DNA of 64,000 bases from Rhodanobacter sp. (lineage in GTDB: Bacteria > Pseudomonadota > Gammaproteobacteria > Xanthomonadales > Rhodanobacteraceae), in the NCBI GenBank assembly GCA_004298045.1, contig SCRM01000017.1, forward strand, positions 62,001-126,000, read 5' to 3'. The number at the start of each line of letters is the position of its first letter. The stretch's first letter is position 1. Made by a program: the position numbers and the translations under genes. The notes under the pieces were generated by a model that was not told the DNA's origin, made no database searches, and saw only the letters and a program-made list of their open reading frames with translations. Below, one piece after another: positions 1-64,000 of this stretch.

Positions 1-2006
1 CGCCGCCGCACATCACTGTCGATCTCGCCGCCGCCGGCCAGCCCGGCGCCAAGGTTGTAGCGCACCAGATCGGCTACCGGCCGCCCGATGACCAGCAGAC
101 CCGGCGGGTAGTCGAACAGCCGCTCGTAGGGCCGGTTCCACGCCACCACCCGCAGCTGCGCGTCGATCACGCAGATGCCCTGGCTCATGCTGGCCAGCGC
201 CGCCGCCAGCACGCGCTGGTTGAAACGCAGATCCTGCGCGGCCTCGCCGACGATCTCCGCCACGGCAGCCAGGTCGTGCGGCCCCTGATGGCGCATCACG
301 TCGAGCAGCAGGCGCGCCGAGCTGGCACCAATCACGGCGGCCAGCTCGTGTTCCACCGCCGCTACCCGCGTTGCTTCGGCCAGCCCTTCCTGGGGTGCAC
401 CGGCGAACAATTTGCGGATGTGTGCCGCCGGCAGAAAGCGGCCCGCCAGACGGTGCAACTCCGACAACCCGACATCGCCCTCGGCGCTCGGCGCCGGGTG
501 CGCAAACCGCGAACGCGCCACCAGCCAGGTGGTGGCCACGTTGGCCGCCAGGCTCAGCACCACCGCCCGCGTCAGCCGCCCCCATTCGTCGAGCCCGAGC
601 AGATGCGCCGGCGCCAGCCACGTCACCCCGAGCGGGCCGCTGCGCACCCACTCCGGCTGCGGCACGAACAACGCCGGCAGCAGCGCGTAGAACCACACCA
701 GCACGCCGACCAGCAGTCCGGCCCATACCGCACGGGCGCCGACATGCGGGCGGTACATTGCGATCAAGGTGGCCGGCGCGAGTCCCGCCAGCGCGGAAAA
801 CGAGATCGCGCCGATATCCGCCAGCGCGTCGCTGCGCGCCAGCACGCGGCTGTAGGCCCAGGCCAGCAGCACGATGGCAAGGATCGCGATGCGCCGCTGC
901 ATCAACACCGCGCCGCGCAAATCGCCTTGCTGGCCACGCCCCCAGCCCGCACGCACCAGCAGCGGGGCGACAAAATGGTTGCTCACCATGAGGCTCAGCG
1001 TGAGCGTGGCAATCACCACCATGCTGGTGGCCGCGCTGAGCCCGCCAAGAAACGCGACCAGCGCCAACCCGCGATCGCCATGCGCCAGCGGCAGCGCAAG
1101 CACATACAAATCGGAGGCGACACCCACCGGCCCCAGCCAGCGGTCGCCCAGCCGCGCCAGCGGCAGGATCGGCAGCGAGATCAGCAGCAGATACAGCGGA
1201 AACACCCAGCGCGCGGTGCGCACATGGACATCGTCGCGACACTCCACCACGCCGGCGTGGAACTGGTGCGGCATGGTGAACATCGCCAACGCACCCAGCA
1301 GGATCAACGCGGGAAACCCGCTGGCATCGCCGGTCGGCGGCATGCTGCCCACCACGGCGCCAGCGGGAATCGGCACGAACAGCAGCACGCCCAGCGCCAG
1401 CATGGCCGCCAGCTTGAACAACGACTCGAACGCCACCGCCAGCATCAACCCGCGGTTGTGTTCTGTCGTGGCCGCGCGCCGTGTACCAAACAGCATGGTG
1501 AACACCGCCATCACCAACCCGACGTACAACGCGCTGTCCTGCCACGCCGGGGTGCCCACCACGTGGCCACGGCTGAGCACCGCGTAGCTCATGGCCACCG
1601 CCTTGAGCTGCAGCGCGACGTACGGAACCATGCCCACCAGCATCACTGCCGTGACCAGCGCCGCCAGCCCGGAGTGCCGCCCGAGCCGCGCCGCGATCAG
1701 GTCGGCAAGCGAGCCGGCGTTGTACTCGTGCGCCATGCGCACCAGCCGGCGCAGCCAATCGGCTGCAAACAGGTAAATCAGGATGGCACCCACGAAAGTC
1801 GGCGGCAGCCACCAGCCCGAACGACTGGCCTGGGTGACGGTGCCGTAGAACGTCCATGACGTGCAGTGGATCGCCAGCGACAGACCGTAAACGACTGCCC
1901 AGCGCTTGTGCAGTACCTGGGCGTGTCGCTCGCCGTACAGCGCCACCGCGAACAGCAGCCCCAGCCACATCAGCGCCGCGGCGATGATCCAGCCAACGCT
2001 CAACAT
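1..2006 (-). CDS. Sodium:solute symporter-type sensor histidine kinase (CbrA-like), 3' end outside window
   Basis: Partial gene: 668 codons are open from an ATG at 2006 to the window edge with no stop. The first ~510 residues are a multi-pass SSS/PutP-type symporter domain (Tyr/Trp-rich N-terminal helix, a segment reading LFGTRR, a segment with VECRDDVHVRTARW). A linker follows, then a PAS domain from about residue 610 (GICVIDAQLRVVAWNRPY). Proteins of this build usually continue into HisKA, HATPase and often receiver domains, as in CbrA or NahK-like hybrid kinases; that part is not visible here. The likely role is a membrane sensor coupling solute or nutrient status to a response regulator. 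The transported or sensed solute cannot be inferred. Confidence 0.85.
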   Translation of the reverse strand, partial: MLSVGWIIAAALMWLGLLFAVALYGERHAQVLHKRWAVVYGLSLAIHCTSWTFYGTVTQASRSGWWLPPTFVGAILIYLFAADWLRRLVRMAHEYNAGSLADLIAARLGRHSGLAALVTAVMLVGMVPYVALQLKAVAMSYAVLSRGHVVGTPAWQDSALYVGLVMAVFTMLFGTRRAATTEHNRGLMLAVAFESLFKLAAMLALGVLLFVPIPAGAVVGSMPPTGDASGFPALILLGALAMFTMPHQFHAGVVECRDDVHVRTARWVFPLYLLLISLPILPLARLGDRWLGPVGVASDLYVLALPLAHGDRGLALVAFLGGLSAATSMVVIATLTLSLMVSNHFVAPLLVRAGWGRGQQGDLRGAVLMQRRIAILAIVLLAWAYSRVLARSDALADIGAISFSALAGLAPATLIAMYRPHVGARAVWAGLLVGVLVWFYALLPALFVPQPEWVRSGPLGVTWLAPAHLLGLDEWGRLTRAVVLSLAANVATTWLVARSRFAHPAPSAEGDVGLSELHRLAGRFLPAAHIRKLFAGAPQEGLAEATRVAAVEHELAAVIGASSARLLLDVMRHQGPHDLAAVAEIVGEAAQDLRFNQRVLAAALASMSQGICVIDAQLRVVAWNRPYERLFDYPPGLLVIGRPVADLVRYNLGAGLAGGGEIDSDVRR

Positions 2007-2225
2007 GGGCGGATGGCGCAAGGCGAAAGAAGGCGGACGCTGGACAGCCTCATGTCAAATCGGTGCATCTCGTATGCGGGACAAAACGACGCGACGCGAC
2101 GCGCTCCCTACCGCCCGACGGCCTCCCCTGGCGAGCCGCCCCCTGCCACGCGCGAGCCGCCGACAGCCACAGGCTGCGTGAGGCAGCTCAATCCTCGCAC
2201 ACCTGCCGGACCAACGGCCGCGCAA

Positions 2226-2606
2226 CTACATGCCCCACAGCTCCCGATCCAGATCGCCATCCAGCCCGAACGCGGCCAGTGCCACGCGGCCGTTGCGCAC
2301 CTCGACCCCTTCGGCGCGCAGGCGCCGAACCTGCTCGCGAAAACCGGCACAGCCCTTGGGCAACGCGATGTGGCCAGAAGCGCGCAGCACCCGGAACCAC
2401 GGCAGTTCCAGCCCGTCCGGGGTTGCACCCAGAAGCTTGCCGACGAGGCGCGCGCGACCCGGCAGCCCGGCGCGTTTCGCGATCGCGCCGTAGCTGGCGA
2501 CGCGCCCGCGCGGGATCGCCGCGATGGCGGCGTAAATGCGCGCGTGGATTTCCGGCAAGGTGGCCAGCAGCGCTGCCGGCGATGCCTGGCGAGGCCGGCT
2601 GCTCAC
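2226..2606 (-). CDS. Alkyltransferase-like protein (ATL, MGMT-fold without acceptor cysteine)
   Basis: A 126-residue protein with the MGMT C-terminal DNA-binding fold: GRVASYGAIAKRAGLPGRAR is the recognition-helix and Arg-finger region, followed by the active-site loop. The alkyl acceptor motif PCHRV is replaced by PWFRV, so Trp stands where Cys would be. In known ATL proteins (E. coli YbaZ, S. pombe Atl1) this gives a non-enzymatic binder of O6-alkylguanine that directs lesions to nucleotide excision repair. The GTG start overlaps the upstream pit stop codon (GTGA), implying translational coupling. The usual ATL motif is PWHRV; Phe for His is a small oddity. The family call is firm, the exact start slightly less so. 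Confidence 0.85.
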   Translation of the reverse strand: MSSRPRQASPAALLATLPEIHARIYAAIAAIPRGRVASYGAIAKRAGLPGRARLVGKLLGATPDGLELPWFRVLRASGHIALPKGCAGFREQVRRLRAEGVEVRNGRVALAAFGLDGDLDRELWGM

Positions 2607-3727
2607 CGCCAGAGGTGGGTAAGCCCGACCAGGCACCAGGCGAACAATGCGGTGATCGGCAAGGTGAGAATCCACGCCCACACCATACGCTCCACCACCG
2701 ACCAGCGGATGGCGTTGGTGCGTTTGGCCGAACCCACGCCCATGATCGCGGAGGACACCACATGGGTGGTCGACACCGGCAAGCCGAACACCGAGGACAC
2801 CAGGATCACCGCCGCCGAACTGCTTTCCGCCGCAAAGCCATTGATCGGATGCAGCTTCACCATCTTGTGGCCCAGCGTCTTGATGATGCGCCAGCCACCG
2901 CCAGCGGTACCGCCTGCCATGGTCAGCGCGCACACCACGGCGACCCAGGCCGGCACCACGAAACCGCCCGCGGTGTTTTCGTTGATCTTGAGAAAGTCGA
3001 GCCACGCGGGCACGTGGTCGAACTGGCCCGCGGCCGTGGCGCTCGCCAGCGCCAGCGCAATGATGCCCATGCTTTTCTGCGCGTCGTTCATGCCGTGCGC
3101 AATACCCATGGCGCTGGCGGAAAAAATCTGCGCCTTGCCAAAGAACGCCGTCACGAACGGCGTGCGCCCGAGCTGCCACAACCAGTTGCGGCGCCGCGAA
3201 AACCACGCCAGCAGGGCGAACAACCCGCCCATCAACAGGAACCCGAGCACCAGGCCCGCGATCGGCGACACCACCATCGGTACCACCACCTTGGGGATCA
3301 CGCCTTTGCCCAGCCACCAGTGCGCGCCGTCGGTGGCCCATACCACCGCGTCAAAGTTGCCGCCGGTTTCCGCCAGCGCGGCACCGACCAGCGCACCGAC
3401 CAACGCATGGCTCGAGCTGGAGGGAAGCCCCAGCCACCAGGTGATGAGGTTCCAGACGATCGCTGCCAGCAACGCGCAGATCAGCAGCTCCGACCCCACG
3501 TCGACCACGCCGGTATTGACGATGCCGGCAGCGATGGTGGCTGCCACCGCCGTGCCCCACAGCGCGCCGACCAGGTTGGTCACCGCCGCCAGCAGCACCG
3601 CCTGGCCAGGCGACAGCACCTTGGTGGCCACTACCGTGGCGATCGAATTCGCGGTGTCGTGGAACCCGTTGATGTAGGTGAAGGTGAGTGCGATCACCAT
3701 CACCAGCACAAGCACGCCGAGACTCAT
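2603..3727 (-). CDS. pit: PiT-family inorganic phosphate transporter
   Basis: 374 residues with 8-10 predicted hydrophobic helices and the duplicated PiT signature: the first copy near residue 20 (NGFHDTANS), the second in the C-terminal half (GIAHGMNDAQKSMG). The family performs low-affinity, ion-coupled uptake of phosphate or metal-phosphate across the inner membrane. Its stop overlaps the start of the ATL gene, and it begins 10 bp after the stop of a DUF47 gene, the common pairing in which the DUF47 protein modulates Pit. Substrate could include other oxyanions, but phosphate is by far the likeliest. Confidence 0.93.
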   Translation of the reverse strand: MSLGVLVLVMVIALTFTYINGFHDTANSIATVVATKVLSPGQAVLLAAVTNLVGALWGTAVAATIAAGIVNTGVVDVGSELLICALLAAIVWNLITWWLGLPSSSSHALVGALVGAALAETGGNFDAVVWATDGAHWWLGKGVIPKVVVPMVVSPIAGLVLGFLLMGGLFALLAWFSRRRNWLWQLGRTPFVTAFFGKAQIFSASAMGIAHGMNDAQKSMGIIALALASATAAGQFDHVPAWLDFLKINENTAGGFVVPAWVAVVCALTMAGGTAGGGWRIIKTLGHKMVKLHPINGFAAESSSAAVILVSSVFGLPVSTTHVVSSAIMGVGSAKRTNAIRWSVVERMVWAWILTLPITALFAWCLVGLTHLWR

Positions 3728-3737
3728 GCGCGCAGCC

Positions 3738-4367
3738 TCAGGAGTTCTTGAGCACGATCGAATACACGATGTTGCCGACGTCGCGGCACTTGTCGATCGC
3801 CTTCTCGATCAGCTCGAACAAGTCCTTCGCCAGCATCGCCTTCATCGCGTCGGCGCCCTCGAGATACAGCGTGCGATACGGCGCCAGCAACATGCGGTCG
3901 CCTTCGGATTCGAGCGTCTGCAGGCGTTCCTGCAGCTTGCGCACCGGGTCGATGTGCAGGCCGCGGCGCAGCTCGCCGATCATCTGCACCACCACGTCGG
4001 CCGAACGCTCCAGCACCGTCGCGCGCTGCGTGAAATCCACTCCGGTGAGGCGTTCGGCGACGATCGCGTAGCGCTCGGCGAACTTCTCCACCGTCTTGGG
4101 GATCTTGTACAGCGCGGAGTTGAGCGCCTCGATGTCTTCGCGGTCGAGCGCCGTGACGAAGGTGTTGATGAGTTCCTCGCTGATCTGCGAGGCGAGGTTC
4201 TTTTCACGCGCGCGGGTGGCGGCAAACGCCGCCATGAGCGGCGCCTGGTCCGGCTGGGTGGTCATGCCGTGCAGCGCTTGCGCACTCTCATGCGCTACCG
4301 CGGCGCTCTGCTCAAGCAGCCCGTAGAACTTGTCGCCTTTGCCAAAAATCGTCTGCAGGGAAAACAT
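3738..4367 (-). CDS. DUF47 (PhoU-like) regulator of the Pit transporter
   Basis: 209 residues, all helical in character, starting MFSLQTIFGKGDKFYGLL and ending at a short Ser tail. The length and the acidic residues around the RYAIVAERL and DPVRKL segments fit DUF47, a PhoU-like family of three-helix bundles. It is first in the operon, with the pit start 10 bp after its stop, and in other bacteria such pairs form a phosphate uptake module with DUF47 affecting Pit activity. It is cytoplasmic, with no signal peptide. The ATG at 4367 was chosen because homologues start with this MFSL segment; longer in-frame extensions upstream look non-coding. Confidence 0.9.
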   Translation of the reverse strand: MFSLQTIFGKGDKFYGLLEQSAAVAHESAQALHGMTTQPDQAPLMAAFAATRAREKNLASQISEELINTFVTALDREDIEALNSALYKIPKTVEKFAERYAIVAERLTGVDFTQRATVLERSADVVVQMIGELRRGLHIDPVRKLQERLQTLESEGDRMLLAPYRTLYLEGADAMKAMLAKDLFELIEKAIDKCRDVGNIVYSIVLKNS

Positions 4368-4398
4368 GTGGGGTACGTCCCGGACGCGAATGGGCGCA

Positions 4399-4404
4399 AT
4401 ATTA
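4399..4404 (-). promoter_or_regulatory. Possible -10 element for the DUF47-pit operon
   Basis: TAATAT on the minus strand lies 32 bp before the DUF47 start, in the only AT-rich patch of the 227-bp divergent gap between DUF47 and the CNNM gene. No convincing -35 hexamer is visible at the right distance, so this rests on the -10 alone. Confidence 0.3.
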
Positions 4405-4594
4405 CAGGCTGGTGACGGCTCGAGCGGCAGAAACCTTCGACGCGAGCCACTGCAAACCCGCGGTGCTGGCCAAGGCCCGCATGATTCCTGCTGCCCAGGC
4501 TGCCGGCCCCACGCCGCGGCATCGGGGCGCCACCAAAGGTGCCACACGCCTGCCGCTACACTGCGCGCATGCCCCCCTCAACGCGTCAACCGCG

Positions 4595-5920
4595 ATGCTG
4601 ACCGAAATCGCGCTCGTCCTCGTGCTTGCGCTGGCCAACGGCTTCTTTGCGCTGTCCGAAATGGCCTTGATCGCCTCGCGCAAGAGCCGGCTCAAGCAGC
4701 TGGCACGTCACAGCCGGCATGCAGCGCTGGCGCTGCGCCACGCGGAGCGGCCGGAGTACTTCCTCTCCACCGTGCAGGTCGGCATCACCCTGGTGATGCT
4801 CATCACCGGTGCGGTGGCCGGCGATGCGGTGGGTGGCCACATTGCGCAATGGCTGCATGGCGGTCGCGCGGCAACGTTGGCGCCCTACGCGCGGGTGATC
4901 GGCGTGGTGCTTGGCTTTGCGCTGATCTCGTTCATCCAGATCGTGGTCGGCGAGCTGGTGCCCAAGCGCGTGGCGTTGGCTGGTCCGGAAAAGCTCTCCG
5001 CCGTGGTCGCGATGCCGATGCTGGTGCTCTCGCGCATCACCGCGCCCTTCGTGTGGACGCTGAACGCCGCCAGCGGGCTCCTGCTGCGCGCGCTGCGCAT
5101 CCATGGCCGCGGCCGCTCGGCCGCCAGCGAGGAGGAGATTCGCCTGCTGGTGGCGGAAAGCGCCGAGCAGGGCGTGCTCGACGAGGACGAGCACAACATG
5201 GTGAACCGCGTGCTGCGCCTGGGCGACCGCACGGTGGACAGCGTGATGACGCCGCGCGTGCGCATCGCCTGGCTGGACATGGCGGCGCCGCGCAAGGACA
5301 ACCTGGCGACGCTCAAGCAGACCCCCTACTCGCGCTATCCGGTATACCGCGGCGACGAGAGTGAAGTCGTGGGCGTGGTCGAGGTCAAGCGTCTGCTGCA
5401 GGGCTTTGCCGAGGGCCGGCCGCAACTGTTCGACCACCTCGCCAAGCCGCTGTACGTGCCATCCACCGCGCGTGCGCTGGATCTGCTCGAACAGTTCCGC
5501 GACGCCGATACCCAGCTTGCGCTTGCGGTCGACGAATACGGCGACATCGAGGGGCTGGTGACGGTCAGCGACCTGTTTGCCGCCGTGGTCGGCGCCCCGC
5601 AGCTCGCACACGCCGACGCCGCCGACGAGGCGCCGATCGTCGAGCGCGCCGACGGCAGCTGGCTGGTGGACGGCAGCCTGGCGAACGACGACCTGCGCGA
5701 ACTGCTCGGCCTCGACCACCTGCCCGGCGAGGACCAGCACGACTACAACACCGCTGCCGGCATGGTGATGGCGGCGCTCGGCCACATCCCGCAAACCGGC
5801 GAGGTGTTCAGCGCACAGGGGTTCCGCTTTGAAGTGGTCGACCTGGACGGTGCGCGCATCGACAAGCTGCTGGTCACCCGCGCGGCGCCTCCCGCGGACG
5901 CGGACGCGGCCGACGGCTGA
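4595..5920 (+). CDS. CNNM/CorC (hemolysin-family) transporter-associated protein
   Basis: 441 residues. DUF21 (CNNM) transmembrane domain at about 1-190, with four hydrophobic helices and the motif IVVGELVPKRVAL. Two CBS domains follow at about 205-330 (VMTPRVRIAWLD and LALAVDEYGDIEGLVTVSDL), then a C-terminal CorC_HlyC domain (AAGMVMAALGHIP). The family is linked to divalent cation, mainly Mg2+ or Co2+, efflux or homeostasis; the hemolysin label is historical. It sits in the inner membrane with cytosolic CBS domains. It faces away from the phosphate operon and runs to within 3 bp of the convergent trmJ gene. The ATG at 4595 starts directly at the first membrane helix. Confidence 0.9.
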   Translation: MLTEIALVLVLALANGFFALSEMALIASRKSRLKQLARHSRHAALALRHAERPEYFLSTVQVGITLVMLITGAVAGDAVGGHIAQWLHGGRAATLAPYARVIGVVLGFALISFIQIVVGELVPKRVALAGPEKLSAVVAMPMLVLSRITAPFVWTLNAASGLLLRALRIHGRGRSAASEEEIRLLVAESAEQGVLDEDEHNMVNRVLRLGDRTVDSVMTPRVRIAWLDMAAPRKDNLATLKQTPYSRYPVYRGDESEVVGVVEVKRLLQGFAEGRPQLFDHLAKPLYVPSTARALDLLEQFRDADTQLALAVDEYGDIEGLVTVSDLFAAVVGAPQLAHADAADEAPIVERADGSWLVDGSLANDDLRELLGLDHLPGEDQHDYNTAAGMVMAALGHIPQTGEVFSAQGFRFEVVDLDGARIDKLLVTRAAPPADADAADG

Positions 5921-5923
5921 AAC

Positions 5924-6682
5924 TCAGCGCTTTTCGCCCGCCAGGTGCGCCATGCGCTGGGCATCGGCCAGGATGCCGTGCAGTACGCGCAGCTCGCGCT
6001 GATCGGGTTGCGCGCGCTGAAACAGCTTGCGCAGCCGCAGCATGATCGTGGTCGGCTCGCGGCCCTTGTGGAAGTCGATGTCGTCCAGCGTCTGCGCCAG
6101 ATGCGCGTAGAACTGCTCCATCTGTTCCACCTCGGCCGGCGGCTCGTCGTGTGCCGGCGGCGGGCTGGGCACCGCGTCGCCCAGCAGCATCAGGCGCATC
6201 TCGTAGGCCATCACCTGCACCGCCTGCGCGAGGTTCAACGAGCTGAAATCATCCACGCTCGGGATGCGCACCATCGCGTGGCAATGCGCCAGCTCCTCGT
6301 TTTCCAACCCGGTGCGCTCGTTGCCGAACACCAGCGCCACCTGGTCGCCGCGCAACGCCGCGTCCAGCGCCTGGCGCGCCCCTTCGCGCGGGCTGAGCTC
6401 CGGCAGATTCACCCCGCGGCGGCGGGCGGACAACCCGATCGCGTAACGACAGCCAGCCAACGCCTCGATCATGCCGGCGTGCACGCCGGCGCCTTCCAGC
6501 ACGTCGTCCGCTCCGGCCGCCAACGCGTTCGCCTCGCGATCGGGAAACCGGTGCGGCGCCACCAGCTCCATGCGGGTAAACCCCATGGTACGGATCGCGC
6601 GCGCGGCACTGCCGATATTGCCGGGGTGCGAGGTGCGCACCAGCACGTAACGGAAGAGCGGAGCAAGTTCGGAAGCGGTCAT
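5924..6682 (-). CDS. trmJ: tRNA (cytidine/uridine-2'-O-)-methyltransferase TrmJ
   Basis: 252 residues of the SPOUT superfamily. The knotted core runs from RYVLVRTSHPGNIGSAARAI to the SAM-binding knot with FGNERTGLENEEL, IPSVDDFSSLNLAQAVQVM and a C-terminal helical tail. TrmJ 2'-O-methylates position 32 of several tRNAs. It is convergent with the CNNM gene and divergent from suhB, an order seen in related genomes. The ATG at 6682 is preferred over an in-frame GTG two codons upstream; neither has a clear Shine-Dalgarno. Confidence 0.93.
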   Translation of the reverse strand: MTASELAPLFRYVLVRTSHPGNIGSAARAIRTMGFTRMELVAPHRFPDREANALAAGADDVLEGAGVHAGMIEALAGCRYAIGLSARRRGVNLPELSPREGARQALDAALRGDQVALVFGNERTGLENEELAHCHAMVRIPSVDDFSSLNLAQAVQVMAYEMRLMLLGDAVPSPPPAHDEPPAEVEQMEQFYAHLAQTLDDIDFHKGREPTTIMLRLRKLFQRAQPDQRELRVLHGILADAQRMAHLAGEKR

Positions 6683-6726
6683 GGTCACGGTGAGTGAGAG
6701 GGGCTGAACAGCATACGGCGTGACGA

Positions 6727-6775
6727 GCGGGGATTCGGGATACGGGATGGGAGATTCGTCAAGGTGCGTCCCCGC
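6727..6775. repeat. Palindromic intergenic repeat, copy 1 (trmJ/suhB gap)
   Basis: Short inverted-repeat element bounded by GCGGGGA (6727-6733) and TCCCCGC (6769-6775), with the family arms GGATTCGGGA and TACGGGATGGGAGATTCG between. It belongs to the same dispersed family as the elements near 13.2, 14.5, 23.3, 41.2, 48.2 and 57.1 kb. It lies in the divergent trmJ-suhB gap, so it may sit between or inside their promoters. Confidence 0.7.
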
Positions 6776-6918
6776 GAGCCTGATGCAGGCTGGGCGCCAC
6801 GCGCCGCTTCGGGGCCAGGGCGTCAGCTGACGGGACGAATGGATCGACGCGGGTGATTTCTGCGCCCCGAGGCCTTAAAATCGCCGGCTGCGATCCGCTC
6901 TTTTCCCAAGCCGAAGCC

Positions 6919-7737
6919 ATGACCCGACCCGCCATCACCATCGCGGTGCGCGCTGCGCGCGCCGCCGGCAACGTCATCCTGCGTTACATGAACCGCATCG
7001 ACAGCCTCACGGTGATCGAAAAGCATCGCATGGATTTCGCCTCCGAAGTCGACAAATTGGCCGAGGCCGAGATCGTCAAGGAGCTGCGCCGGGCCTACCC
7101 CGACCACGGCATCCTCGCCGAGGAAAGTGGCGTGATCGGCAAGAAGAGTCCGCTCACCTGGGTGATCGATCCGCTCGACGGCACCCACAACTACCTGCGC
7201 GGCATCCCGCATTTTTGCGTCTCCATCGCGCTGCTCGACCGCGGCGTGCCGGTCTACGGCGTGGTGTTCGATCCGCTGCGCGGAGAACTCTTCACCGCCA
7301 GCAAGGGCGACGGCGCGTATCTCGACCGCGGCACCGGCCCGCAACGCATTCGCGTCGGCAAGCGCGACAACCTCGGCGGGGCGATGCTCGCCACCGGTTT
7401 CCCGTTCCGCCAGCGCGCGCACCTGGATGCGCAACTGGCGATGACGCGCGCCATGCTCGGCCAGGCCGAGGACATTCGCCGCACCGGTTCCGCGGCGCTC
7501 GACCTCGCCTACACCGCCGCCGCGCGCTTCGACGGCTATTTCGAGATCGGCCTCAAGCCTTGGGATCTTGCCGCCGGCGTGCTGCTGGTGCACGAAGCCG
7601 GTGGCCGCTACACCGACTTTGCCGGCCGCGATGGCATCCCCGCCAGCGGCAACATCGTCGCCGGCAACCTCAACGTGACCCAGGCCATGCTGGACGCGAT
7701 CAACGCCAACGCGCCGCCGGAGCTGCTGAAGGCCTGA
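6919..7737 (+). CDS. suhB: Inositol-1-monophosphatase family protein SuhB
   Basis: 272 residues with all hallmarks of the Mg2+-dependent IMPase family: the metal-binding Glu in LAEESG near residue 70, WVIDPLDGTHNYLRGIP (metal site), and GLKPWDLAAGVLLVHEAGG near 220. In gammaproteobacteria SuhB also acts in rRNA antitermination complexes. The ATG at 6919 begins MTRPAITIAVRAAR, the usual family start. It ends 3 bp from the convergent hda stop. Confidence 0.95.
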   Translation: MTRPAITIAVRAARAAGNVILRYMNRIDSLTVIEKHRMDFASEVDKLAEAEIVKELRRAYPDHGILAEESGVIGKKSPLTWVIDPLDGTHNYLRGIPHFCVSIALLDRGVPVYGVVFDPLRGELFTASKGDGAYLDRGTGPQRIRVGKRDNLGGAMLATGFPFRQRAHLDAQLAMTRAMLGQAEDIRRTGSAALDLAYTAAARFDGYFEIGLKPWDLAAGVLLVHEAGGRYTDFAGRDGIPASGNIVAGNLNVTQAMLDAINANAPPELLKA

Positions 7738-7740
7738 CCG

Positions 7741-8439
7741 TCAACCGTTCGCGTCGCGCAGCAGCGCGCGCAGGAACGGAATCGTCACCCGCCGCTGCGC
7801 CGCCAGCGAGGCCTGGTCGAGCTTGTCGAGCAGATCGAGCAAGGCACCGAGATCGCGGGTATGCCGGGCAAACAGCCAGTCGAGCACGTGGTCGTCGAGT
7901 TCGATGCCGCGCAAGGCGGCCTGCGCGCGCAGCACGTCGCGGCGCTGGGCGTCGTCCAGCGGCTTGAGCACCAACCGGGTGCACGCGCCGAGGCGTGAGC
8001 GCAGGTCAGGCAAGGCGATGCCGAGCTGCGCGGGCGCCTCACCCGCCGCCAGCAGCAGCGCACTGCCTTCGGCCTTGGCGCGGTTGTAGAGGTCGAACAG
8101 CGCGTGCTCGGCTTCACGCTCGCCGGCCAGCGCAGCGAGGTCATCCAACGCCAACAGGTCGCTGCCGGCAACACCGCGCAGCGCCGCCGCACGATCCGGT
8201 ACCGTCGCCAGCGGCAGGTACTGCACGTGGCGCCCGGCGTCGCCCGCCGCCTGGCACGCGGCCATCAGCAGATGGGATTTGCCGCTGCCGGCCGGGCCGC
8301 ACAGGTAAAGCCACGGCGCGCCGGCATCGCGCGCCAGGCGCACCACGGCAGCCAGTGCCGCCGCGTTCGCGCCTACGTGGAAATGCTCGAAACGCTGGCG
8401 GCGCGGCCAGCGCAGGGCCAACGGCAACTGCGCGATCAT
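7741..8439 (-). CDS. hda: DnaA-homologous regulatory inactivator Hda
   Basis: 232 residues with a single AAA+ domain like DnaA domain III. Walker A GPAGSGKSH near residue 50, Walker B LLALDDLAAL near 95, and a C-terminal lid; the DnaA DNA-binding domain is absent. Hda with the beta clamp promotes ATP hydrolysis on DnaA and blocks re-initiation. The N-terminus MIAQLPLAL carries the clamp-binding QLPLAL motif, which supports both the start and the identity. The start overlaps the upstream permease stop by 4 bp. Confidence 0.95.
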   Translation of the reverse strand: MIAQLPLALRWPRRQRFEHFHVGANAAALAAVVRLARDAGAPWLYLCGPAGSGKSHLLMAACQAAGDAGRHVQYLPLATVPDRAAALRGVAGSDLLALDDLAALAGEREAEHALFDLYNRAKAEGSALLLAAGEAPAQLGIALPDLRSRLGACTRLVLKPLDDAQRRDVLRAQAALRGIELDDHVLDWLFARHTRDLGALLDLLDKLDQASLAAQRRVTIPFLRALLRDANG

Positions 8440-9602
8440 GGTGCGGATGGCGGCACGGGCGGCGCGGGAGCGACCTCCGCCGGCGCAGCGCCGGTGGCCG
8501 CGGCCACCTCCGTGGTTGCCGGCGCGACTGCGGGTTCGCCGCCCTCCGCATACAACTCACTGTTCTGATAGCGCTCCAGCGCATGGCGCAGCAGCACCAT
8601 CGCCACCGATGCCACCGGCAACGCCAGCAGTACGCCGAGGAACCCGAACAGCTCGCCGCCGGCCAGCACGGCAAAGATCACGGCCACCGGATGCAAGCCG
8701 ATTTTCTCGCCCACCAGCTTGGGCACCAGCACATAGCCTTCGAGCAGCTGCCCGACCACGAACACGCCGCACACCACCAGCACGTGGTTCCAGTCGCCGT
8801 ATTGCACCAGCGCGGCGATCAACGCGGCGCCAAAGCCGGTGATGAAGCCCAGATACGGCACAAAGCTCAGCAGGCCGGCGAGAACGCCGATCAGCGCGCC
8901 CACCGAGAGCCCGGCCACCAGCGACAAACTGGCACCGTAAAACACGCCGAGCACGATCATCACCAACAGCTGACCGCGCACGAACGCGCCCAGCACGGCA
9001 TCGGATTCGCGCGCCAGCTGCGCCACCGTCGGTTCGACCGCACGCGGCAGCAGGCGGTCAATCGCGGCCACCAGGCGATCCCAGTCGCGCAGCAGGTAGA
9101 ACGTCACCACCGGAATCAGCACCAGATTGGTGAGCCACAGCACCACGCCCAGCCCGGAGCGCGACACCGTGCCCAGCACTTGCCCGGCAATGCCGCCGAC
9201 CGAACCGATGTGCGCCTTGAGCGCCGCCACCACCCGGTCGCTGTCGAACGTGTGCGGATCGAGATGCAGCCTGGTCTGCAGCCACGGCCACGCGGTGTCT
9301 TCGGCCCAGGCCACGTAATGCGGCACGTTTTGCACCAGGTTCGCGATTTGCCGCGATAGCAGCGGCAGCACCAGCAGCAGCGCGCCGACCACGACCAGCC
9401 CCAGCACAATGAACACCACGCTCACCGCCAGCGTGCGCCCGAGATGCCAGCGTTCGAGCCGGTCGGCCATCGGATCGCCGAGGTAGGCGAACATCGCGGC
9501 CACCGCAAACGGCATCAGCATCGGCGACAGGCGCCACACCACCAGTACGGCGACCGCGATGATCGCCAACCACTGCCAACGCTTGGCAGGCGACGTTGCC
9601 AC
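8436..9602 (-). CDS. AI-2E family (PerM-like) transporter
   Basis: 388 residues: hydrophobic helices at the N-terminus, a soluble loop at about 90-150, then further helices including GLLSFVPYLGFITGFGAALIAAL and EGYVLVPKLVGEKIGLHPVAV, which are PerM/AI-2E family signatures. The tail after residue 350 is Ala/Pro-rich and low-complexity. Members export small molecules or ions; a real AI-2 link is shown for only a few. It starts with GTG at 9602, directly after the DUF2066 stop, and its stop overlaps hda, so the three genes form one operon. Confidence 0.88.
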   Translation of the reverse strand: MATSPAKRWQWLAIIAVAVLVVWRLSPMLMPFAVAAMFAYLGDPMADRLERWHLGRTLAVSVVFIVLGLVVVGALLLVLPLLSRQIANLVQNVPHYVAWAEDTAWPWLQTRLHLDPHTFDSDRVVAALKAHIGSVGGIAGQVLGTVSRSGLGVVLWLTNLVLIPVVTFYLLRDWDRLVAAIDRLLPRAVEPTVAQLARESDAVLGAFVRGQLLVMIVLGVFYGASLSLVAGLSVGALIGVLAGLLSFVPYLGFITGFGAALIAALVQYGDWNHVLVVCGVFVVGQLLEGYVLVPKLVGEKIGLHPVAVIFAVLAGGELFGFLGVLLALPVASVAMVLLRHALERYQNSELYAEGGEPAVAPATTEVAAATGAAPAEVAPAPPVPPSAP

Positions 9603-10607
9603 CTAGTGCTCCCCGTGCAGCCAGCGCAAGCTGGCATCGGTGCCGGCGTGGCTGCCGGTGCGGATCACCCGCCCGCTGGCGGCAAGGTTCGCCGCCAATG
9701 CCGCGGCCGGCATCGCGGCCTTCACCTGAAACAGCATGCCGTCGTTGTCGGCCCCCAGCGTGACCAGGCTGCGCACCGAGGGATCGGCGCGCACGGTGTG
9801 CACGAGATTGGCGTAATCCATGGCGCTGTCCAGTCCACCGACCCACAGTTTGTAGGTGCCCACGCTGGCGCCAACGACATTGAGCTGGCGGCTGATGCGA
9901 TCCACCGCGCCAGTGCCGGCCGCAGCCAGCATGGCGTCCTCGGTCGCTCCCTTGTCGTTCCAGCGCTGCACCTTGCCGCCCGCCACCAGCAACCAGTCCG
10001 CGCTGCCAGCGTGCAGCTTGCCCGCCAGCACGAGGCCGGTGTGGTACTGCTGGTTGATCGCCGCCAGCGTCGCCGGGTCGGCCGCGGCCAGCTTGTCCAG
10101 ATCCGGTGCGTTCGCGGCCGCGGCGTAAGCGATTTCGTAACCCCGCGCTGCTGCCGCCCCTGCCAGGCTGGCGAGCGCCCCTTGGTTGAGCGGCACGCCA
10201 TCGGTGCCCTGTACCAGCACCAGCAGCGGCGGCTTGCCCGTGGCCGCGTTGGTCACCCCGAGCCGCTGCACGAGGTGCCGTACCGCGCCGGGCTCGAAAT
10301 CGACCGTGAGGCTCATGCCGGTCGCCGCCCGCGCGTACTGAAAGTGGCGCACCAGCGCCGCGGCGTCCTTCAGCGCATCGGCATAACCCGGCTCGCTGCG
10401 CAGATCCTGCCCGCCAGCCACCCGCGCCAGTACCTGCGCCAAGGCAGTGGAAAACGCATCGCTGCGCTGCGCATTGCTGGTGTCGCTGACCGGCACGGTG
10501 ACCACGTACGGCGAGGCCGCCTGCGCACTGGCCGTCGACCAGGCGGCCAACCCGGCCACCAAACTCAACGCCAGCAGTACCAGCAAACGCAGCGAAAACG
10601 AGCGCAT
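9603..10607 (-). CDS. DUF2066 domain-containing exported protein
   Basis: 334 residues with an N-terminal signal peptide ([20 protein letters not shown], cleavage near AQA/ASPY). The body matches DUF2066: the N-terminal segment [18 protein letters not shown], the [16 protein letters not shown] region, then [10 protein letters not shown] and a repeated alpha-beta C-terminal part ending in [13 protein letters not shown]. Function is unknown; it is probably periplasmic. In Xanthomonadales and pseudomonads it lies upstream of the PerM homologue and hda and divergent from purM, as here. ATG 10607 was chosen over a TTG five codons upstream. Confidence 0.82.
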
Positions 10608-10701
10608 CAACGGGTCACCCAATTGGCAGGAGCAGGGTGAAAGTCTCGCCCAATCGCCCTGCCGGCGTCCATGCCGGGCGCAGTCGGGTCGCTGCGTGCA
10701 G

Positions 10702-10707
10702 TAGAAT
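10702..10707 (+). promoter_or_regulatory. Possible -10 element for purM-purN
   Basis: TAGAAT, 28 bp before the purM ATG in the divergent DUF2066-purM gap. No good -35 hexamer is seen upstream. A PurR-type operator was looked for and not found. Confidence 0.3.
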
Positions 10708-10735
10708 TAGCGGCTTTCCACGGCCGGTCCACGCC

Positions 10736-11770
10736 ATGTCCGACGCCCTCACCTACCGCGCCGCCGGGGTCGATATCGACGCCGGCAATGCGCTGGTTGA
10801 ACGCATCAAACCGCTGGTCAAGCGCACCCGTCGCCCCGAGGTGATGGGCGGGCTGGGTGGCTTCGGCGGCCTGTTCGACCTGTCCGGCAAGTACCGCGAG
10901 CCGGTGCTGGTGTCCGGCACCGACGGCGTCGGCACCAAGCTGAAACTGGCGCAGGAGCTGGGCCGCCACGACACCATCGGCATCGACCTGGTGGGCATGT
11001 GCGTCAACGACGTGCTGGTACAGGGCGCCGAGCCGCTGTTCTTTCTCGACTACTTCGCCACCGGCAAGCTCGACGTGGCGACCGCGGCGGATGTCGTGGC
11101 CGGCGTCGCCAAGGGCTGCGAGCTGGCCGGCTGCGCACTGATCGGTGGCGAAACCGCCGAGATGCCGGACATGTACCCGGCCGGCGAGTACGACCTGGCC
11201 GGCTTCACCGTCGGCGCGGTCGAGAAATCGCAACTCCTGACCGGCGACGCGATCATCGCTGGCGACGTGGTGCTGGGCGTCGCATCGAGCGGCCCGCACT
11301 CAAACGGCTTCTCGCTGATCCGCAAGATCCTCGCGCGCGCCGGCAACCCGTTCGACCTCGATCTCGGCGGCGTCAAGCTCGCCGACGCGCTGATGGCGCC
11401 CACCATCATCTACGTGAAGCCGATGCTGGAATTGCTGCGGACGCTGGGCACCGCCATCCACGGCATGGCCCACATCACCGGCGGCGGGCTCAAGGAAAAC
11501 ATCATCCGCGTCGTGCCCGACGGCCTCGGCCTGGCGCTCCACGCGGACGCCATCGTGCTGCCGCCGGTGTTCGACTGGCTGCAGCGCGAAGGTGGCGTGG
11601 CGCGCGAGGAAATGTGGCGCACGTTCAACTGCGGCGTCGGCTTCACCGTGATCCTGCCGGCATCGGGCGTTGCCGCCGCTGGCGCACTGCTGGCCAAGCA
11701 TGGCCTCGCCACTCGCGTCATCGGTGACGTCGTCGCGACCAGCGCCAGCGAACGCGTGCATATTGGTTGA
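10736..11770 (+). CDS. purM: Phosphoribosylformylglycinamidine cyclo-ligase
   Basis: 344 residues, the normal PurM length. Catalyses ATP-dependent closure of FGAM to AIR in purine synthesis. Visible signatures are [16 protein letters not shown] (N-terminal ATP/substrate loop), [33 protein letters not shown] and [11 protein letters not shown]. The ATG at 10736 gives the usual [17 protein letters not shown] start. purN follows after a 19-bp gap, the standard purMN unit. Confidence 0.97.
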
Positions 11771-11789
11771 TCGCGTGAACCCACCCACC

Positions 11790-12437
11790 ATGAACCTTGC
11801 CGTGCTCGCCTCCGGGCGCGGCTCGAACCTTGCCGCGCTGCTGGCCGCACGCGACGCCGGCACCCTGCCGGCGCGTTTCGTGCTGGTCGGCTCCGATCAC
11901 CCCGACGCACCGGCACTGCAACTGGCCAGGGATGCCGGCATCGCCACCTTTGCGCTGCGCCCGAAGGATTTTCCCGACCGCCCCGCTTTCGACCGCGCAC
12001 TGTTCAACCGGATCGAAGCCAGCGGCGCCGATCTTCTCGTGCTGGCCGGCTTCATGCGCGTGATCGATGGTGCCGTACTCGGTCCCTGGGCCGGTCGCGT
12101 GCTCAACATTCACCCGTCCTTGCTGCCGAAATACCGTGGCCTGCACACCCATCGGCGCGCGATCGAGGCCGGCGACGCCGAGCACGGCGCCAGCGTGCAC
12201 TTCGTCACCGCCGAGCTCGACGGCGGCCCGCTGATTGCGCAGGCACGCATCGCGATCGAGCCGGGCGACGACGAAGACGCGCTGGCCGCGCGCCTCTTGC
12301 CATGGGAACACCGCCTGCTGCCCGCGGTGGTCGCGCTGCTGGCCGAACATCGGCTCGCACTCACCGCCGCCGGCGTCACGCTGGATGGCACGCCGCTCAA
12401 GGCTCCCTTGCGCCTGACCGAGCACGGCTTGCAGTGA
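11790..12437 (+). CDS. purN: Phosphoribosylglycinamide formyltransferase
   Basis: 215 residues. Transfers formyl from 10-formyl-THF to GAR. Family motifs: LASGRGSNLAALL for phosphate binding at the N-terminus, LVLAGFMRVI, and the catalytic region NIHPSLLPKYRGLHTH with Asn, His and the later Asp in AELDGGPLI. ATG 11790 begins MNLAVLASGRG as in homologues; an in-frame GTG at 11775 would add five residues. It is the second gene of the purMN unit. Confidence 0.97.
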   Translation: MNLAVLASGRGSNLAALLAARDAGTLPARFVLVGSDHPDAPALQLARDAGIATFALRPKDFPDRPAFDRALFNRIEASGADLLVLAGFMRVIDGAVLGPWAGRVLNIHPSLLPKYRGLHTHRRAIEAGDAEHGASVHFVTAELDGGPLIAQARIAIEPGDDEDALAARLLPWEHRLLPAVVALLAEHRLALTAAGVTLDGTPLKAPLRLTEHGLQ

Positions 12438-12472
12438 CGCATGGTTCAGGCGGCGGCTTGCATGCTCGCTGC

Positions 12473-13171
12473 ATGACCCATCGCCTCCTGCTTGCCCTCG
12501 CCCTGCTCGCCGTCAGCAGCGTCACTGCCGCCACCAGCGTGCCGACCGCCTTCACCGCGCACTACCGCGTGTTGCAGGGTGGCCAAACCATCGGCAATGC
12601 CACGGTGACGCTCACCACCGGCGCAGATGGCACGGCGACCTATACCAAGAACGTCCAGGGCACCGCCGGCCTCGCCGCGCTGCTCGGCGCCAGCACCACC
12701 GAAACCTCGCATTTCCGCTGGCGCGGCGCAGTGCCGGAGGCGGTGAGCTACGACTACCGCTTCCGCAGCGCCGGCAAGAACAAGACGCGCCAGCTACGCG
12801 TGGACTGGCCGGACAAGGCGGTCACCGTCGACGACGGCCGGCACCACGAAACCTACGCCGCACAACCGGGCATGGTCGAGCGCAACACCCTGGCGCTCGC
12901 GATCGGACTTGCGCTGGCCAACGGCCAACAGCGCCTCACGCTGCCGGTTGCCGTGCGGCAAAAAGTCGAGACCCAGAGCTTTCACGTCGCCGGCACCGGG
13001 CCGGTGCAGGTACCCGCCGGCCACTTCAATGCCACCCGGGTCGAACGCAATGACGCCGACAAGGACTTCAGCGCCTGGTACGCCTCCGCCCGCTACCCAC
13101 TGCCAGTCAAGCTCGTGCAGAGCGACGGCGGCAATCTCACCTTGGAGCTGGTGAGCTACTCCACGCCGTAA
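12473..13171 (+). CDS. DUF3108 domain-containing exported protein
   Basis: 232 residues with a signal peptide (MTHRLLLALALLAVSSVTAA). The mature part is beta-rich and matches DUF3108: FTAHYRVLQGGQTIGNATVTL, a central DYRFRSAGKNKTRQLRVDW and the terminal VKLVQSDGGNLTLELVSY. Members are periplasmic or outer-membrane associated, of unknown function, with a lipocalin-like pattern of strands. Encoded just after purN, 35 bp downstream, a recurrent neighbour of purMN in this group. The ATG at 12473 is the only start that gives a clean signal peptide. Confidence 0.82.
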   Translation: MTHRLLLALALLAVSSVTAATSVPTAFTAHYRVLQGGQTIGNATVTLTTGADGTATYTKNVQGTAGLAALLGASTTETSHFRWRGAVPEAVSYDYRFRSAGKNKTRQLRVDWPDKAVTVDDGRHHETYAAQPGMVERNTLALAIGLALANGQQRLTLPVAVRQKVETQSFHVAGTGPVQVPAGHFNATRVERNDADKDFSAWYASARYPLPVKLVQSDGGNLTLELVSYSTP

Positions 13172-13189
13172 CCGCGCGTCTTCGCAGTC

Positions 13190-13240
13190 CGCGGGGACCC
13201 GCTTTCGCCGAATCCCCACTCCCGTATCCCCGATCCCTGC
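13190..13240. repeat. Palindromic intergenic repeat, copy 2 (DUF3108/murA gap)
   Basis: Between two convergent genes. It carries GCGGGGACCCGC followed by the complementary family arms CCGAATCCCC, TCCCGTATCCCC and GATCCCTGCGC. On the minus strand this reads as the GGGATCGGGGATACGGG and GGGGATTCGG arms of the dispersed family. No T-tract follows, so it is not a classical terminator, although it occupies the place of one for both genes. Confidence 0.65.
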
Positions 13241-13241
13241 G

Positions 13242-14829
<1,588 letters not shown>

Positions 14830-14880
14830 CGGTGTTCCACGCTGAGGCGTCGGCGCGACCACCTCGCTGCTGGCGGCCAT

Positions 14881-14904
14881 TGCGTCGACGCATGACATTA
14901 AAAT
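14881..14904. promoter_or_regulatory. Palindrome plus AT-rich block in the divergent ibaG/kdsD gap
   Basis: TGCGTCGACGCA (14881-14892) is a perfect 12-bp palindrome. It is followed by TAAAAT (14899-14904), a plausible -10 for the kdsD operon. The 153-bp gap is the only place for promoters of both ibaG-murA and the kdsD-to-lptB operon. No known operator consensus is matched. Confidence 0.35.
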
Positions 14905-14982
14905 AGGAATGCGCCATGGTAATGGAATTTTGCTGGCGCAGAAACGACAGCCGCCTGCATCCCTCCCCCGCATCGAGCCGCC

Positions 14983-15993
14983 ATGAACCCCCGTCCCGCC
15001 CCGCACGCCGCCATCGCCATCGACCCTACGGCCATCGTGCGCAGCGCGCGCGTGGCCATTGCCACCGAAGCTGCGGCCATCGCCGCCTTGGCGCCGCGGG
15101 TCGACGACGCCTTCGTCGCCGCCTGTCGGCTCCTGCTTGCCTGCCGCGGTCGGGTGATCGTCACCGGCATGGGCAAATCCGGCCATGTGGCGCGCAAGAT
15201 CGCCGCCACCCTGGCCTCGACCGGCACCCCGGCGTTTTTCGTGCATCCCGGCGAAGCCAGCCACGGCGATCTGGGCATGATCCAGCCCGACGACGTCGTC
15301 ATGGCCATCTCGTACTCGGGAGAGACGGACGAAGTGCTGTTCATCCTGCCGATGATCAAACGCCAGGGCATCCCGCTGATTGCCATCACCGGCCGGGCAA
15401 CCTCCTCGCTGGCCAGCCAGGCCGACGTACTGCTCGACGCCGGCATCGACACCGAAGCGTGCCCGCTCGGGCTGGCGCCGACGACCAGCACCACGGTGGC
15501 GCTGGTGCTGGGCGACGCCCTGGCGATCGCGCTGCTGGAAGCGCGCGGCTTCACCTCCGACGACTTCGCCCGTTCGCATCCGGCCGGCAGCCTTGGCCGC
15601 CGGCTGCTGCTGCGCATCAGCGACGTGATGCACACCGGCGACGAGGTGCCGCGCGTCAGCCCGGACGTGACGTTGCCCGCCGCGCTGGTGGAAATGACCC
15701 GCAAACGACTCGGCATGACCGCTGTGGTCGATGCCGAAAACCGCCTGCTCGGCGTGTTCACCGACGGCGACCTGCGCCGCGCGCTGGACGACGAAACGAT
15801 CGACCTGCGCGGCGCCGCGGTGGCCAACCTGATGACGCGCGCCCCCAAGACCATCGGCGCCGACCAGCTCGCGAGCGCCGCCGCGCAGCTCATGGAGAAG
15901 TACCAGATCCACGCGCTGCTGGTGGTCGATGCCGCCCAGCACGTCGTCGGCGCGCTCAACATTCATGATCTGCTCCGTGCGCGTGTCGTCTGA
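14983..15993 (+). CDS. kdsD: D-arabinose-5-phosphate isomerase
   Basis: 336 residues. Converts ribulose-5-phosphate to arabinose-5-phosphate, the first step toward Kdo of lipopolysaccharide. N-terminal SIS domain with VIVTGMGKSGHVARKIAATL, HPGEASHGDLGM and ISYSGETDEV at about 55-110, then two CBS domains (ISDVMHTGDEVP near 215 and VANLMTRAPKTI near 280). First gene of a tightly packed series kdsD-kdsC-lptC-lptA-lptB. Confidence 0.96.
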   Translation: MNPRPAPHAAIAIDPTAIVRSARVAIATEAAAIAALAPRVDDAFVAACRLLLACRGRVIVTGMGKSGHVARKIAATLASTGTPAFFVHPGEASHGDLGMIQPDDVVMAISYSGETDEVLFILPMIKRQGIPLIAITGRATSSLASQADVLLDAGIDTEACPLGLAPTTSTTVALVLGDALAIALLEARGFTSDDFARSHPAGSLGRRLLLRISDVMHTGDEVPRVSPDVTLPAALVEMTRKRLGMTAVVDAENRLLGVFTDGDLRRALDDETIDLRGAAVANLMTRAPKTIGADQLASAAAQLMEKYQIHALLVVDAAQHVVGALNIHDLLRARVV

Positions 15994-16020
15994 TACGCAT
16001 TGCCTGCCGATGACTTGCCC

Positions 16021-16569
16021 GTGACTACCGATTACCTCGCCGACATTCCCCCCGCTGTGCTCGCGCGCGCCGCACAAATCCGCGTCGCCGCATTCGACGT
16101 CGACGGCACGCTCACCGACGGCCGCCTGTGGTACGGCGAAGACGGCCACGAAGCCAAGGTGTTCCACGCGCACGACGGCCTCGGCCTGAAGCGCCTGCAG
16201 GCCAACGGCATCGCCGTGGCGCTGGTCACCGCGCGCATCAGCCACCCGGTCGCCCTGCGCGCCGAAGAGCTCGGCATCGGCCACGTGTACCAGGGCCAGG
16301 GCGACAAGCGCGCCTGCCTGGAAGCCCTGCTCGACGCGCTGAACCTCACGCCGGAACAGGCCGCCTTTACCGGCGACGACCTGCCCGACCTGCCGGCGAT
16401 GCGTCTTGCCGGGCTGGCCATTGCCGTGGCCAACGCGCACCCGTGGGTGGCCAACGAGGCACATTGGCGGACCCACCTGCCCGGTGGCATGGGCGCCGCC
16501 CGCGAAGTCAGCGATCTGTTGCTTCTGGCGCAGGGCAAGGCGGATGCGGAACGGGAGCGCTGGCGGTGA
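16021..16569 (+). CDS. kdsC: 3-deoxy-D-manno-octulosonate 8-phosphate phosphatase
   Basis: 182 residues, HAD superfamily C0 type without a cap domain. Motif I AFDVDGTLTDGRLWY (nucleophile Asp), motif II VTARIS, motif III/IV FTGDDLPDLPAM. Removes phosphate from Kdo-8-phosphate. The gene starts with GTG 16021 or TTG 16000, both in frame; neither has an evident Shine-Dalgarno, and GTG gives the length closest to E. coli KdsC. Its stop overlaps the lptC start by 4 bp (GTGA). Confidence 0.95.
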   Translation: MTTDYLADIPPAVLARAAQIRVAAFDVDGTLTDGRLWYGEDGHEAKVFHAHDGLGLKRLQANGIAVALVTARISHPVALRAEELGIGHVYQGQGDKRACLEALLDALNLTPEQAAFTGDDLPDLPAMRLAGLAIAVANAHPWVANEAHWRTHLPGGMGAAREVSDLLLLAQGKADAERERWR

Positions 16570-17174
16570 TCCGTCGCCTGCGCCTGTGGTTGCGCGACCG
16601 CAAGCTCGCCAGCGCCATCGTGGCGGTCGGTCTGGCGGCCGGGCTTGCCCAGCTCGTGCTGTGGTGGATCGGGCCGACGCCGAAACCGAACGATTTCGTC
16701 GGCCCGCCGCGTTCCGGCTACGTGCTCAATGATGCCCACGTGTGGAGCTACAACGAGCAGGGCGCGCCCGCATTCCGCATGACTTCGCCCAGCATCGAGC
16801 GTCGCGAGGGCGACGAGTCGCTGTATATCGACCACCCGGTATTCGACCTTGCGGCAAAAAAAGCCGGCGTGCCCGACTGGCACGGTCAATCGCTGTACGG
16901 CTGGGTCAACCGCGCCGGCACCCTCATCAAGCTGCAGGGCCCGGTCACCATGCAGCGCCCGGCGTATGCCGACAACGCCGCGGCCGAGCTCACCACCAGC
17001 GACGTGGAGGTGTGGCCCAAGGAAAACCGCATGGCCACCGCCGCCCCTGCGCAGATGACACAAGGCGCCCGTAAAATGGGCGGCATCGGGCTGCGCGCCA
17101 GCCTCAACGACAATCACCTGGAGTTGCTCGATGACAGCCACGGCACATTCCCGCCGCGCAAGCACAAGTCTTAG
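16566..17174 (+). CDS. lptC: LPS export ABC transporter periplasmic protein LptC
   Basis: 202 residues with one N-terminal membrane helix (SAIVAVGLAAGLAQLVLWWI, about 15-35) and a periplasmic beta-jellyroll containing YIDHPVFDL and GQSLYGWVNRAGTLIKLQGPV. LptC anchors the periplasmic bridge to LptB2FG and passes LPS to LptA. Starts with GTG overlapping the kdsC stop. The last 44 bp overlap the start of lptA in another frame, a common arrangement. Confidence 0.93.
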   Translation: MIRRLRLWLRDRKLASAIVAVGLAAGLAQLVLWWIGPTPKPNDFVGPPRSGYVLNDAHVWSYNEQGAPAFRMTSPSIERREGDESLYIDHPVFDLAAKKAGVPDWHGQSLYGWVNRAGTLIKLQGPVTMQRPAYADNAAAELTTSDVEVWPKENRMATAAPAQMTQGARKMGGIGLRASLNDNHLELLDDSHGTFPPRKHKS

Positions 17175-17676
17175 GCTCATCGCCGGCCTGCTCGCCGCGC
17201 TGCTGCTGGTGCCGCTTGCGCAGGCCAAAAAGTCCGACCGCGACCAGCCGATGGCCTATCAGGCCAAGCACACCGACGCCTACAACGCGCCCAACACGGT
17301 GACCACGCTCTCCGGCGACGTGAAAATCACCCAGGGCACGATGGTGCTGACCGGCGACAAGGCCGAGATCCACCTTGATGGCGACCAGCAGATTTCGCAG
17401 GTGGTGGTGACCGGCAAGCCGGCCCACATCCAGCAGCTCGACGATGCCGGCAACCTGATGGCCGGCGACGCCGCCACCCTTGCCTATGACAACCTCCACG
17501 GCATTGCCGTGCTCACCGGCAATGCCGCCGTCACCCAGCAAAACCGTGGCGAATTCCACGGCGACAAGCTCACCTACAACACCCAGACCAGCCAGATCAC
17601 CGGCGATGCCGGCGGCGACGGCCTGGTGCACGGCGTGATCCTGCCGAAGCAGAAACCGGCGACGGGCGGCAAGTGA
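17131..17676 (+). CDS. lptA: LPS transport periplasmic protein LptA
   Basis: 181 residues: signal peptide ([18 protein letters not shown], cleavage near residue 32) followed by an OstA/LptA jellyroll with [22 protein letters not shown] and [18 protein letters not shown]. It forms the periplasmic LPS bridge between LptC and LptD. Overlaps lptC by 44 bp and the lptB start by the stop-start dinucleotide. Slightly Lys-rich tail after the domain. Confidence 0.93.
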
Positions 17677-18395
17677 TGCTGTCCGCGGAAGGTCTGCAGA
17701 AAAGCTTCAAGGCCCGTCAGGTCGTACGCGACTTCGGGTTTTCCATCCGCGAGGGCGAAGTCGTCGGGCTGCTTGGCCCCAACGGCGCCGGCAAAACCAC
17801 CTGTTTCTACATGGTGGTCGGCCTGATCGAGGCCGACGCCGGCACCATCCGGCTGGACAAGGCGGACATCACCGGCCTGCCGATGCACCAGCGCGCCCGA
17901 CTCGGCATCGGCTACCTGCCGCAGGAGGCCTCGGTATTCCGCCGCCTGAGCGTGGCCGACAACATCATGGCCGTGCTCGAGCTGCGCGAGGGGCTCTCGA
18001 CCCAGGAACGCGCCACCGAGCTGGAAAGCCTGCTGGACGAGCTGAAGATCGAGCACCTCGCTGCCCAGAAAGGCATCAGCCTCTCCGGCGGCGAACGGCG
18101 CCGAGTGGAAATCGCGCGGGCGCTGGCCGCCAACCCGCGCTACATGCTGCTGGACGAGCCCTTCGCCGGGGTTGATCCGATTTCCGTCGGCGAGATCCAG
18201 CGCATCGTGCGCCACCTGCGCGAGCGCGGCATCGGCGTGCTCATCACCGACCACAACGTGCGCGAAACCCTCGGCATCTGCGACCGCGCGTACATCCTGA
18301 ACGACGGTGTCGTGCTCGCGCGCGGCACCCCGGCCCACATCCTGGCCGACGACAAGGTGCGCGAGGTCTACCTCGGTCGCGAATTCAAGCTTTGA
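17676..18395 (+). CDS. lptB: LPS export ABC transporter ATP-binding protein LptB
   Basis: 239 residues, single ABC ATPase: Walker [10 protein letters not shown] near 38, Q-loop [15 protein letters not shown], signature LSGGERRR near 140, Walker [14 protein letters not shown] and H-loop TDHNVRET. It powers LPS extraction with LptFG. The ATG at 17676 shares its A with the lptA stop (TGATG); a GTG one codon earlier is possible. rpoN follows after 88 bp. Confidence 0.96.
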
Positions 18396-18483
18396 CGGCC
18401 GATTCACGCTGCGGCTGTCTCAGTGTGGATGCTCCCGTCGCGTGCGGGTACGATGGAATCACGACGTTCCCGCTACGGTCGGC

Positions 18484-19959
18484 ATGAAACCTGGACTGCA
18501 ACTTCGCCTCCACCAGCAGCTCACCCTGACGCCACAGCTGCAATTGGCGATACGCCTGCTGCAGCTTTCCCAACTTGAGCTGGAAGCCGAACTGCGCGAG
18601 CTCGCCGAAAGCAACCCGCTGCTTGAGTTCGACGACGAAGCGCAGGAAGACGAGGCCGCCACCGAAGCCGAACCGGCCGCCACCGCGACCGATTTCGCCA
18701 CCCCCGCCGACGCCGTCGAAGTGGCTGCCGAGCGTGCCGGCGACAGCGAGGACAACACCGAATGGGCGGACAACGGTGCCGCCGGCGCCGAAACCCCGAT
18801 CGACTTCTCCAGCAGCGTCGGCAACGGCGCCAACAGCCGCGGCGACGAGGATTACGAGCCGCAGAACGCGGCGCCGGAAACCCTGCAGCAACACCTGGTC
18901 TGGCAACTGAACCTCGCCGGGTTCAACCCGCGCCAGACCGCCATCGCCACGGTGCTGATCGACGCCTTGAATGCCGACGGGTACCTTGCCGACGGCATCG
19001 CGGCCGTGCAGGCAGCGCTGCCGGCCAATCTTGCCGCCGACCTCGACGAAATCGAGGTCGTGCGCCATCGACTGCAGGGTTTCGACCCGATCGGCGTCGC
19101 CAGCCTTGACCTGCGCGACTGCCTGCGCAGCCAGCTTGAACAGATGGATGAAGCCACGCCGCAGCGCAGCCTCGCCATGGCCATCGTCGACACCGAGCTG
19201 GAACTCCTGGCCCGCAACGACGTCGCCAAACTGGCCCGCAAGCTGCACGCCGACGAAGACGCGATCACTCTCGCCACCGCCCTCATCCGCAGTCTGGACC
19301 CGCGCCCCGGCGCGGCGCTCGACAACACGCCGGTCGAGTATGTGGCGCCGGATGTCTATGCGGTCAAGCACGGCAGCCAGTGGCAAGTGCGCCTGAATGC
19401 CGATGCGCAACCGCGGCTCGGCCTCAACCAGCATTACTGCAGCCTCATCGCGCGCACCCGCGGCGAGGACGCCAACTGGATGAAAGGCCAGTTGCAGGAA
19501 GCGCGCTGGCTGCTCAAGAGCCTCGAATCGCGTGCCGACACCCTGCTCAAGGTGGCTGGCGCGATCGTGCGCCGGCAAAGCGCATTCCTCGACTACGGCC
19601 CCGAGGCGATGCGCCCGCTGGTGCTGCGCGAGGTGGCCGAGGAAGTCGGCATGCACGAGTCCACCATCTCGCGCGTCACCACGCGCAAGTACCTGCACAC
19701 GCCGCGCGGCACTTTCGAGCTCAAGTATTTCTTCTCCAGCGGAGTTTCCACCGAGGACGGCGGCAGCGCATCGGCGACCGCGATCCAGGCGATGCTGCGC
19801 AAGCTGATCGAGACCGAGAACCCGCGCAAGCCATTGTCCGATCAGGCATTGGCCGCCGAGTTGCAGCGCCGGGGCATCAACGTGGCGCGCCGTACCGTGG
19901 CGAAATACCGTGAAGGCCTGCGCATTCCCAGTTCCAGCGAACGCCAGCGCGCCGGCTGA
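18484..19959 (+). CDS. rpoN: RNA polymerase sigma-54 factor
   Basis: 491 residues. Region I is Gln/Leu-rich (MKPGLQLRLHQQLTLTPQLQ), followed by the acidic region II (about 50-125, with many Asp/Glu/Ala). The core-binding domain is next, with an HTH segment near 380-400 (VAEEVGMHESTISRVTTRKY). The C-terminal RpoN box ARRTVAKYRE lies near residue 475. Directs RpoN-dependent promoters that need bacterial enhancer-binding proteins. Downstream of lptB and before hpf, the standard order. Confidence 0.97.
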   Translation: MKPGLQLRLHQQLTLTPQLQLAIRLLQLSQLELEAELRELAESNPLLEFDDEAQEDEAATEAEPAATATDFATPADAVEVAAERAGDSEDNTEWADNGAAGAETPIDFSSSVGNGANSRGDEDYEPQNAAPETLQQHLVWQLNLAGFNPRQTAIATVLIDALNADGYLADGIAAVQAALPANLAADLDEIEVVRHRLQGFDPIGVASLDLRDCLRSQLEQMDEATPQRSLAMAIVDTELELLARNDVAKLARKLHADEDAITLATALIRSLDPRPGAALDNTPVEYVAPDVYAVKHGSQWQVRLNADAQPRLGLNQHYCSLIARTRGEDANWMKGQLQEARWLLKSLESRADTLLKVAGAIVRRQSAFLDYGPEAMRPLVLREVAEEVGMHESTISRVTTRKYLHTPRGTFELKYFFSSGVSTEDGGSASATAIQAMLRKLIETENPRKPLSDQALAAELQRRGINVARRTVAKYREGLRIPSSSERQRAG

Positions 19960-20093
19960 AGGGGAACTTGCAACCGGCCATAACGTTCCCAACATCTGCA
20001 CTGAAGGATGATTCACGACGCGCCCCGGCCCGACATTCGGGGCGCGCCCATCCGGCCGCGACGAGCGGCCTGTACCACCAGAGGAGGCGCATC

Positions 20094-20417
20094 ATGCAAT
20101 TCCAGCTCAGCGGTCAGCAGATTGAAGTCACCCCGGCGCTGCGTGCCCACGCCATGGCCAAGCTCGACCGCCTCACCCGCCTCGACGACAAGCTGAAAAG
20201 CCTCACCATCGTGCTGTCGGTGGACAAGCTGCAGCATCGCGCCGACGGCACCTTGAACGCCGTGGGCACCAGCCTGCACGCGCAGGCAATGGAAGGCGAC
20301 ATGTACGCGTCGATCGACCTGTTGTTCGACAAACTCGTCAGCCAGCTGCGCCGTTATCGCGAGAAGGTGGCCAACAAGCATCAGCGCGCGGCGCGCGAAG
20401 AGCGCCAGTTCGGCTGA
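20094..20417 (+). CDS. hpf: Ribosome hibernation-promoting factor (short HPF / YhbH type)
   Basis: 107 residues with the S30AE fold: MQFQLSGQQIEVTPALRAHAMAKLDRL, a basic patch at DDKLKSLTI, and the terminal RYREKVANKHQRA helix. Short HPF forms 100S ribosome dimers in stationary phase with RMF or alone. A strong Shine-Dalgarno GAGGAGG (20081-20087) precedes the ATG. In many related genomes ptsN follows; here a 16-bp hairpin and hprK follow instead. Confidence 0.94.
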   Translation: MQFQLSGQQIEVTPALRAHAMAKLDRLTRLDDKLKSLTIVLSVDKLQHRADGTLNAVGTSLHAQAMEGDMYASIDLLFDKLVSQLRRYREKVANKHQRAAREERQFG

Positions 20418-20424
20418 TCCATCG

Positions 20425-20460
20425 CTGCGGCGGGTCGCGCCGGAGCGCGATCCGCCGCAG
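20425..20460 (+). terminator. GC-rich hairpin after hpf
   Basis: A 16-bp stem (20425-20440 with 20445-20460, one G-T pair) closes on a CGGA tetraloop. It begins 8 bp after the hpf stop. There is no U-tract, so it is either a Rho-assisted or partial terminator, or an RNA-stability element between hpf and hprK. Confidence 0.6.
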
Positions 20461-20682
20461 GCTGCCCAGATGCGTGCACGGCCGCCATCAGGCAGGCCGG
20501 GAAAAGTCGTTTTGAGGCAACCCAGGTGGTGCCGCCGGCCATCGCAGTGGCACGCGTCAAATGCTGGCGTGGGAGATGGCCGCGGCAATATCACGGTGTG
20601 CCCAATCGTTTCCGCCACCGCCGCGCCACTCCAGGCGTTGCCCCAAGCTGGCACAATGGCCGCACGCATTGCGCGGCCACGC

Positions 20683-20689
20683 AGAAGGG
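20683..20689 (+). promoter_or_regulatory. Shine-Dalgarno deciding the TTG start of hprK
   Basis: AGAAGGG lies 7 bp before TTG 20697. The next in-frame ATG is at 20745, which would cut the N-terminal helix [17 protein letters not shown] that is conserved in HprK proteins. Confidence 0.6.
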
Positions 20690-20696
20690 CTTTGGT

Positions 20697-21647
20697 TTGG
20701 ATCGGCTTACCGCTCGACAACTCTACGATGGCGTCAGCGAGCGCATGGCGCTGCGCTGGCCGGCGGGCATGCGCGGCGAGGGGCGGGTGCTGGAGACCGG
20801 CATCGCCGACGTGCGGCGACCGTCGCTCATCGGCTATCTCAACGTCATCTACCCGAACAAGATCCAGATCATCGGCTCGGAAGAGTTGGGTTATCTCGAC
20901 GGCCTGGATTCACGTCAGCGCTGGGAAGTGATTCACAAGATCGCCGCCAGCAAGCCGGTGGCAATCGTCATCACGCGCGACCAGTCGGTGCCGTCCGACT
21001 TGCGCGACGTGGCCGAGGAAACCGACACCCCGCTGTGGGTCAGCGCCAAGCGCGGCCACGAAATCCTGACGTTTCTGCAATACCACCTGGCGCGCCTGCT
21101 GGCGGCGAAGCTCACGCTGCATGGCGTGTTCATGGAGGTGTTCTCGATCGGCGTGCTGATCACCGGCGATTCCGGCTCCGGCAAGAGCGAGCTGGCGCTG
21201 GAACTCATCAGCCGCGGCCACCGGCTGGTGGCCGACGACGCCACCGAGTTCACCCTGATCGCGCCCGACGTGATCGATGGCGCCTGCCCGGAGCTGCTGC
21301 AGGATCTGCTCGAAGTGCGCGGGCTGGGCATCATCAACGTGCGCGAAATGTTTGGCGCCATGTCGGTCAAGCCGAGCAAGTACCTGCGCCTCGTCATCCA
21401 CCTGAAGCCGCTGCGCGACGGTGAGGACATCGACGCGCTGACCCGCCTCACCGGTGACGTCGGGCACCGCGAGATCTTTGACGTGAAAGTGCCGATGATC
21501 ACCTTGCCGGTCGCCTCCGGGCGCAACCTGGCAGTGCTGGTCGAGGCCGCGGTGCGCAGCCATGCGCTGAAAAGCAAAGGCATCGACCCGGCGCAAACCT
21601 TCATTGACCGCCAGGCGCACCAGATGCGCCGGCTGCCGCCATGGTGA
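20697..21647 (+). CDS. hprK: HPr kinase/phosphorylase
   Basis: 316 residues, the length of Xanthomonas HprK. N-terminal MurF-like domain ([20 protein letters not shown]), [16 protein letters not shown], Walker A GDSGSGKS at 157-164 and the HprK signature [16 protein letters not shown] near 200. It phosphorylates or dephosphorylates HPr on Ser46 in response to metabolites. The start is TTG 20697, supported by a Shine-Dalgarno and by homologue length. It is 4 bp upstream of rapZ; together with rapZ, EIIA, HPr and EI it forms a regulatory PTS operon. Confidence 0.95.
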
Positions 21648-21651
21648 GGCC

Positions 21652-22548
21652 ATGAACAACGATACGTTGCCCCTGCTTTCCGCACGCACCAACCCGCACG
21701 CCACCCACCTCGTCGTGCTCACCGGCATGTCCGGCGGCGGCAAGACCGTGGCCTTGCGTGCGCTCGAGGATCTCGATTTCTACTGCGTCGACAACCTGCC
21801 GCCGGCGCTGCTGCCGCAGCTGGTGCAGGCCGTCGCCAACCGTCGTCGGCGCCTGGTCGCCGTGGGCATCGATGCGCGCAACCGCGGCGCCGATTTCGCC
21901 CACATGCCGCAGGTGATTTCCGAGCTTGCCGCGACCGGGATCGAGGTGCACCTGGTTTTTGTCGATTGCCGCAACGAGGTCCTGATCAAGCGTTACTCGG
22001 AAACCCGTCGGCGCCATCCGCTGGCCGAGCGCGGCGTTTCGCTGGCCGAGGCCATCGGCAAGGAGCGCCGCCTGCTGCGCCCGCTGATGGCAATTGCCGA
22101 GCGCGTGATCGACTCCAGTGACCTCAACGTGCACCAGTTGCGGCGCGTCGTCGCCACCGACTATGCGCAGGCCACCGAGGGCATGACGCTGATGTTCCAG
22201 TCGTTCGCGTTCAAGCGCGGGCTACCGCTGGATTCGGATTTCGTGTTCGACGCACGCTGCCTGCCCAACCCGCACTGGCAACCGCGGCTGCGCCCGCTCT
22301 CGGGCAAGGATGAACCGGTGCGCGAGTATCTCGACGGCCAACCGCTGGTGGCCGAATACCTCGCCGATACGCGCCGCTGGCTGGACACTTGGCTGCCGCG
22401 CTTCGAGGCCGACGACCGCAGCTACGTCACCATCGCCATCGGCTGCACCGGCGGTCGTCATCGCTCGGTATACCTGGTGGAACAACTTGCCGCGCACTAC
22501 CGCACGCAGCGCGAAGGCGTGCTGATTTTCCACCGCGAGCTGGATTGA
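21652..22548 (+). CDS. rapZ: RNase adapter protein RapZ (YvcJ-type GTPase/ATPase)
   Basis: 298 residues: P-loop GMSGGGKT at 25-32, the DLDFYCVDNLPPALL segment, and the C-terminal region IAIGCTGGRHRSVYLVEQLAA, typical of RapZ. The family links amino-sugar metabolism or cell-wall precursor sensing to RNase E cleavage of small RNAs in enterics. It has about 14 residues more at the N-terminus than the E. coli protein. Part of the hprK-rapZ-EIIA-ptsH-ptsI cluster, with an 1-bp gap to EIIA. Confidence 0.95.
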   Translation: MNNDTLPLLSARTNPHATHLVVLTGMSGGGKTVALRALEDLDFYCVDNLPPALLPQLVQAVANRRRRLVAVGIDARNRGADFAHMPQVISELAATGIEVHLVFVDCRNEVLIKRYSETRRRHPLAERGVSLAEAIGKERRLLRPLMAIAERVIDSSDLNVHQLRRVVATDYAQATEGMTLMFQSFAFKRGLPLDSDFVFDARCLPNPHWQPRLRPLSGKDEPVREYLDGQPLVAEYLADTRRWLDTWLPRFEADDRSYVTIAIGCTGGRHRSVYLVEQLAAHYRTQREGVLIFHRELD

Positions 22549-22549
22549 C

Positions 22550-22942
22550 ATGAGTGTCGGCGTGCTGCTGATGACCCATGAAGCGGTCGGCCCGGCGCTG
22601 ATCAGCGCCGCCCGCCACGTGCTGCCGGTGCTGCCGCTCAGAGTGGACGCGGTGGAAGTTCCGGCACAATGCGATCCGGACACATGGCGCACCCTCACCG
22701 CGCGCCACGCGCGCGCGCTCGACCAAGGCGACGGCGTGCTGGTGCTCGCCGACCTCTACGGCGCCACGCCCTGCAACATCGGCTTGTCGCTGACCTCGCT
22801 TGGCGTGCGCCTGCGCTGTGTGTCGGGGCTCAACCTGCCGATGCTGCTGCGGGTGCTGAATTACGCGGAGAAAAACCTCGACGAACTCGTCGACATCGCG
22901 GCCAGCGGCGGCCGTTCAGGGATCTTGATCGACCATGCTTGA
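22550..22942 (+). CDS. PTS EIIA component, mannose/fructose type
   Basis: 130 residues, EIIA-Man fold, with the phospho-acceptor His10 in VLLMTHEAVG and the conserved LVLADLYGATPCNIG loop near 65. Without EIIB/EIIC partners in the neighbourhood it probably acts as a regulatory phospho-acceptor rather than in sugar uptake. Overlaps the ptsH start by 8 bp. In related genomes the same gene lies between rapZ and ptsH. Confidence 0.93.
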   Translation: MSVGVLLMTHEAVGPALISAARHVLPVLPLRVDAVEVPAQCDPDTWRTLTARHARALDQGDGVLVLADLYGATPCNIGLSLTSLGVRLRCVSGLNLPMLLRVLNYAEKNLDELVDIAASGGRSGILIDHA

Positions 22943-23204
22943 ACGCGAAGTGGTGGTGTCCAACAAACTCGGCCTGCATGCGCGGGCGTCGGCAAAACTG
23001 GTGCAACGGGTACAAGGCTTTCGCTCCACCGTCTGGCTGCTGAGCGCCGGCCGCGAGGTCAACGCGCAAAGCATCATGGGCGTCATGATGCTGGCCGCTG
23101 GCCCCGGCACGCCGCTTACCGTCCGCGCCGACGGCCCCGATGAACAAGCCGCCGTCGACGCCGTCGTGGAACTGTTCGAACGCAAGTTTGACGAGGGGGG
23201 GTGA
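22935..23204 (+). CDS. ptsH: Phosphocarrier protein HPr
   Basis: 89 residues. His15 sits in NKLGLHARASAKLV and is phosphorylated by EI; Ser46 in NAQSIMGVMMLAAGPG is the HprK target. Both sites are intact, so the HprK upstream has its substrate here. The gene overlaps EIIA, and a ~180-bp repeat-filled spacer separates it from ptsI. Confidence 0.97.
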   Translation: MLEREVVVSNKLGLHARASAKLVQRVQGFRSTVWLLSAGREVNAQSIMGVMMLAAGPGTPLTVRADGPDEQAAVDAVVELFERKFDEGG

Positions 23205-23211
23205 GAACGAT

Positions 23212-23365
23212 GGGATTGGAAATTCGAGATTGGAGATTGGGCAAAGCAGGCTGCGGCAAGTCTTGCCGCAGCAAGCAGTTTGCGGCTTTTGCCATTTCGA
23301 ATCCCCAATCCCATATCTCCAATCCCGGCATCAAACCGAATCCCGAATCTCGAATCTCGATTCCC
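23212..23365. repeat. Large palindromic intergenic repeat, copy 4 (ptsH/ptsI gap)
   Basis: The left arm 23212-23245 (GGGATTGG, GAGATTGGAGATTGGGCAAA) is complementary with small changes to 23287-23326 (TTTGCC, CCCCAATCCC, TCTCCAATCCC). In the middle is a perfect 11-bp palindrome around one base, 23250-23260 with 23262-23272 (GCTGCGGCAAG). A further half-arm at 23337-23365 repeats CGAATCCCGAATC. It splits the ptsHI operon. Confidence 0.85.
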
Positions 23366-23385
23366 AGCCTCATGGGCTCCCGCCC

Positions 23386-25116
23386 ATGAGGCTGGTGCTG
23401 CCGGGCACCCAGGCCTCGCGCGGCATGGCGCTGGGGCGGGCGCGGCTGGTACAGCCGAGCCGGTACATGGTGGACAGCCGGCCACTGGCGGATGACGAGG
23501 TGGCGGCGGAGCTGGAGGCGCTGCACCGCGCGCTGGATGCCGCCCGGCGCGAATTGCGCGAGCTGCGCAGCAAGCTGCACGGTGCGCTGGCGCGCGAGGC
23601 CAACGAATTCATCGACGCGCACAGCCTGCTGCTGGACGACGGCGAGCTGCTGCGCGGGCTGGACGAGCTGGTCAAGGTCGGCCGCTACCGCGCCGGGGTG
23701 GCGCTGAAGAAACAGGGCGACAAGGTGGCGGCCGCGTTCGAGGCGATGGACGACCCCTATTTGCGCGGCCGCAAGGAAGACATCGAACAGGTGATCGCGC
23801 GCGTGATCTCGGCGCTGCAGCGGCAGACCAGCGCGGAGGAGCGCAAGCTGGCCGCGCGCGTCGGCGAGCTCCTGGTGGCCGATACCATCGCCCCGGCCGA
23901 CATGGCGCAACTGGCCGGGAACGGCCTGCTGGGCGTGGTGGCGAGTGGCGGCAGCGCCTACTCCCACAGCGCGATCCTTGCCCGCAGCCTCGGCCTGCCG
24001 ATGCTGGTCGGCGCGCGCGACGCCCTGTCACTGATCCACGACGACGACCTGATCCTGCTCGACTCCGAGCACGCCCAGGCGATCATCCATCCGACCGCGC
24101 AGGACCTGTCCCGCTATCGCGGCTGGCAGCGCGAAGCGGCGGCCGAAGGGCGGCGGCTTGCCACGCTGGCCAACGCCCCCACGCGCACCCGCGACGGCCT
24201 CGCCATCCGCCTGCTGGCCAACGCCGAAACCGCCAGCGATGTCGCTTCGGCGCGCGCCCGCGGCGCCGACGGCGTCGGCCTGTACCGCACCGAGTTCCTG
24301 TTCCTCCGGCACAAGCGGCTACCCACCGAGGAGGAACAATTCACCGCCTACCGCGAGCTGGTGCTCGGCATGGGCGGCCTGCCGGTCACCATCCGTACGC
24401 TCGACCTCGGTGCCGACAAGGCGGATGCCGCCGGCCTGGTGCTACGCGGCGAGGACAACCCGGCGCTCGGCGTGCGCGGCGTGCGCCTGTCACTGCGTTA
24501 CCCGGCGGTATTCACCACGCAAATACGCGCCATCCTGCGCGCCGCCTGCTACGGCCCGGTGCGCGTGCTGGTGCCGATGGTCACCCAGCCGGACGAGTTG
24601 ATTGCCGTGCGCGCGCTGTTTGCGTTGGCACGGCAGGAGCTCAAGCGCGAAAACGTGGATCTGCCGGAAACCCTGCCGCTGGGTGCCATGGTGGAAGTGC
24701 CGGCGGCAGCGATCAACGTGCGCGCACTGCTCAAGCACGCGGATTTTCTCGCCATCGGCACCAATGATCTTGCCCAATACGTGCTTGCCGCCGACCGCGG
24801 CAACGATGCACTGGACAACATCTACACGCCGCTGCAGCCGGCGCTGCTGCGCGTGATCGCCTACGTCATCAGCGCCGGGCGGCGCGCAAAGAAGCCGGTC
24901 AGCCTGTGCGGCGAAATCGGCGGCGACGTGCACTTCACCGCACTTTTGATCGCGCTGGGGCTGGGTGAATTCAGCATGCATCCGGCGCAACTGCTGCAGG
25001 TGCGCGACCGGCTTGCCACGCTCGACGCCGCTGCGCTGCGCGCGCACAGTTTGCAGTTGCTGCACGCCGACACGCACGAAGAGGTCAGCGCGTTGCTGAC
25101 ACAGTGGGCGGAGTAG
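23386..25116 (+). CDS. ptsI: Phosphoenolpyruvate-protein phosphotransferase (Enzyme I)
   Basis: 576 residues. The N-terminal HPr-binding and phosphohistidine domain has His194 in GGSAYSHSAILARSLG. The C-terminal PEP-binding barrel includes GVGLYRTEFLFL, IRTLDLGADK and the conserved LCGEIGGD (Cys before Glu-Ile-Gly). It passes phosphate from PEP to HPr. ATG 23386 starts MRLVLPGTQASRGMALGRARL, the usual beginning. It is the last gene of the regulatory PTS; no transporter gene follows. Confidence 0.96.
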   Translation: MRLVLPGTQASRGMALGRARLVQPSRYMVDSRPLADDEVAAELEALHRALDAARRELRELRSKLHGALAREANEFIDAHSLLLDDGELLRGLDELVKVGRYRAGVALKKQGDKVAAAFEAMDDPYLRGRKEDIEQVIARVISALQRQTSAEERKLAARVGELLVADTIAPADMAQLAGNGLLGVVASGGSAYSHSAILARSLGLPMLVGARDALSLIHDDDLILLDSEHAQAIIHPTAQDLSRYRGWQREAAAEGRRLATLANAPTRTRDGLAIRLLANAETASDVASARARGADGVGLYRTEFLFLRHKRLPTEEEQFTAYRELVLGMGGLPVTIRTLDLGADKADAAGLVLRGEDNPALGVRGVRLSLRYPAVFTTQIRAILRAACYGPVRVLVPMVTQPDELIAVRALFALARQELKRENVDLPETLPLGAMVEVPAAAINVRALLKHADFLAIGTNDLAQYVLAADRGNDALDNIYTPLQPALLRVIAYVISAGRRAKKPVSLCGEIGGDVHFTALLIALGLGEFSMHPAQLLQVRDRLATLDAAALRAHSLQLLHADTHEEVSALLTQWAE

Positions 25117-25221
25117 CAGAGCGCGGCAAGCTGCTGCCGCTACGCCAGTGGCGCCGGATCCTGCGCTGGTCTTTGGCCCCGGGGAACTGCCACCGGCCCC
25201 ACAAACCCCGCATCCGTCGCC

Positions 25222-25803
25222 TCAAAACGAGCCGCCCCCGCCTACGCTCCCGATCGGCAGCCCGGTCGCGCGCGCCGCCGCACGCACAGCCTCGCTGCCC
25301 CACGGGGAAACCCCCGTCACGTCCACGGCATCAACCAGATTCAGGCCAGCCTGCCGGTGCCAGCGGAAATCGAGCACGCCGAGAAAGCTTGGCGGCGGGT
25401 CGCACATCGGCGGCGCCTCACACGCAGCGGTGTTTTCGACCAGGCAGGTCAGGGCTTCCCAACCGAGGTAATCGGTATCCGGCAACAGATGGCATTGCAG
25501 GCCGAGGCGACCATCACGGTCGCGGCATTCGATCCATTCGTGCGGACCATCGGCATCCACGCGACTGCCCACGATAAGCCAGTGCATGGCCGGCAACGCC
25601 GCCAGCTCGGTGCGTGCCACCAAAAATCCACCCGCCGTGGCGGCGGCTGTTGGCACGGGCGTGGCCAGCGTCAGCAGCGGGCCGGCGGCGGGCAGGCGCT
25701 CGGCCAGGGCACGCGGCGATGCGCGTACCCAACGGCGGTCGGCGCGGGTATCGGTGAACGGCAAACAGGAACGCGCAGCGCGCGCAGCAAGCCAGGCAAT
25801 CAT
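25222..25803 (-). CDS. Hypothetical protein downstream of hemP
   Basis: 193 residues with no signal peptide or membrane helix that I can see. It begins MIAWLAARAARSCLPFTDTRAD and contains Cys residues at CRDRDGRLGLQCHLLPD, CLVENTAACEAPPMCD, then a tract reading FRWHRQAGLNLVDAVDV. It is 75 bp downstream of hemP on the same strand and probably co-transcribed from the Fur-controlled promoter, which suggests a part in haem or iron handling, but I do not recognise the family. An exposed Cys-rich stretch could bind metal. No other start is better than ATG 25803. Confidence 0.6.
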   Translation of the reverse strand: MIAWLAARAARSCLPFTDTRADRRWVRASPRALAERLPAAGPLLTLATPVPTAAATAGGFLVARTELAALPAMHWLIVGSRVDADGPHEWIECRDRDGRLGLQCHLLPDTDYLGWEALTCLVENTAACEAPPMCDPPPSFLGVLDFRWHRQAGLNLVDAVDVTGVSPWGSEAVRAAARATGLPIGSVGGGGSF

Positions 25804-25862
25804 GGCAATCTCCCGGATCGAACATGGATGGCTTGCCGCAAGCGGCGCGGCTGGCTGACGGC

Positions 25863-25880
25863 GACGGCAGACTTGCCGTC
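25863..25880 (-). other. Small hairpin at the hemP stop codon
   Basis: GACGGCA (25863-25869) and TGCCGTC (25874-25880) pair across a 4-base loop and touch the hemP stop. It has no T-tract. It may attenuate transcription or stabilise the hemP transcript relative to the downstream gene. Confidence 0.45.
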
Positions 25881-26103
25881 ATTTGGTGAGGATCAATTTG
25901 TCGTTGCGGGTCAGCCGCAGGTGGTAGTCGCTGCCGCGGTGGCGGATCACCAGTTCGCGGCGGCCGTCGAGCAAGACTCGGCTGTTTATGCAGTGAACCG
26001 CGGACGCCACCAGCGCACGCGCGACAAGCGGCACCCCGCACGCGGGGCAGTCAACGGTTTCGGGATGCGCGGCGATCGCATCGGCAAACGGGGTAGCGGG
26101 CAT
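25879..26103 (-). CDS. hemP: Hemin uptake protein HemP
   Basis: 74 residues, the C-terminal half matching HemP/HmuP: INSRVLLDGRRELVIRHRGSDYHLRLTRNDKLILTK, with the terminal Arg-x-Asp-Lys-Leu-Ile-Leu block. The N-terminal half has a CPAC cysteine pair, found only in some members. HemP is a small cytosolic iron-responsive factor required for haem-receptor expression in several proteobacteria. The ATG at 26103 has a GGAG Shine-Dalgarno (TGGAGTTTTCC) and lies just below a Fur box. No TonB-dependent receptor is visible in the window. Confidence 0.85.
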   Translation of the reverse strand: MPATPFADAIAAHPETVDCPACGVPLVARALVASAVHCINSRVLLDGRRELVIRHRGSDYHLRLTRNDKLILTK

Positions 26104-26135
26104 GGAAAACTCCACGAAGGGGTTCGACCATACGG

Positions 26136-26155
26136 ATAGTAACGATTCTCATTTG
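26136..26155 (-). promoter_or_regulatory. Putative Fur box upstream of hemP
   Basis: AAATGAGAATCGTTACTATC on the minus strand matches the Fur 7-1-7 type dyad well (ATGAGAAT and ACTATC halves). It is 33 to 52 bp before the hemP ATG, in the range where Fur blocks the promoter under iron sufficiency. Confidence 0.7.
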
Positions 26156-26195
26156 CGCGTCAACCCGGCGGCCCGCCAGACGCCGCACCCGCGCT

Positions 26196-26705
26196 TCAAC
26201 CCTGAAGGCTGCGCCAGGCCACCAGTACCAACGCAGCGAAAACCCCGGCCACGACGTCGTCCGCCATCACGCCAAGCCCGCCGTGCAGCCGGCGGTCGAA
26301 CCAGCGGATCGGCCACGGTTTCCACACGTCGAACAGGCGAAACAGCACGAACCCGACTGGCACGTACCACCACGACGCGGCGAGCGCCGGCAACAACGCG
26401 ATCCACTGCCCGACGAACTCGTCCCACACCAGCGCCCGGTGGTCATCAACGCCGAGTGCCTTGCTGGCGGTGCTGCATGCCCACACGCCAAGCGCGAATG
26501 CCAGCACGATGACCCCGAGATTCACTGCCAGCGACGCCTCGCGCAGGGCCAGCCACGGCAGGATCGCTGCCAGCGAGCCGCACGTGCCCTGCGCCACCGG
26601 CGCCAGGCCGGAACCGAACCCGCACGCGATCCAGCCGGCTGGCGATGCCAGCAGCGCGTGGCGTTGCGCAGCGCTAAGGGTCTTGCGCTCGGACGCCACG
26701 CTCAT
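26196..26705 (-). CDS. pgpA: Phosphatidylglycerophosphatase A
   Basis: 169 residues with three or four hydrophobic helices. Motifs: GLAPVAQGTCGSLAAI near 35, WDEFVGQWIAL (conserved Asp-Glu) near 95, and the C-terminal RWFDRRLHGGLGVMADDVVAGVFAAL. Dephosphorylates phosphatidylglycerophosphate in the inner membrane. ATGA overlap with thiL, the standard thiL-pgpA pair. The 5' extension seen upstream in the same frame lies within thiL and is not used. Confidence 0.94.
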   Translation of the reverse strand: MSVASERKTLSAAQRHALLASPAGWIACGFGSGLAPVAQGTCGSLAAILPWLALREASLAVNLGVIVLAFALGVWACSTASKALGVDDHRALVWDEFVGQWIALLPALAASWWYVPVGFVLFRLFDVWKPWPIRWFDRRLHGGLGVMADDVVAGVFAALVLVAWRSLQG

Positions 26706-27664
26706 GGCGAGAAGTGATCCCAGCCGCGGTGCGCCGGAGCGATCCATGCACCATCTGGCATCTGCACGCGCACGCTGCTGCCGCTCACGATGCGACCGAT
26801 CACGGTGGCCGGCGTGCCGCTTGTTGCAAGCGCCGCCACCGCGTCGTCGACCTTGCCCGGCGGCACCGTGAAGCACAGCTCGTAGTCATCGCCGCCCGCC
26901 AGCGCGAAATCGCGTGCGGCGTCCAGCGCAAACGCCTGCCGCAGCGCCGGCGACAACGGCAGCCTGGCCGCCTCGATCTCGGCGCCCACCTGGCTGCGGT
27001 CGCAGATGTGGCCCAAGTCGGCCAGCAGGCCATCGGAGACGTCGAGGCACGCGCTGGCCAAGCCGCGCAATGCCAGCCCCGCAGCCAGCCGCGGCGTCGG
27101 CCGATTGAGCCGCGCCACCAACGCCGCGCGCAGCGGCGGCGCCACGACCACCCTGGTTTGCACGCAGCGCAGGCCCGCCGCCGCATCGCCCAGCGTGCCG
27201 GTAACCATCACTACGTCGTCGACCCGTGCACCGGCGCGCGTGAGCGCCATGCCGGGCGGCACGAAGCCATGCACTGCCACGCTGAGCGCAAGCGGCCCGC
27301 GCGTGGTATCGCCGCCGACCAGCGCCACGCGATGTGGCGCGGCGAGGGCCAGGAAGCCCTCGGCCAGGCCGTCGACGAACGCCGCATCCGGCTGCGGCAG
27401 GGTCAGCGCCAACAGCGCCCACGCCGGCTCGGCGCCCATCGCGGCCAGGTCGGAAAGATTCACTGCCAGCGCCTTCCAGCCAATGTCGGCGGCCGCGGTG
27501 TCCAGCGGAAAATGCACACCCGCCACCAACGTGTCGATCGCCGCCACCAGTGCCTGCCCCGGCGGTACCTCGAGCACGGCGGCATCGTCACCAATGCCGA
27601 GCAGTACATCGGTGCGCGCCAGCGCGGTGCGCCGCCGGATCGCATCGATCAAGGCGAACTCCAT
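26702..27664 (-). CDS. thiL: Thiamine-monophosphate kinase
   Basis: 320 residues of the AIR-synthase-like fold. Motifs: GIGDDAAVL near 23, DTLVAGVHFPLD, NLSDLAAMGAEP, GGDTTRGPLA, and DVSDGLLADL near 210. Makes thiamine diphosphate from TMP. It starts at ATG 27664, which overlaps the GNAT stop as ATGA, and its stop overlaps pgpA in the same way. Confidence 0.96.
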   Translation of the reverse strand: MEFALIDAIRRRTALARTDVLLGIGDDAAVLEVPPGQALVAAIDTLVAGVHFPLDTAAADIGWKALAVNLSDLAAMGAEPAWALLALTLPQPDAAFVDGLAEGFLALAAPHRVALVGGDTTRGPLALSVAVHGFVPPGMALTRAGARVDDVVMVTGTLGDAAAGLRCVQTRVVVAPPLRAALVARLNRPTPRLAAGLALRGLASACLDVSDGLLADLGHICDRSQVGAEIEAARLPLSPALRQAFALDAARDFALAGGDDYELCFTVPPGKVDDAVAALATSGTPATVIGRIVSGSSVRVQMPDGAWIAPAHRGWDHFSP

Positions 27665-28203
27665 CAGCCCTCCCCGCGCGCGTAGACCAGCGCCGGCGCA
27701 TCGAGATACGTCGTGCTGCGCCACCGTCGAAAGCCGGTTTTTTCCGCCACGTGGATCGAGGCCTGGTTGGCTGGCGAGATGACGGCGACGATCCGGCGTC
27801 CGGGCTGGTTGCCGCCCGCCCAGGCCAAGGCAGCGTTCACCGCCTCGGTGGCATAGCCCTTGCCCCGCATCGCCGGCGCCAGCACCCAACCGGCTTCCAG
27901 CATGCCGCTGAGCGACGGCTCGATCGCCCGCGCAAAATCGCCAAAGCCGACATCGCCGACATAGCATCCGCCGGCGCGCTCCTCCACTGCCCAATAGCCG
28001 TAGCCCAGCAGCGCCCACAGGCCGCGGTACTGCAGCAGGCGGCGCCAGTTTTCCTCGCGGCTGAACACGCGCCCCCCAATGTGACGCACGGTGTCGGGCG
28101 CACTCCACATGGCGTCGGCGGCCGGCAGGTCCTCCGGGATGTGCGCGCGCAGGCGCAGGCGCGCGGTTTCCAGCAGCGGCACCGGCGCGCCAGGCGCGGA
28201 CAT
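27664..28203 (-). CDS. GNAT family N-acetyltransferase (RimJ/RimL-like)
   Basis: 179 residues with the GNAT core: ETARLRLRAHIPEDLPAA at the start, the acetyl-CoA binding segment VLAPAMRGKGYATEAV with the Arg/Gln-x-x-Gly-x-Gly/Ala signature near 115, and AVISPANQASIHVAEKTGFRR. Most like the RimJ/RimL subgroup that acetylates protein N-termini or small metabolites; the substrate is unknown. It sits between nusB and thiL, coupled to both by ATGA overlaps. Such an insertion is unusual between these conserved genes. Confidence 0.85.
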   Translation of the reverse strand: MSAPGAPVPLLETARLRLRAHIPEDLPAADAMWSAPDTVRHIGGRVFSREENWRRLLQYRGLWALLGYGYWAVEERAGGCYVGDVGFGDFARAIEPSLSGMLEAGWVLAPAMRGKGYATEAVNAALAWAGGNQPGRRIVAVISPANQASIHVAEKTGFRRWRSTTYLDAPALVYARGEG

Positions 28204-28649
28204 CAGCCGCGCTTCTCGGCCGTGCGCAGTTCGCCGGCGAGCTGGTCCAGCACGCCGTTCACGTAGGTGTGGCCGTGATCGGCGCCAAACCGCTTGGTCA
28301 CCTCGATCGCCTCGTTGATGACCACGCGGTACGGCACGTCGAGCCGGTATTTCAGTTCGTAGGCCGCCATGCGCAGCACCGCGCGCTCGATCGGATCCAC
28401 CTCTTCGACCTCGCGATCCAGATGCGGGCGCAGCGCGACGTCCAGCTCGGCCACATGCGCGCCGACGCCGTGCAGCAGATCCTCGAAGTAGTCGAGGTCG
28501 GCCACTTCCATGTCCTGCTCGTGACGGAACTGCGCGATCACCGCCTCCACCGAGCTGCCGGACAGCTCCCACGCGTACAGCGCCTGCAGCGCTCGCCGGC
28601 GCGCCCGCGAGCGGGCTGCCAAGTCGATGCCTTCGGGGCGTACGTGCAT
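28203..28649 (-). CDS. nusB: Transcription antitermination factor NusB
   Basis: 148 residues, all-helical. N-terminal Arg-rich segment ARSRARRRALQALYAWELSG, then DLDYFEDLLHGV, ERAVLRMAAYELKYRLDVPYRVVINEAIEVTKRFG typical of NusB near 100, and a KR tail. Binds boxA RNA with NusE. The ATG 28649 overlaps the ribH stop (ATGA); ribH-nusB is the classical pair. Confidence 0.95.
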   Translation of the reverse strand: MHVRPEGIDLAARSRARRRALQALYAWELSGSSVEAVIAQFRHEQDMEVADLDYFEDLLHGVGAHVAELDVALRPHLDREVEEVDPIERAVLRMAAYELKYRLDVPYRVVINEAIEVTKRFGADHGHTYVNGVLDQLAGELRTAEKRG

Positions 28650-29110
28650 CACAGCTTGCCGTACAGGTTGACCATCTCGATCGCCGCCATCGCGGCATCG
28701 GCGCCCTTGTTGCCGGCCTTGGTGCCGGAGCGCTCGATCGCCTGCTCGATCGAATCGGTGGTGAGCACGCCAAAGGTCACCGGTACGCCGGACTCGATCG
28801 CCGCCTGCGCCAGGCCTTTCGCGCAGGCGCCGGCCACGTAGTCGAAATGCGGCGTGGCGCCGCGGATCACCGCGCCCAGCGCGATCACCGCCGCGTACTT
28901 GCCGGAGGCGGCGAGCTTGTTCGCCCCCAGCGCGATCTCCCACGCGCCCGGCACGCGCACCAGCTCGATCGCATCCTCCGCCACGCCGTGCCGGCGCAAG
29001 GTGTCGTACGCACCGGCCACCAAGGACTCGACGACGAAGCCGTTGAAGCGCCCGGCAACGATGGCAAAGCGACCCTTTGGCGTGGCGAAATCGCCTTCGA
29101 CGATATTCAT
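28649..29110 (-). CDS. ribH: 6,7-dimethyl-8-ribityllumazine synthase
   Basis: 153 residues. Conserved blocks: [49 protein letters not shown] (phosphate-binding and catalytic His region) and [15 protein letters not shown]. It condenses the pyrimidinedione and dihydroxybutanone phosphate, the penultimate step of riboflavin. The ATG at 29110 was chosen because the 32 residues encoded upstream have no homologue-like character. No FMN riboswitch is seen ahead of it. Confidence 0.96.
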
Positions 29111-29229
29111 GATGGTGACATTCCTGAAAGACTTGGCCCGATGCGTCGGGCAAACCGGCATTTTACAGGCTTGGGGCGGTGGCCGCTTGCGGGCATCCTT
29201 GCCCACACCGCTGAAAATCTTCGAGCCGC

Positions 29230-30669
29230 TTACGCCGCCGTGCCGCCCACCGTCATCGCGTCGATCCTGAGCGTGGGCTGGCCCACGCCCACCGGCACGC
29301 TCTGGCCGTCCTTGCCGCAGATGCCGACGCCGTCGTCGAGCTGCATGTCGTTGCCGATCATCGAGACACGGGTAAGGACGTCGGGGCCGGAGCCGATCAG
29401 GGTGGCGCCCTTCACCGGCGCGGTGATCCGGCCATCCTCGATGAGGTAGGCCTCGGACGCGGAGAACACGAACTTGCCGTTGGTGATGTCGACCTGGCCG
29501 CCACCGAAGTTCGGCGCGTAAAGGCCCTTCTTCACTGAGCGGATGATCTCCTCCGGCTCGCGCTCGCCGGCCAGCATGCAGGTGTTGGTCATGCGCGGCA
29601 TCGGCAGCGCCGTGAAGGACTCGCGGCGGCCGTTACCGGTAGGCGCCATGCCCATCAGACGCGCGTTGAGCTTGTCCTGCATGTAGCCCTTGAGGATGCC
29701 ATCCTCGATCAGCACGGTGCAGTTCGTGGGCGTGCCTTCGTCGTCGATGTTGAGCGAGCCGCGCCGCCCCGGCAGCGTGCCGTCGTCCACCACGGTGACG
29801 CCCTTGGCCGCCACGCGCTGACCGAGCCGGCCGGCAAAAGCAGAGCTGCCCTTGCGGTTGAAGTCGCCTTCGAGCCCGTGGCCGATCGCCTCGTGCAGCA
29901 GCACGCCGGGCCAGCCGGGGCCGAGCACCACCGGCATCTGCCCGGCCGGCGCATCGACTGCATCCAGATTGACCAGCGCCTGGCGCACGGCCTCGTCGGC
30001 AAACGCGAACGCGCGGCCGTTTTCGATCAGCTCGCGATAGCCATACCGCCCACCGCCCCCCGCATAGCCCTGCTCGCGCCGGCCATGCGCCTCGGCAATC
30101 ACCTGCACGTTGAGCCGCACCAGCGGGCGCACATCGGCAGCCAGCGTGCCGTCGGACGCCGCGATGAGCACGGTATCCAGCGTGGCGGCCAGGCTCACGA
30201 TGACTTGCGTGATGCGCGGGTCGCGGGCGCGTGCATGCGCGTCGACCTCGCGCAGCAACGCGATCTTGTCGGCGTTCGGCAGGCTTTCCACCGGGTCGAT
30301 CGCCGGGTACAGCGCGCGCCCGCTCGCCAGCGCCAGCGGCTTGCCGGCGCCGTGGCCGTCATGCGCAATCGCCCGCGCCGCCTTCGATGCCGCCAGAAGC
30401 TGCGGCAACACGATCTCGTCGGAATATGCAAAACCGGTCTTCTCGCCGCTGATCGCGCGCACGCCCACGCCCTGCTCAATCGCGTGGCTGCCATCCTTGA
30501 CGATGCCCTCCTCCAGCGTCCACGACTCACTGCGCGAGTGCTGGAAATACAGGTCGGCGGCGTCGATCGACGGCCCCATGAGCTGGGCGAACACGCGATC
30601 CAGATCAGCCGTCGTCAATCCCCCCGGCACCAGCAGCCGGTCCTGCACCTGCGCAATGAGCTTGTCCAT
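29230..30669 (-). CDS. tldD: Metalloprotease TldD
   Basis: 479 residues with the zinc motif HEAIGH at 259-264 inside [20 protein letters not shown], and the C-terminal [25 protein letters not shown] segment. TldD with TldE (PmbA) degrades or matures peptides such as microcin B17. No tldE is in the window. tldD usually follows yhdP in gammaproteobacteria; here a porin-cytochrome gene and a 142-bp copy of this gene's 3' part lie between them. Start ATG 30669. Confidence 0.95.
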
Positions 30670-30795
30670 CGAGTCTCGCCGATCCAATCCGGCCGCTATG
30701 GTGACATGCGGCGCCGGGGTCGGAGCGTGCTTTCGACGAGATCGGCGCCTGTCGGGGGATCGATCCTGATATTTTTTTCGATACGGATGCCGTGC

Positions 30796-32190
30796 TCAGA
30801 TCGCCAGCCACACATAGCAGTAGAGCGTGTCGTTGTCCTTGGCGTTGCGACCGGCACCGTCGACGTCGTGTACCCGCCCGCTGAAGCGGTTGAAGTGGGT
30901 GTATTGCAGGCCCAGCCGCAGATTGGCCCACGGTTGCCCCCACGAGGTGGACTGGCCGAACGGGCTGTAGTTGAGCTCGATGCTTTCACCCTGCGTATTC
31001 GGCGAGCCGTCGTTGCCGTAAAGCGCAACATCCTTGCTGCCGTTGTAGACGAACGACGCCAAGGTCACACCGTAGGTATGGCGGTACCAGTAACTGCCCT
31101 TGAGGTTGAGCGACTGCAGGCTGTTGTGCAGGTGATCCGATCCACCGCTGCCATAGGTGGCGTCCAACCGCTGGCCCTCGTGGACGTACAACCCGTCGAC
31201 GGTGATCGCATGGTCGCCATTGACGTAGGTGTAGTTGGAATCCACTCCGAAGTCGCGGAACCGATCCGTTGGCCCGGGCAACGCCACCGCGTCACCGACC
31301 GCGTTGGTGCCGACCTGTCCGCGACGCATGTTCAGCATGAAGCCGCCGACCGAGAAGCTGCCGGTGGGCAGGTTCCACGTATAAGCCATGCGTGCATAGG
31401 GCGTAACCCCGCTCAAGCGGCCGTCGAAGCCGGCGTTGACGTGGCGCAGAAACGCCGGCGACAACGAGCGATAGCCGCCCAGCTCCATGTACCAGGCGCC
31501 ATCCAGCTGCAGGTAGGCGCTGACACCGACCACCTGCGCGGCCAGCCCGCCCAGCAGCATTGGCTGGGCAGGTGCTTCGGGGGCCAGATCGGCCGACAGG
31601 TACGGGTACTTCCACGCCGGTGCGGTGTTGAACACGTCGCTGACGGTGGGGTTGTTGTTGAGCGAGATGCCCCAGATGCCGCTGTGGTTGCCGTGGCTGA
31701 ACATGCGCGCATAGCGCCAGTCCATGTTGTCCCAGCCGAGCAGGCCGCCGTTCTCCGAGTAGGTGGCCTGCGCGAACACGCCGACGTGCTCGCTCAGTCG
31801 GCCGGCGAGGAACACCGACGCCTGCTGCAGCTCGGTGTTGTCGTTGGTGCCGAAGCCCTTGGCCGGCGCCTCGGTCTGCGCCTTTTGCGTGTGCGTGAAC
31901 GATTCGACCAGCATTGCCGAGAGCGGCACGTCGGTCTGGTCGCCCACCTTCATGGTGTAGCCCATCAGCTTGAACTGGCGCCCGAACTGGGTGAGCTCCG
32001 GTCCAAAGCCGCCTACGTGACAGGCCACACACGGCTGCCTCGTCTGTCGTGCATATGAAGGCACCGCCAGCACCATGCTGGGCACCCCCAGCAGCCCCGC
32101 GAGCACGATCAAGGCTATCCAGTATGGCGGGCGATGCATGGCAGCAGACCAACCCGGAATCAAACCATTCCAGCGAGTGTTCATGTGCAT
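30796..32190 (-). CDS. Monoheme c-type cytochrome fused to an outer-membrane beta-barrel (Cyc2-like architecture)
   Basis: 464 residues. A signal peptide ends near residue 43 (GLLGVPSMVLA). The mature start VPSYARQTRQPCVACH holds a single c-type heme site, Cys54-x-x-Cys57-His58, followed by FGPELTQFGRQFKLMGYTM. The remaining ~390 residues alternate hydrophobic and polar positions with many Trp, Tyr and Gly, as in a 16-18 strand porin, and end in an amphipathic YVWLAI strand. The layout resembles Cyc2 iron oxidases, but the heme region belongs to a sister family often annotated only as cytochrome c. It could move electrons across the outer membrane or bind metal/sulfur donors. ATG 32190 has an AGGAAG Shine-Dalgarno; ATG 32184 is the alternative. 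It lies between tldD and a tldD fragment. Confidence 0.8.
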   Translation of the reverse strand: MHMNTRWNGLIPGWSAAMHRPPYWIALIVLAGLLGVPSMVLAVPSYARQTRQPCVACHVGGFGPELTQFGRQFKLMGYTMKVGDQTDVPLSAMLVESFTHTQKAQTEAPAKGFGTNDNTELQQASVFLAGRLSEHVGVFAQATYSENGGLLGWDNMDWRYARMFSHGNHSGIWGISLNNNPTVSDVFNTAPAWKYPYLSADLAPEAPAQPMLLGGLAAQVVGVSAYLQLDGAWYMELGGYRSLSPAFLRHVNAGFDGRLSGVTPYARMAYTWNLPTGSFSVGGFMLNMRRGQVGTNAVGDAVALPGPTDRFRDFGVDSNYTYVNGDHAITVDGLYVHEGQRLDATYGSGGSDHLHNSLQSLNLKGSYWYRHTYGVTLASFVYNGSKDVALYGNDGSPNTQGESIELNYSPFGQSTSWGQPWANLRLGLQYTHFNRFSGRVHDVDGAGRNAKDNDTLYCYVWLAI

Positions 32191-32242
32191 GCTTCCTACG
32201 CGTCCAGCGTGGTGGCTGGGTACGGACGCAGTCTTGAACCAA

Positions 32243-32270
32243 CGGATACCCGTATATTGATTTCCGTCAA
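32243..32270 (-). promoter_or_regulatory. Possible sigma-70 promoter of the porin-cytochrome gene
   Basis: TTGACG (plus 32265-32270) and TATCCG (plus 32243-32248) are 16 bp apart on the minus strand and would start transcription about 45 bp before the ATG. The -35 is good, the -10 is weak. Confidence 0.4.
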
Positions 32271-32320
32271 CAGCCACCTGCCCGCCACCGACGCAAAGTG
32301 CCGCAGGCTGGCGCAGTGCC

Positions 32321-32462
32321 GATGAGGTAGGCCTCGGACGCGGAGAACACAAATTCGCCGTTGGTGATGTCGACCTGGCCGCTGCCGAAGTTGGGGGCGT
32401 ACAGGCCCTTCTTCACCGAGCGGATGCTTTCCTCCGGCCCGCAAGCGCCAGGCAGCATGCAG
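32321..32462 (-). pseudogene. Duplicated fragment of tldD
   Basis: About 142 bp aligns without gaps to tldD positions 29440-29581, with roughly 85-90 percent identity by eye. In the tldD frame it still reads [20 protein letters not shown] and [19 protein letters not shown] with no stop, and many differences are third-position changes. It has no start, no zinc site and no C-terminal end, so it is a relic, not a gene. It lies upstream of the porin-cytochrome, in the only gap over 300 bp of the window (32191-32585). The remaining ~120 bp before yhdP hold nothing recognisable. Confidence 0.85.
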
Positions 32463-32585
32463 GCAAAAAGGTGCCGGGGACAATTTGCACAATCTGCAAG
32501 ATGGATTCCCCGGTCGCAAACGGGCATCCCCTGAATTGCACCCCGGCGCCACACCCTATAGTCGGAAATGGCACCTCGCATTTCG

Positions 32586-35500
32586 CTAGGGCACCGACGA
32601 ACTCGCCGCCGGTGCGTCGCTGCGCAGCGGCGTGGTGACCACCGGCGGACTCGGCGCAGTGGGCAGCAAGGGCGGACGCTGGCTGCTCCGGGCGGCCGGC
32701 AAGTTGTGTTTTTCCACCAGCGTCATCACCGGTTTGTCCCAGCTGCCGGTGACGTGGTAGCGGGCACTGATGGTTTTGTTGAGGCCTTTGCCGAGCAGGC
32801 CCTGCACCGCAAAGCCGGCGGCCGCACCGACTGGCCCGCCGACGACGGCGCCGAGCACCGGCAAGCTGTTGCCGAAGTGCGGCACCACCACCACCTGCTG
32901 GTCGTAGTCGCGCGCGCGCAGGCCGGTACGGCCGGTGATGCCGATCTGCGCTGCCGGGCCCTTGATGAGGAGGTTGCTGGTGGTGGCGCTGCCATCGGCA
33001 AGGTGGAAGTCGCCATCGATGGAATCAAAGCCCAACCCCTTGCCGAACACGTCGCCAAAATCGAGCGTGAGCCGACGCGGCAACTCGGCCAGCGACACCA
33101 GGCCGAACAGGCGTCCCATGCCGGGGCCGACGTCGGGGATGTGGCCGTCGCTGACATGCACTGACAGCGTGCCGGTGGCGTTGGCCAGGCTGAATGACGA
33201 CGGCGCGCCTGGCCAGCTGGCGTCGAGCTGGTCGCTGGTCTTGCCGCCGGTAACCAGACCGTTGTAGCCGAACGCGCCAAGCATCTTGCCCAGGTCGTCG
33301 GCGGCAAAGCCGATGCGCATGCGGGTGTGGCTGTTGGTGGCCGTGCCGTTCCAGTCGCCGCTGCCGGTGAGCTGCACGCTCGGCGACAGCGCACGCAACT
33401 GGTCGATGTGCATGCCGCGCTCAGTCGGCCAGGTTTCCAGCCGCGCTTCGCCGAGCCTGGCGTCGCCGAAGGTAAGGTCGCCCACCCACAGGTGGAACGG
33501 CGGCAGCGCGGCCGGGTTCACGCCGGTATCGGCCGGGTCGGGCTCGGGCTGGCTGACGGCGGCCTTGTCGGCGGTCGGGTTGCCCGGCCAGTACAGGCGC
33601 TTGAGGCGTGCAGTGATGCCGCGCTTGGCCAGCTCGTGCTCGGGCACACTGAACTGCCCGGCCATCGCCGCCCCCTCCACCGTCGCCACCAGGCTGTCGT
33701 TGCGCGGCGTCAGCTGCAGTGTCATCGGGCCGAGCGGGCGGCCAAACCATTGCGCTTGCGCGGTGCCGACATCCACGCTCTCCAACGCCGGGCCACCACC
33801 ACCCGTGCCTCCGGCGGTGAACGCCACGGCCTGTTGCACCCAACCGGTGACATCCAGCGTGGCGGCGTGGCCACGCACGCGCAGCCCCTGCGCCGGCAGC
33901 GTCGTCGGCATCTGCGCGCCAAATGCCAGCGTGCCGGCCAGCGGCTTGCCGGGTGCCGCCAGGCGCAGGAAACCACGCGCCACCTGGCCGAGCGATACCT
34001 TGAGGTCAGCCCCGTCGATGGGCAGGCTCAGGCTGACGTGCAACGGCAACTCGGCGGTGGCTGCCTTGGCCAGCGGCGCCGGGGCGTCCAGCGTGGTGCC
34101 GACCAAAGTGGAGTCGAGGCTGAGCGTTTGTGTCGGCGCGCCACCATCGGTTGGCCGCGTCAACCGGAATCCGATGTCGTACAGGCTGCGGCCGCTGCCC
34201 AGCGGGTTGAGCCAGTCGAGCGCGGGGTAGCCAAGGGTCAGATCGCTGAACCGGAAAGCGCCGCGCAAATCCACCGCCACCGGCACGTCCGCGTCGCCGG
34301 TGGCGCCGGCAATGGCGAGGTCGAGCACCGCCGGCTGGCCGTGGAAGCGGCCTTCGAGCGGACCGGCGTGAAAGCCCGTTCGATCGAACGTGGCCGGGCC
34401 GCTCAGCTGGTCGAGCTTCAGCGTCCAGTCCGGCTCGCTCACGTCGACGTGGTCGAGCTTGGCCTGGCCGGTAAGCACGGCGGTTTCCGGCATTCCCAGC
34501 GGCAGCGACAGGTGGAAGCCGAAACTGCCGGTACCGCCGAGTTTCAGCTTGGCGAGGGTTTTCGCCTGCTGGTTTGCGATTGGGCTCTTGCGCACGAAAT
34601 CCAGCAGGTTGGCCGCGTTGCCGTGGCCGTCGACGTTCAAATCGAGCGTGGCGTCGGCAAAGTCGGGAAACAGCGCCACCGCCTGGTCGACCTTCACCCC
34701 CAGCGCCTGCCCACCGTCGGCCTCGACCAGCATGCCGCTGTTGATAAAATTGGCGATGGCATGCACGCCGGTCGCATCCGGCCAATCCGGCGCGTAATGA
34801 AGTTTCAGGTCGCTGATTTCCGCACGCGCTTCGAACCGGCCCTCGTGGTGGTGGAACGGCCAATCCTTGAGGTCGCCGCGCACAGCGACGTCGGCACCAT
34901 CGATGCGCCCGCCGAGCAGCGCGTGATCGAGCCACGCGACGGTACCGGGCGACATCACGCTCACCGGCCAGAACAGCTTGGCGGCTTGCACATCGGCGTG
35001 GTTCACGCGGGCGTAGAGATCGAGAAACGGCGGGCCGCCGGCGGCGTGCAGGCGCATCTCGCCACGCAGTTGTCCGCCATAGCCGGTGCCGGCGAAATCC
35101 AGTGGCGCCAGGCCGATATGCCAATCGCCGTCCGCCTGCCACGCAGCCACGGTGCCGGCGAGGTTCGCCAGCGCGAACGGGGTGCGAAACATCGGCCGCG
35201 CATCCACCGTGGCCGGCTGCGCCGGCAGGCTCAGCGACAGCGCCTCGCCGTCGCCGCGCAAGCTGCCGCGCAGGCCGCTGACGCCGGGGATGGCCGCCGA
35301 ATGATCGATGCCGAGGCCGCTGAAATCGGCGCTGAGCCGGGTCAGGCCTGCCCCCTTGCTCCACGCGAGGTTGACCGTGTCGAGCCGGCCGCGCGGGTGG
35401 CCGCTGCCAACCCAGGCGACGAGGGTCGGCGGCAGTTTGGGCAGCGCCCCGAGCCAAGGGACCAGCGGCGCAAGTTGCAGTTCTCTCGCCGCCGCTTCGA

Positions 35501-36485
35501 TCCGCAGTTGCGGCGTGCCGGGCGCGTGTACCCACGCGGCGAGCGCGCCATCGTCCGCCCCGGCCCAGCGCAACACGTAGCCGTCGGCGTTGCGGCGCAG
35601 GTCGGCCTCGCCGTGAATCGCCGGCACCCGCACCGATGCGCCGGCGGGCGTGGTCAACTGCACCGCGGCAAGGTCGATGCGCGCAAAGCTGCGCACCACC
35701 TGCCCGGCTTTCCAGTCGAGCCACAGCGCCAGATCGCCGCGACCGCTGCGTACCGCGTAGCCGCCAAGGTCGACCCCGGCCAGCAGCGCCGGCCAGTCCA
35801 CGCGTTGCCCGGCCAGCCACAGCCGCCCGCTGCTGCCATCCTCCTGGAAACGCCCGGCGCCGCGCAGCACGCCGGTCGCACCGTCGCGCTGCATCAGCAG
35901 GCCCACGCGGAGTTCATCGCCTTGCCGGCTCAGGCGCACCTGGTCGGCCGTCAACCGATAGTGCCGGTCGTGCCGCGCGTCCGTGATGTCCAGCTGCAGG
36001 TGATCCAGCCACAACGCCATCGAGAGCTGGCCGAAATCCGCCGGCTGCGAACCTTCGCCGGTGCCAAGGCCGTTGACGTGCCAGCGGCCGTCGCGATCGC
36101 GTGCCAGGTTCAACTGCAGGCCGCTCGCGCGCAGGTTCAGCAAATACCGGGTTGGCAGCAGCCAGCCGCCAAAATCCAGCCGCAACTCCGCCTTGGGCAC
36201 GCGCACCGGCTGGCCACTGCCACCGGGCGGCACGCCGATCGTCAGGCCGGAAAGCGCAAACACCGGGCCGGCAGGCGTCCAGCGGCCATCCAGCGCGGCA
36301 AAGCTCACCGGGCGCGCCAGCCGCGTCGACAACTCGCGTGCCACCCACTGCGGGTGCTGCGCCACCAGCGGCAGCAAGGCCTGCGCCAACGCCACCAGTA
36401 CCGCCAGCGCAATCACGCCCACGCCGGCGACCCAGCCCAGCGCGCGCGCGCCGTGCTGCAGGGGGCGGTGCCAGGGGATGTTCAT
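32586..36485 (-). CDS. yhdP: YhdP family AsmA-like phospholipid transport protein
   Basis: 1299 residues, a size typical for YhdP. One N-terminal membrane helix ([21 protein letters not shown], about 18-38) then a long periplasmic region of repeated beta strands with AsmA/DUF3971 features ([19 protein letters not shown] near 50) and a terminal AsmA_2 part ([20 protein letters not shown]). YhdP, TamB and YdbH form bridges for phospholipids from the inner to the outer membrane. Located between rng and the tldD region as in other gammaproteobacteria. ATG 36485. Confidence 0.93.
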
Positions 36486-36509
36486 GCGCACACGGTGTCG
36501 CAGGCTGGT

Positions 36510-37985
<1,476 letters not shown>

Positions 37986-38132
37986 TGCATACTCCCTGCA
38001 AAGAAACCCGGCCGCACGACGCACCAAGCCTCTGACCGGCCTTTATAACGTTTGCGTGCGCCGACTGTCGATGCGCAGCGCACGCCTGCACGGGCGACAA
38101 TGGCGCTTTCCTTGGCTGGAAGCACCTGCACC

Positions 38133-38831
38133 GTGAACCCCGTCGCACAACCCATCCTGCTCGCCTGGAGCGGCGGCAAGGATTGCCTGCTGGCGCTGGC
38201 CGCGCTGCGCGCCGACCCACAATGGCGGGTCGTAGCCTTGCTGACCACGATCAACCGCAGCCACGCCCGGATTGCCATGCACGGCGTGCGCACGACGGTG
38301 CTGCAGGCGCAGGCCGCAGCGCTCGGCCTGCCGCTGGTGGAAGTGGGCATGGACTGGCCCGGCAGCAACGCCGCCTACGAGGCCGCGCACGCCCGCGCGC
38401 TGGCCGAGGCACGGGCGCGCTGGCCCGGCCTGCGCCACTGCGCATTCGGCGACCTGTTCCTGGAAGACGTGCGGGCCTACCGCGAAACGCAACTGGCACG
38501 CGACGGCTGGCAGGCGGTGTTTCCGCTGTGGGGCAGCGACACCACTGCCACGGCGCAGCGGTTCATCGCCGCCGGCCATCGCGCCAAGCTGTGCTGCGTG
38601 GATACGACCCAGCTCGACGCCCGATTCTGCGGGCGCGACTACGACGCCGCCCTGCTCGCCGAGCTGCCCGCCGACGTCGATCCGTGCGGCGAGCGCGGCG
38701 AATTCCACACCCTGAGTTACGCCGGCCCGCTGTTTGCCACGCCGCTTGCGCTGACGCGCGGCGAATCCGTGCTGCGCGACGCGCGTTTCCAGTTCACCGA
38801 TTTCCTGCTTGCCGATGCCGGGCAAGCCTGA
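38133..38831 (+). CDS. Dph6-like (DUF71) PP-loop ATP pyrophosphatase family protein
   Basis: 232 residues. PP-loop motif LLAWSGGKDC at the start, then LTTINRSHARIAMHGVR, VFPLWGSDTTA (Trp-Gly pair of the DUF71 active site) and CGERGEFHTLSYAGPLF near 190, a hallmark of the family. Archaeal and eukaryotic homologues amidate diphthine on EF2. Bacteria lack diphthamide, so a different amidation or ligation role is likely, possibly in cobalamin or small-molecule chemistry. GTG 38133 fits the family start; ATG 38100 is an alternative without a better Shine-Dalgarno. It overlaps the next gene by 17 bp. Confidence 0.8.
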   Translation: MNPVAQPILLAWSGGKDCLLALAALRADPQWRVVALLTTINRSHARIAMHGVRTTVLQAQAAALGLPLVEVGMDWPGSNAAYEAAHARALAEARARWPGLRHCAFGDLFLEDVRAYRETQLARDGWQAVFPLWGSDTTATAQRFIAAGHRAKLCCVDTTQLDARFCGRDYDAALLAELPADVDPCGERGEFHTLSYAGPLFATPLALTRGESVLRDARFQFTDFLLADAGQA

Positions 38832-39333
38832 CGCGCCAGTCTTGCCGGATGTCCTGACGCCGGGGCTGTCCGTGGTGTTCTGCGGTACCGCGGCAAGCGC
38901 CCGTTCGGCGGCGGAACACGCGTATTACGCGCACCCCGGCAACCGGTTCTGGTTTGCGCTGCATGCCGCGGGGTTCACCCCGCGCCAGCTGGCACCCGCC
39001 GAGTTTCCGATCCTGCCGCGCTACGGCCTGGGGCTGACCGACCTCGCCAAGCGCCACAGCGGCAACGACGCGGCACTGCCCGCCGACGCGTTCGACGTGG
39101 CCGGTTTGCGTGCGCGCATCGCACGCTGCGCACCCCGCTGGCTCGCCTTCACCAGCAAGCGCGGCGCACAGGCGGTGCTGGGCCACGCCGTGCCCTACGG
39201 GCTGCAGGCCGAATGCATCGGCACCGTGCGCCTGTGGGTGCTGCCCTCGCCCTCGGGCAACGCACGCGGCCACTGGAGCCTCGCGCCGTGGCAAGCGCTG
39301 GCGGGCCTGAGCGCCGCGCACACCGACCACTGA
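38815..39333 (+). CDS. Mug-like mismatch-specific uracil-DNA glycosylase
   Basis: 172 residues of the UDG superfamily. HPGNRFWFALHAAGFTPRQL is the Mug/TDG-type segment, and LPSPSGNARGHW is the C-terminal minor-groove loop. The N-terminal catalytic loop reads VFCGTAASARSAAEHAYY rather than GINP-type, so the canonical Asn of the water-activating motif is absent. That variant is common in several proteobacteria and may act on U or hypoxanthine mispairs with altered chemistry. ATG 38815 was chosen over an upstream TTG (38809). It is translationally overlapped with the Dph6-like gene. Confidence 0.8.
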   Translation: MPGKPDAPVLPDVLTPGLSVVFCGTAASARSAAEHAYYAHPGNRFWFALHAAGFTPRQLAPAEFPILPRYGLGLTDLAKRHSGNDAALPADAFDVAGLRARIARCAPRWLAFTSKRGAQAVLGHAVPYGLQAECIGTVRLWVLPSPSGNARGHWSLAPWQALAGLSAAHTDH

Positions 39334-39400
39334 CATTCGCAATACCAGCTGCCACCGTTAAGCTGGTCGCACCACCCTCGCCAAGGCCTTGCCCCACCCC

Positions 39401-41179
39401 ATGCCCGGCCGTGTCCGCCGCCTGCGCCCGCTTGCCGCGCTGACCTGCTGGTCGATCGCTCCGCTGGCACTGGCGAGCGTGCAACTGCAGGTGCGCGGGG
39501 TGGACGAACCGCTGGCACAAGCCATCACGGCATCGGTGGAGCTTTCCCAGTACACGCAGCGCGAGGCCAGCGCGGCGCAAGTCCAGCGCATGGCCGAACG
39601 CGCGCCGGCGCAGGCCGAAAAAGCGCTGGAACCCTTCGGCTATTACGCCGCACACGCCACCGCGCAGGTCGAACCGGCAGGCAAGGACTGGAAAGTGACG
39701 CTGACCGTCGTGCCCGGCGCGCCGGTGATGGTGACCACGGTCGAAGTGCAACTGGACCCCGCGGCATTGGCGTTGCCGCCGATCCGCCGCGCGCATCGTG
39801 CCATCACCCGCCTCGCCGGCCAGCGCCTGGACGCCGCGCAGTACGACGCCGCGCGCGACGCGATGAGCGCCGCACTCACCGCCAACGGCTATCTCGACGC
39901 CAGGCTCGTGACCCGCCGGGTCGCGGTGTACAGCGCCGCGCATCGCGCCGAGATCCACCTTGCCTGGCAAGTCGGCCCGCGGTTTCGCTACGGCCGGGTC
40001 GAGTTCGACCACTCGCCCTTCCATCCGGGTTTTCTCGATCGCTACGTGCCGTTCAAGCCCGGCGATTACTTCAACCAGGATCAACTGCTGCAATTGCAGC
40101 AAGCATTGAATGGCGCCGATTACTTTGCGGTTGCCAACGTGGTGCCGAACATCAACCCGCAGGTGCCGGGCACGGTGGATATTGCGGTGGAGCTCAAGCC
40201 GGCCCGCCGCACGGTGTACACCGGCGGCCCGTTCATCGGCACCGATACCGGCTACGGCTTTCGCGCCCGCATGGAGCGGCGTTACGTGAACCGCCGCGGC
40301 GACAAGTGGAAAAACGAGCTGGTGGCCGCGCAACGGCTGAAAACCCTGTCGACCACCTACACCATCCCGCTGCCCGGCGACCACCAGCGCAGCTGGAACA
40401 TCGGCGCCAACTACCGCGACGCGAACACCGCCACCTCGCAATCGCGCACGTTCGAGCTGGTGGGCAACGAGACCCGGCGCTGGCGTGGCTGGACGCGCAC
40501 CCTCGGCGTGCACGTGCTTTCCGGCACGTTCACCGTCGGCAAGCGTGGCAACGAGCCGGACACCACCCCCGGCATCGAGCGCGGCACCAGCACGCTCACG
40601 TTTTTCGAAGCCTCGCTCACGCGCAAACAGGCCGATGATTTCGCCTTCGTACGCGAGGGCTGGTCGCTTGCCTTGGCAGCGCGCAGCACCGCCGGCAACG
40701 CGCTGTCTTCCGCCAGCTTCAGCGACGTCACCGCCGACGCCAAATGGATCCACGCCTTCGGCGCCAAACGCCGCAACCGGCTCATCGTGCGCAGCAGCGC
40801 CGGGCACACCTGGACCGACGATTTCGCCGCTCTGCCGCCGCAACTGCGTTTCTTTGCCGGTGGCGACCGTTCGGTACGCGGCTACAGCTACCAGTCGATC
40901 GGCCCGCGCAACCACGCCGACCGCGTCATGGGCGGGGTGAACCTCTTGGTCGGCAGCGCCGAGGTGGAGCACTACTTCACCCGCAACTGGGGCATCGCCA
41001 GCTTCGTCGACATCGGCAATGCGTTCGACGCCGTGGATTTCCGACCCAAGATCGGCACCGGCCTCGGCGTGCGCTGGCGCTCGCCGGTGGGCATGATCCG
41101 GCTTGATGTCGGCACGCCGGTGCACGACGCCACCCGGCACGGCATGGTGTTGCATCTGGTGATCGGGCCGGATTTGTGA
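39401..41179 (+). CDS. tamA: Translocation and assembly module subunit TamA
   Basis: 592 residues: signal peptide ending near LALAS, three POTRA domains at about 27-265 (e.g. VQLQVRGVDEPLAQAI and RTVYTGGPFIG at the junction), then an Omp85 barrel with FFAGGDRSVRGYSYQSIGPR (VRGY-type loop of Omp85 proteins) near 490 and a terminal LHLVIGPDL strand. TamA is the outer-membrane partner of TamB. ATG 39401; tamB follows after a repeat-containing gap. Confidence 0.94.
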   Translation: MPGRVRRLRPLAALTCWSIAPLALASVQLQVRGVDEPLAQAITASVELSQYTQREASAAQVQRMAERAPAQAEKALEPFGYYAAHATAQVEPAGKDWKVTLTVVPGAPVMVTTVEVQLDPAALALPPIRRAHRAITRLAGQRLDAAQYDAARDAMSAALTANGYLDARLVTRRVAVYSAAHRAEIHLAWQVGPRFRYGRVEFDHSPFHPGFLDRYVPFKPGDYFNQDQLLQLQQALNGADYFAVANVVPNINPQVPGTVDIAVELKPARRTVYTGGPFIGTDTGYGFRARMERRYVNRRGDKWKNELVAAQRLKTLSTTYTIPLPGDHQRSWNIGANYRDANTATSQSRTFELVGNETRRWRGWTRTLGVHVLSGTFTVGKRGNEPDTTPGIERGTSTLTFFEASLTRKQADDFAFVREGWSLALAARSTAGNALSSASFSDVTADAKWIHAFGAKRRNRLIVRSSAGHTWTDDFAALPPQLRFFAGGDRSVRGYSYQSIGPRNHADRVMGGVNLLVGSAEVEHYFTRNWGIASFVDIGNAFDAVDFRPKIGTGLGVRWRSPVGMIRLDVGTPVHDATRHGMVLHLVIGPDL

Positions 41180-41180
41180 A

Positions 41181-41220
41181 GAGCCGGGATTCGGGATGGG
41201 AGACTCGGGATTCGGAAAGG
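41181..41220. repeat. Intergenic repeat, partial copy 5 (tamA/tamB gap)
   Basis: GAGCCGGGATTCGGGATGGG (41181-41200) followed by a second arm ACTCGGGATTCGG. Both arms point the same way and the complementary half is missing, so this is a partial member of the family. Confidence 0.7.
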
Positions 41221-41288
41221 CTCGCGAGGGTGTGGGGTGAGGCGAAAGGCGGCTGGACTGTTGGTCGGGTTTGGAGGAGTGCGGTGGC

Positions 41289-44200
41289 GTGAGCGCGGTG
41301 GGGCTCCAGCGGTGGCGGCGGGGACGGCGCGTCGGGGTCGGCGCGGCGGCAGTGCTGGTTGCGTCGATGCTGGCTCTGGCGTGGCTCGGGTGGAGCAACG
41401 CGGGACTGCGGTTTGTGCTGATACGGGTACAGCAGGCAACTGGCGGAGCGTTGCACTGGCAGCAGGCGCACGGGGCGTTGTTCGAGTCCATGCGGCTGGA
41501 CGGGGTGCGCTACGACGACCGCCACGGCACGCGGGTCGCGGTGCGCCGCGTGCGGCTCGACCTGCGCTTCTGGCCACTGCTGGCCAAGCGCGTGCACGTC
41601 ACGCGGCTGGATGCCGATGGTGTGGAGGTGCAGGTGCCCCAAAGCAGCGGCAAGACGAGCACGCCAGGCACGTTCTCGCTGCGACCGCCGGTCGACATCG
41701 TGCTCGATCGGGTGCACATCGGCAGCGCGCACGTCGCCGTCGGTGGCGCGCCCACCTTCGCCTCCAGCCAGCTCGATCTGGCCGGACGCTGGACGCGCGA
41801 CGGCATCGCGATCGACACCCTGCGCCTGCGCGCGGCGGACGGCACGGTCGATCTCGACGGCCGGGTGGCCTTGGCACGCCGCGAATCGGGTCAGGGCAAG
41901 GCCCGCTTCGCGTGGCAATTCGGTGCCAAGACCTGGGCCGGCACGCTGACCGCAACCGCCGATGGCCACCAGGCGCGACTCGACCTCGCCTTGCAGCAGC
42001 CGATGGCGGCGACCCTGCACCTGACCTTGGCGCAGGATCCCCCGCATGCGTGGTCGGCACGCCTCGACGCGCCACACTTCGATCCGGCCGTGCTGCTCGG
42101 CGACACTGCGTTGCGCGATGTCTCGCTGGCGCTGCAGGCGCAGGGCAAAGGCGCCACCGGCGAGCTGCGCGGCACACTTGCCGCCAACGGCTACCAGCTG
42201 GAACTCACGCCGCTGCGCGCGCACTACGCCGCCAGCCGCCACACGCTGAAACTCGAACAACTCGCGCTGCGTTCGCCGCAGGTCAAGGGCCAGCTCGACG
42301 CCAGTGGCACGTTCGACCTGGGCACCCAACCCATTGCCGGCAACCTCGACGTACGCTGGGCCAACGTGTTGCTGCCGGCGCAACTCGTCGGCCAAGTGCT
42401 GGCCAGCGCCGGCACACTCAAGCTCGACGGCACGCCCGAGCGCTATCGGGCCGATGCCCGGCTGACGCTCGGCCCACCGCGGCAACCGGTGCAGTTGACG
42501 TTGCAGCTCGATGGCACGCCGCACGGCATCGCGTTGCGCACGCTCACCGCGCAGCAAGCGAAAAGCCGGCTGGCGCTGCACGGGCAACTGGATTGGGCGC
42601 CGGCACTGGCTTGGCAACTCAATGCCAGCGCCAGTGCTTTCAACCCCGGCGCGGTCTTCGCCCATTGGCCCGGCGCGCTCGATGTGGATCTCGCCAGTCG
42701 CGGCACGTTCGCCGCCAACGCCGTGCAGGGCAGCCTCGACATCGCCCGCCTTGGCGGGCGACTGCGCGGCCGGCCGCTCGCCGGCAGCGCCCACCTCGAG
42801 CTCGGCTCCACCGAAGTGCTGAGCGGCAACCTGCGCCTCGCGTCCGGCGCCAGCCGGGTACAGCTCGACGCCAAGCCGGGGCGCACCAACGACGCGGACT
42901 TGAAGCTGGCCGTGGCCTCGCTTGGTGACTGGCTGCCGCAGGCAAGCGGACGTCTGGATGGCCAATTCAACCTGCGTGGCCGCTGGCCAGGGCTGGCGGT
43001 CAACGGGCGACTCACCGGCAGCGCGCTGCACTGGCAAGCGCAGAAACTCGACCAGTTGCAGCTCATCGTCGGCGTGCCCGACACCCGCCGCCTTGCGGGC
43101 AAGATCGAGCTGCAAACCCGCGGCGCACAGCTCGCCGGGCTGGATTTCTCGCAACTGCACCTGCGCGCCGAAGGCAGTGAGCGCGATCACCAGCTGGAAC
43201 TCGATGCCCGCGGCACGCCCCTGTCGGCGCGCCTGGCGCTGCACGGCGCGCAGCAAGGCAACACCTGGGCCGGCGCCCTGAACACGCTCAACCTCGAACC
43301 GACCGGCATGCCGCCGTGGCACCTGCGCAGCACCACTCGCCTTGCGTGGCGCAACGGCGCCTTCGACCTCGGCAAGCTGTGTCTGACCGCCGGTGAGCCC
43401 TTACTGTGCGTGACCGGCCGCGGCGAGCGCAACGGCCGACTGCGCGCCAGCTACCAATTGCATGCCTTGCCGTTGGCGGCGCTGCTGGATGCCGCTGGCG
43501 TGACACACGCATCGCTGCGCGTCGACGGCGCGCTCGACGGCGATGGCCAGTGGCAACGCGCCGGCAACGGCCAGTGGAGCGGGCGCGGCAATCTCTCCTC
43601 GCCGCGCGGCAGCGTGAGCTGGATCGAGCGTGAGGGTGTGCCGGCGCTGGCGTGGAGCAACCTTGCCGCAGGCTTCGACCTCGACGCGGCGCGCCAGCGG
43701 ATCGAACTGCATGCGCAACTCGATCATGGCGGCCGGCTTGCCGGCAGCGCCGAATTGCGTGGCCGACAGCAGGCACTGAGCGGCAACGTGACGATGCAGC
43801 TCAACGATCTCGGCTGGCTCACGCTGGCCGGCGACACGCTGGCCAATGTGCACGGCACGGCCAGCGCGCAATTCACCCTCGGCGGCACGCTGGCGACACC
43901 CAGTGTTGCCGGCCAGGCCGGCATCCAGGACTTCGCCGCCGAAGTGCCCGGCGTCGGCCTCAAACTCACCGGCGGCAAGCTGGTGGCCAACACCCTCCCC
44001 GGCCACACGCTGGCGGTGGACGGGCAGGTGCAATCGGGCAGCGGCATGCTCGGCGTGCGCGGCCAGATCGGCCTCGGCGACGGCCTGCCGATGCAGCTGG
44101 CGATCAGCGGCAAGCAGTTCACCGCAGCCAGCGTCCCCGCCGCGCAAATCGTGGTATCGCCGGATCTGGCGTTGCGCCACGACGCCGACGGGTTTGCGCT

Positions 44201-45056
44201 GGACGGCAACGTGCTGATGGACCGTGCCGAGGTGAACCTCGACAAATTGCCCGGCGCCGGTGCGCCGCAGGCTTCCGCCGATGTGGTCGTGATGGATCGT
44301 CCGCAAGCCGAACGCGACGCCGCGCTGCCGGTACGCGCCACGGTCAAGGTGGACCTTGGCGCGCACACGCATCTGGTCGGCTACGGGTTGGACGGCCGCC
44401 TGCACGGCGTACTCACCGTCAACCAATCGCCTGGACAGGCTGCCACCGGCCAGGGCCAGATCACCGTCGACGGCAGCTACGAGGCCTACGGCCAAAAGCT
44501 CCAGATCGAGCGCGGCAAGCTGCTGTTTGCCGGCACCCCGCTGGACAACCCCGGCCTGGCCATTCGTGCGGTGCGCAAACTGAACCCCAACGCGACGATC
44601 GATGAAGGCCAGGAGGTGGGGCTGGAAATCAGCGGCACTGCCAAGCGCCCGGTGCTGACCATATTTTCGCAACCGGCGATGGAGCAATCCGACGCGCTGG
44701 CGTATCTCGTCACCGGCAAGCCGCTCGCGCAGGTAACCAGCGGCGAGAGCAACCTGCTCGGCAGCGCTGCGCAGACACTGGGTACGGCGGCCGGCAACCT
44801 GCTGGCCAAAAGCATCGGCGCGCAGCTCGGCCTGGACGACGTCGGCGTCGGCAGCAGCGATGCACTGGGCGGCGGGTCGGCGTTCACCGTGGGCAAGTAC
44901 CTGTCGCCGCGCCTGTACCTGAGCTACGGCGTGGGCCTGTTCGAACCTGGCGAGGTGGTGAGCCTGCGCTACCGGCTCAGCCGCCGCTGGCATTTCGAGG
45001 CGCAAAGCGCGACCAACTTCAACCGCGCCAGCCTCAACTACCGGTTGGAGAAGTGA
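41289..45056 (+). CDS. tamB: Translocation and assembly module subunit TamB
   Basis: 1255 residues. One N-terminal helix (VGVGAAAVLVASMLALAWLG, about 15-35), long beta-repeat periplasmic part with an AsmA-like start, and the C-terminal TamB (DUF490) domain with QIEIRGKLLF-like KLQIERGKLLFAGTPLDNP near 1075 and SYGVGLFEPGEVVSLRYRLSRRW at the end. Now regarded as a phospholipid bridge. GTG 41289 has a GGAGGA Shine-Dalgarno 10 bp upstream. Its end overlaps the convergent RNB gene by 23 bp. Confidence 0.94.
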   Translation: MSAVGLQRWRRGRRVGVGAAAVLVASMLALAWLGWSNAGLRFVLIRVQQATGGALHWQQAHGALFESMRLDGVRYDDRHGTRVAVRRVRLDLRFWPLLAKRVHVTRLDADGVEVQVPQSSGKTSTPGTFSLRPPVDIVLDRVHIGSAHVAVGGAPTFASSQLDLAGRWTRDGIAIDTLRLRAADGTVDLDGRVALARRESGQGKARFAWQFGAKTWAGTLTATADGHQARLDLALQQPMAATLHLTLAQDPPHAWSARLDAPHFDPAVLLGDTALRDVSLALQAQGKGATGELRGTLAANGYQLELTPLRAHYAASRHTLKLEQLALRSPQVKGQLDASGTFDLGTQPIAGNLDVRWANVLLPAQLVGQVLASAGTLKLDGTPERYRADARLTLGPPRQPVQLTLQLDGTPHGIALRTLTAQQAKSRLALHGQLDWAPALAWQLNASASAFNPGAVFAHWPGALDVDLASRGTFAANAVQGSLDIARLGGRLRGRPLAGSAHLELGSTEVLSGNLRLASGASRVQLDAKPGRTNDADLKLAVASLGDWLPQASGRLDGQFNLRGRWPGLAVNGRLTGSALHWQAQKLDQLQLIVGVPDTRRLAGKIELQTRGAQLAGLDFSQLHLRAEGSERDHQLELDARGTPLSARLALHGAQQGNTWAGALNTLNLEPTGMPPWHLRSTTRLAWRNGAFDLGKLCLTAGEPLLCVTGRGERNGRLRASYQLHALPLAALLDAAGVTHASLRVDGALDGDGQWQRAGNGQWSGRGNLSSPRGSVSWIEREGVPALAWSNLAAGFDLDAARQRIELHAQLDHGGRLAGSAELRGRQQALSGNVTMQLNDLGWLTLAGDTLANVHGTASAQFTLGGTLATPSVAGQAGIQDFAAEVPGVGLKLTGGKLVANTLPGHTLAVDGQVQSGSGMLGVRGQIGLGDGLPMQLAISGKQFTAASVPAAQIVVSPDLALRHDADGFALDGNVLMDRAEVNLDKLPGAGAPQASADVVVMDRPQAERDAALPVRATVKVDLGAHTHLVGYGLDGRLHGVLTVNQSPGQAATGQGQITVDGSYEAYGQKLQIERGKLLFAGTPLDNPGLAIRAVRKLNPNATIDEGQEVGLEISGTAKRPVLTIFSQPAMEQSDALAYLVTGKPLAQVTSGESNLLGSAAQTLGTAAGNLLAKSIGAQLGLDDVGVGSSDALGGGSAFTVGKYLSPRLYLSYGVGLFEPGEVVSLRYRLSRRWHFEAQSATNFNRASLNYRLEK

Positions 45057-46377
45057 CTTCCGGCGACGTGCCGGCCGGCGAGCCCTCCTCCGCCGGCCAG
45101 GCGAACCGTACGCTGCGCTGCAGCGGATCGGCTTCGACCAGGCGTACGCGCACTTCCTGTCCGAGCGGCAAGGGTTGCGCTGCGGTGACGCGCGCCTCGA
45201 TCGCGGGCGCGTGCAGCATGACCACGCCACTGTGTGCCGCCGGCGCAGCGCGGTGATGCGCCGCGTCTCCCAACTCGACGATGGCCCCGGCAAACGCCGC
45301 ACCGGCCTGCGGTGCCAGCAGTACCGCTTCGATCAGGTCGATCACCGCGCGCTCGTACTGGTGCGCGCGGCGGTCGGCGCCGCCCATCAGGGCCGGCAGT
45401 TCCGCCAGCCCGGCGCGCGCCCACGTCGGCACCGTGCTGCCGGCACACAGCGCCACGCACACCTCGCCCACATAGCGATCCACCAGCCGCCGCAGCGGCG
45501 CGGTGGCATGCGCGTACGGTGCCGCCAGCGCAGCCTGCTCGGGCTGCTCCGGCGGGGTGCCGTCAAAGGCCACGTAACCAGCCCCGCGCAGCACCGTGGT
45601 GCACGCGGTGAGCATGAGCTGCGCCGCGGCCATGCCGGTCAAGAGCGAAATCTGCGCATTCCAGTCCTCCACCGGATGGTTCACCCGGTAGCGCAACTGG
45701 CAGTGGCCGTCGACCAGCGCGATTTCCTGTTCCGGCAGCGCCAGGCTGATGCCGCCGCGCGCCGCTTCGCGCTGTGCGCGACGTTCGCCCACCTCGCGCA
45801 GCAGGCGCCACACCGGGTCGGCGGTGCCGGCATCCAGGGTCTGCTGCACGCCGGCGTAATCGAGCCGGGCCCGGCTGCGCACCTGCGCGCGGCGCACATC
45901 GACCGCCGCCATTTCGCCTGCACCATCGAGGTCGATGGTCCACAGCAGCGCCGGGCGCACCTGCCCCGGCAACAACGAAGCGGCGCCTTCGGACAGGCTG
46001 GCCGGATGCAGCGGAATCCGCGACTCCGCGCCATACAGGGTTTCGCCGCGGCGGTGCGCCGCAAGGTCGATGGCATCGCCGGCGGTCACGAACGCAGCCA
46101 CGTCGGCGATCGCGTAGTACACGCGATGGCCGTCGCCACGCCGCTCGATATGCAGCGCCTGGTCGAGATCCAGCGAGCCCGGCGGATCGATGGTGACCAG
46201 CGGCACGTCGGTGCGATCCAGCGCCGGCAGCCGCGGCGCCCGTGCGGCCTGCGCAGCCGCGGCTTCCACCTCGGGCGCAAACGCAGGCGGCAACTTGAGC
46301 TCGCGCGCGATTTGCGCAAGCCCTTCGGCCAGCGGCGCGTCGGCACCGGAAGCAAGACGAATGCGGGTGGCCGGCAT
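45034..46377 (-). CDS. RNB-domain ribonuclease (short RNase II/R homologue)
   Basis: 447 residues containing only the RNB catalytic domain and a C-terminal OB-like tail (VVMLHAPAIEARVTAAQPLPLGQEVRVRLVEADP). The active-site block is VTIDPPGSLDLDQALHI. It keeps three of the four acidic residues of RNase II (pattern Asp-x5-Asp-x-Asp-Asp), with Gln at the last. Such short RNB proteins also occur in actinobacteria and are likely active exoribonucleases, lacking cold-shock domains. The 3' end overlaps tamB by 23 bp. Start ATG 46377. Substrate unknown. Confidence 0.88.
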   Translation of the reverse strand: MPATRIRLASGADAPLAEGLAQIARELKLPPAFAPEVEAAAAQAARAPRLPALDRTDVPLVTIDPPGSLDLDQALHIERRGDGHRVYYAIADVAAFVTAGDAIDLAAHRRGETLYGAESRIPLHPASLSEGAASLLPGQVRPALLWTIDLDGAGEMAAVDVRRAQVRSRARLDYAGVQQTLDAGTADPVWRLLREVGERRAQREAARGGISLALPEQEIALVDGHCQLRYRVNHPVEDWNAQISLLTGMAAAQLMLTACTTVLRGAGYVAFDGTPPEQPEQAALAAPYAHATAPLRRLVDRYVGEVCVALCAGSTVPTWARAGLAELPALMGGADRRAHQYERAVIDLIEAVLLAPQAGAAFAGAIVELGDAAHHRAAPAAHSGVVMLHAPAIEARVTAAQPLPLGQEVRVRLVEADPLQRSVRFAWPAEEGSPAGTSPEVTSPTGS

Positions 46378-46492
46378 CGGCGATCCTGCGCAGGGGCGAA
46401 GGTCGCACTATACGGCGCACCAAGGTTTGCGCCATGCGAAAGGGCGACGCTTGCGCGTCGCCCTTTCAATGGTACCGCCACGGCTGGCCGCT

Positions 46493-47272
46493 TCAGTTCT
46501 TCGGCGCGGCCGTGGTCTCCGTCTCCTCGCGCTGGCTCAGGCGCTGGCCAAGGCGGTCGACGTTGTTGAGCGACATCAGGTGCGCGTAGATCCAGCCAAG
46601 TACGCCCTCGTGCAGGAACTCCTTGGCGGTCTTCTCGTCCAGCTCGCGCAGCTTGTCCTCGTTCACCACGAACAAGCCGTTCAGGTTGATGACGTGGCCG
46701 TTCGGGTCTTCCGGCGCGCCTTTGCGCAGGCTCATGTTCCGGGGCTCGAGCAGGTTGTGCTGGCGCAACTGCTGCATGAACGCGCGGGTGCGCGCCACGT
46801 GCTGCTGGAATTCGCCCAGGAAACCCACGGCGCGGGTCAACAGCTCGGTGTCGGTGCCATCCTCGTTGAACAGGCGGTCGCCCTCGGTCTTGCCGAAGCC
46901 TTCGTAGCCCTCGTCGAGAAACACCGCGAAATCGTCGCCTTCCTGCCCGGCCGGCTTCTCGGCCAGCACGAACGGATAGCGCCGCACGAACGCGGGAATG
47001 TAGATGTTCGGCGCCCACTGCCCGGCGGCATCGACGAACAGGTTCTCGTTCTGGCGCAAACCGAGCAGGGCAACCGGGCCGGCGTCCTCAAGGGTATTGC
47101 CGGCAAACACGATCGGCAGATCGCGCGCGGCCAGGCCAAACTCCACGCCAGTCAGCGGCACCGAATGCGCGGTAAGCGCGAATTTCATGTTCGGTACCGG
47201 CTTCAGGCGCAGGTCCTTGTGCTCGGTACGGTTGAGCGGCACCGGGCGCTCGTAGAAGATCACTTCAGCCAC
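46493..47272 (-). CDS. SapC family protein
   Basis: 259 residues. The family blocks PVPLNRTEHKDLRL at the start, VPLTGVEFGLAARDLPIVFAG, FVRRYPFVLAE and LFNEDGTDTELLTRAVGFL match SapC. The family is named for a gene beside Campylobacter S-layer genes; the molecular role is unknown, and it is not the SapC of the antimicrobial-peptide ABC transporter. It is cytosolic by sequence. GTG 47272 has the Shine-Dalgarno AGAGGTAA and gives VAEVIFYERPVPLN. A dyad overlies the probable promoter upstream. Confidence 0.85.
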   Translation of the reverse strand: MAEVIFYERPVPLNRTEHKDLRLKPVPNMKFALTAHSVPLTGVEFGLAARDLPIVFAGNTLEDAGPVALLGLRQNENLFVDAAGQWAPNIYIPAFVRRYPFVLAEKPAGQEGDDFAVFLDEGYEGFGKTEGDRLFNEDGTDTELLTRAVGFLGEFQQHVARTRAFMQQLRQHNLLEPRNMSLRKGAPEDPNGHVINLNGLFVVNEDKLRELDEKTAKEFLHEGVLGWIYAHLMSLNNVDRLGQRLSQREETETTAAPKN

Positions 47273-47353
47273 GTTGTTACCTCTGCCCCGCCGTGCCGGG
47301 GTTGCCACCGTTGGCCCCCCCTCCCAAACCCGGCGTCGGGTCCACGAATGAAC

Positions 47354-47372
47354 GCGCACTATATCAGTGCGC
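47354..47372. promoter_or_regulatory. Perfect 7-bp dyad over the likely sapC promoter
   Basis: GCGCACT (47354-47360) and AGTGCGC (47366-47372) flank ATATC. The core gives TATAGT on the minus strand, a possible -10 (plus 47358-47363). The site is ~85 bp before the sapC GTG and could bind a dimeric repressor. The protein is unknown. Confidence 0.4.
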
Positions 47373-47524
47373 CCCGGCGCGCCGTAACCCCTACCCGTGA
47401 TGGCTATCTCGTTGACCGCAAAGCGATTCGCGTGGTGCCGGCAGCAATCTGTTCTATGCTGCAATGCGTTGAACGCCGTTGCATGGTCGCAGCGCTCTTT
47501 CGCTTTTGCCGAGGGACGAACCGC

Positions 47525-48127
47525 ATGCTGATGGAAGTTGCCAACCGGGTGGATCTGAATGCCACCCGCGTGCTTTCGCTCGACGCCGCCGGCCGCATCC
47601 TCGACTGGATCAGCTGGCAGGACGCCGTGTGCCTTTACGTGCGCGATGCCATCGCGTGGACGCTGGGCGAGCCTTGCCTCACCGTGCACGGCGGCTGGAA
47701 CCGCGGCACCGGCATGCAAAGCACGCTGTCCCTGCACCCGATCATTGCCAGCACCGGGCATTGCCACGCCGACGCGACCGACCCGGCGCCCACGCTCAGC
47801 AACCCCGCCCTGTTCGCGCGCGACCGTCACCTGTGCCTGTACTGCGGCGAGCATTTCACCCGTGGCGAACTCACCCGCGACCACGTGCAGCCGGTTTCCC
47901 GCGGCGGCCGCGACGAATGGGAAAACGTGGTCAGCGCCTGCCTTGCCTGCAACCTCAAGAAAGGCAACCGCACCCCGCAACAGGCCAACATGCCACTGCT
48001 CGCCGTGCCCTACCGGCCCAGTTGGGTGGAGCATCTGATCCTCTCCAACCGCAACATTCTCGCCGACCAGATGGAATTCCTCGTCAGCCACCTGCCGCGC
48101 AACCGCCGGCAGGCGATGGAGGCGTAG
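47525..48127 (+). CDS. HNH endonuclease family protein
   Basis: 200 residues. N-terminal part TRVLSLDAAGRILDWISWQDAVCLYV matches the domain that precedes HNH in cyanobacterial and proteobacterial McrA-like proteins. The HNH core is LCLYCGEHFTRGELTRDHVQPVSRGGRDEWENVVSACLACNLKKGNR, with two Cys pairs for structural zinc and the Asp-His metal site. It carries no fused specificity domain, and there is no methylase or toxin neighbour. Start ATG 47525 or 47531. It may act in DNA repair or processing rather than restriction. Confidence 0.85.
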   Translation: MLMEVANRVDLNATRVLSLDAAGRILDWISWQDAVCLYVRDAIAWTLGEPCLTVHGGWNRGTGMQSTLSLHPIIASTGHCHADATDPAPTLSNPALFARDRHLCLYCGEHFTRGELTRDHVQPVSRGGRDEWENVVSACLACNLKKGNRTPQQANMPLLAVPYRPSWVEHLILSNRNILADQMEFLVSHLPRNRRQAMEA

Positions 48128-48284
48128 GGCCGGGATTCGGGATTTGTAAAAGCAGCATCGCGCAAGCAGCGGAGTCTTGTGGGTCGGACCTCAGCCCGAC
48201 GGACGTGCGGCCGGGGCCTCCGCCTCCGGTTCTCGCAGCGCGGCGCCGTGCCAAATCCCCAATCCCGTATCCCCAATCCCAGCC
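48128..48284. repeat. Palindromic intergenic repeat, copy 6 (HNH/dxs gap)
   Basis: Begins at the base after the HNH stop with GGCCGGGATTCGGGATTT and ends with AAATCCCCAATCCC, GTATCCCCAATCCCAGCC (48253-48284). The outer arms are inverted about 110 bp apart, with an unrelated GC-rich centre containing GGGTCGGACCTCAGCCCGAC. Confidence 0.75.
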
Positions 48285-48326
48285 TCACGGCTTGTCCCTT
48301 CACGCCGTGCAGCCAACAATGCATGC

Positions 48327-50153
48327 ATGAAAAACCCCACGCGCTATCCGCACCTAGCCACCATCAACACGCCGGCCGACCTGCGGCGCCTGGCGGACAC
48401 CGAGTTGCCGGCAGTGGCGGACGAGCTGCGCGCCTATCTGATCGAGTCGGTGGCCAGCTCGGGCGGGCATTTCGCGGCCGGGCTTGGCGTGGTCGAGCTG
48501 ACGGTGGCGCTGCACCACGAGTTCGACACCCCGCGTGACCGGCTGGTGTGGGACGTGGGCCACCAGTGCTATCCACACAAGATCCTCACCGGCCGCCGCG
48601 ACCGCATCACGACCATCAAGCAGCTGGGCGGGCTGGCGCCGTTTCCGCGCCGTGCGGAGAGCGAGTACGACACCTTCGGCGTCGGCCATTCCTCCACCTC
48701 GATTTCCGCCGCGCTGGGCATGGCCGTCGCGAACCGGCAGCGCGGCGACCACCGGCACATCGTGGCGGTGATCGGCGACGGCGCGGCCACCGCCGGCATG
48801 GCGTTCGAGGCGTTGAACCACGCCGGCGACGTGCGCGCCGACCTTTTGGTGGTGTTCAACGACAACGGCATGTCGATCAGCGCCAGCGTCGGCGCGATGA
48901 ACCAGACGCTGGCGCACGTGGCGACCAACCACCATCTCGACGCGCTGCGCCACCGCGCGGAAACCGACACGCTGCCGCCATCCGCACTATTCGAAGAGCT
49001 CGGCTTCGACTACACCGGCCCGGTGGACGGCCACGACCTGCCGGCCCTGCTGCGCGCGCTGCGCACGTTGAAATCCCGCCCCGGCCCGCAACTGCTGCAT
49101 GTGCTCACCACCAAGGGCAAGGGCTACGCGCCGGCCGAGCAGGCGCAAACCGTCTACCACGCGGTCGGCCCGTTCGACCCGGCACACGGGGTGGAAGCCA
49201 AGCCGAGAACGCGGCCGAGCTATTCGCAGGTGTTCGGCGACTGGCTGTGCGACGCCGCCAGCGCCGACCCGCGCGTGATGGCGATCACCCCGGCGATGTG
49301 CGAAGGCTCCGGCATGGTGCGTTTCGCACAGGCTTTCCCGCAGCGCTATTTCGATGTCGGCATTGCCGAGCAGCACGCGGTGACGCTGGCCGCCGGCATG
49401 GCGTGCGAAGGCGCCAAACCGGTGGTGGCGATCTATTCCACTTTCCTGCAGCGCGCCTATGACCAGGTGATCCACGACGTCGCGCTGCAAAACCTCGACG
49501 TCACTTTTGCCATCGACCGCGCCGGCGTGGTCGGCCCGGATGGCGCCACCCACTGCGGCAGCTTCGACCTCGGCTACCTGCGCTGCCTGCCGAATTTCCT
49601 CGTGATGGCCCCGGCCGACGAGCGCGAATGCCGGCAAATGCTGGCCACCGGGCTGGCGCATGCCGGTCCCGCGGCGATCCGCTACCCGCGCGGCACCGGC
49701 CCCGGCGTCGATGCCGGTCGCGGCCTGGACCCCCTGCCGATCGGCAAGGCCGAAGTGCGCCGCCGCGGCCACCGCCTCGCCCTCCTCAGCTTCGGCGCGC
49801 TCCTGCCGCGCGCGGCGCAAATCGCCGTGGAGCTCGACGCCACGCTGGTCAACATGCGGTTCGTCAAACCACTGGACGAAACCCTGCTGCTGGAGCTCGC
49901 GCAAACCCACGAAGCCTTCGTCACGCTGGAAGACAACGCGATTGCCGGCGGCGCCGGCTCGGCGGTTGCCGAATGCCTCGCCGCGCACGCCATCACCCTG
50001 CCCATCCTGCACCTCGGCCTGCCCGACCGTTTCCTCGAACACGGCACCCGCGACGAAGTACTGGCCCTGGCCGGGCTCAGCGTGGATGGCCTGCGGCAGG
50101 CTATCCACGCGCGGTTTGCGTCACTGGTGGCGCGTTCCTGCGCAGGCCGCTGA
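48327..50153 (+). CDS. dxs: 1-deoxy-D-xylulose-5-phosphate synthase
   Basis: 608 residues, two thiamine domains. [18 protein letters not shown] and [11 protein letters not shown] are the diphosphate-binding motif near 155-190. [18 protein letters not shown] near 350 and RYPRGTGPG near 455 are typical of the C-terminal parts. It condenses pyruvate and GAP for the MEP isoprenoid and thiamine pathways. ATG 48327 gives [14 protein letters not shown], a normal family start. It is monocistronic, and converges on the Usp gene with 127 bp between and no clear terminator. Confidence 0.96.
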
Positions 50154-50280
50154 ACCCCGCATACGCGTCCGCTACCTGTACGGTGGGACACCATCCGACA
50201 AGGACCACGTGTCCGGTTCGAGGGTCCCACGCCGGTTTGCGCCCCGCTGGTTGATCAGATATGCCAATGGCGCTGGTGCA

Positions 50281-51093
50281 TCAGTGACACAGCAGCAGCG
50301 GCATGCGCGCCAGCCGCAGGGCATCGCGGGTGACGCCGCCCAGCACCCACTCACTGAAACGCCCACGCCCATAGGCGCCCATCACCAGCAGATCCGCACC
50401 AAAGGCGTCGGCGTGCGCCAGCAGTGCACCGCCGGCCGCATCGGCGCGCTCGGCGATGGGTTGCACTTCCACCTTGGCGCCGTGTTCACGCAGGTACTCG
50501 GCGATGTCGAACGGCGGGTACCACGCCAGGCCGGGATAGCGCTCGCGCTCCTCGCCCTGCATCAACAGCACCTCGGCACCGGGTAGCAGCGGCAGTGCCG
50601 CATGCACTGCGCGCATCGCCTCGGATGACCCGTTCCAGCCAATGGCAAGACGCACCGGCTGGCGGAACGCCCCTACCGAGCGCGGCAACACCACACAGGC
50701 GATGCCGGTGCGCAGCACGATGCCCGCAATATCCGAGCCGGCGCCGGTGTCGCCATCGGCGTGATCGAGCATCAGCAGATCATGCCGCGGCGCTACCTGC
50801 GACAACGCCTCGTCGGGTCGCCCTTCGGCCACCAGCCACCGGCACGGCGTGACGCCGGCCGCGGCCGCACGCGCCAGAAACCCCGGCCGCGCCGCGATCG
50901 CCGCCGCCACCAGCCGTCGGGTGTCTTCGATCAGCACGGCGGCCAGCGCGGGCTCGACTGCCGAACCGAAGTACAGCGGCGCGGCGTACACCGCGGTCAA
51001 CCCGGCGTGCATGGCGGCGGCGAGCGCCACCGCGTGCTGCACGGCCGGCGTATCGCCCTGCGGCTCGCGTACATGGACAAGGATGGTTTTCAT
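50281..51093 (-). CDS. Universal stress protein, tandem UspA domains
   Basis: 270 residues formed by two UspA-like halves. The second half has the ATP-binding motif GAYGRGRFSEWVLGGVTRDAL near 245, the first half (VHVREPQGDTPAVQHAVALA) lacks an intact Gly loop. Tandem Usp proteins like this respond to stress and modulate partners by ATP binding. Start ATG 51093. A 104-bp gap separates it from the prmC stop on the same strand. The N-terminal half looks degenerate as usual for tandem forms. Confidence 0.88.
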   Translation of the reverse strand: MKTILVHVREPQGDTPAVQHAVALAAAMHAGLTAVYAAPLYFGSAVEPALAAVLIEDTRRLVAAAIAARPGFLARAAAAGVTPCRWLVAEGRPDEALSQVAPRHDLLMLDHADGDTGAGSDIAGIVLRTGIACVVLPRSVGAFRQPVRLAIGWNGSSEAMRAVHAALPLLPGAEVLLMQGEERERYPGLAWYPPFDIAEYLREHGAKVEVQPIAERADAAGGALLAHADAFGADLLVMGAYGRGRFSEWVLGGVTRDALRLARMPLLLCH

Positions 51094-51197
51094 CGCGCAC
51101 CTCGCATGCAAACCGGCGCCAATGTGGCAAGTAGCGACAGCTTCCCGCATCCCGCCGACGCATGCTTGATTTTTGTCACTTGCGGTGGGCTGCGGCA

Positions 51198-52025
51198 TCA
51201 GCTGCCGCGACTGCCGCCGCTGACGCGGTCGCGCGCTTCGAGATCCTGCGCGGTGAACACCTGGGCAAACCCGGCCGCGGTCAGCAGCGCGCGCGCCGCA
51301 TCGCCCTGCTGCCAGCCGTGCTCGAACAGCAACCAGCCGCCCGGCGCGAGGTGCGCCGCGGCGCCAGCGACGATGCGGCGGATGGCGTCGAACCCATCCG
51401 GCCCGGAAGCCAGCGCCGCCGCCGGCTCGTGGCGCAGATCCCCCTGCGTCAGATGCGGATCGCCCGCCTCGATGTACGGCGGATTGGACACGATGAGGTC
51501 AAAGCAGGCGTCTTCGAGCGCGGCAAACCAGTCGCCGTGCGCAAAGCTCACGTTGTTGAAACCCAACCGCTGAGCATTGCGCCGCGCCACCGCCAGCGCA
51601 TCACCGCTGGCATCGGTCGCCAGCACCTGCGTGCGCGGGCGCTCAAAGGCGATGGAGAGCGCAATCGCGCCGCTGCCAGTGCCCAGGTCAGCCACCCGCA
51701 ACGGCAAGTTCACTGGCAGCCGCGCCAGCGCCAGCTCCACCAGCAGCTCGGTTTCCACCCGCGGAATGAGCGTGGCCGGCGTCACCGTGAGGTCGAGCGT
51801 CCAGAATCCGCGGCGTCCGGTGATGTAGGCCACCGGCTCACCCTTGGCACGGCGTTCCACCAGCGCGTCGGCGGCCGTCTGGACGTCCGTCTGCAGCGCC
51901 TCGCCAGAATGCGCAAACAGCCAACTGCGCGGTTTGCGCAGCACGTGCAACAGCAACATTTCGGCTTCGACCCGGTCGCCGAGGCGCGCGGTGGCGCCCG
52001 TGATCCAACTGCGCACATCAGTCAT
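51198..52025 (-). CDS. prmC: Peptide chain release factor N5-glutamine methyltransferase
   Basis: 275 residues. N-terminal helical RF-binding part, SAM site [16 protein letters not shown] near 115, catalytic [11 protein letters not shown] near 180 and the terminal [13 protein letters not shown] segment. Methylates the GGQ glutamine of RF1 and RF2. ATG 52025 overlaps the 3' end of the 1349-residue gene by 8 bp. prfA or hemK neighbours usually seen beside prmC are absent. Confidence 0.94.
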
Positions 52026-55000
52026 GGGGCAACTCCGGCGGCAACGCCGCACGCGGTGCGGCGCGCCGCCAATAGCCGCCGCGGCTCCACGCATCGAACG
52101 CCCAGCGCAGCCAACCAATCAGCGCAAACGCCAGCCACAAGGCCCAGGCCAGCATCGCCAGCTTGTAGTACCACAGCGAGACGCTGACGACGCCGGCCGC
52201 CGGCAAGCTGCCGGCACTGTGGTCGGCAAACCAGCGCAGATCCCACGCCGACGAGCCGTTGCCGGCCACCTGCATGTCCGGCACGCCGAGCAGGCCCTTC
52301 GGCACTGCCGCGATCAGCGTGAGGAGCGCCAGCACGGTAAGCAGGGCCAGGCCAATCTGCATCAGGTTGTAGCCCCAGCGCGGCCACGAGGGCGGCGGGG
52401 TCCTGCGCGCCCGCAGGCCGCTCAGCACCAGCCAGCCCGCCACCAGCGCCAGCGCGCCCCAGGCCAGCGCGGAAAACCCGAGGCCGAGCAGCAGCCAGTG
52501 CCGCCACTTGAGCGGCGTCGGCGCGTAACGCGCCAGCAGCCACGCCACCAGCAGCAGCACGCCGAGGCGCGCCCAGTACAGCACCGCCGGGCCGGTGGCC
52601 GGGCCCCAGGCCCACAGCACCCAGCGGTCGTGCGGCAGGCTCAAGGCGCTCGCCAGGTTCGCGGCCGGCGCATCGAGCGTGATGGCCGACGTGCGCGTCA
52701 GCGTGGCGCCAGCGCCCGGTTCGCGCAGCCGAACCTGGTAGGCGTGCGTGCCCGGCAACAGCGGCAGGCCGAGCCGATGATCGCGAATGGCCAGGCCCAA
52801 CGGCTCGCCATCGCGCTGCGCGTCGACCAACTCGGCGCCGGCCGGCAACGTGATCGCGTGCTCACCGCCGCGCGTACTGCGCACCGTGAGATCGAGCGTG
52901 GTTTCGCGTGCCCGCTGGCCGATCGTGGTGTGCACCGCCACGCGGTCGAATGCGAGGCTGCCACCCGGCACCGCCGCCGGCCGGTCAAATGCGAGATGCA
53001 GGGTTTCACCCGGCAACGGCTGGAAGCGCAGACCACTGCCGCTGGCGCTTTGCGGCACGCCCTGCGCGGCCACCCGCCACATCGGCGCGGCATCCACCTG
53101 CCACACCTCGGCACGCTCGCCCAGCGGCGGCGCGATCAGTGCGAGCTGCGGGGTCTGATCCAGCCGGCTGGTCCAGCGCACGCTTTGCGCAGCGGTGTTG
53201 AAGGTGACGTCGATGCGACCATCCTTCACCACCACGCCGTCGCCCAGCGGGTGCTCGCCGGGCAAAAGCGGCAGGCTAAGGCTGAAACCGCCACTGGCCG
53301 GCGCGATACGCTGCACGGTGTTTTCCACCTGCCACTCAACCCCCAGCGACAATCGCCGCGTCAGCCGCACGTAGGGCGGAAACGCCGGTGCCAGGTTGGC
53401 GGCCGCCACGCCGCCGGCGGCCGCCACGCGCTGCAAGGTCAGGCTGTCGCCGAGCAGGCGCTGGCCATCGACGCCGGCGAGCGTCCAGCCGGCGCCGCTG
53501 AACTGCACGCGCTGCGGCGGCAAGCCAAATTGCAGCGTGGCGGCATCGCTGTTGCCGAGCCGATAGTGCAGGTCGAGCCGATGCACGCCGCGGTCGAGCC
53601 GCACCAGGGTTTGCCCGGCGTACTGGGTGAGCGCCGCCGGCTTGCCGTCGCGGGTGGCGGCGGTCAACGTCAACGCCTCGCCAGCGTGCGGCAAGGGCAC
53701 GGCGACGGTGGCGCCCACATGGATCTCCAGCGCCAGGTCGAGCGCATCGCCAGTAACGGAGAGCTGCGCCTGGGCCACCTCGGCGCAGTCAGGCGCGCAC
53801 CTGGGCGCTTCGGTCAGCCGCGCCTTGAGCTGGTCGAGCAGCGGCTGGCTGGGCAGGGTTTGCGCGTGCGACAACGTAGGCAGCAGCACGCCGGCCAGCA
53901 GCAAACTGCCGAGGACAGCAGCGGCATGCGGAGCATGTCCGCGCCACTGCCATGGCTGCAGCGCCAGCACCAACCGCGCCAACAGTGCGACCAGCAAGCC
54001 CACCAGCAACACGCGCAGCACCCGCACCAGCCAGCGCGGCGCAACGATCAGGCGCACGGTTTGCGCGGTGGTAACCGGCCCCGACCAGCCCAGTGGGTAA
54101 TTGTTGCCTTGATCCCAGGCCGGGGTGCCCGCGCCGGCTTGCACCGGTGTCTGCGTTTCCACGGCGCTCGGCGCCAACGCGTTCACTCCCGGCGGCACGG
54201 CAAACTTCATCACCCGCGGCGAGCCGATGGGCGCCGCCTGCATGGCTGCGGGCGCAGGTGGCAGTGGCGGCATATTCGCGGCATCCATGCGGTTGGCGCG
54301 CACCGCCATCTCGGCCGATGGCGACGCAAACTGCACGGCAACCGCACGGTCGAAACGACCGGATTCAAGCTGCGGATGCAACGCGTACTGCAACTGCTGC
54401 GCGACAAACGGCAGGCTCCACAAGGCAGTCAGCACCAACGCCGCCACCGCCGTGCCGCGCACGAGCCCACGCAGCCGCGCCGCCGGCAAGGCGCGCCACA
54501 GCAAGGCCAGCAGCACTACCGCCGCCAGCGTCCACACCGGCGCGCCCGGCTCCTGCTGGCCCAGCACGAGATAACCGGCCGCCAGCACGCCCCACGGCCA
54601 GCCGAGCAGGCGCCCGGCCAGCAAGGCGATCAGCGCCAGTACGAAAAGATCGAGCAGGCTCCAGCCCGCAGCCCAGGTGTTGGGTGCGCGGTCGGCGCCG
54701 GGCGCGGCAATGAGTCGGTAGCCATGCGGCAGGTGCAAGGTGGCCCGGATGCCGTCCAGCGGCAGATTCCACGCCGTGACCGGCAGCGCACCGCCGGCGT
54801 GCGGCAGGCGTAGGCCGGCAGTGAGGTCGAGTCGGCCGGAGTACAGACGCAACTCGACGCCGCGTGCACCATCCGCGCCCGCGGTCACCAGCAGCGGCGC
54901 GCCGTGCTCGCTGGCCCGCTGCAACTCCCATGGCGCAGCGACGTCCAGCCGCTGGCGCTGGCGCAATTCGCCGGTCAAATGATCCACCGCGCTCAGGCCG

Positions 55001-56067
55001 TGGCCGTTGAAATCCAGCCACCACTGGCGATCGAGCTGGAGCTGGTCACCCTTGCTGCCCGTCTGGCCACGCGCGCCGACCACGACGGCGAGGCCATGGC
55101 CGTCGGTCAGCGCAAACGCCGGCAAGGCGCGCCACGCCTGCGGCACGCCGGCTTGTCCCGCGTCCACCGCCTGCCCTTCGGCACGGCTGGTGCGCAGCGC
55201 GGGATCATCGGCATAGCTCCAGATCTCCTGCCGCGGCCACGGCGCGGCCGGCAACTTGGGCGCCAGCTTTGCCAGTGCCACGGTGGCGCGCGCTTCGAAC
55301 GTCAGCGTCCAGGTGCCTGGGCGCAGTTGCACCTCAAGCCGACCGGCGGCGTCGAGCCGTGCCGGCAAGTCGCCATCCAGCGCAGTGGCCACAAACCCGG
55401 GGGGCAGCGCCGGCCCGAAGCTAGCGGTGCGCGCGCTGCCGGTGACGTTGAATTCCAGCCGCGTTTCCAGCATGGCCGGTACGCCGTCGGCGAGCCGCCG
55501 GTAGACGCGCAGGGACAAGGCGTCGGCGCCCCGCTGCGCGGCCACGGCTTCGCCCAGCGTCAGCTCATCAGCGTGACGTTCGAGCCGCACCACCGGCTGG
55601 CCGTCGAGGCTGAGCGCCACCAGGCCGAACGCCTCGGGCACCGCAAGCCGCGCCGGCCGTGTCGTCCACGGCAGGTTGCCCTGCACGCGGTAGTCGCCGG
55701 GCGCAAGGCGCAGCGCCGGCGTGCCGTCGTGGTCGAGCACCACCCCGGGTTGGCGATCCACGCTCACCGCCTGCGGCCAATGGCGCGCACTGCCCGGCAA
55801 CGCGACCCAGCTGGGCGCATCCACCCGCACGTCAAACGCAAAGCTGCCGCCCTGCGCGCCAGCCGTCAGGCTCAGCGTGCCGGGCCAGGCGCACGGGCGA
55901 TCGCGGTCGGTGGCATCCCCACTCACCAGATACGGGCAGGCATGCGCCGGCGTGTCATGCAGCACCCAGCCCTGCCAGTCGCGCAGCGGCGGCGGCACAT
56001 CCTGTGCAGCGAGTGGCGCAACCAGTGCCAGCAACAACAGGGCGATGCCGATCAGGCGTGCAAGCAT
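52018..56067 (-). CDS. Large internally duplicated inner-membrane protein, function unknown
   Basis: 1349 residues. Signal-like N-terminus ([18 protein letters not shown]), a beta-rich domain to about 460, a cluster of helices at about 466-600 with an isolated helix near 682 ([18 protein letters not shown]), a second beta-rich domain at about 730-1150, and another helix cluster from 1155 to 1330. The halves look like a duplication: [12 protein letters not shown] against [23 protein letters not shown] against [11 protein letters not shown], and [11 protein letters not shown] against [12 protein letters not shown], both just before the helices. I know of no name or function for this family. It sits in the cytoplasmic membrane, with the beta domains probably periplasmic. 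3' end overlaps prmC; a 311-residue V4R-like gene lies 59 bp upstream. It may be a transporter or surface assembly protein. ATG 56067. Confidence 0.7.
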
Positions 56068-56126
56068 GGGCAGCTCCGTGCACAAGGATGCGCGCAAGTA
56101 GACCACGGACGAGCGACCAGCCGGTA

Positions 56127-57062
56127 TCAGTCGCCGACCGCGAGGATGCACTCCTCGGCGCCAAAACTGCGGCAGCACACCGGCACCACCGCGCCAGCAT
56201 CCCCAAGCAGGCCTTCAAGCAGCCCGGCATAGAACTCGCAGCCGGAATGCCCGTTGGCCTGGCACAGCGGGCTGTGCAGGATGTGCAGCTGGCCATCCGC
56301 CGGCAGCGTGGTTTCAACCAGCGCGGACAGTGCCGGCAACACCGTTTGCGCGAGGCTTTGCGGGGTGCTCGGCGCGACCTTGGGTGGCTTTTCCCGCGCG
56401 AGCCAGGCGCCAATGCGCTGTCCCGCCAAGCGCAGGCTGGCCACCCGCGCACCGGGCGCCACGTCGCGATCCAGTGCCTGCACGCGCGGCAGGATGCCGG
56501 GGTAAAGCCGGGCCAGGTCGGCCAGCGCTTGTTCCACCGCTACCGCATCCGCCGCCAACGACGGGGTGTCATCCCAGGCCATGACCTCGACCGTGGAAGG
56601 CACCGGTGACGGTGCCGCCTTGCGTACCACCAGCGCTTCCCAGGCTTCCCGCTCATCCGCTTCCGGCAACGGCGGCGGCAGGCTCGGCGCCGGTGCGACA
56701 GGCACCGTGGCCGCCCTTGCCGGTGGCGCGGGAACCGGCTCCGGCAATGGCTCCGGCACGGGTGCCGGTGGCGGCACATAGCCACTCGCCGTCGCGCGCG
56801 TCACGGCAAAATGTGGCTGGAAATCTTCGCCAGCCGGCAACAACTCGACACTCACGAACCGCTCGCAACCCGCCAGCGCGGCTTCCAGCGCGCGCTTCTT
56901 GAAGCGCGAACCACGCACCACCATCGCCAGCAACACACCGTGCGGATCGTTCACCAACCGCTGGCGCAACAGCACGAAACCTTCGCTGCCAGCCAACCGG
57001 CCCACTTCCAGCGACAGGCCCTCACGCGTGAGCGCAAGGGCCTGAATTTCGAGGTCGATCAT
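56127..57062 (-). CDS. V4R-like C-terminal domain protein with Pro-rich linker
   Basis: 311 residues. N-terminal ~95 residues form an alpha-beta domain (EGFVLLRQRLVNDPHGVLLAMVVRG). A Pro/Ala/Glu-rich linker runs from about 97 to 140. The C-terminal domain (180-311) ends with LCQANGHSGCEFYAGLLEGLLG and VPVCCRSFGAEECILAVGD. The spacing Cys-x-x-x-Gly-x-x-x-Cys-x-Phe twice is the pattern of V4R domains, which bind small ligands or metal. Function here unknown. It is co-oriented with pepN and the 1349-residue gene and separated from pepN by a full copy of the repeat family. Confidence 0.6.
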   Translation of the reverse strand: MIDLEIQALALTREGLSLEVGRLAGSEGFVLLRQRLVNDPHGVLLAMVVRGSRFKKRALEAALAGCERFVSVELLPAGEDFQPHFAVTRATASGYVPPPAPVPEPLPEPVPAPPARAATVPVAPAPSLPPPLPEADEREAWEALVVRKAAPSPVPSTVEVMAWDDTPSLAADAVAVEQALADLARLYPGILPRVQALDRDVAPGARVASLRLAGQRIGAWLAREKPPKVAPSTPQSLAQTVLPALSALVETTLPADGQLHILHSPLCQANGHSGCEFYAGLLEGLLGDAGAVVPVCCRSFGAEECILAVGD

Positions 57063-57069
57063 GGGGCAA

Positions 57070-57226
57070 GAGCCGGGATTCGGGATAGGAGATTGGGGAT
57101 TCGAAGATACTGCACCGCGCGAGTCGTGTTTCGCAGTACCGGGGTTCGAGATTGGGGATTGGGGATTTGGAAAGCCGCATGGCGCGAGATCGGTTTTACC
57201 GAATCCCGTATCCCCAATCCCGGCTC
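57070..57226. repeat. Full-length palindromic intergenic repeat, copy 7 (pepN/V4R gap)
   Basis: GAGCCGGGATT (57070-57080) and AATCCCGGCTC (57216-57226) are perfect 11-bp terminal inverted repeats 157 bp apart. They enclose GGAGATTGGGGATTCG, GAGATTGGGGATTGGGGATT and GAATCCCGTATCCCC arms. It fills nearly the whole 169-bp gap and is the clearest copy of the family. Confidence 0.85.
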
Positions 57227-57231
57227 TCCCC

Positions 57232-59898
57232 TCACATCGCCTGCTTGTCCTTCAATGCCGAGCACAGCTCGATCGATTCGCCGGTCTGCGCGAGGCCGCG
57301 GGAGATGCCGGCAGCATCGTTCTCATGGGCCTTGAAGAAGGTTTGCATGCGCTCGGCTTCCGCGGTGGAGCAACCGCCGCCGGCGGCGAGCATGGGCAGG
57401 TAGCCGCCGGCAAAACTGCCGGTGCGCTTGAGGATTTGCGGGTAATGCCCGGTGAACCACGTCCACATCGCGTTCCGCTGGGCCAAGGTGTTGCGGCCGC
57501 TGCGCAGGAGCATCGCCATCTCGCCGACCTTGACCGACTTGCCCAGTGCGAAATCGCGCACCTGTTCCACCAGTGCCGGGGCTTCGGCATGCGCGAGGCC
57601 ACCGAGGATGCCGTTGCGCAGCGCCGGGTCGCTGGTGCCCGGCAGCGCCGCGATCAGCGCATCCACTGCGGGCTTGCCCTGCGTTTGCACCGCCACGCCC
57701 AGCGCATCGCCCAGCAAATCGGGGTTGGCAGCGGCGAGATCGAGTTTGCCGTCGGCGCTGTGCTTCAGTGCCGCCTCGCCCTGTTTGAGCAGAGCCGTGC
57801 GCACCTGTGGCAGCTTGTAGTCGAACGCCAGCGTACCGGCGAGTGTGCTGCGCAGCAGGGCGGCATCCTCCGACTCACCGGCGCGGCGCACGTAGCCCAG
57901 CGCTTCCAGCCTGGGAAGATAGGCCGCCTTGACCCATGCCGCCACCTTGGCGCGCTGCGCATCGGTGCGCGCGGCGTGGTGGTAGATCCAGCCCACCTGG
58001 CCCAGCGGCGCCACTGCCACCTGGCGCACCTTGGAGGCGGTCAGCGGCTTGAGCGCGGCCAGCGCCCGCCCGGCATCGAGATCGCCATGCTGGAAGCTCG
58101 CATGGATCGCATCCGCATACGCCAGTTGCTCAGTGTCGCTGAGCTTGGGCACCTCGCGGACCAGCGCGGTGAGCTCGCTCTGGTCGAGGCTGAAGCGGTA
58201 GTAGCCGGCGGCGTTGGCGTTGGGCATCACCCAGGTGGCCTTGCTGGCGCCGGGCAGCGCCATGCTGCCGGTGGCCGCGCTCAGCATGTCGCAGGCCACC
58301 TTGCTGCCATCTGTGGTGCCGTAGCGCACGCACACCGGCACGCCCCACACGCGCGTCGTGTCGCCGCGGCTGCCCAGCGGCAGGTAGCGGCTTTGCGCCA
58401 GATCGAGCACCGCCTTGCCGTCCTTGTACGTGAGCCTGGTCTGCACGTAGGGCACGCCGGTCTGATTCAGGAAGCTGTCGAACGCGTGCTTGAACGGTTC
58501 CCCTTTGCCGGCGGCGGTGGCGATCGCGTTCACCAGGTCATCCGCAGTGGCATTGCCGAACTTGTGTGCCTGGATGTACGCGCGCATTCCTTTCTGGAAG
58601 GTCTTGTCACCCACGTAGTTCTCGAACATGCCGATGACGGCGGCGCCCTTCTGGTAGGTGATGCCGTCGAACGCAGTCTCGATGTCGCCGTTGCCGGTGA
58701 TCGGCTGGCGGATCGCGCGCGCGCTGACCAGGCTGTCGTTCGCCATCGCGCCCTGCGCACCGCGCACGCGGTCGAGATCGGCGCGGTATTCCGGGTGCAC
58801 CTCCATCGTGACCTTCTGCTGCATCCAGGTGGCGAACGCCTCGTTGAGCCAGATGTCGTTCCACCACGCGAGGGTCACCGTGTCGCCGGTCCACTGGTGC
58901 GCCAGCTCATGCGCGGTGACGTTGAACGAGCCACGCACGTTGCGCGCCGGGGAATCCTTGTCGAGCAACAGCAGCCAGTCGCGGAAGGTGACCAGGCCGG
59001 CGTTCTCCATCGCGCCGGCAGAGAAATCCGGTGCGGCCAGCAGATCCAGCTTGCCGAACGGGTAACCGAAGCCGTAGTAGTTCTCCAGCGCATGGATGAT
59101 GCTCGGCGTTTCGCCCAGCACGTGCGCCATGCGCGGCGCCTCGCCGGCGGCGGCAATGCCGCGCAGCGGCAGCGGCTTGGTGCGGTAGGCATCGGGCGCG
59201 ATGTCCGGCGCTTCCCGCACGCTCCACGGACCGACCGCAAAGGCCACCAAATAGGTCGGCAGCGGCAGCGTCGGCGCAAAGGTCACCGTCTTCCAGCCTT
59301 TGTCGGCGGGCTTTTCGCTGACCTGCGCGGTGTTGGCGAACGCGCGGTCCTTCGCCGGCAGCGTGATCGAGATGTCGAACGGCGTCTTGAAGCCAGGCTC
59401 GTCGAAACCCGGGAACGCGTAGCGCGCGCTGATCGGCTCCATCTGCGTCATCGCGTACGGCTGGCCTTGCGCGCTGACCTTGTACAAGCCCTGCAACTGC
59501 GCATTGAGCGGCGCGCTGTAGTCGAACGCGAGCGCGATCTCGCCGGGCTGCACGGTGCGGCCGAAATCCACCCGCACCACGCCGGTTTGCGCATCGGCAT
59601 CCACGTACCTGGCCGCGCTGGTCTTGCCGGCGGCGTCGGTCAACGCCACCTTCGCCACCTTGAGCGCCTTGCCGTCGAGCCACACGTGGTCGGAAGCCTG
59701 GGTGAGTTTCACCCGGATCACCGTGGTGCCGGTGAAATCCGCCTGCGCCGGATCGACCCGAAACGCCAATTGATAGGACTGCGGCACCGCCCAGCCGGGT
59801 AGCCGGCCCTGCGGTGCGGACTCGGCCTGGACCGAGAGCGCAAGGCCACACCCGGCGGCCAGCGCCGTGATGAGCAAGGGGCGAAGTGAACGACGCAT
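57232..59898 (-). CDS. Exported M1 family aminopeptidase (PepN-type)
   Basis: 888 residues with a signal peptide (LLITALAAGCGLALSVQAES, cleavage near 26). Exopeptidase motif GAMENAG near 290, zinc site HELAHQW at 330-336 with the third ligand Glu near 353 (NEAFATWMQQ), the Tyr-containing ITYQKGAAVI region near 415, and an ERAP1-like C-terminal domain. Cuts N-terminal residues from peptides; the signal peptide places it in the periplasm or outside. Start ATG 59898. It is divergent from oxyR. A 2-Cys or metal-related role is not indicated. Confidence 0.92.
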   Translation of the reverse strand: MRRSLRPLLITALAAGCGLALSVQAESAPQGRLPGWAVPQSYQLAFRVDPAQADFTGTTVIRVKLTQASDHVWLDGKALKVAKVALTDAAGKTSAARYVDADAQTGVVRVDFGRTVQPGEIALAFDYSAPLNAQLQGLYKVSAQGQPYAMTQMEPISARYAFPGFDEPGFKTPFDISITLPAKDRAFANTAQVSEKPADKGWKTVTFAPTLPLPTYLVAFAVGPWSVREAPDIAPDAYRTKPLPLRGIAAAGEAPRMAHVLGETPSIIHALENYYGFGYPFGKLDLLAAPDFSAGAMENAGLVTFRDWLLLLDKDSPARNVRGSFNVTAHELAHQWTGDTVTLAWWNDIWLNEAFATWMQQKVTMEVHPEYRADLDRVRGAQGAMANDSLVSARAIRQPITGNGDIETAFDGITYQKGAAVIGMFENYVGDKTFQKGMRAYIQAHKFGNATADDLVNAIATAAGKGEPFKHAFDSFLNQTGVPYVQTRLTYKDGKAVLDLAQSRYLPLGSRGDTTRVWGVPVCVRYGTTDGSKVACDMLSAATGSMALPGASKATWVMPNANAAGYYRFSLDQSELTALVREVPKLSDTEQLAYADAIHASFQHGDLDAGRALAALKPLTASKVRQVAVAPLGQVGWIYHHAARTDAQRAKVAAWVKAAYLPRLEALGYVRRAGESEDAALLRSTLAGTLAFDYKLPQVRTALLKQGEAALKHSADGKLDLAAANPDLLGDALGVAVQTQGKPAVDALIAALPGTSDPALRNGILGGLAHAEAPALVEQVRDFALGKSVKVGEMAMLLRSGRNTLAQRNAMWTWFTGHYPQILKRTGSFAGGYLPMLAAGGGCSTAEAERMQTFFKAHENDAAGISRGLAQTGESIELCSALKDKQAM

Positions 59899-59987
59899 GG
59901 CGGCTCCCGACACAAAAGGACAAACCTCGACGCTAGGCCGAAGCCGGCCGACACCCCAGTGCCACAAGGCATGCCCGCCGGGGCGGC

Positions 59988-59993
59988 TATGAT
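59988..59993 (+). promoter_or_regulatory. Possible -10 element of oxyR
   Basis: TATGAT, 33 bp before the oxyR ATG in the divergent pepN-oxyR gap. No convincing -35 is present at 17 bp upstream. The gap also holds a GCCGGCCG palindrome-like tract at 59943-59950. Confidence 0.35.
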
Positions 59994-60025
59994 CGAATGC
60001 ACCATCGGCCGGACGCCTTGCCTGC

Positions 60026-60997
60026 ATGAACCTGCGTGACCTGCACTATCTCGTGGCGCTGGCCGAGCTACGCCATTTCGGGCGCGCCGCCGAGGCGTGC
60101 TTTGTCAGCCAGCCGACGCTTTCCACCCAGATCAAGAAACTCGAGGAGGAACTGGGCGTGACGCTGGTCGAACGCACGCCGCGCAAGGTGTTGCTGACCG
60201 AAGTGGGACGTGAAATCGTGGCCCGCGCGCGCGACGTGCTGAACGAGGTGGAGCAGATCAAGGGCGTGGCGCGACGCACGCTCGACCCGGAATCCGGCAC
60301 CGTGCGGCTGGGCATTTTCCCCACCCTGGGGCCGTATCTCTTGCCGCATGCAGTGCCGTTGATCCGCACGCGTTTCCCGCGGCTGGAGCTGCTGCTGGTG
60401 GAGGAAAAGACCGAGGAAGTGCTGCACCGCCTGCGCGAGGGCCGGCTGGACGCGGTGATCGTCGCGCTGCCGGTGCATGACGACACCCTGCACGCGGAGT
60501 TCCTGTTCGAGGAGCCGTTCGTGCTGGCCGCGCCGCGCTCGCATCCGCTCGCACGCAAGGCGGCGCTGCATCTCGCCGATCTCGGCAACCAGAGCCTGCT
60601 GCTGCTCGAAGACGGCCACTGCCTGCGCGACCAGGCGCTGGAGGTCTGCCACCTCGCCGGCGCCGGCGAGCGCACCGGCTTCCGCGCCACCAGCCTCGAA
60701 ACCCTGCGCCAGATGGTGGCCGCCGAAGTCGGCATCACCCTGCTGCCCACGCTCGCGGTGAAACCGCCGGTAGCGCAGGCACCGAACATGCGCCTGGTGC
60801 CGTTCCTCAGCAAGCATCCGCCGAGCCGGCGCATCGCCATGCTGTGGCGCAAAAGCTCGGCGATGCACGACTTCCTCGTGCAACTGGCCGGCGTGGTACG
60901 CGGTTTGCCGAAGGCACTGTTCGACCCGGGCGACGTGATCGCCGCGCAGCCTGCGTTGCCGCCGCCAGCCAAGGCCGCGCGTAAGCCACGCATCTGA
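60026..60997 (+). CDS. oxyR: Hydrogen peroxide-responsive LysR regulator OxyR
   Basis: 323 residues, LysR fold. N-terminal HTH MNLRDLHYLVALAELRHFGRA with VSQPTLSTQIKKLEEELG; effector domain from about 90. Cys199 and Cys208 lie in EDGHCLRDQALEVC at exactly the E. coli OxyR numbering, so the redox switch is intact. OxyR activates peroxide defence genes. No katG/ahpC neighbour; msrA, an oxidative repair gene, converges 33 bp downstream, so the pair may be functionally linked. Confidence 0.95.
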   Translation: MNLRDLHYLVALAELRHFGRAAEACFVSQPTLSTQIKKLEEELGVTLVERTPRKVLLTEVGREIVARARDVLNEVEQIKGVARRTLDPESGTVRLGIFPTLGPYLLPHAVPLIRTRFPRLELLLVEEKTEEVLHRLREGRLDAVIVALPVHDDTLHAEFLFEEPFVLAAPRSHPLARKAALHLADLGNQSLLLLEDGHCLRDQALEVCHLAGAGERTGFRATSLETLRQMVAAEVGITLLPTLAVKPPVAQAPNMRLVPFLSKHPPSRRIAMLWRKSSAMHDFLVQLAGVVRGLPKALFDPGDVIAAQPALPPPAKAARKPRI

Positions 60998-61030
60998 TCC
61001 CGGCCGACGCCAGCGGCGGGTACCGGGGTT

Positions 61031-61690
61031 TTACGGAGCTGCCGCCAGCACGCCCGCCGGGCAGGACACGCCGGTCGAACCCAGCCCGCAGTAACCGTGC
61101 GGGGTTTTCGCCAAGTACTGCTGGTGCGCGTCCTCGGCGTAATAGAACGGCCCGGCCAGCGCCACCTCAGTGGTGATCGCGCCAAACCCGGCATGCGCCA
61201 GCGCGGCCTGGTAGCGCTGCGCCGAAGCCTCGGCCGCCGCCAGCTGGACGGCATCGGCCGCGTAGATCGCCGAACGGTACTGGGTGCCGACGTCGTTGCC
61301 CTGGCGCATGCCCTGGGTCGGGTCGTGGCCTTCCCAGAAAATCGTGAGCAACGTGTCGAACGCGACGCGCGCCGGGTCGAACACCACCAGCACGGTTTCC
61401 GCATGCCCGGTCATGCCGGTGCACACCTCGTGGTAGCTCGGGTTGCGGGTGTAGCCGCCGGCAAAACCCACCGCCGTCGTCAGCACGCCGGGCACGCTCC
61501 AGAACTTGCGCTCCGCGCCCCAGTAGCAGCCCATCGCAAACCATGCACGCGCCGCACCGGGATGGTCGTCCGCCAACAGCGAGCCGCCCAACACCGCATG
61601 TCGGTCACCGGGCAAGCGCACCTCGTCGTGCCCCGGCAACGCGTCTTCACGCCGCGGCATGCGTTGCTTCCACCCGCCAATGCCCAACAT
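61031..61690 (-). CDS. msrA: Peptide methionine sulfoxide reductase MsrA
   Basis: 219 residues. N-terminal extension ([20 protein letters not shown]), then the active-site motif [13 protein letters not shown] with the catalytic Cys (Tyr replaces the usual Phe), [19 protein letters not shown] and [25 protein letters not shown] with the two resolving-type C-terminal cysteines. Reduces Met-S-sulfoxide in proteins. Starts at ATG 61690, 10 bp after the stop of apt. Convergent with oxyR. Confidence 0.95.
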
Positions 61691-61700
61691 GGTTCGCCTC

Positions 61701-62219
61701 CTAATAACGAATGAGCGCGTGCAGCGGCGGGTTGCCGGCCCAGCGTGCGCGCCCGCGCAGCGCTTCCAGCTCGACGACCACGCAGGCGCCGACCAGTTCG
61801 CCGTGCACGCGTTCGACCAGTGTCCTGGCCGCTGCCAGCGTACCGCCAGTGGCCAGCACATCGTCCACCAGCAACACGCGTTCGCGCGGGTGCAGCGCGT
61901 CGCGGCCCACTTCCAGATGATCCTGCCCGTATTCCAGCTGGTAGGCCACGCGCTCCACCGGCGGCGGCAGCTTGCCCGGCTTGCGCAGCGGCACGAAGCC
62001 GGCACCGAGCGCCTGCGCCAGCGCGGCGCCAAAAATGAAACCGCGCGCCTCGATGCCGCATACGGCCTGCACGCGCGCATCGCGCCACGGCGCCGCCAGT
62101 GCGGCCACGCACTGCGCAAACGCGTGCGCATCAGCCAGCAGCGGATTGATGTCGCGAAACAGCACCCCATCGCGCGGAAAATCCGGCACCGCGCGTATCA
62201 AGCCCGCAAAACCGCTCAT
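61701..62219 (-). CDS. apt: Adenine phosphoribosyltransferase
   Basis: 172 residues. Type I PRTase: [15 protein letters not shown] near the start, [28 protein letters not shown] and the PRPP loop [17 protein letters not shown] near 122. Salvages adenine to AMP. ATG 62219. Directly followed by msrA in the same orientation, with 10 bp between, so probably one transcript. Confidence 0.95.
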
Positions 62220-62232
62220 GCCCGCTCCCGTT

Positions 62233-63120
62233 TCACGCCGCTGCCCGCCGCGGCCGCAGGGTACCCAGCAAAATGCCGAACAGCGCCAGCGTGAGGCCGA
62301 CCCAATCGCTGGCGCTGGTGCGCCGCGCAAACAGCAGCACATCCAGCACGAACGCCAGCGCGGGCTGCAACAGCAGCAGCAAGCCCACCAGCGATGCCGG
62401 CAGCCGCGGCATCGCGCCCACCATCAGCAGCCACGCCAGCACCTGGCCAAAAAAGCCGAGCGCGAGCAGCACGCTCCAGTTGCGCAGGCTGTCCAGCACA
62501 AACGCATTGCCTTCGGCCCAGCCAATGGCGCCCAGCAGCAGGGCGCTTTCCAGGCTCATCAGACCCAGAAACTGTGCTGGCGACAGCTGCGTATGCCCGG
62601 ACAACGCGTGGCGGAAACTCAACAAGTACACCGCGTAGGCAACGCAGCTGCCGAGCCCCAGCCACACACCGGCGCGATACGCCGCACTGAACAGCGACCA
62701 CTCCGCACCCACCAGCAGCCACAGGCCGACGATGGCCAACAGCATGCCGGGAACAAACCAGCGGCCGAGCCGTTCGCGGTAGTACGCCAGGCCCACCAGC
62801 GCGAGCAGGAAAACCTGGAAATTCGTCAGCAGCGTCGCCACACCCGGCCCCACCACGAGAATGCTGCGATGCCATTGGAACAGGTCGCAGGCAAACCCGA
62901 TGGCCGGCAGCGTCGCCCATGCAAAGTCGCGCCAGCGCAGCGCACGCCACTGGCCGCGCCACGCCACCCACGCGAGCAGCATCGCGCCGCCAAACGCCAT
63001 GCGATAAAACGCCGAGACCGTGGCCGGCACGGTGGTATAGGCGACAAAGATGCCGGTGGTGGACAGCAGCGCCGCGCCCAGCGTCATCCGCCACACCGGG
63101 TGATCGGTGGCCGCAGTCAC
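62233..63120 (-). CDS. EamA family (DMT) transporter
   Basis: 295 residues, ten predicted helices in two EamA repeats (e.g. LGAALLSTTGIFVAYTTVPATVSAFYRMAFGGAMLL and LLALGFFGQVLAWLLMVG). Drug/metabolite transporters of this kind export amino acids, metabolites or drugs; the substrate is unknown. GTG 63120 keeps the short cytosolic lead before the first helix; ATG 63087 is the alternative. It precedes apt by 13 bp and may be in the same unit. Confidence 0.85.
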   Translation of the reverse strand: MTAATDHPVWRMTLGAALLSTTGIFVAYTTVPATVSAFYRMAFGGAMLLAWVAWRGQWRALRWRDFAWATLPAIGFACDLFQWHRSILVVGPGVATLLTNFQVFLLALVGLAYYRERLGRWFVPGMLLAIVGLWLLVGAEWSLFSAAYRAGVWLGLGSCVAYAVYLLSFRHALSGHTQLSPAQFLGLMSLESALLLGAIGWAEGNAFVLDSLRNWSVLLALGFFGQVLAWLLMVGAMPRLPASLVGLLLLLQPALAFVLDVLLFARRTSASDWVGLTLALFGILLGTLRPRRAAA

Positions 63121-63137
63121 GGTCGGGGAGAGGCCGC

Positions 63138-63416
63138 TCAGCAAGTCGCGGGGAGCGGATCGTCCGGCGCGTCGTCGGCATCCTGCATGGCCGCGCGTGC
63201 CTCGAACAACTGCGCCTCGACCTCGCGCACGATGTTTTCCGCCGTCGGCACCGCCGAATCGGGCACCATCACCGCAAGGTAATCCAGCGCCGGCAACTGG
63301 CCCACGCCGCCCATCAGGTACTCGCCGGCGATGAACGCCGGGATCTCGGCGTTCTCCAGCGCATCTTTCACCAGATGCGCATCCACCAGGTTTTCCGCGC
63401 GATAGACGGTCCGCAT
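63138..63416 (-). CDS. DUF2007 domain-containing protein
   Basis: 92 residues with the DUF2007 core MRTVYRAENLVDAHLVKDALENAEIPAFIAGEYLMGGVGQLPALDYLAVMVPD and an acidic tail. The family has a ferredoxin-like fold and is annotated only as a putative signal-transducing protein. It is 17 bp upstream of the EamA gene and probably co-transcribed. ATG 63416. Confidence 0.8.
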   Translation of the reverse strand: MRTVYRAENLVDAHLVKDALENAEIPAFIAGEYLMGGVGQLPALDYLAVMVPDSAVPTAENIVREVEAQLFEARAAMQDADDAPDDPLPATC

Positions 63417-63506
63417 GCCGCCACGCTAGCCGCCCGCCCGCGCGCTGACAAGCCTCCAGAACGGGGGAAATCGGCCGATAACCCCGATGGGACAGGTGGA
63501 CCGGCG

Positions 63507-64000
63507 GTGACCAGATTGGCACAGGGTTCCGACCAGCACGAAGAAGACCTCGAGTTTGTCGCCTTCATCCATCGCGTGCGCACGCTGGTGGTCGGTCTGG
63601 CCGCGCTGCCGATCGGCGCTGTGCTCTACCTCAACCACGCCAACGCGTGGCTGTGGCTGCTGCTGGCCATCAACGCCCTGCTCTGGCCGCACATCGCGTG
63701 GCGTCTCGCGCGCCGCAACACGCAGCCGGTCGACGCCGAAGAACGCAACCAGCTGTTCGACGCCGTGACCGCCGGTGCCTGGGTGGCGGCCATCCGCTTC
63801 GACCTCTTGCCTTCGGTATTGCTGGTATCGCTGATTACCATGAACCACGTCGGCTCCGGCGGCCTGCGCTGGGTGGCGCGCTCCGTGGCGCTGCAGGTCG
63901 CCAGCGCGGCCCTCCTGGGCATCTTCCTGCCGCCGGTATGGCCTCCGCATACCGAAACGCTGGTGGTGGTTGCCAGCCTGCCGCTGATCGCGATTTTCCC
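63507..64000 (+). CDS. MASE2 domain sensor protein, likely diguanylate cyclase, 3' end outside window
   Basis: 164 codons are present and open to the right edge. The sequence is hydrophobic with the MASE2 pattern: HRVRTLVVGLAALPIGAVLYL, WLWLLLAINALLWPHIAW and EERNQLFDAVTAGAWVAAIRFDLLPSVLL. MASE2 is usually followed by a GGDEF domain making cyclic di-GMP, sometimes by adenylate cyclase. That part is not visible. The GTG at 63507 follows a GGTGG-type weak site; a better start may exist. Confidence 0.75.
   Translation, partial: MTRLAQGSDQHEEDLEFVAFIHRVRTLVVGLAALPIGAVLYLNHANAWLWLLLAINALLWPHIAWRLARRNTQPVDAEERNQLFDAVTAGAWVAAIRFDLLPSVLLVSLITMNHVGSGGLRWVARSVALQVASAALLGIFLPPVWPPHTETLVVVASLPLIAIF

Follow-up and report, generated by a model that had tools for sequence, protein, structure and literature searches.

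The question raised by this locus is whether an open reading frame beside tldD in a Rhodanobacter genome encodes a protein that moves electrons across the outer membrane and, if it does, from what donor, in which direction and under which control. The window (the whole 64,000-nucleotide stretch of DNA that was analyzed) carries the frame at 30796..32190 on the minus strand, with 464 amino acids and a stop codon; it was defined by its translation, by homologues and by a structural model. As judged from sequence, the gene product belongs to the Cyc2 family, whose members join a one-heme cytochrome to an outer-membrane pore and can bring electrons, for example those of dissolved iron, into the cell. 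Proteins of this kind are already known, and the role in this organism is a predicted one.

Protein Architecture, Conservation and Predicted Fold

The protein begins with a signal-peptide-like hydrophobic leader, residues 1-42 (32065..32190, minus strand), which was read by eye from the translation, ends ...SMVLA42 and includes Met18 as a second possible start. The heme domain, residues 43-88 (31927..32064, minus strand), follows directly and contains (A)VPSYARQT, the heme-binding sequence CVACH at residues 54-58 (32017..32031, minus strand; placed by translation and alignment) and PEL. This is the only CxxCH (C54-x-x-C57-H58) in the 464 residues, and no second heme site was present. Residues 90-463 (30802..31923, minus strand) were assigned to a 16-strand beta barrel from an AlphaFold2 model, Foldseek and VIA-align. 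The model, built on an alignment of 60 homologues, had a mean pLDDT of 86 and a pTM of 0.83, and consisted of 16 long strands, preceded by a short, helical heme segment (helices at residues 45-50 and 68-75). Top Foldseek matches were AlgE and 16-strand porins (best E 2.5e-9, TM-scores about 0.4-0.5), and VIA-align gave Z scores of 22.3 for OmpC, 22.1 for OprO (4rjw) and 21.6 for OprP (2o4v). The first-pass annotation had described a single CxxCH right after the leader and a barrel beyond it; both were borne out, the leader by eye. Its Cyc2-like layout and the idea of an outer-membrane electron conduit likewise drew support from the sequence, from the fold as predicted and from the genes found around the homologues in relatives.

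Homologues at E<=1e-5 were found at 94 match places in 81 of the 147 sampled genomes of the family, and in 4 of the 11 sampled genomes of the genus, including the source genome, where the gene is single copy. The frame at 30796-32190 was accepted as a real gene because of these 81 genomes and because exactly one CxxCH occurs in 33/33 examined rows of the clade to which it belongs (clade A). The gene is absent from 7/11 sampled genomes of its own genus; with so patchy a distribution it is therefore dispensable, a point against the conduit reading preferred below. The nearest named relatives, 87% identical, were Rhodanobacter sp. FW104-R8, R. thiooxydans LCS2 and a Rhodanobacter MAG. Searches of Pfam, NCBIfam and PDB sequences with the protein returned nothing useful (one chance Pfam match, E 0.17, below cut-off). 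Two other genomes of the sample held several Cyc2 places, four in G104 and three in G066, from more than one group in each, and the homologue of L064 (G008) is split over two reading frames and is probably a pseudogene or a sequencing error.

A barrel that resembles OprO, OprP and OmpC would also suit a porin for solutes whose heme has just a structural or regulatory part. This reading is considered highly improbable: the heme segment is strongly conserved, with eight residues (C54, C57, H58, P64, L66, G70, F73 and K74) identical in 97/97 full-length rows, and two groups of relatives (B and C, below) encode the protein with periplasmic cytochromes c in most loci. In the same 97 rows, H58 of CxxCH was the only invariant histidine and no methionine of the mature part was invariant, while Lys74 was; the sixth ligand of the heme may be a lysine, or it may differ from protein to protein.

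Relationship to Cyc2 Proteins

Marks of Cyc2 given in PMC8406198 are AxPxFAR[QK][TY] upstream of CxxCH and PxL downstream at a spacing of four. Like Cyc2 proteins, which have a leader, a single CxxCH and a length of at least 365, the window protein has a leader (by eye), one CxxCH and 464 residues. Its heme flank, AVPSYARQT, is one change from the consensus (Tyr46 for Phe) and fails the strict form. The strict pattern PxFAR[QK][TY] was found in 21/33 clade A rows and in 52/97 full-length rows, and in 80/97 when Phe or Tyr was allowed. Because the Cyc2 encoded by the rus operon of locus L133 also fails the strict form (AVPAFARQL), the flank motif works as a consensus. PxL is P64-E65-L66 in the window protein, with P and L identical in 97/97 rows; it lies five residues from CxxCH, compared with the four printed in PMC8406198.

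Two rus-operon proteins were aligned end to end with the window protein in two-sequence comparisons, giving 29% identity (E 4e-65) for L133 and 30% identity (E 3e-48) for L186. The "Acidithiobacillus type" of these two rests on rusticyanin and operon order. The order in L133 is cyc2, cup-like, coxB, coxA, coxC-like, ctaA-like, ctaB and rusticyanin-like (136.9 bits, under the cut-off of 146.7), and that in L186 (G526) is cyc2, diheme cyc1, cup-like, coxB, coxA, coxC-like, coxD-like, ctaB-like and rusticyanin (200 bits, over the same cut-off), where names ending in "-like" were assigned from order and sequence. The L186 order is close to that printed for Acidithiobacillus in PMC10654088. Rusticyanin and coxA were present in 5/5 loci labeled rus (tblastn). 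A model of the L186 Cyc2 likewise had 16 strands, although its confidence was lower (pLDDT 68.7). Other Cyc2 copies of Acidithiobacillus-like genomes (L185, L188, L190) lie outside the rus operon, near genes like those for membrane subunits of complex I or related hydrogenases; L185:7219-8160 matches PF00146 (NADHdh).

A class-wide profile search gave matches in 64/369 genomes. At 31 places, the window's included, nearly the whole profile was covered at E<=1e-80, and in genome G409 a full-length relative lies 7 kb from a rusticyanin-like gene. Most other matches covered the N-terminal heme region only, and this second tier may include proteins of the Cyc2PV-1 or Cyt572 type. A quick tree without bootstraps was built from 94 of 109 proteins, 15 near-copies being left out. 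A single full-length group took in both the rus-operon proteins and the window's clade and was separated from 12 N-terminal-only rows (SH-aLRT 86). Support was 93 for clade A, to which the window protein belongs, and 99 for a set that unites it with clade C and two further rows. Group B was not a clade; L069 fell apart from it and L138 inside it.

The first-pass annotation had placed the protein in a poorly described sister family. That claim was given up in view of the full-length alignment with rus-operon Cyc2 and of Rhodanobacteraceae homologues already in print: PMC10654088 includes them in a similarity network, linked to Acidithiobacillus Cyc2, and PMC5566968 names a Cyc2 homologue in the Rhodanobacter of culture KS.

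The tldD Locus and Possible Transfer

An intact tldD (29230..30687, minus strand) is the downstream neighbor, and a 144-base tldD remnant (32320..32463, minus strand), 88% identical to it, lies upstream. In the relatives L035, L036 and L037 the order is rng-yhdP-tldD-gene, with an intact tldD upstream of the gene, and the remnant looks like what is left of an old copy that decayed after tldD had been duplicated or moved. The earlier description of the gene as inserted beside tldD has to be corrected, since the place is common to L035, L036 and L037. A functional link between cyc2 and TldD was rejected, as the gene adjoins tldD in only 4, all close kin, of the 61 loci made up of the window and L035-L094 (in L062 the gene caller missed the gene).

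The window gene is 88% and 87% identical to its counterparts in G039 and G018, of another genus, versus 63-67% to those of G127, G137 and G082, of its own genus. Identities to G039 and G127 were 88% and 90% for tldD, 89% and 87% for rng, and 59% and 58% for yhdP. Unlike tldD, the gene is much nearer the other genus, though it lies beside tldD in all three genomes. Either a difference in rate or an exchange between genera at this one site is possible.

Gene Surroundings in the Family

From the 94 match places, 60 stretches with flanks were examined and divided into clade A (33 rows including the window, the split gene of L064 being left out), group B (11 loci) and group C (16 loci: L068, L078, L080 and L082-L094). 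Across the 33 rows of clade A no conserved partner gene was found. The window-type gene had no dedicated periplasmic partner beside it, and this lack counts against the conduit reading preferred below. In group B, a cytochrome c4-type gene directly follows cyc2 in 9/11 loci (confirmed as diheme by Pfam in L077). In group C, tblastn placed on the strand of cyc2 a cytochrome b561 gene just upstream in 14/16 loci, a monoheme cytochrome c gene just downstream in 14/16, and a gene for a barrel-like protein in 15/16; an ECF sigma factor (15/16) and a zinc-finger anti-sigma factor (15/16), both about 8 kb away in L078, and an S8 protease (14/16), again on that strand, complete the set. The group C genes could make up a complete chain from quinone to cell surface with its own sigma factor. 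Because groups B and C mostly carry their own electron carriers, an electron-transfer role of the family is supported.

Genes divergent from and beside cyc2 included Fnr-type genes in L073 and L195 (222.8 and 219.4 bits, just under the cut-off of 228), hemN in L069 and a NorB-type gene in L070.

An FNR-Type Box Upstream of the Gene

The FNR consensus is TTGAT-N4-ATCAA, and other regulators of the Crp/Fnr family could read such a site. A predicted FNR/ANR-type box, TTGACGGAAATCAA (32257..32270, minus strand), stands 80 bases before the start codon and is one mismatch from this consensus. A degenerate pattern, TTGAYNNNNRTCAA, was kept in the window and in 4/4 close relatives aligned. The sequence AAGACT (32230..32235, minus strand), about 31 bases from the center of the box, is identical in the window and the four aligned relatives; it is possibly a -10 element, which is a weak inference. 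A sigma-70 scan of 30600-32600 gave no promoter-like site, and Rfam gave nothing over the gathering score in 30000-33000.

Within 270 bases upstream of the gene, TTGAYNNNNRTCAA was found in 28/33 rows of clade A, 7/11 of group B and 0/16 of group C, compared with 25/431 control genes from the same loci whose intergenic room was 60 bases or more (Fisher p 2e-25 for clade A and 1e-6 for group B, with relatives that are not independent and controls that include genes resembling FNR targets). Control genes were called with codon usage from verified genes. When up to one mismatch to TTGAT-N4-ATCAA was allowed, the counts were 24/33 for clade A versus 29/431 for controls, or 38/470 for controls from a self-trained caller that misread some high-GC loci. 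Outside the family, TTGAYNNNNRTCAA preceded 11/32 full-length genes not labeled rus (the Rhodanobacteraceae control is not matched to those organisms), 1/12 N-terminal-only genes and 0/5 rus-operon cyc2 genes.

The source genome (3.26 Mb) has 11 TTGAYNNNNRTCAA sites versus 2 for the reversed pattern. Seven of these sites precede the window gene, nirK (TIGR02376, 369.3 bits; its product includes a cytochrome c domain), hemN (TIGR00538, 565.8 bits), a gene for a diheme peroxidase/MauG protein, one for a b561, an fnr-like gene and, at a distance of about 370 bases, a cytochrome c/NorB-like pair; Fnr-family homologues are present in the genome. The box suggests that the gene is switched on at low oxygen, together with denitrification genes, presumably through activation rather than repression. 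Two observations count against this part of the preferred reading: the other 4/11 sites have no anaerobic-type gene adjoining, and the sister clade, group C, is without the box (0/16). No literature linking Cyc2 with FNR- or ANR-type control was found in a search without preprints and with few subscription journals. What appears new here is thus the putative control of the gene by an FNR-type box; the homologues themselves are already in print.

A role in protection instead of energy supply could also place the gene with these companions. Iron(II) would be oxidized at the surface, so as to avoid its reaction with periplasmic nitrite or NO, or the heme would handle peroxide or NO. The box common to the gene, nirK, the diheme peroxidase and the NorB-like pair fits this role, as does the divergent NorB-type gene of L070. 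It is nevertheless judged improbable: no catalytic feature was seen beyond one heme, and a surface oxidase would still require an electron acceptor chain.

Genomic Capacity and Direction of Electron Flow

In the source genome (assembly 95.9% complete), no match to rusticyanin (TIGR03095) was obtained at E<=1e-10 and none to RuBisCO at E<=1e-5. The rusticyanin result agrees with the annotation's statement that no other iron-oxidation gene was visible, within the scope of that search of the genome. Present were narG (cut by a contig end), nirK, six COX1-family genes and c4-like matches at six places. Across the family, nirK occurred in 30/48 genomes of groups A and B versus 40/99 others (p 0.014, a weak result that ignores kinship) and narG in 13/48 versus 15/99 (p 0.12), and such weak co-occurrence counts against the conduit reading preferred below; nirK was depleted in the remaining genomes, those assigned to group C (5/33 versus 65/114). 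For these counts, genomes without a fetched stretch were put in A or C by identity.

These data bear on the alternative that the protein is a Cyc2 iron oxidase of the ordinary kind, with which the cell would grow lithoautotrophically on Fe(II) as Acidithiobacillus does. Such a role is suggested by full-length homology to rus-operon Cyc2 and by the same predicted fold, and is made very unlikely by the lack of rusticyanin and RuBisCO at the thresholds above, by the box, which is missing from all five rus-operon genes examined, and by the patchy occurrence of the gene within the genus.

The reading preferred here, to which about an even chance is given, is an outer-membrane Cyc2 conduit, probably for Fe(II), that is induced at low oxygen and feeds periplasmic cytochromes and denitrification. 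The N-terminal one-heme domain would sit at or in the periplasmic mouth of a 16-strand porin; a soluble donor outside the cell, in all likelihood Fe(II) rather than another, would pass an electron to the heme, the heme to periplasmic cytochromes c, and these to terminal oxidases, to the heme-fused nitrite reductase NirK or to the diheme peroxidase. The stand-alone gene would be switched on by an FNR-type regulator at low oxygen, alongside genes for denitrification and anaerobic heme synthesis, and the protein would provide an auxiliary, mixotrophic electron input and not an autotrophic iron pathway. Auxiliary uptake in a microaerobic or denitrifying life is favored because of the family and fold, the box, the lack of rusticyanin and RuBisCO, and the presence of narG, nirK, c4-like and COX1 genes. 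The periplasmic side of the heme, the inward direction, Fe(II) as donor and the partner proteins are what we infer; for Cyc2, PMC8406198 argues that the heme lies at the periplasmic mouth and that the donor is dissolved. In published work, the Rhodanobacter of culture KS is modeled as a mixotrophic Fe(II) oxidizer and NO detoxifier (PMC12622760), and a Rhodanobacter isolate from the same culture is reported not to oxidize Fe(II) alone (PMC11366258), which counts against the preferred reading.

The main rival is flow in the opposite direction, with electrons of the quinone pool or periplasm exported to extracellular acceptors at low oxygen. It is thought unlikely, yet less so than the other alternatives. 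The FNR-type box would serve export as well, fermentation-type genes (phosphoketolase, phosphate acetyltransferase) lie near cyc2 in L048 and L044, and in sister group C the genes for b561, Cyc2 and cytochrome c occur together, an arrangement that could run outward from quinol. On the other hand, three Cyc2 proteins, one per cluster, are reported to oxidize Fe(II) (PMC8406198), no partner for outward transfer was seen next to the gene, and group C is the group without the box.

More broadly, and with somewhat less confidence than is given to the inward conduit itself, it may be proposed that FNR control extends to many Cyc2 proteins of proteobacteria that are encoded outside rus operons, and that these exchange electrons with the outside at low oxygen, the Rhodanobacteraceae conduit feeding denitrification. 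If true, a conduit of this kind would explain why organisms not known as iron oxidizers keep Cyc2; the function of homologues in such bacteria is a question raised by the Cyc2 authors themselves (PMC8406198). The conserved box that ties cyc2 to nirK, hemN and the diheme peroxidase provides a concrete condition for testing the role of Cyc2, and the bacterial family has cultivable members.

Comparison with Known Systems

The closest known counterparts are the Cyc2 proteins of rus operons (L186, L133 and three more), which have in common with the window protein a leader, a single CxxCH, an AxPxFARQT-like flank and PxL, alignment over the full length at 29-30% identity, and a 16-strand barrel. They differ in that the window gene has no adjoining cyc1-cup-cox-rus genes and is preceded by an FNR-type box, which none of the five rus-operon genes has; in addition, the window protein has Tyr46 in place of their Phe, and five residues between CxxCH and PxL compared with three in the Cyc2 of L186. 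In group B, the pair of cyc2 and a c4-type gene is the same pair as cyc2-cyc1 of the rus operon. The printed Rhodanobacteraceae homologues (PMC10654088, PMC5566968) are from the same bacterial family as the window protein and were likened to it by description; the portions available of these two sources give no clades, gene surroundings or promoter box for them. Literature descriptions assign the same architecture to Cyc2PV-1 of Mariprofundus (Cluster 1) and Cyt572 of Leptospirillum (Cluster 3). The phosphate porins OprO and OprP are alike in predicted fold (Z about 22) but have 11% identity and no heme domain; the same two porins are the structural match given for Cyc2PV-1 in PMC8406198.
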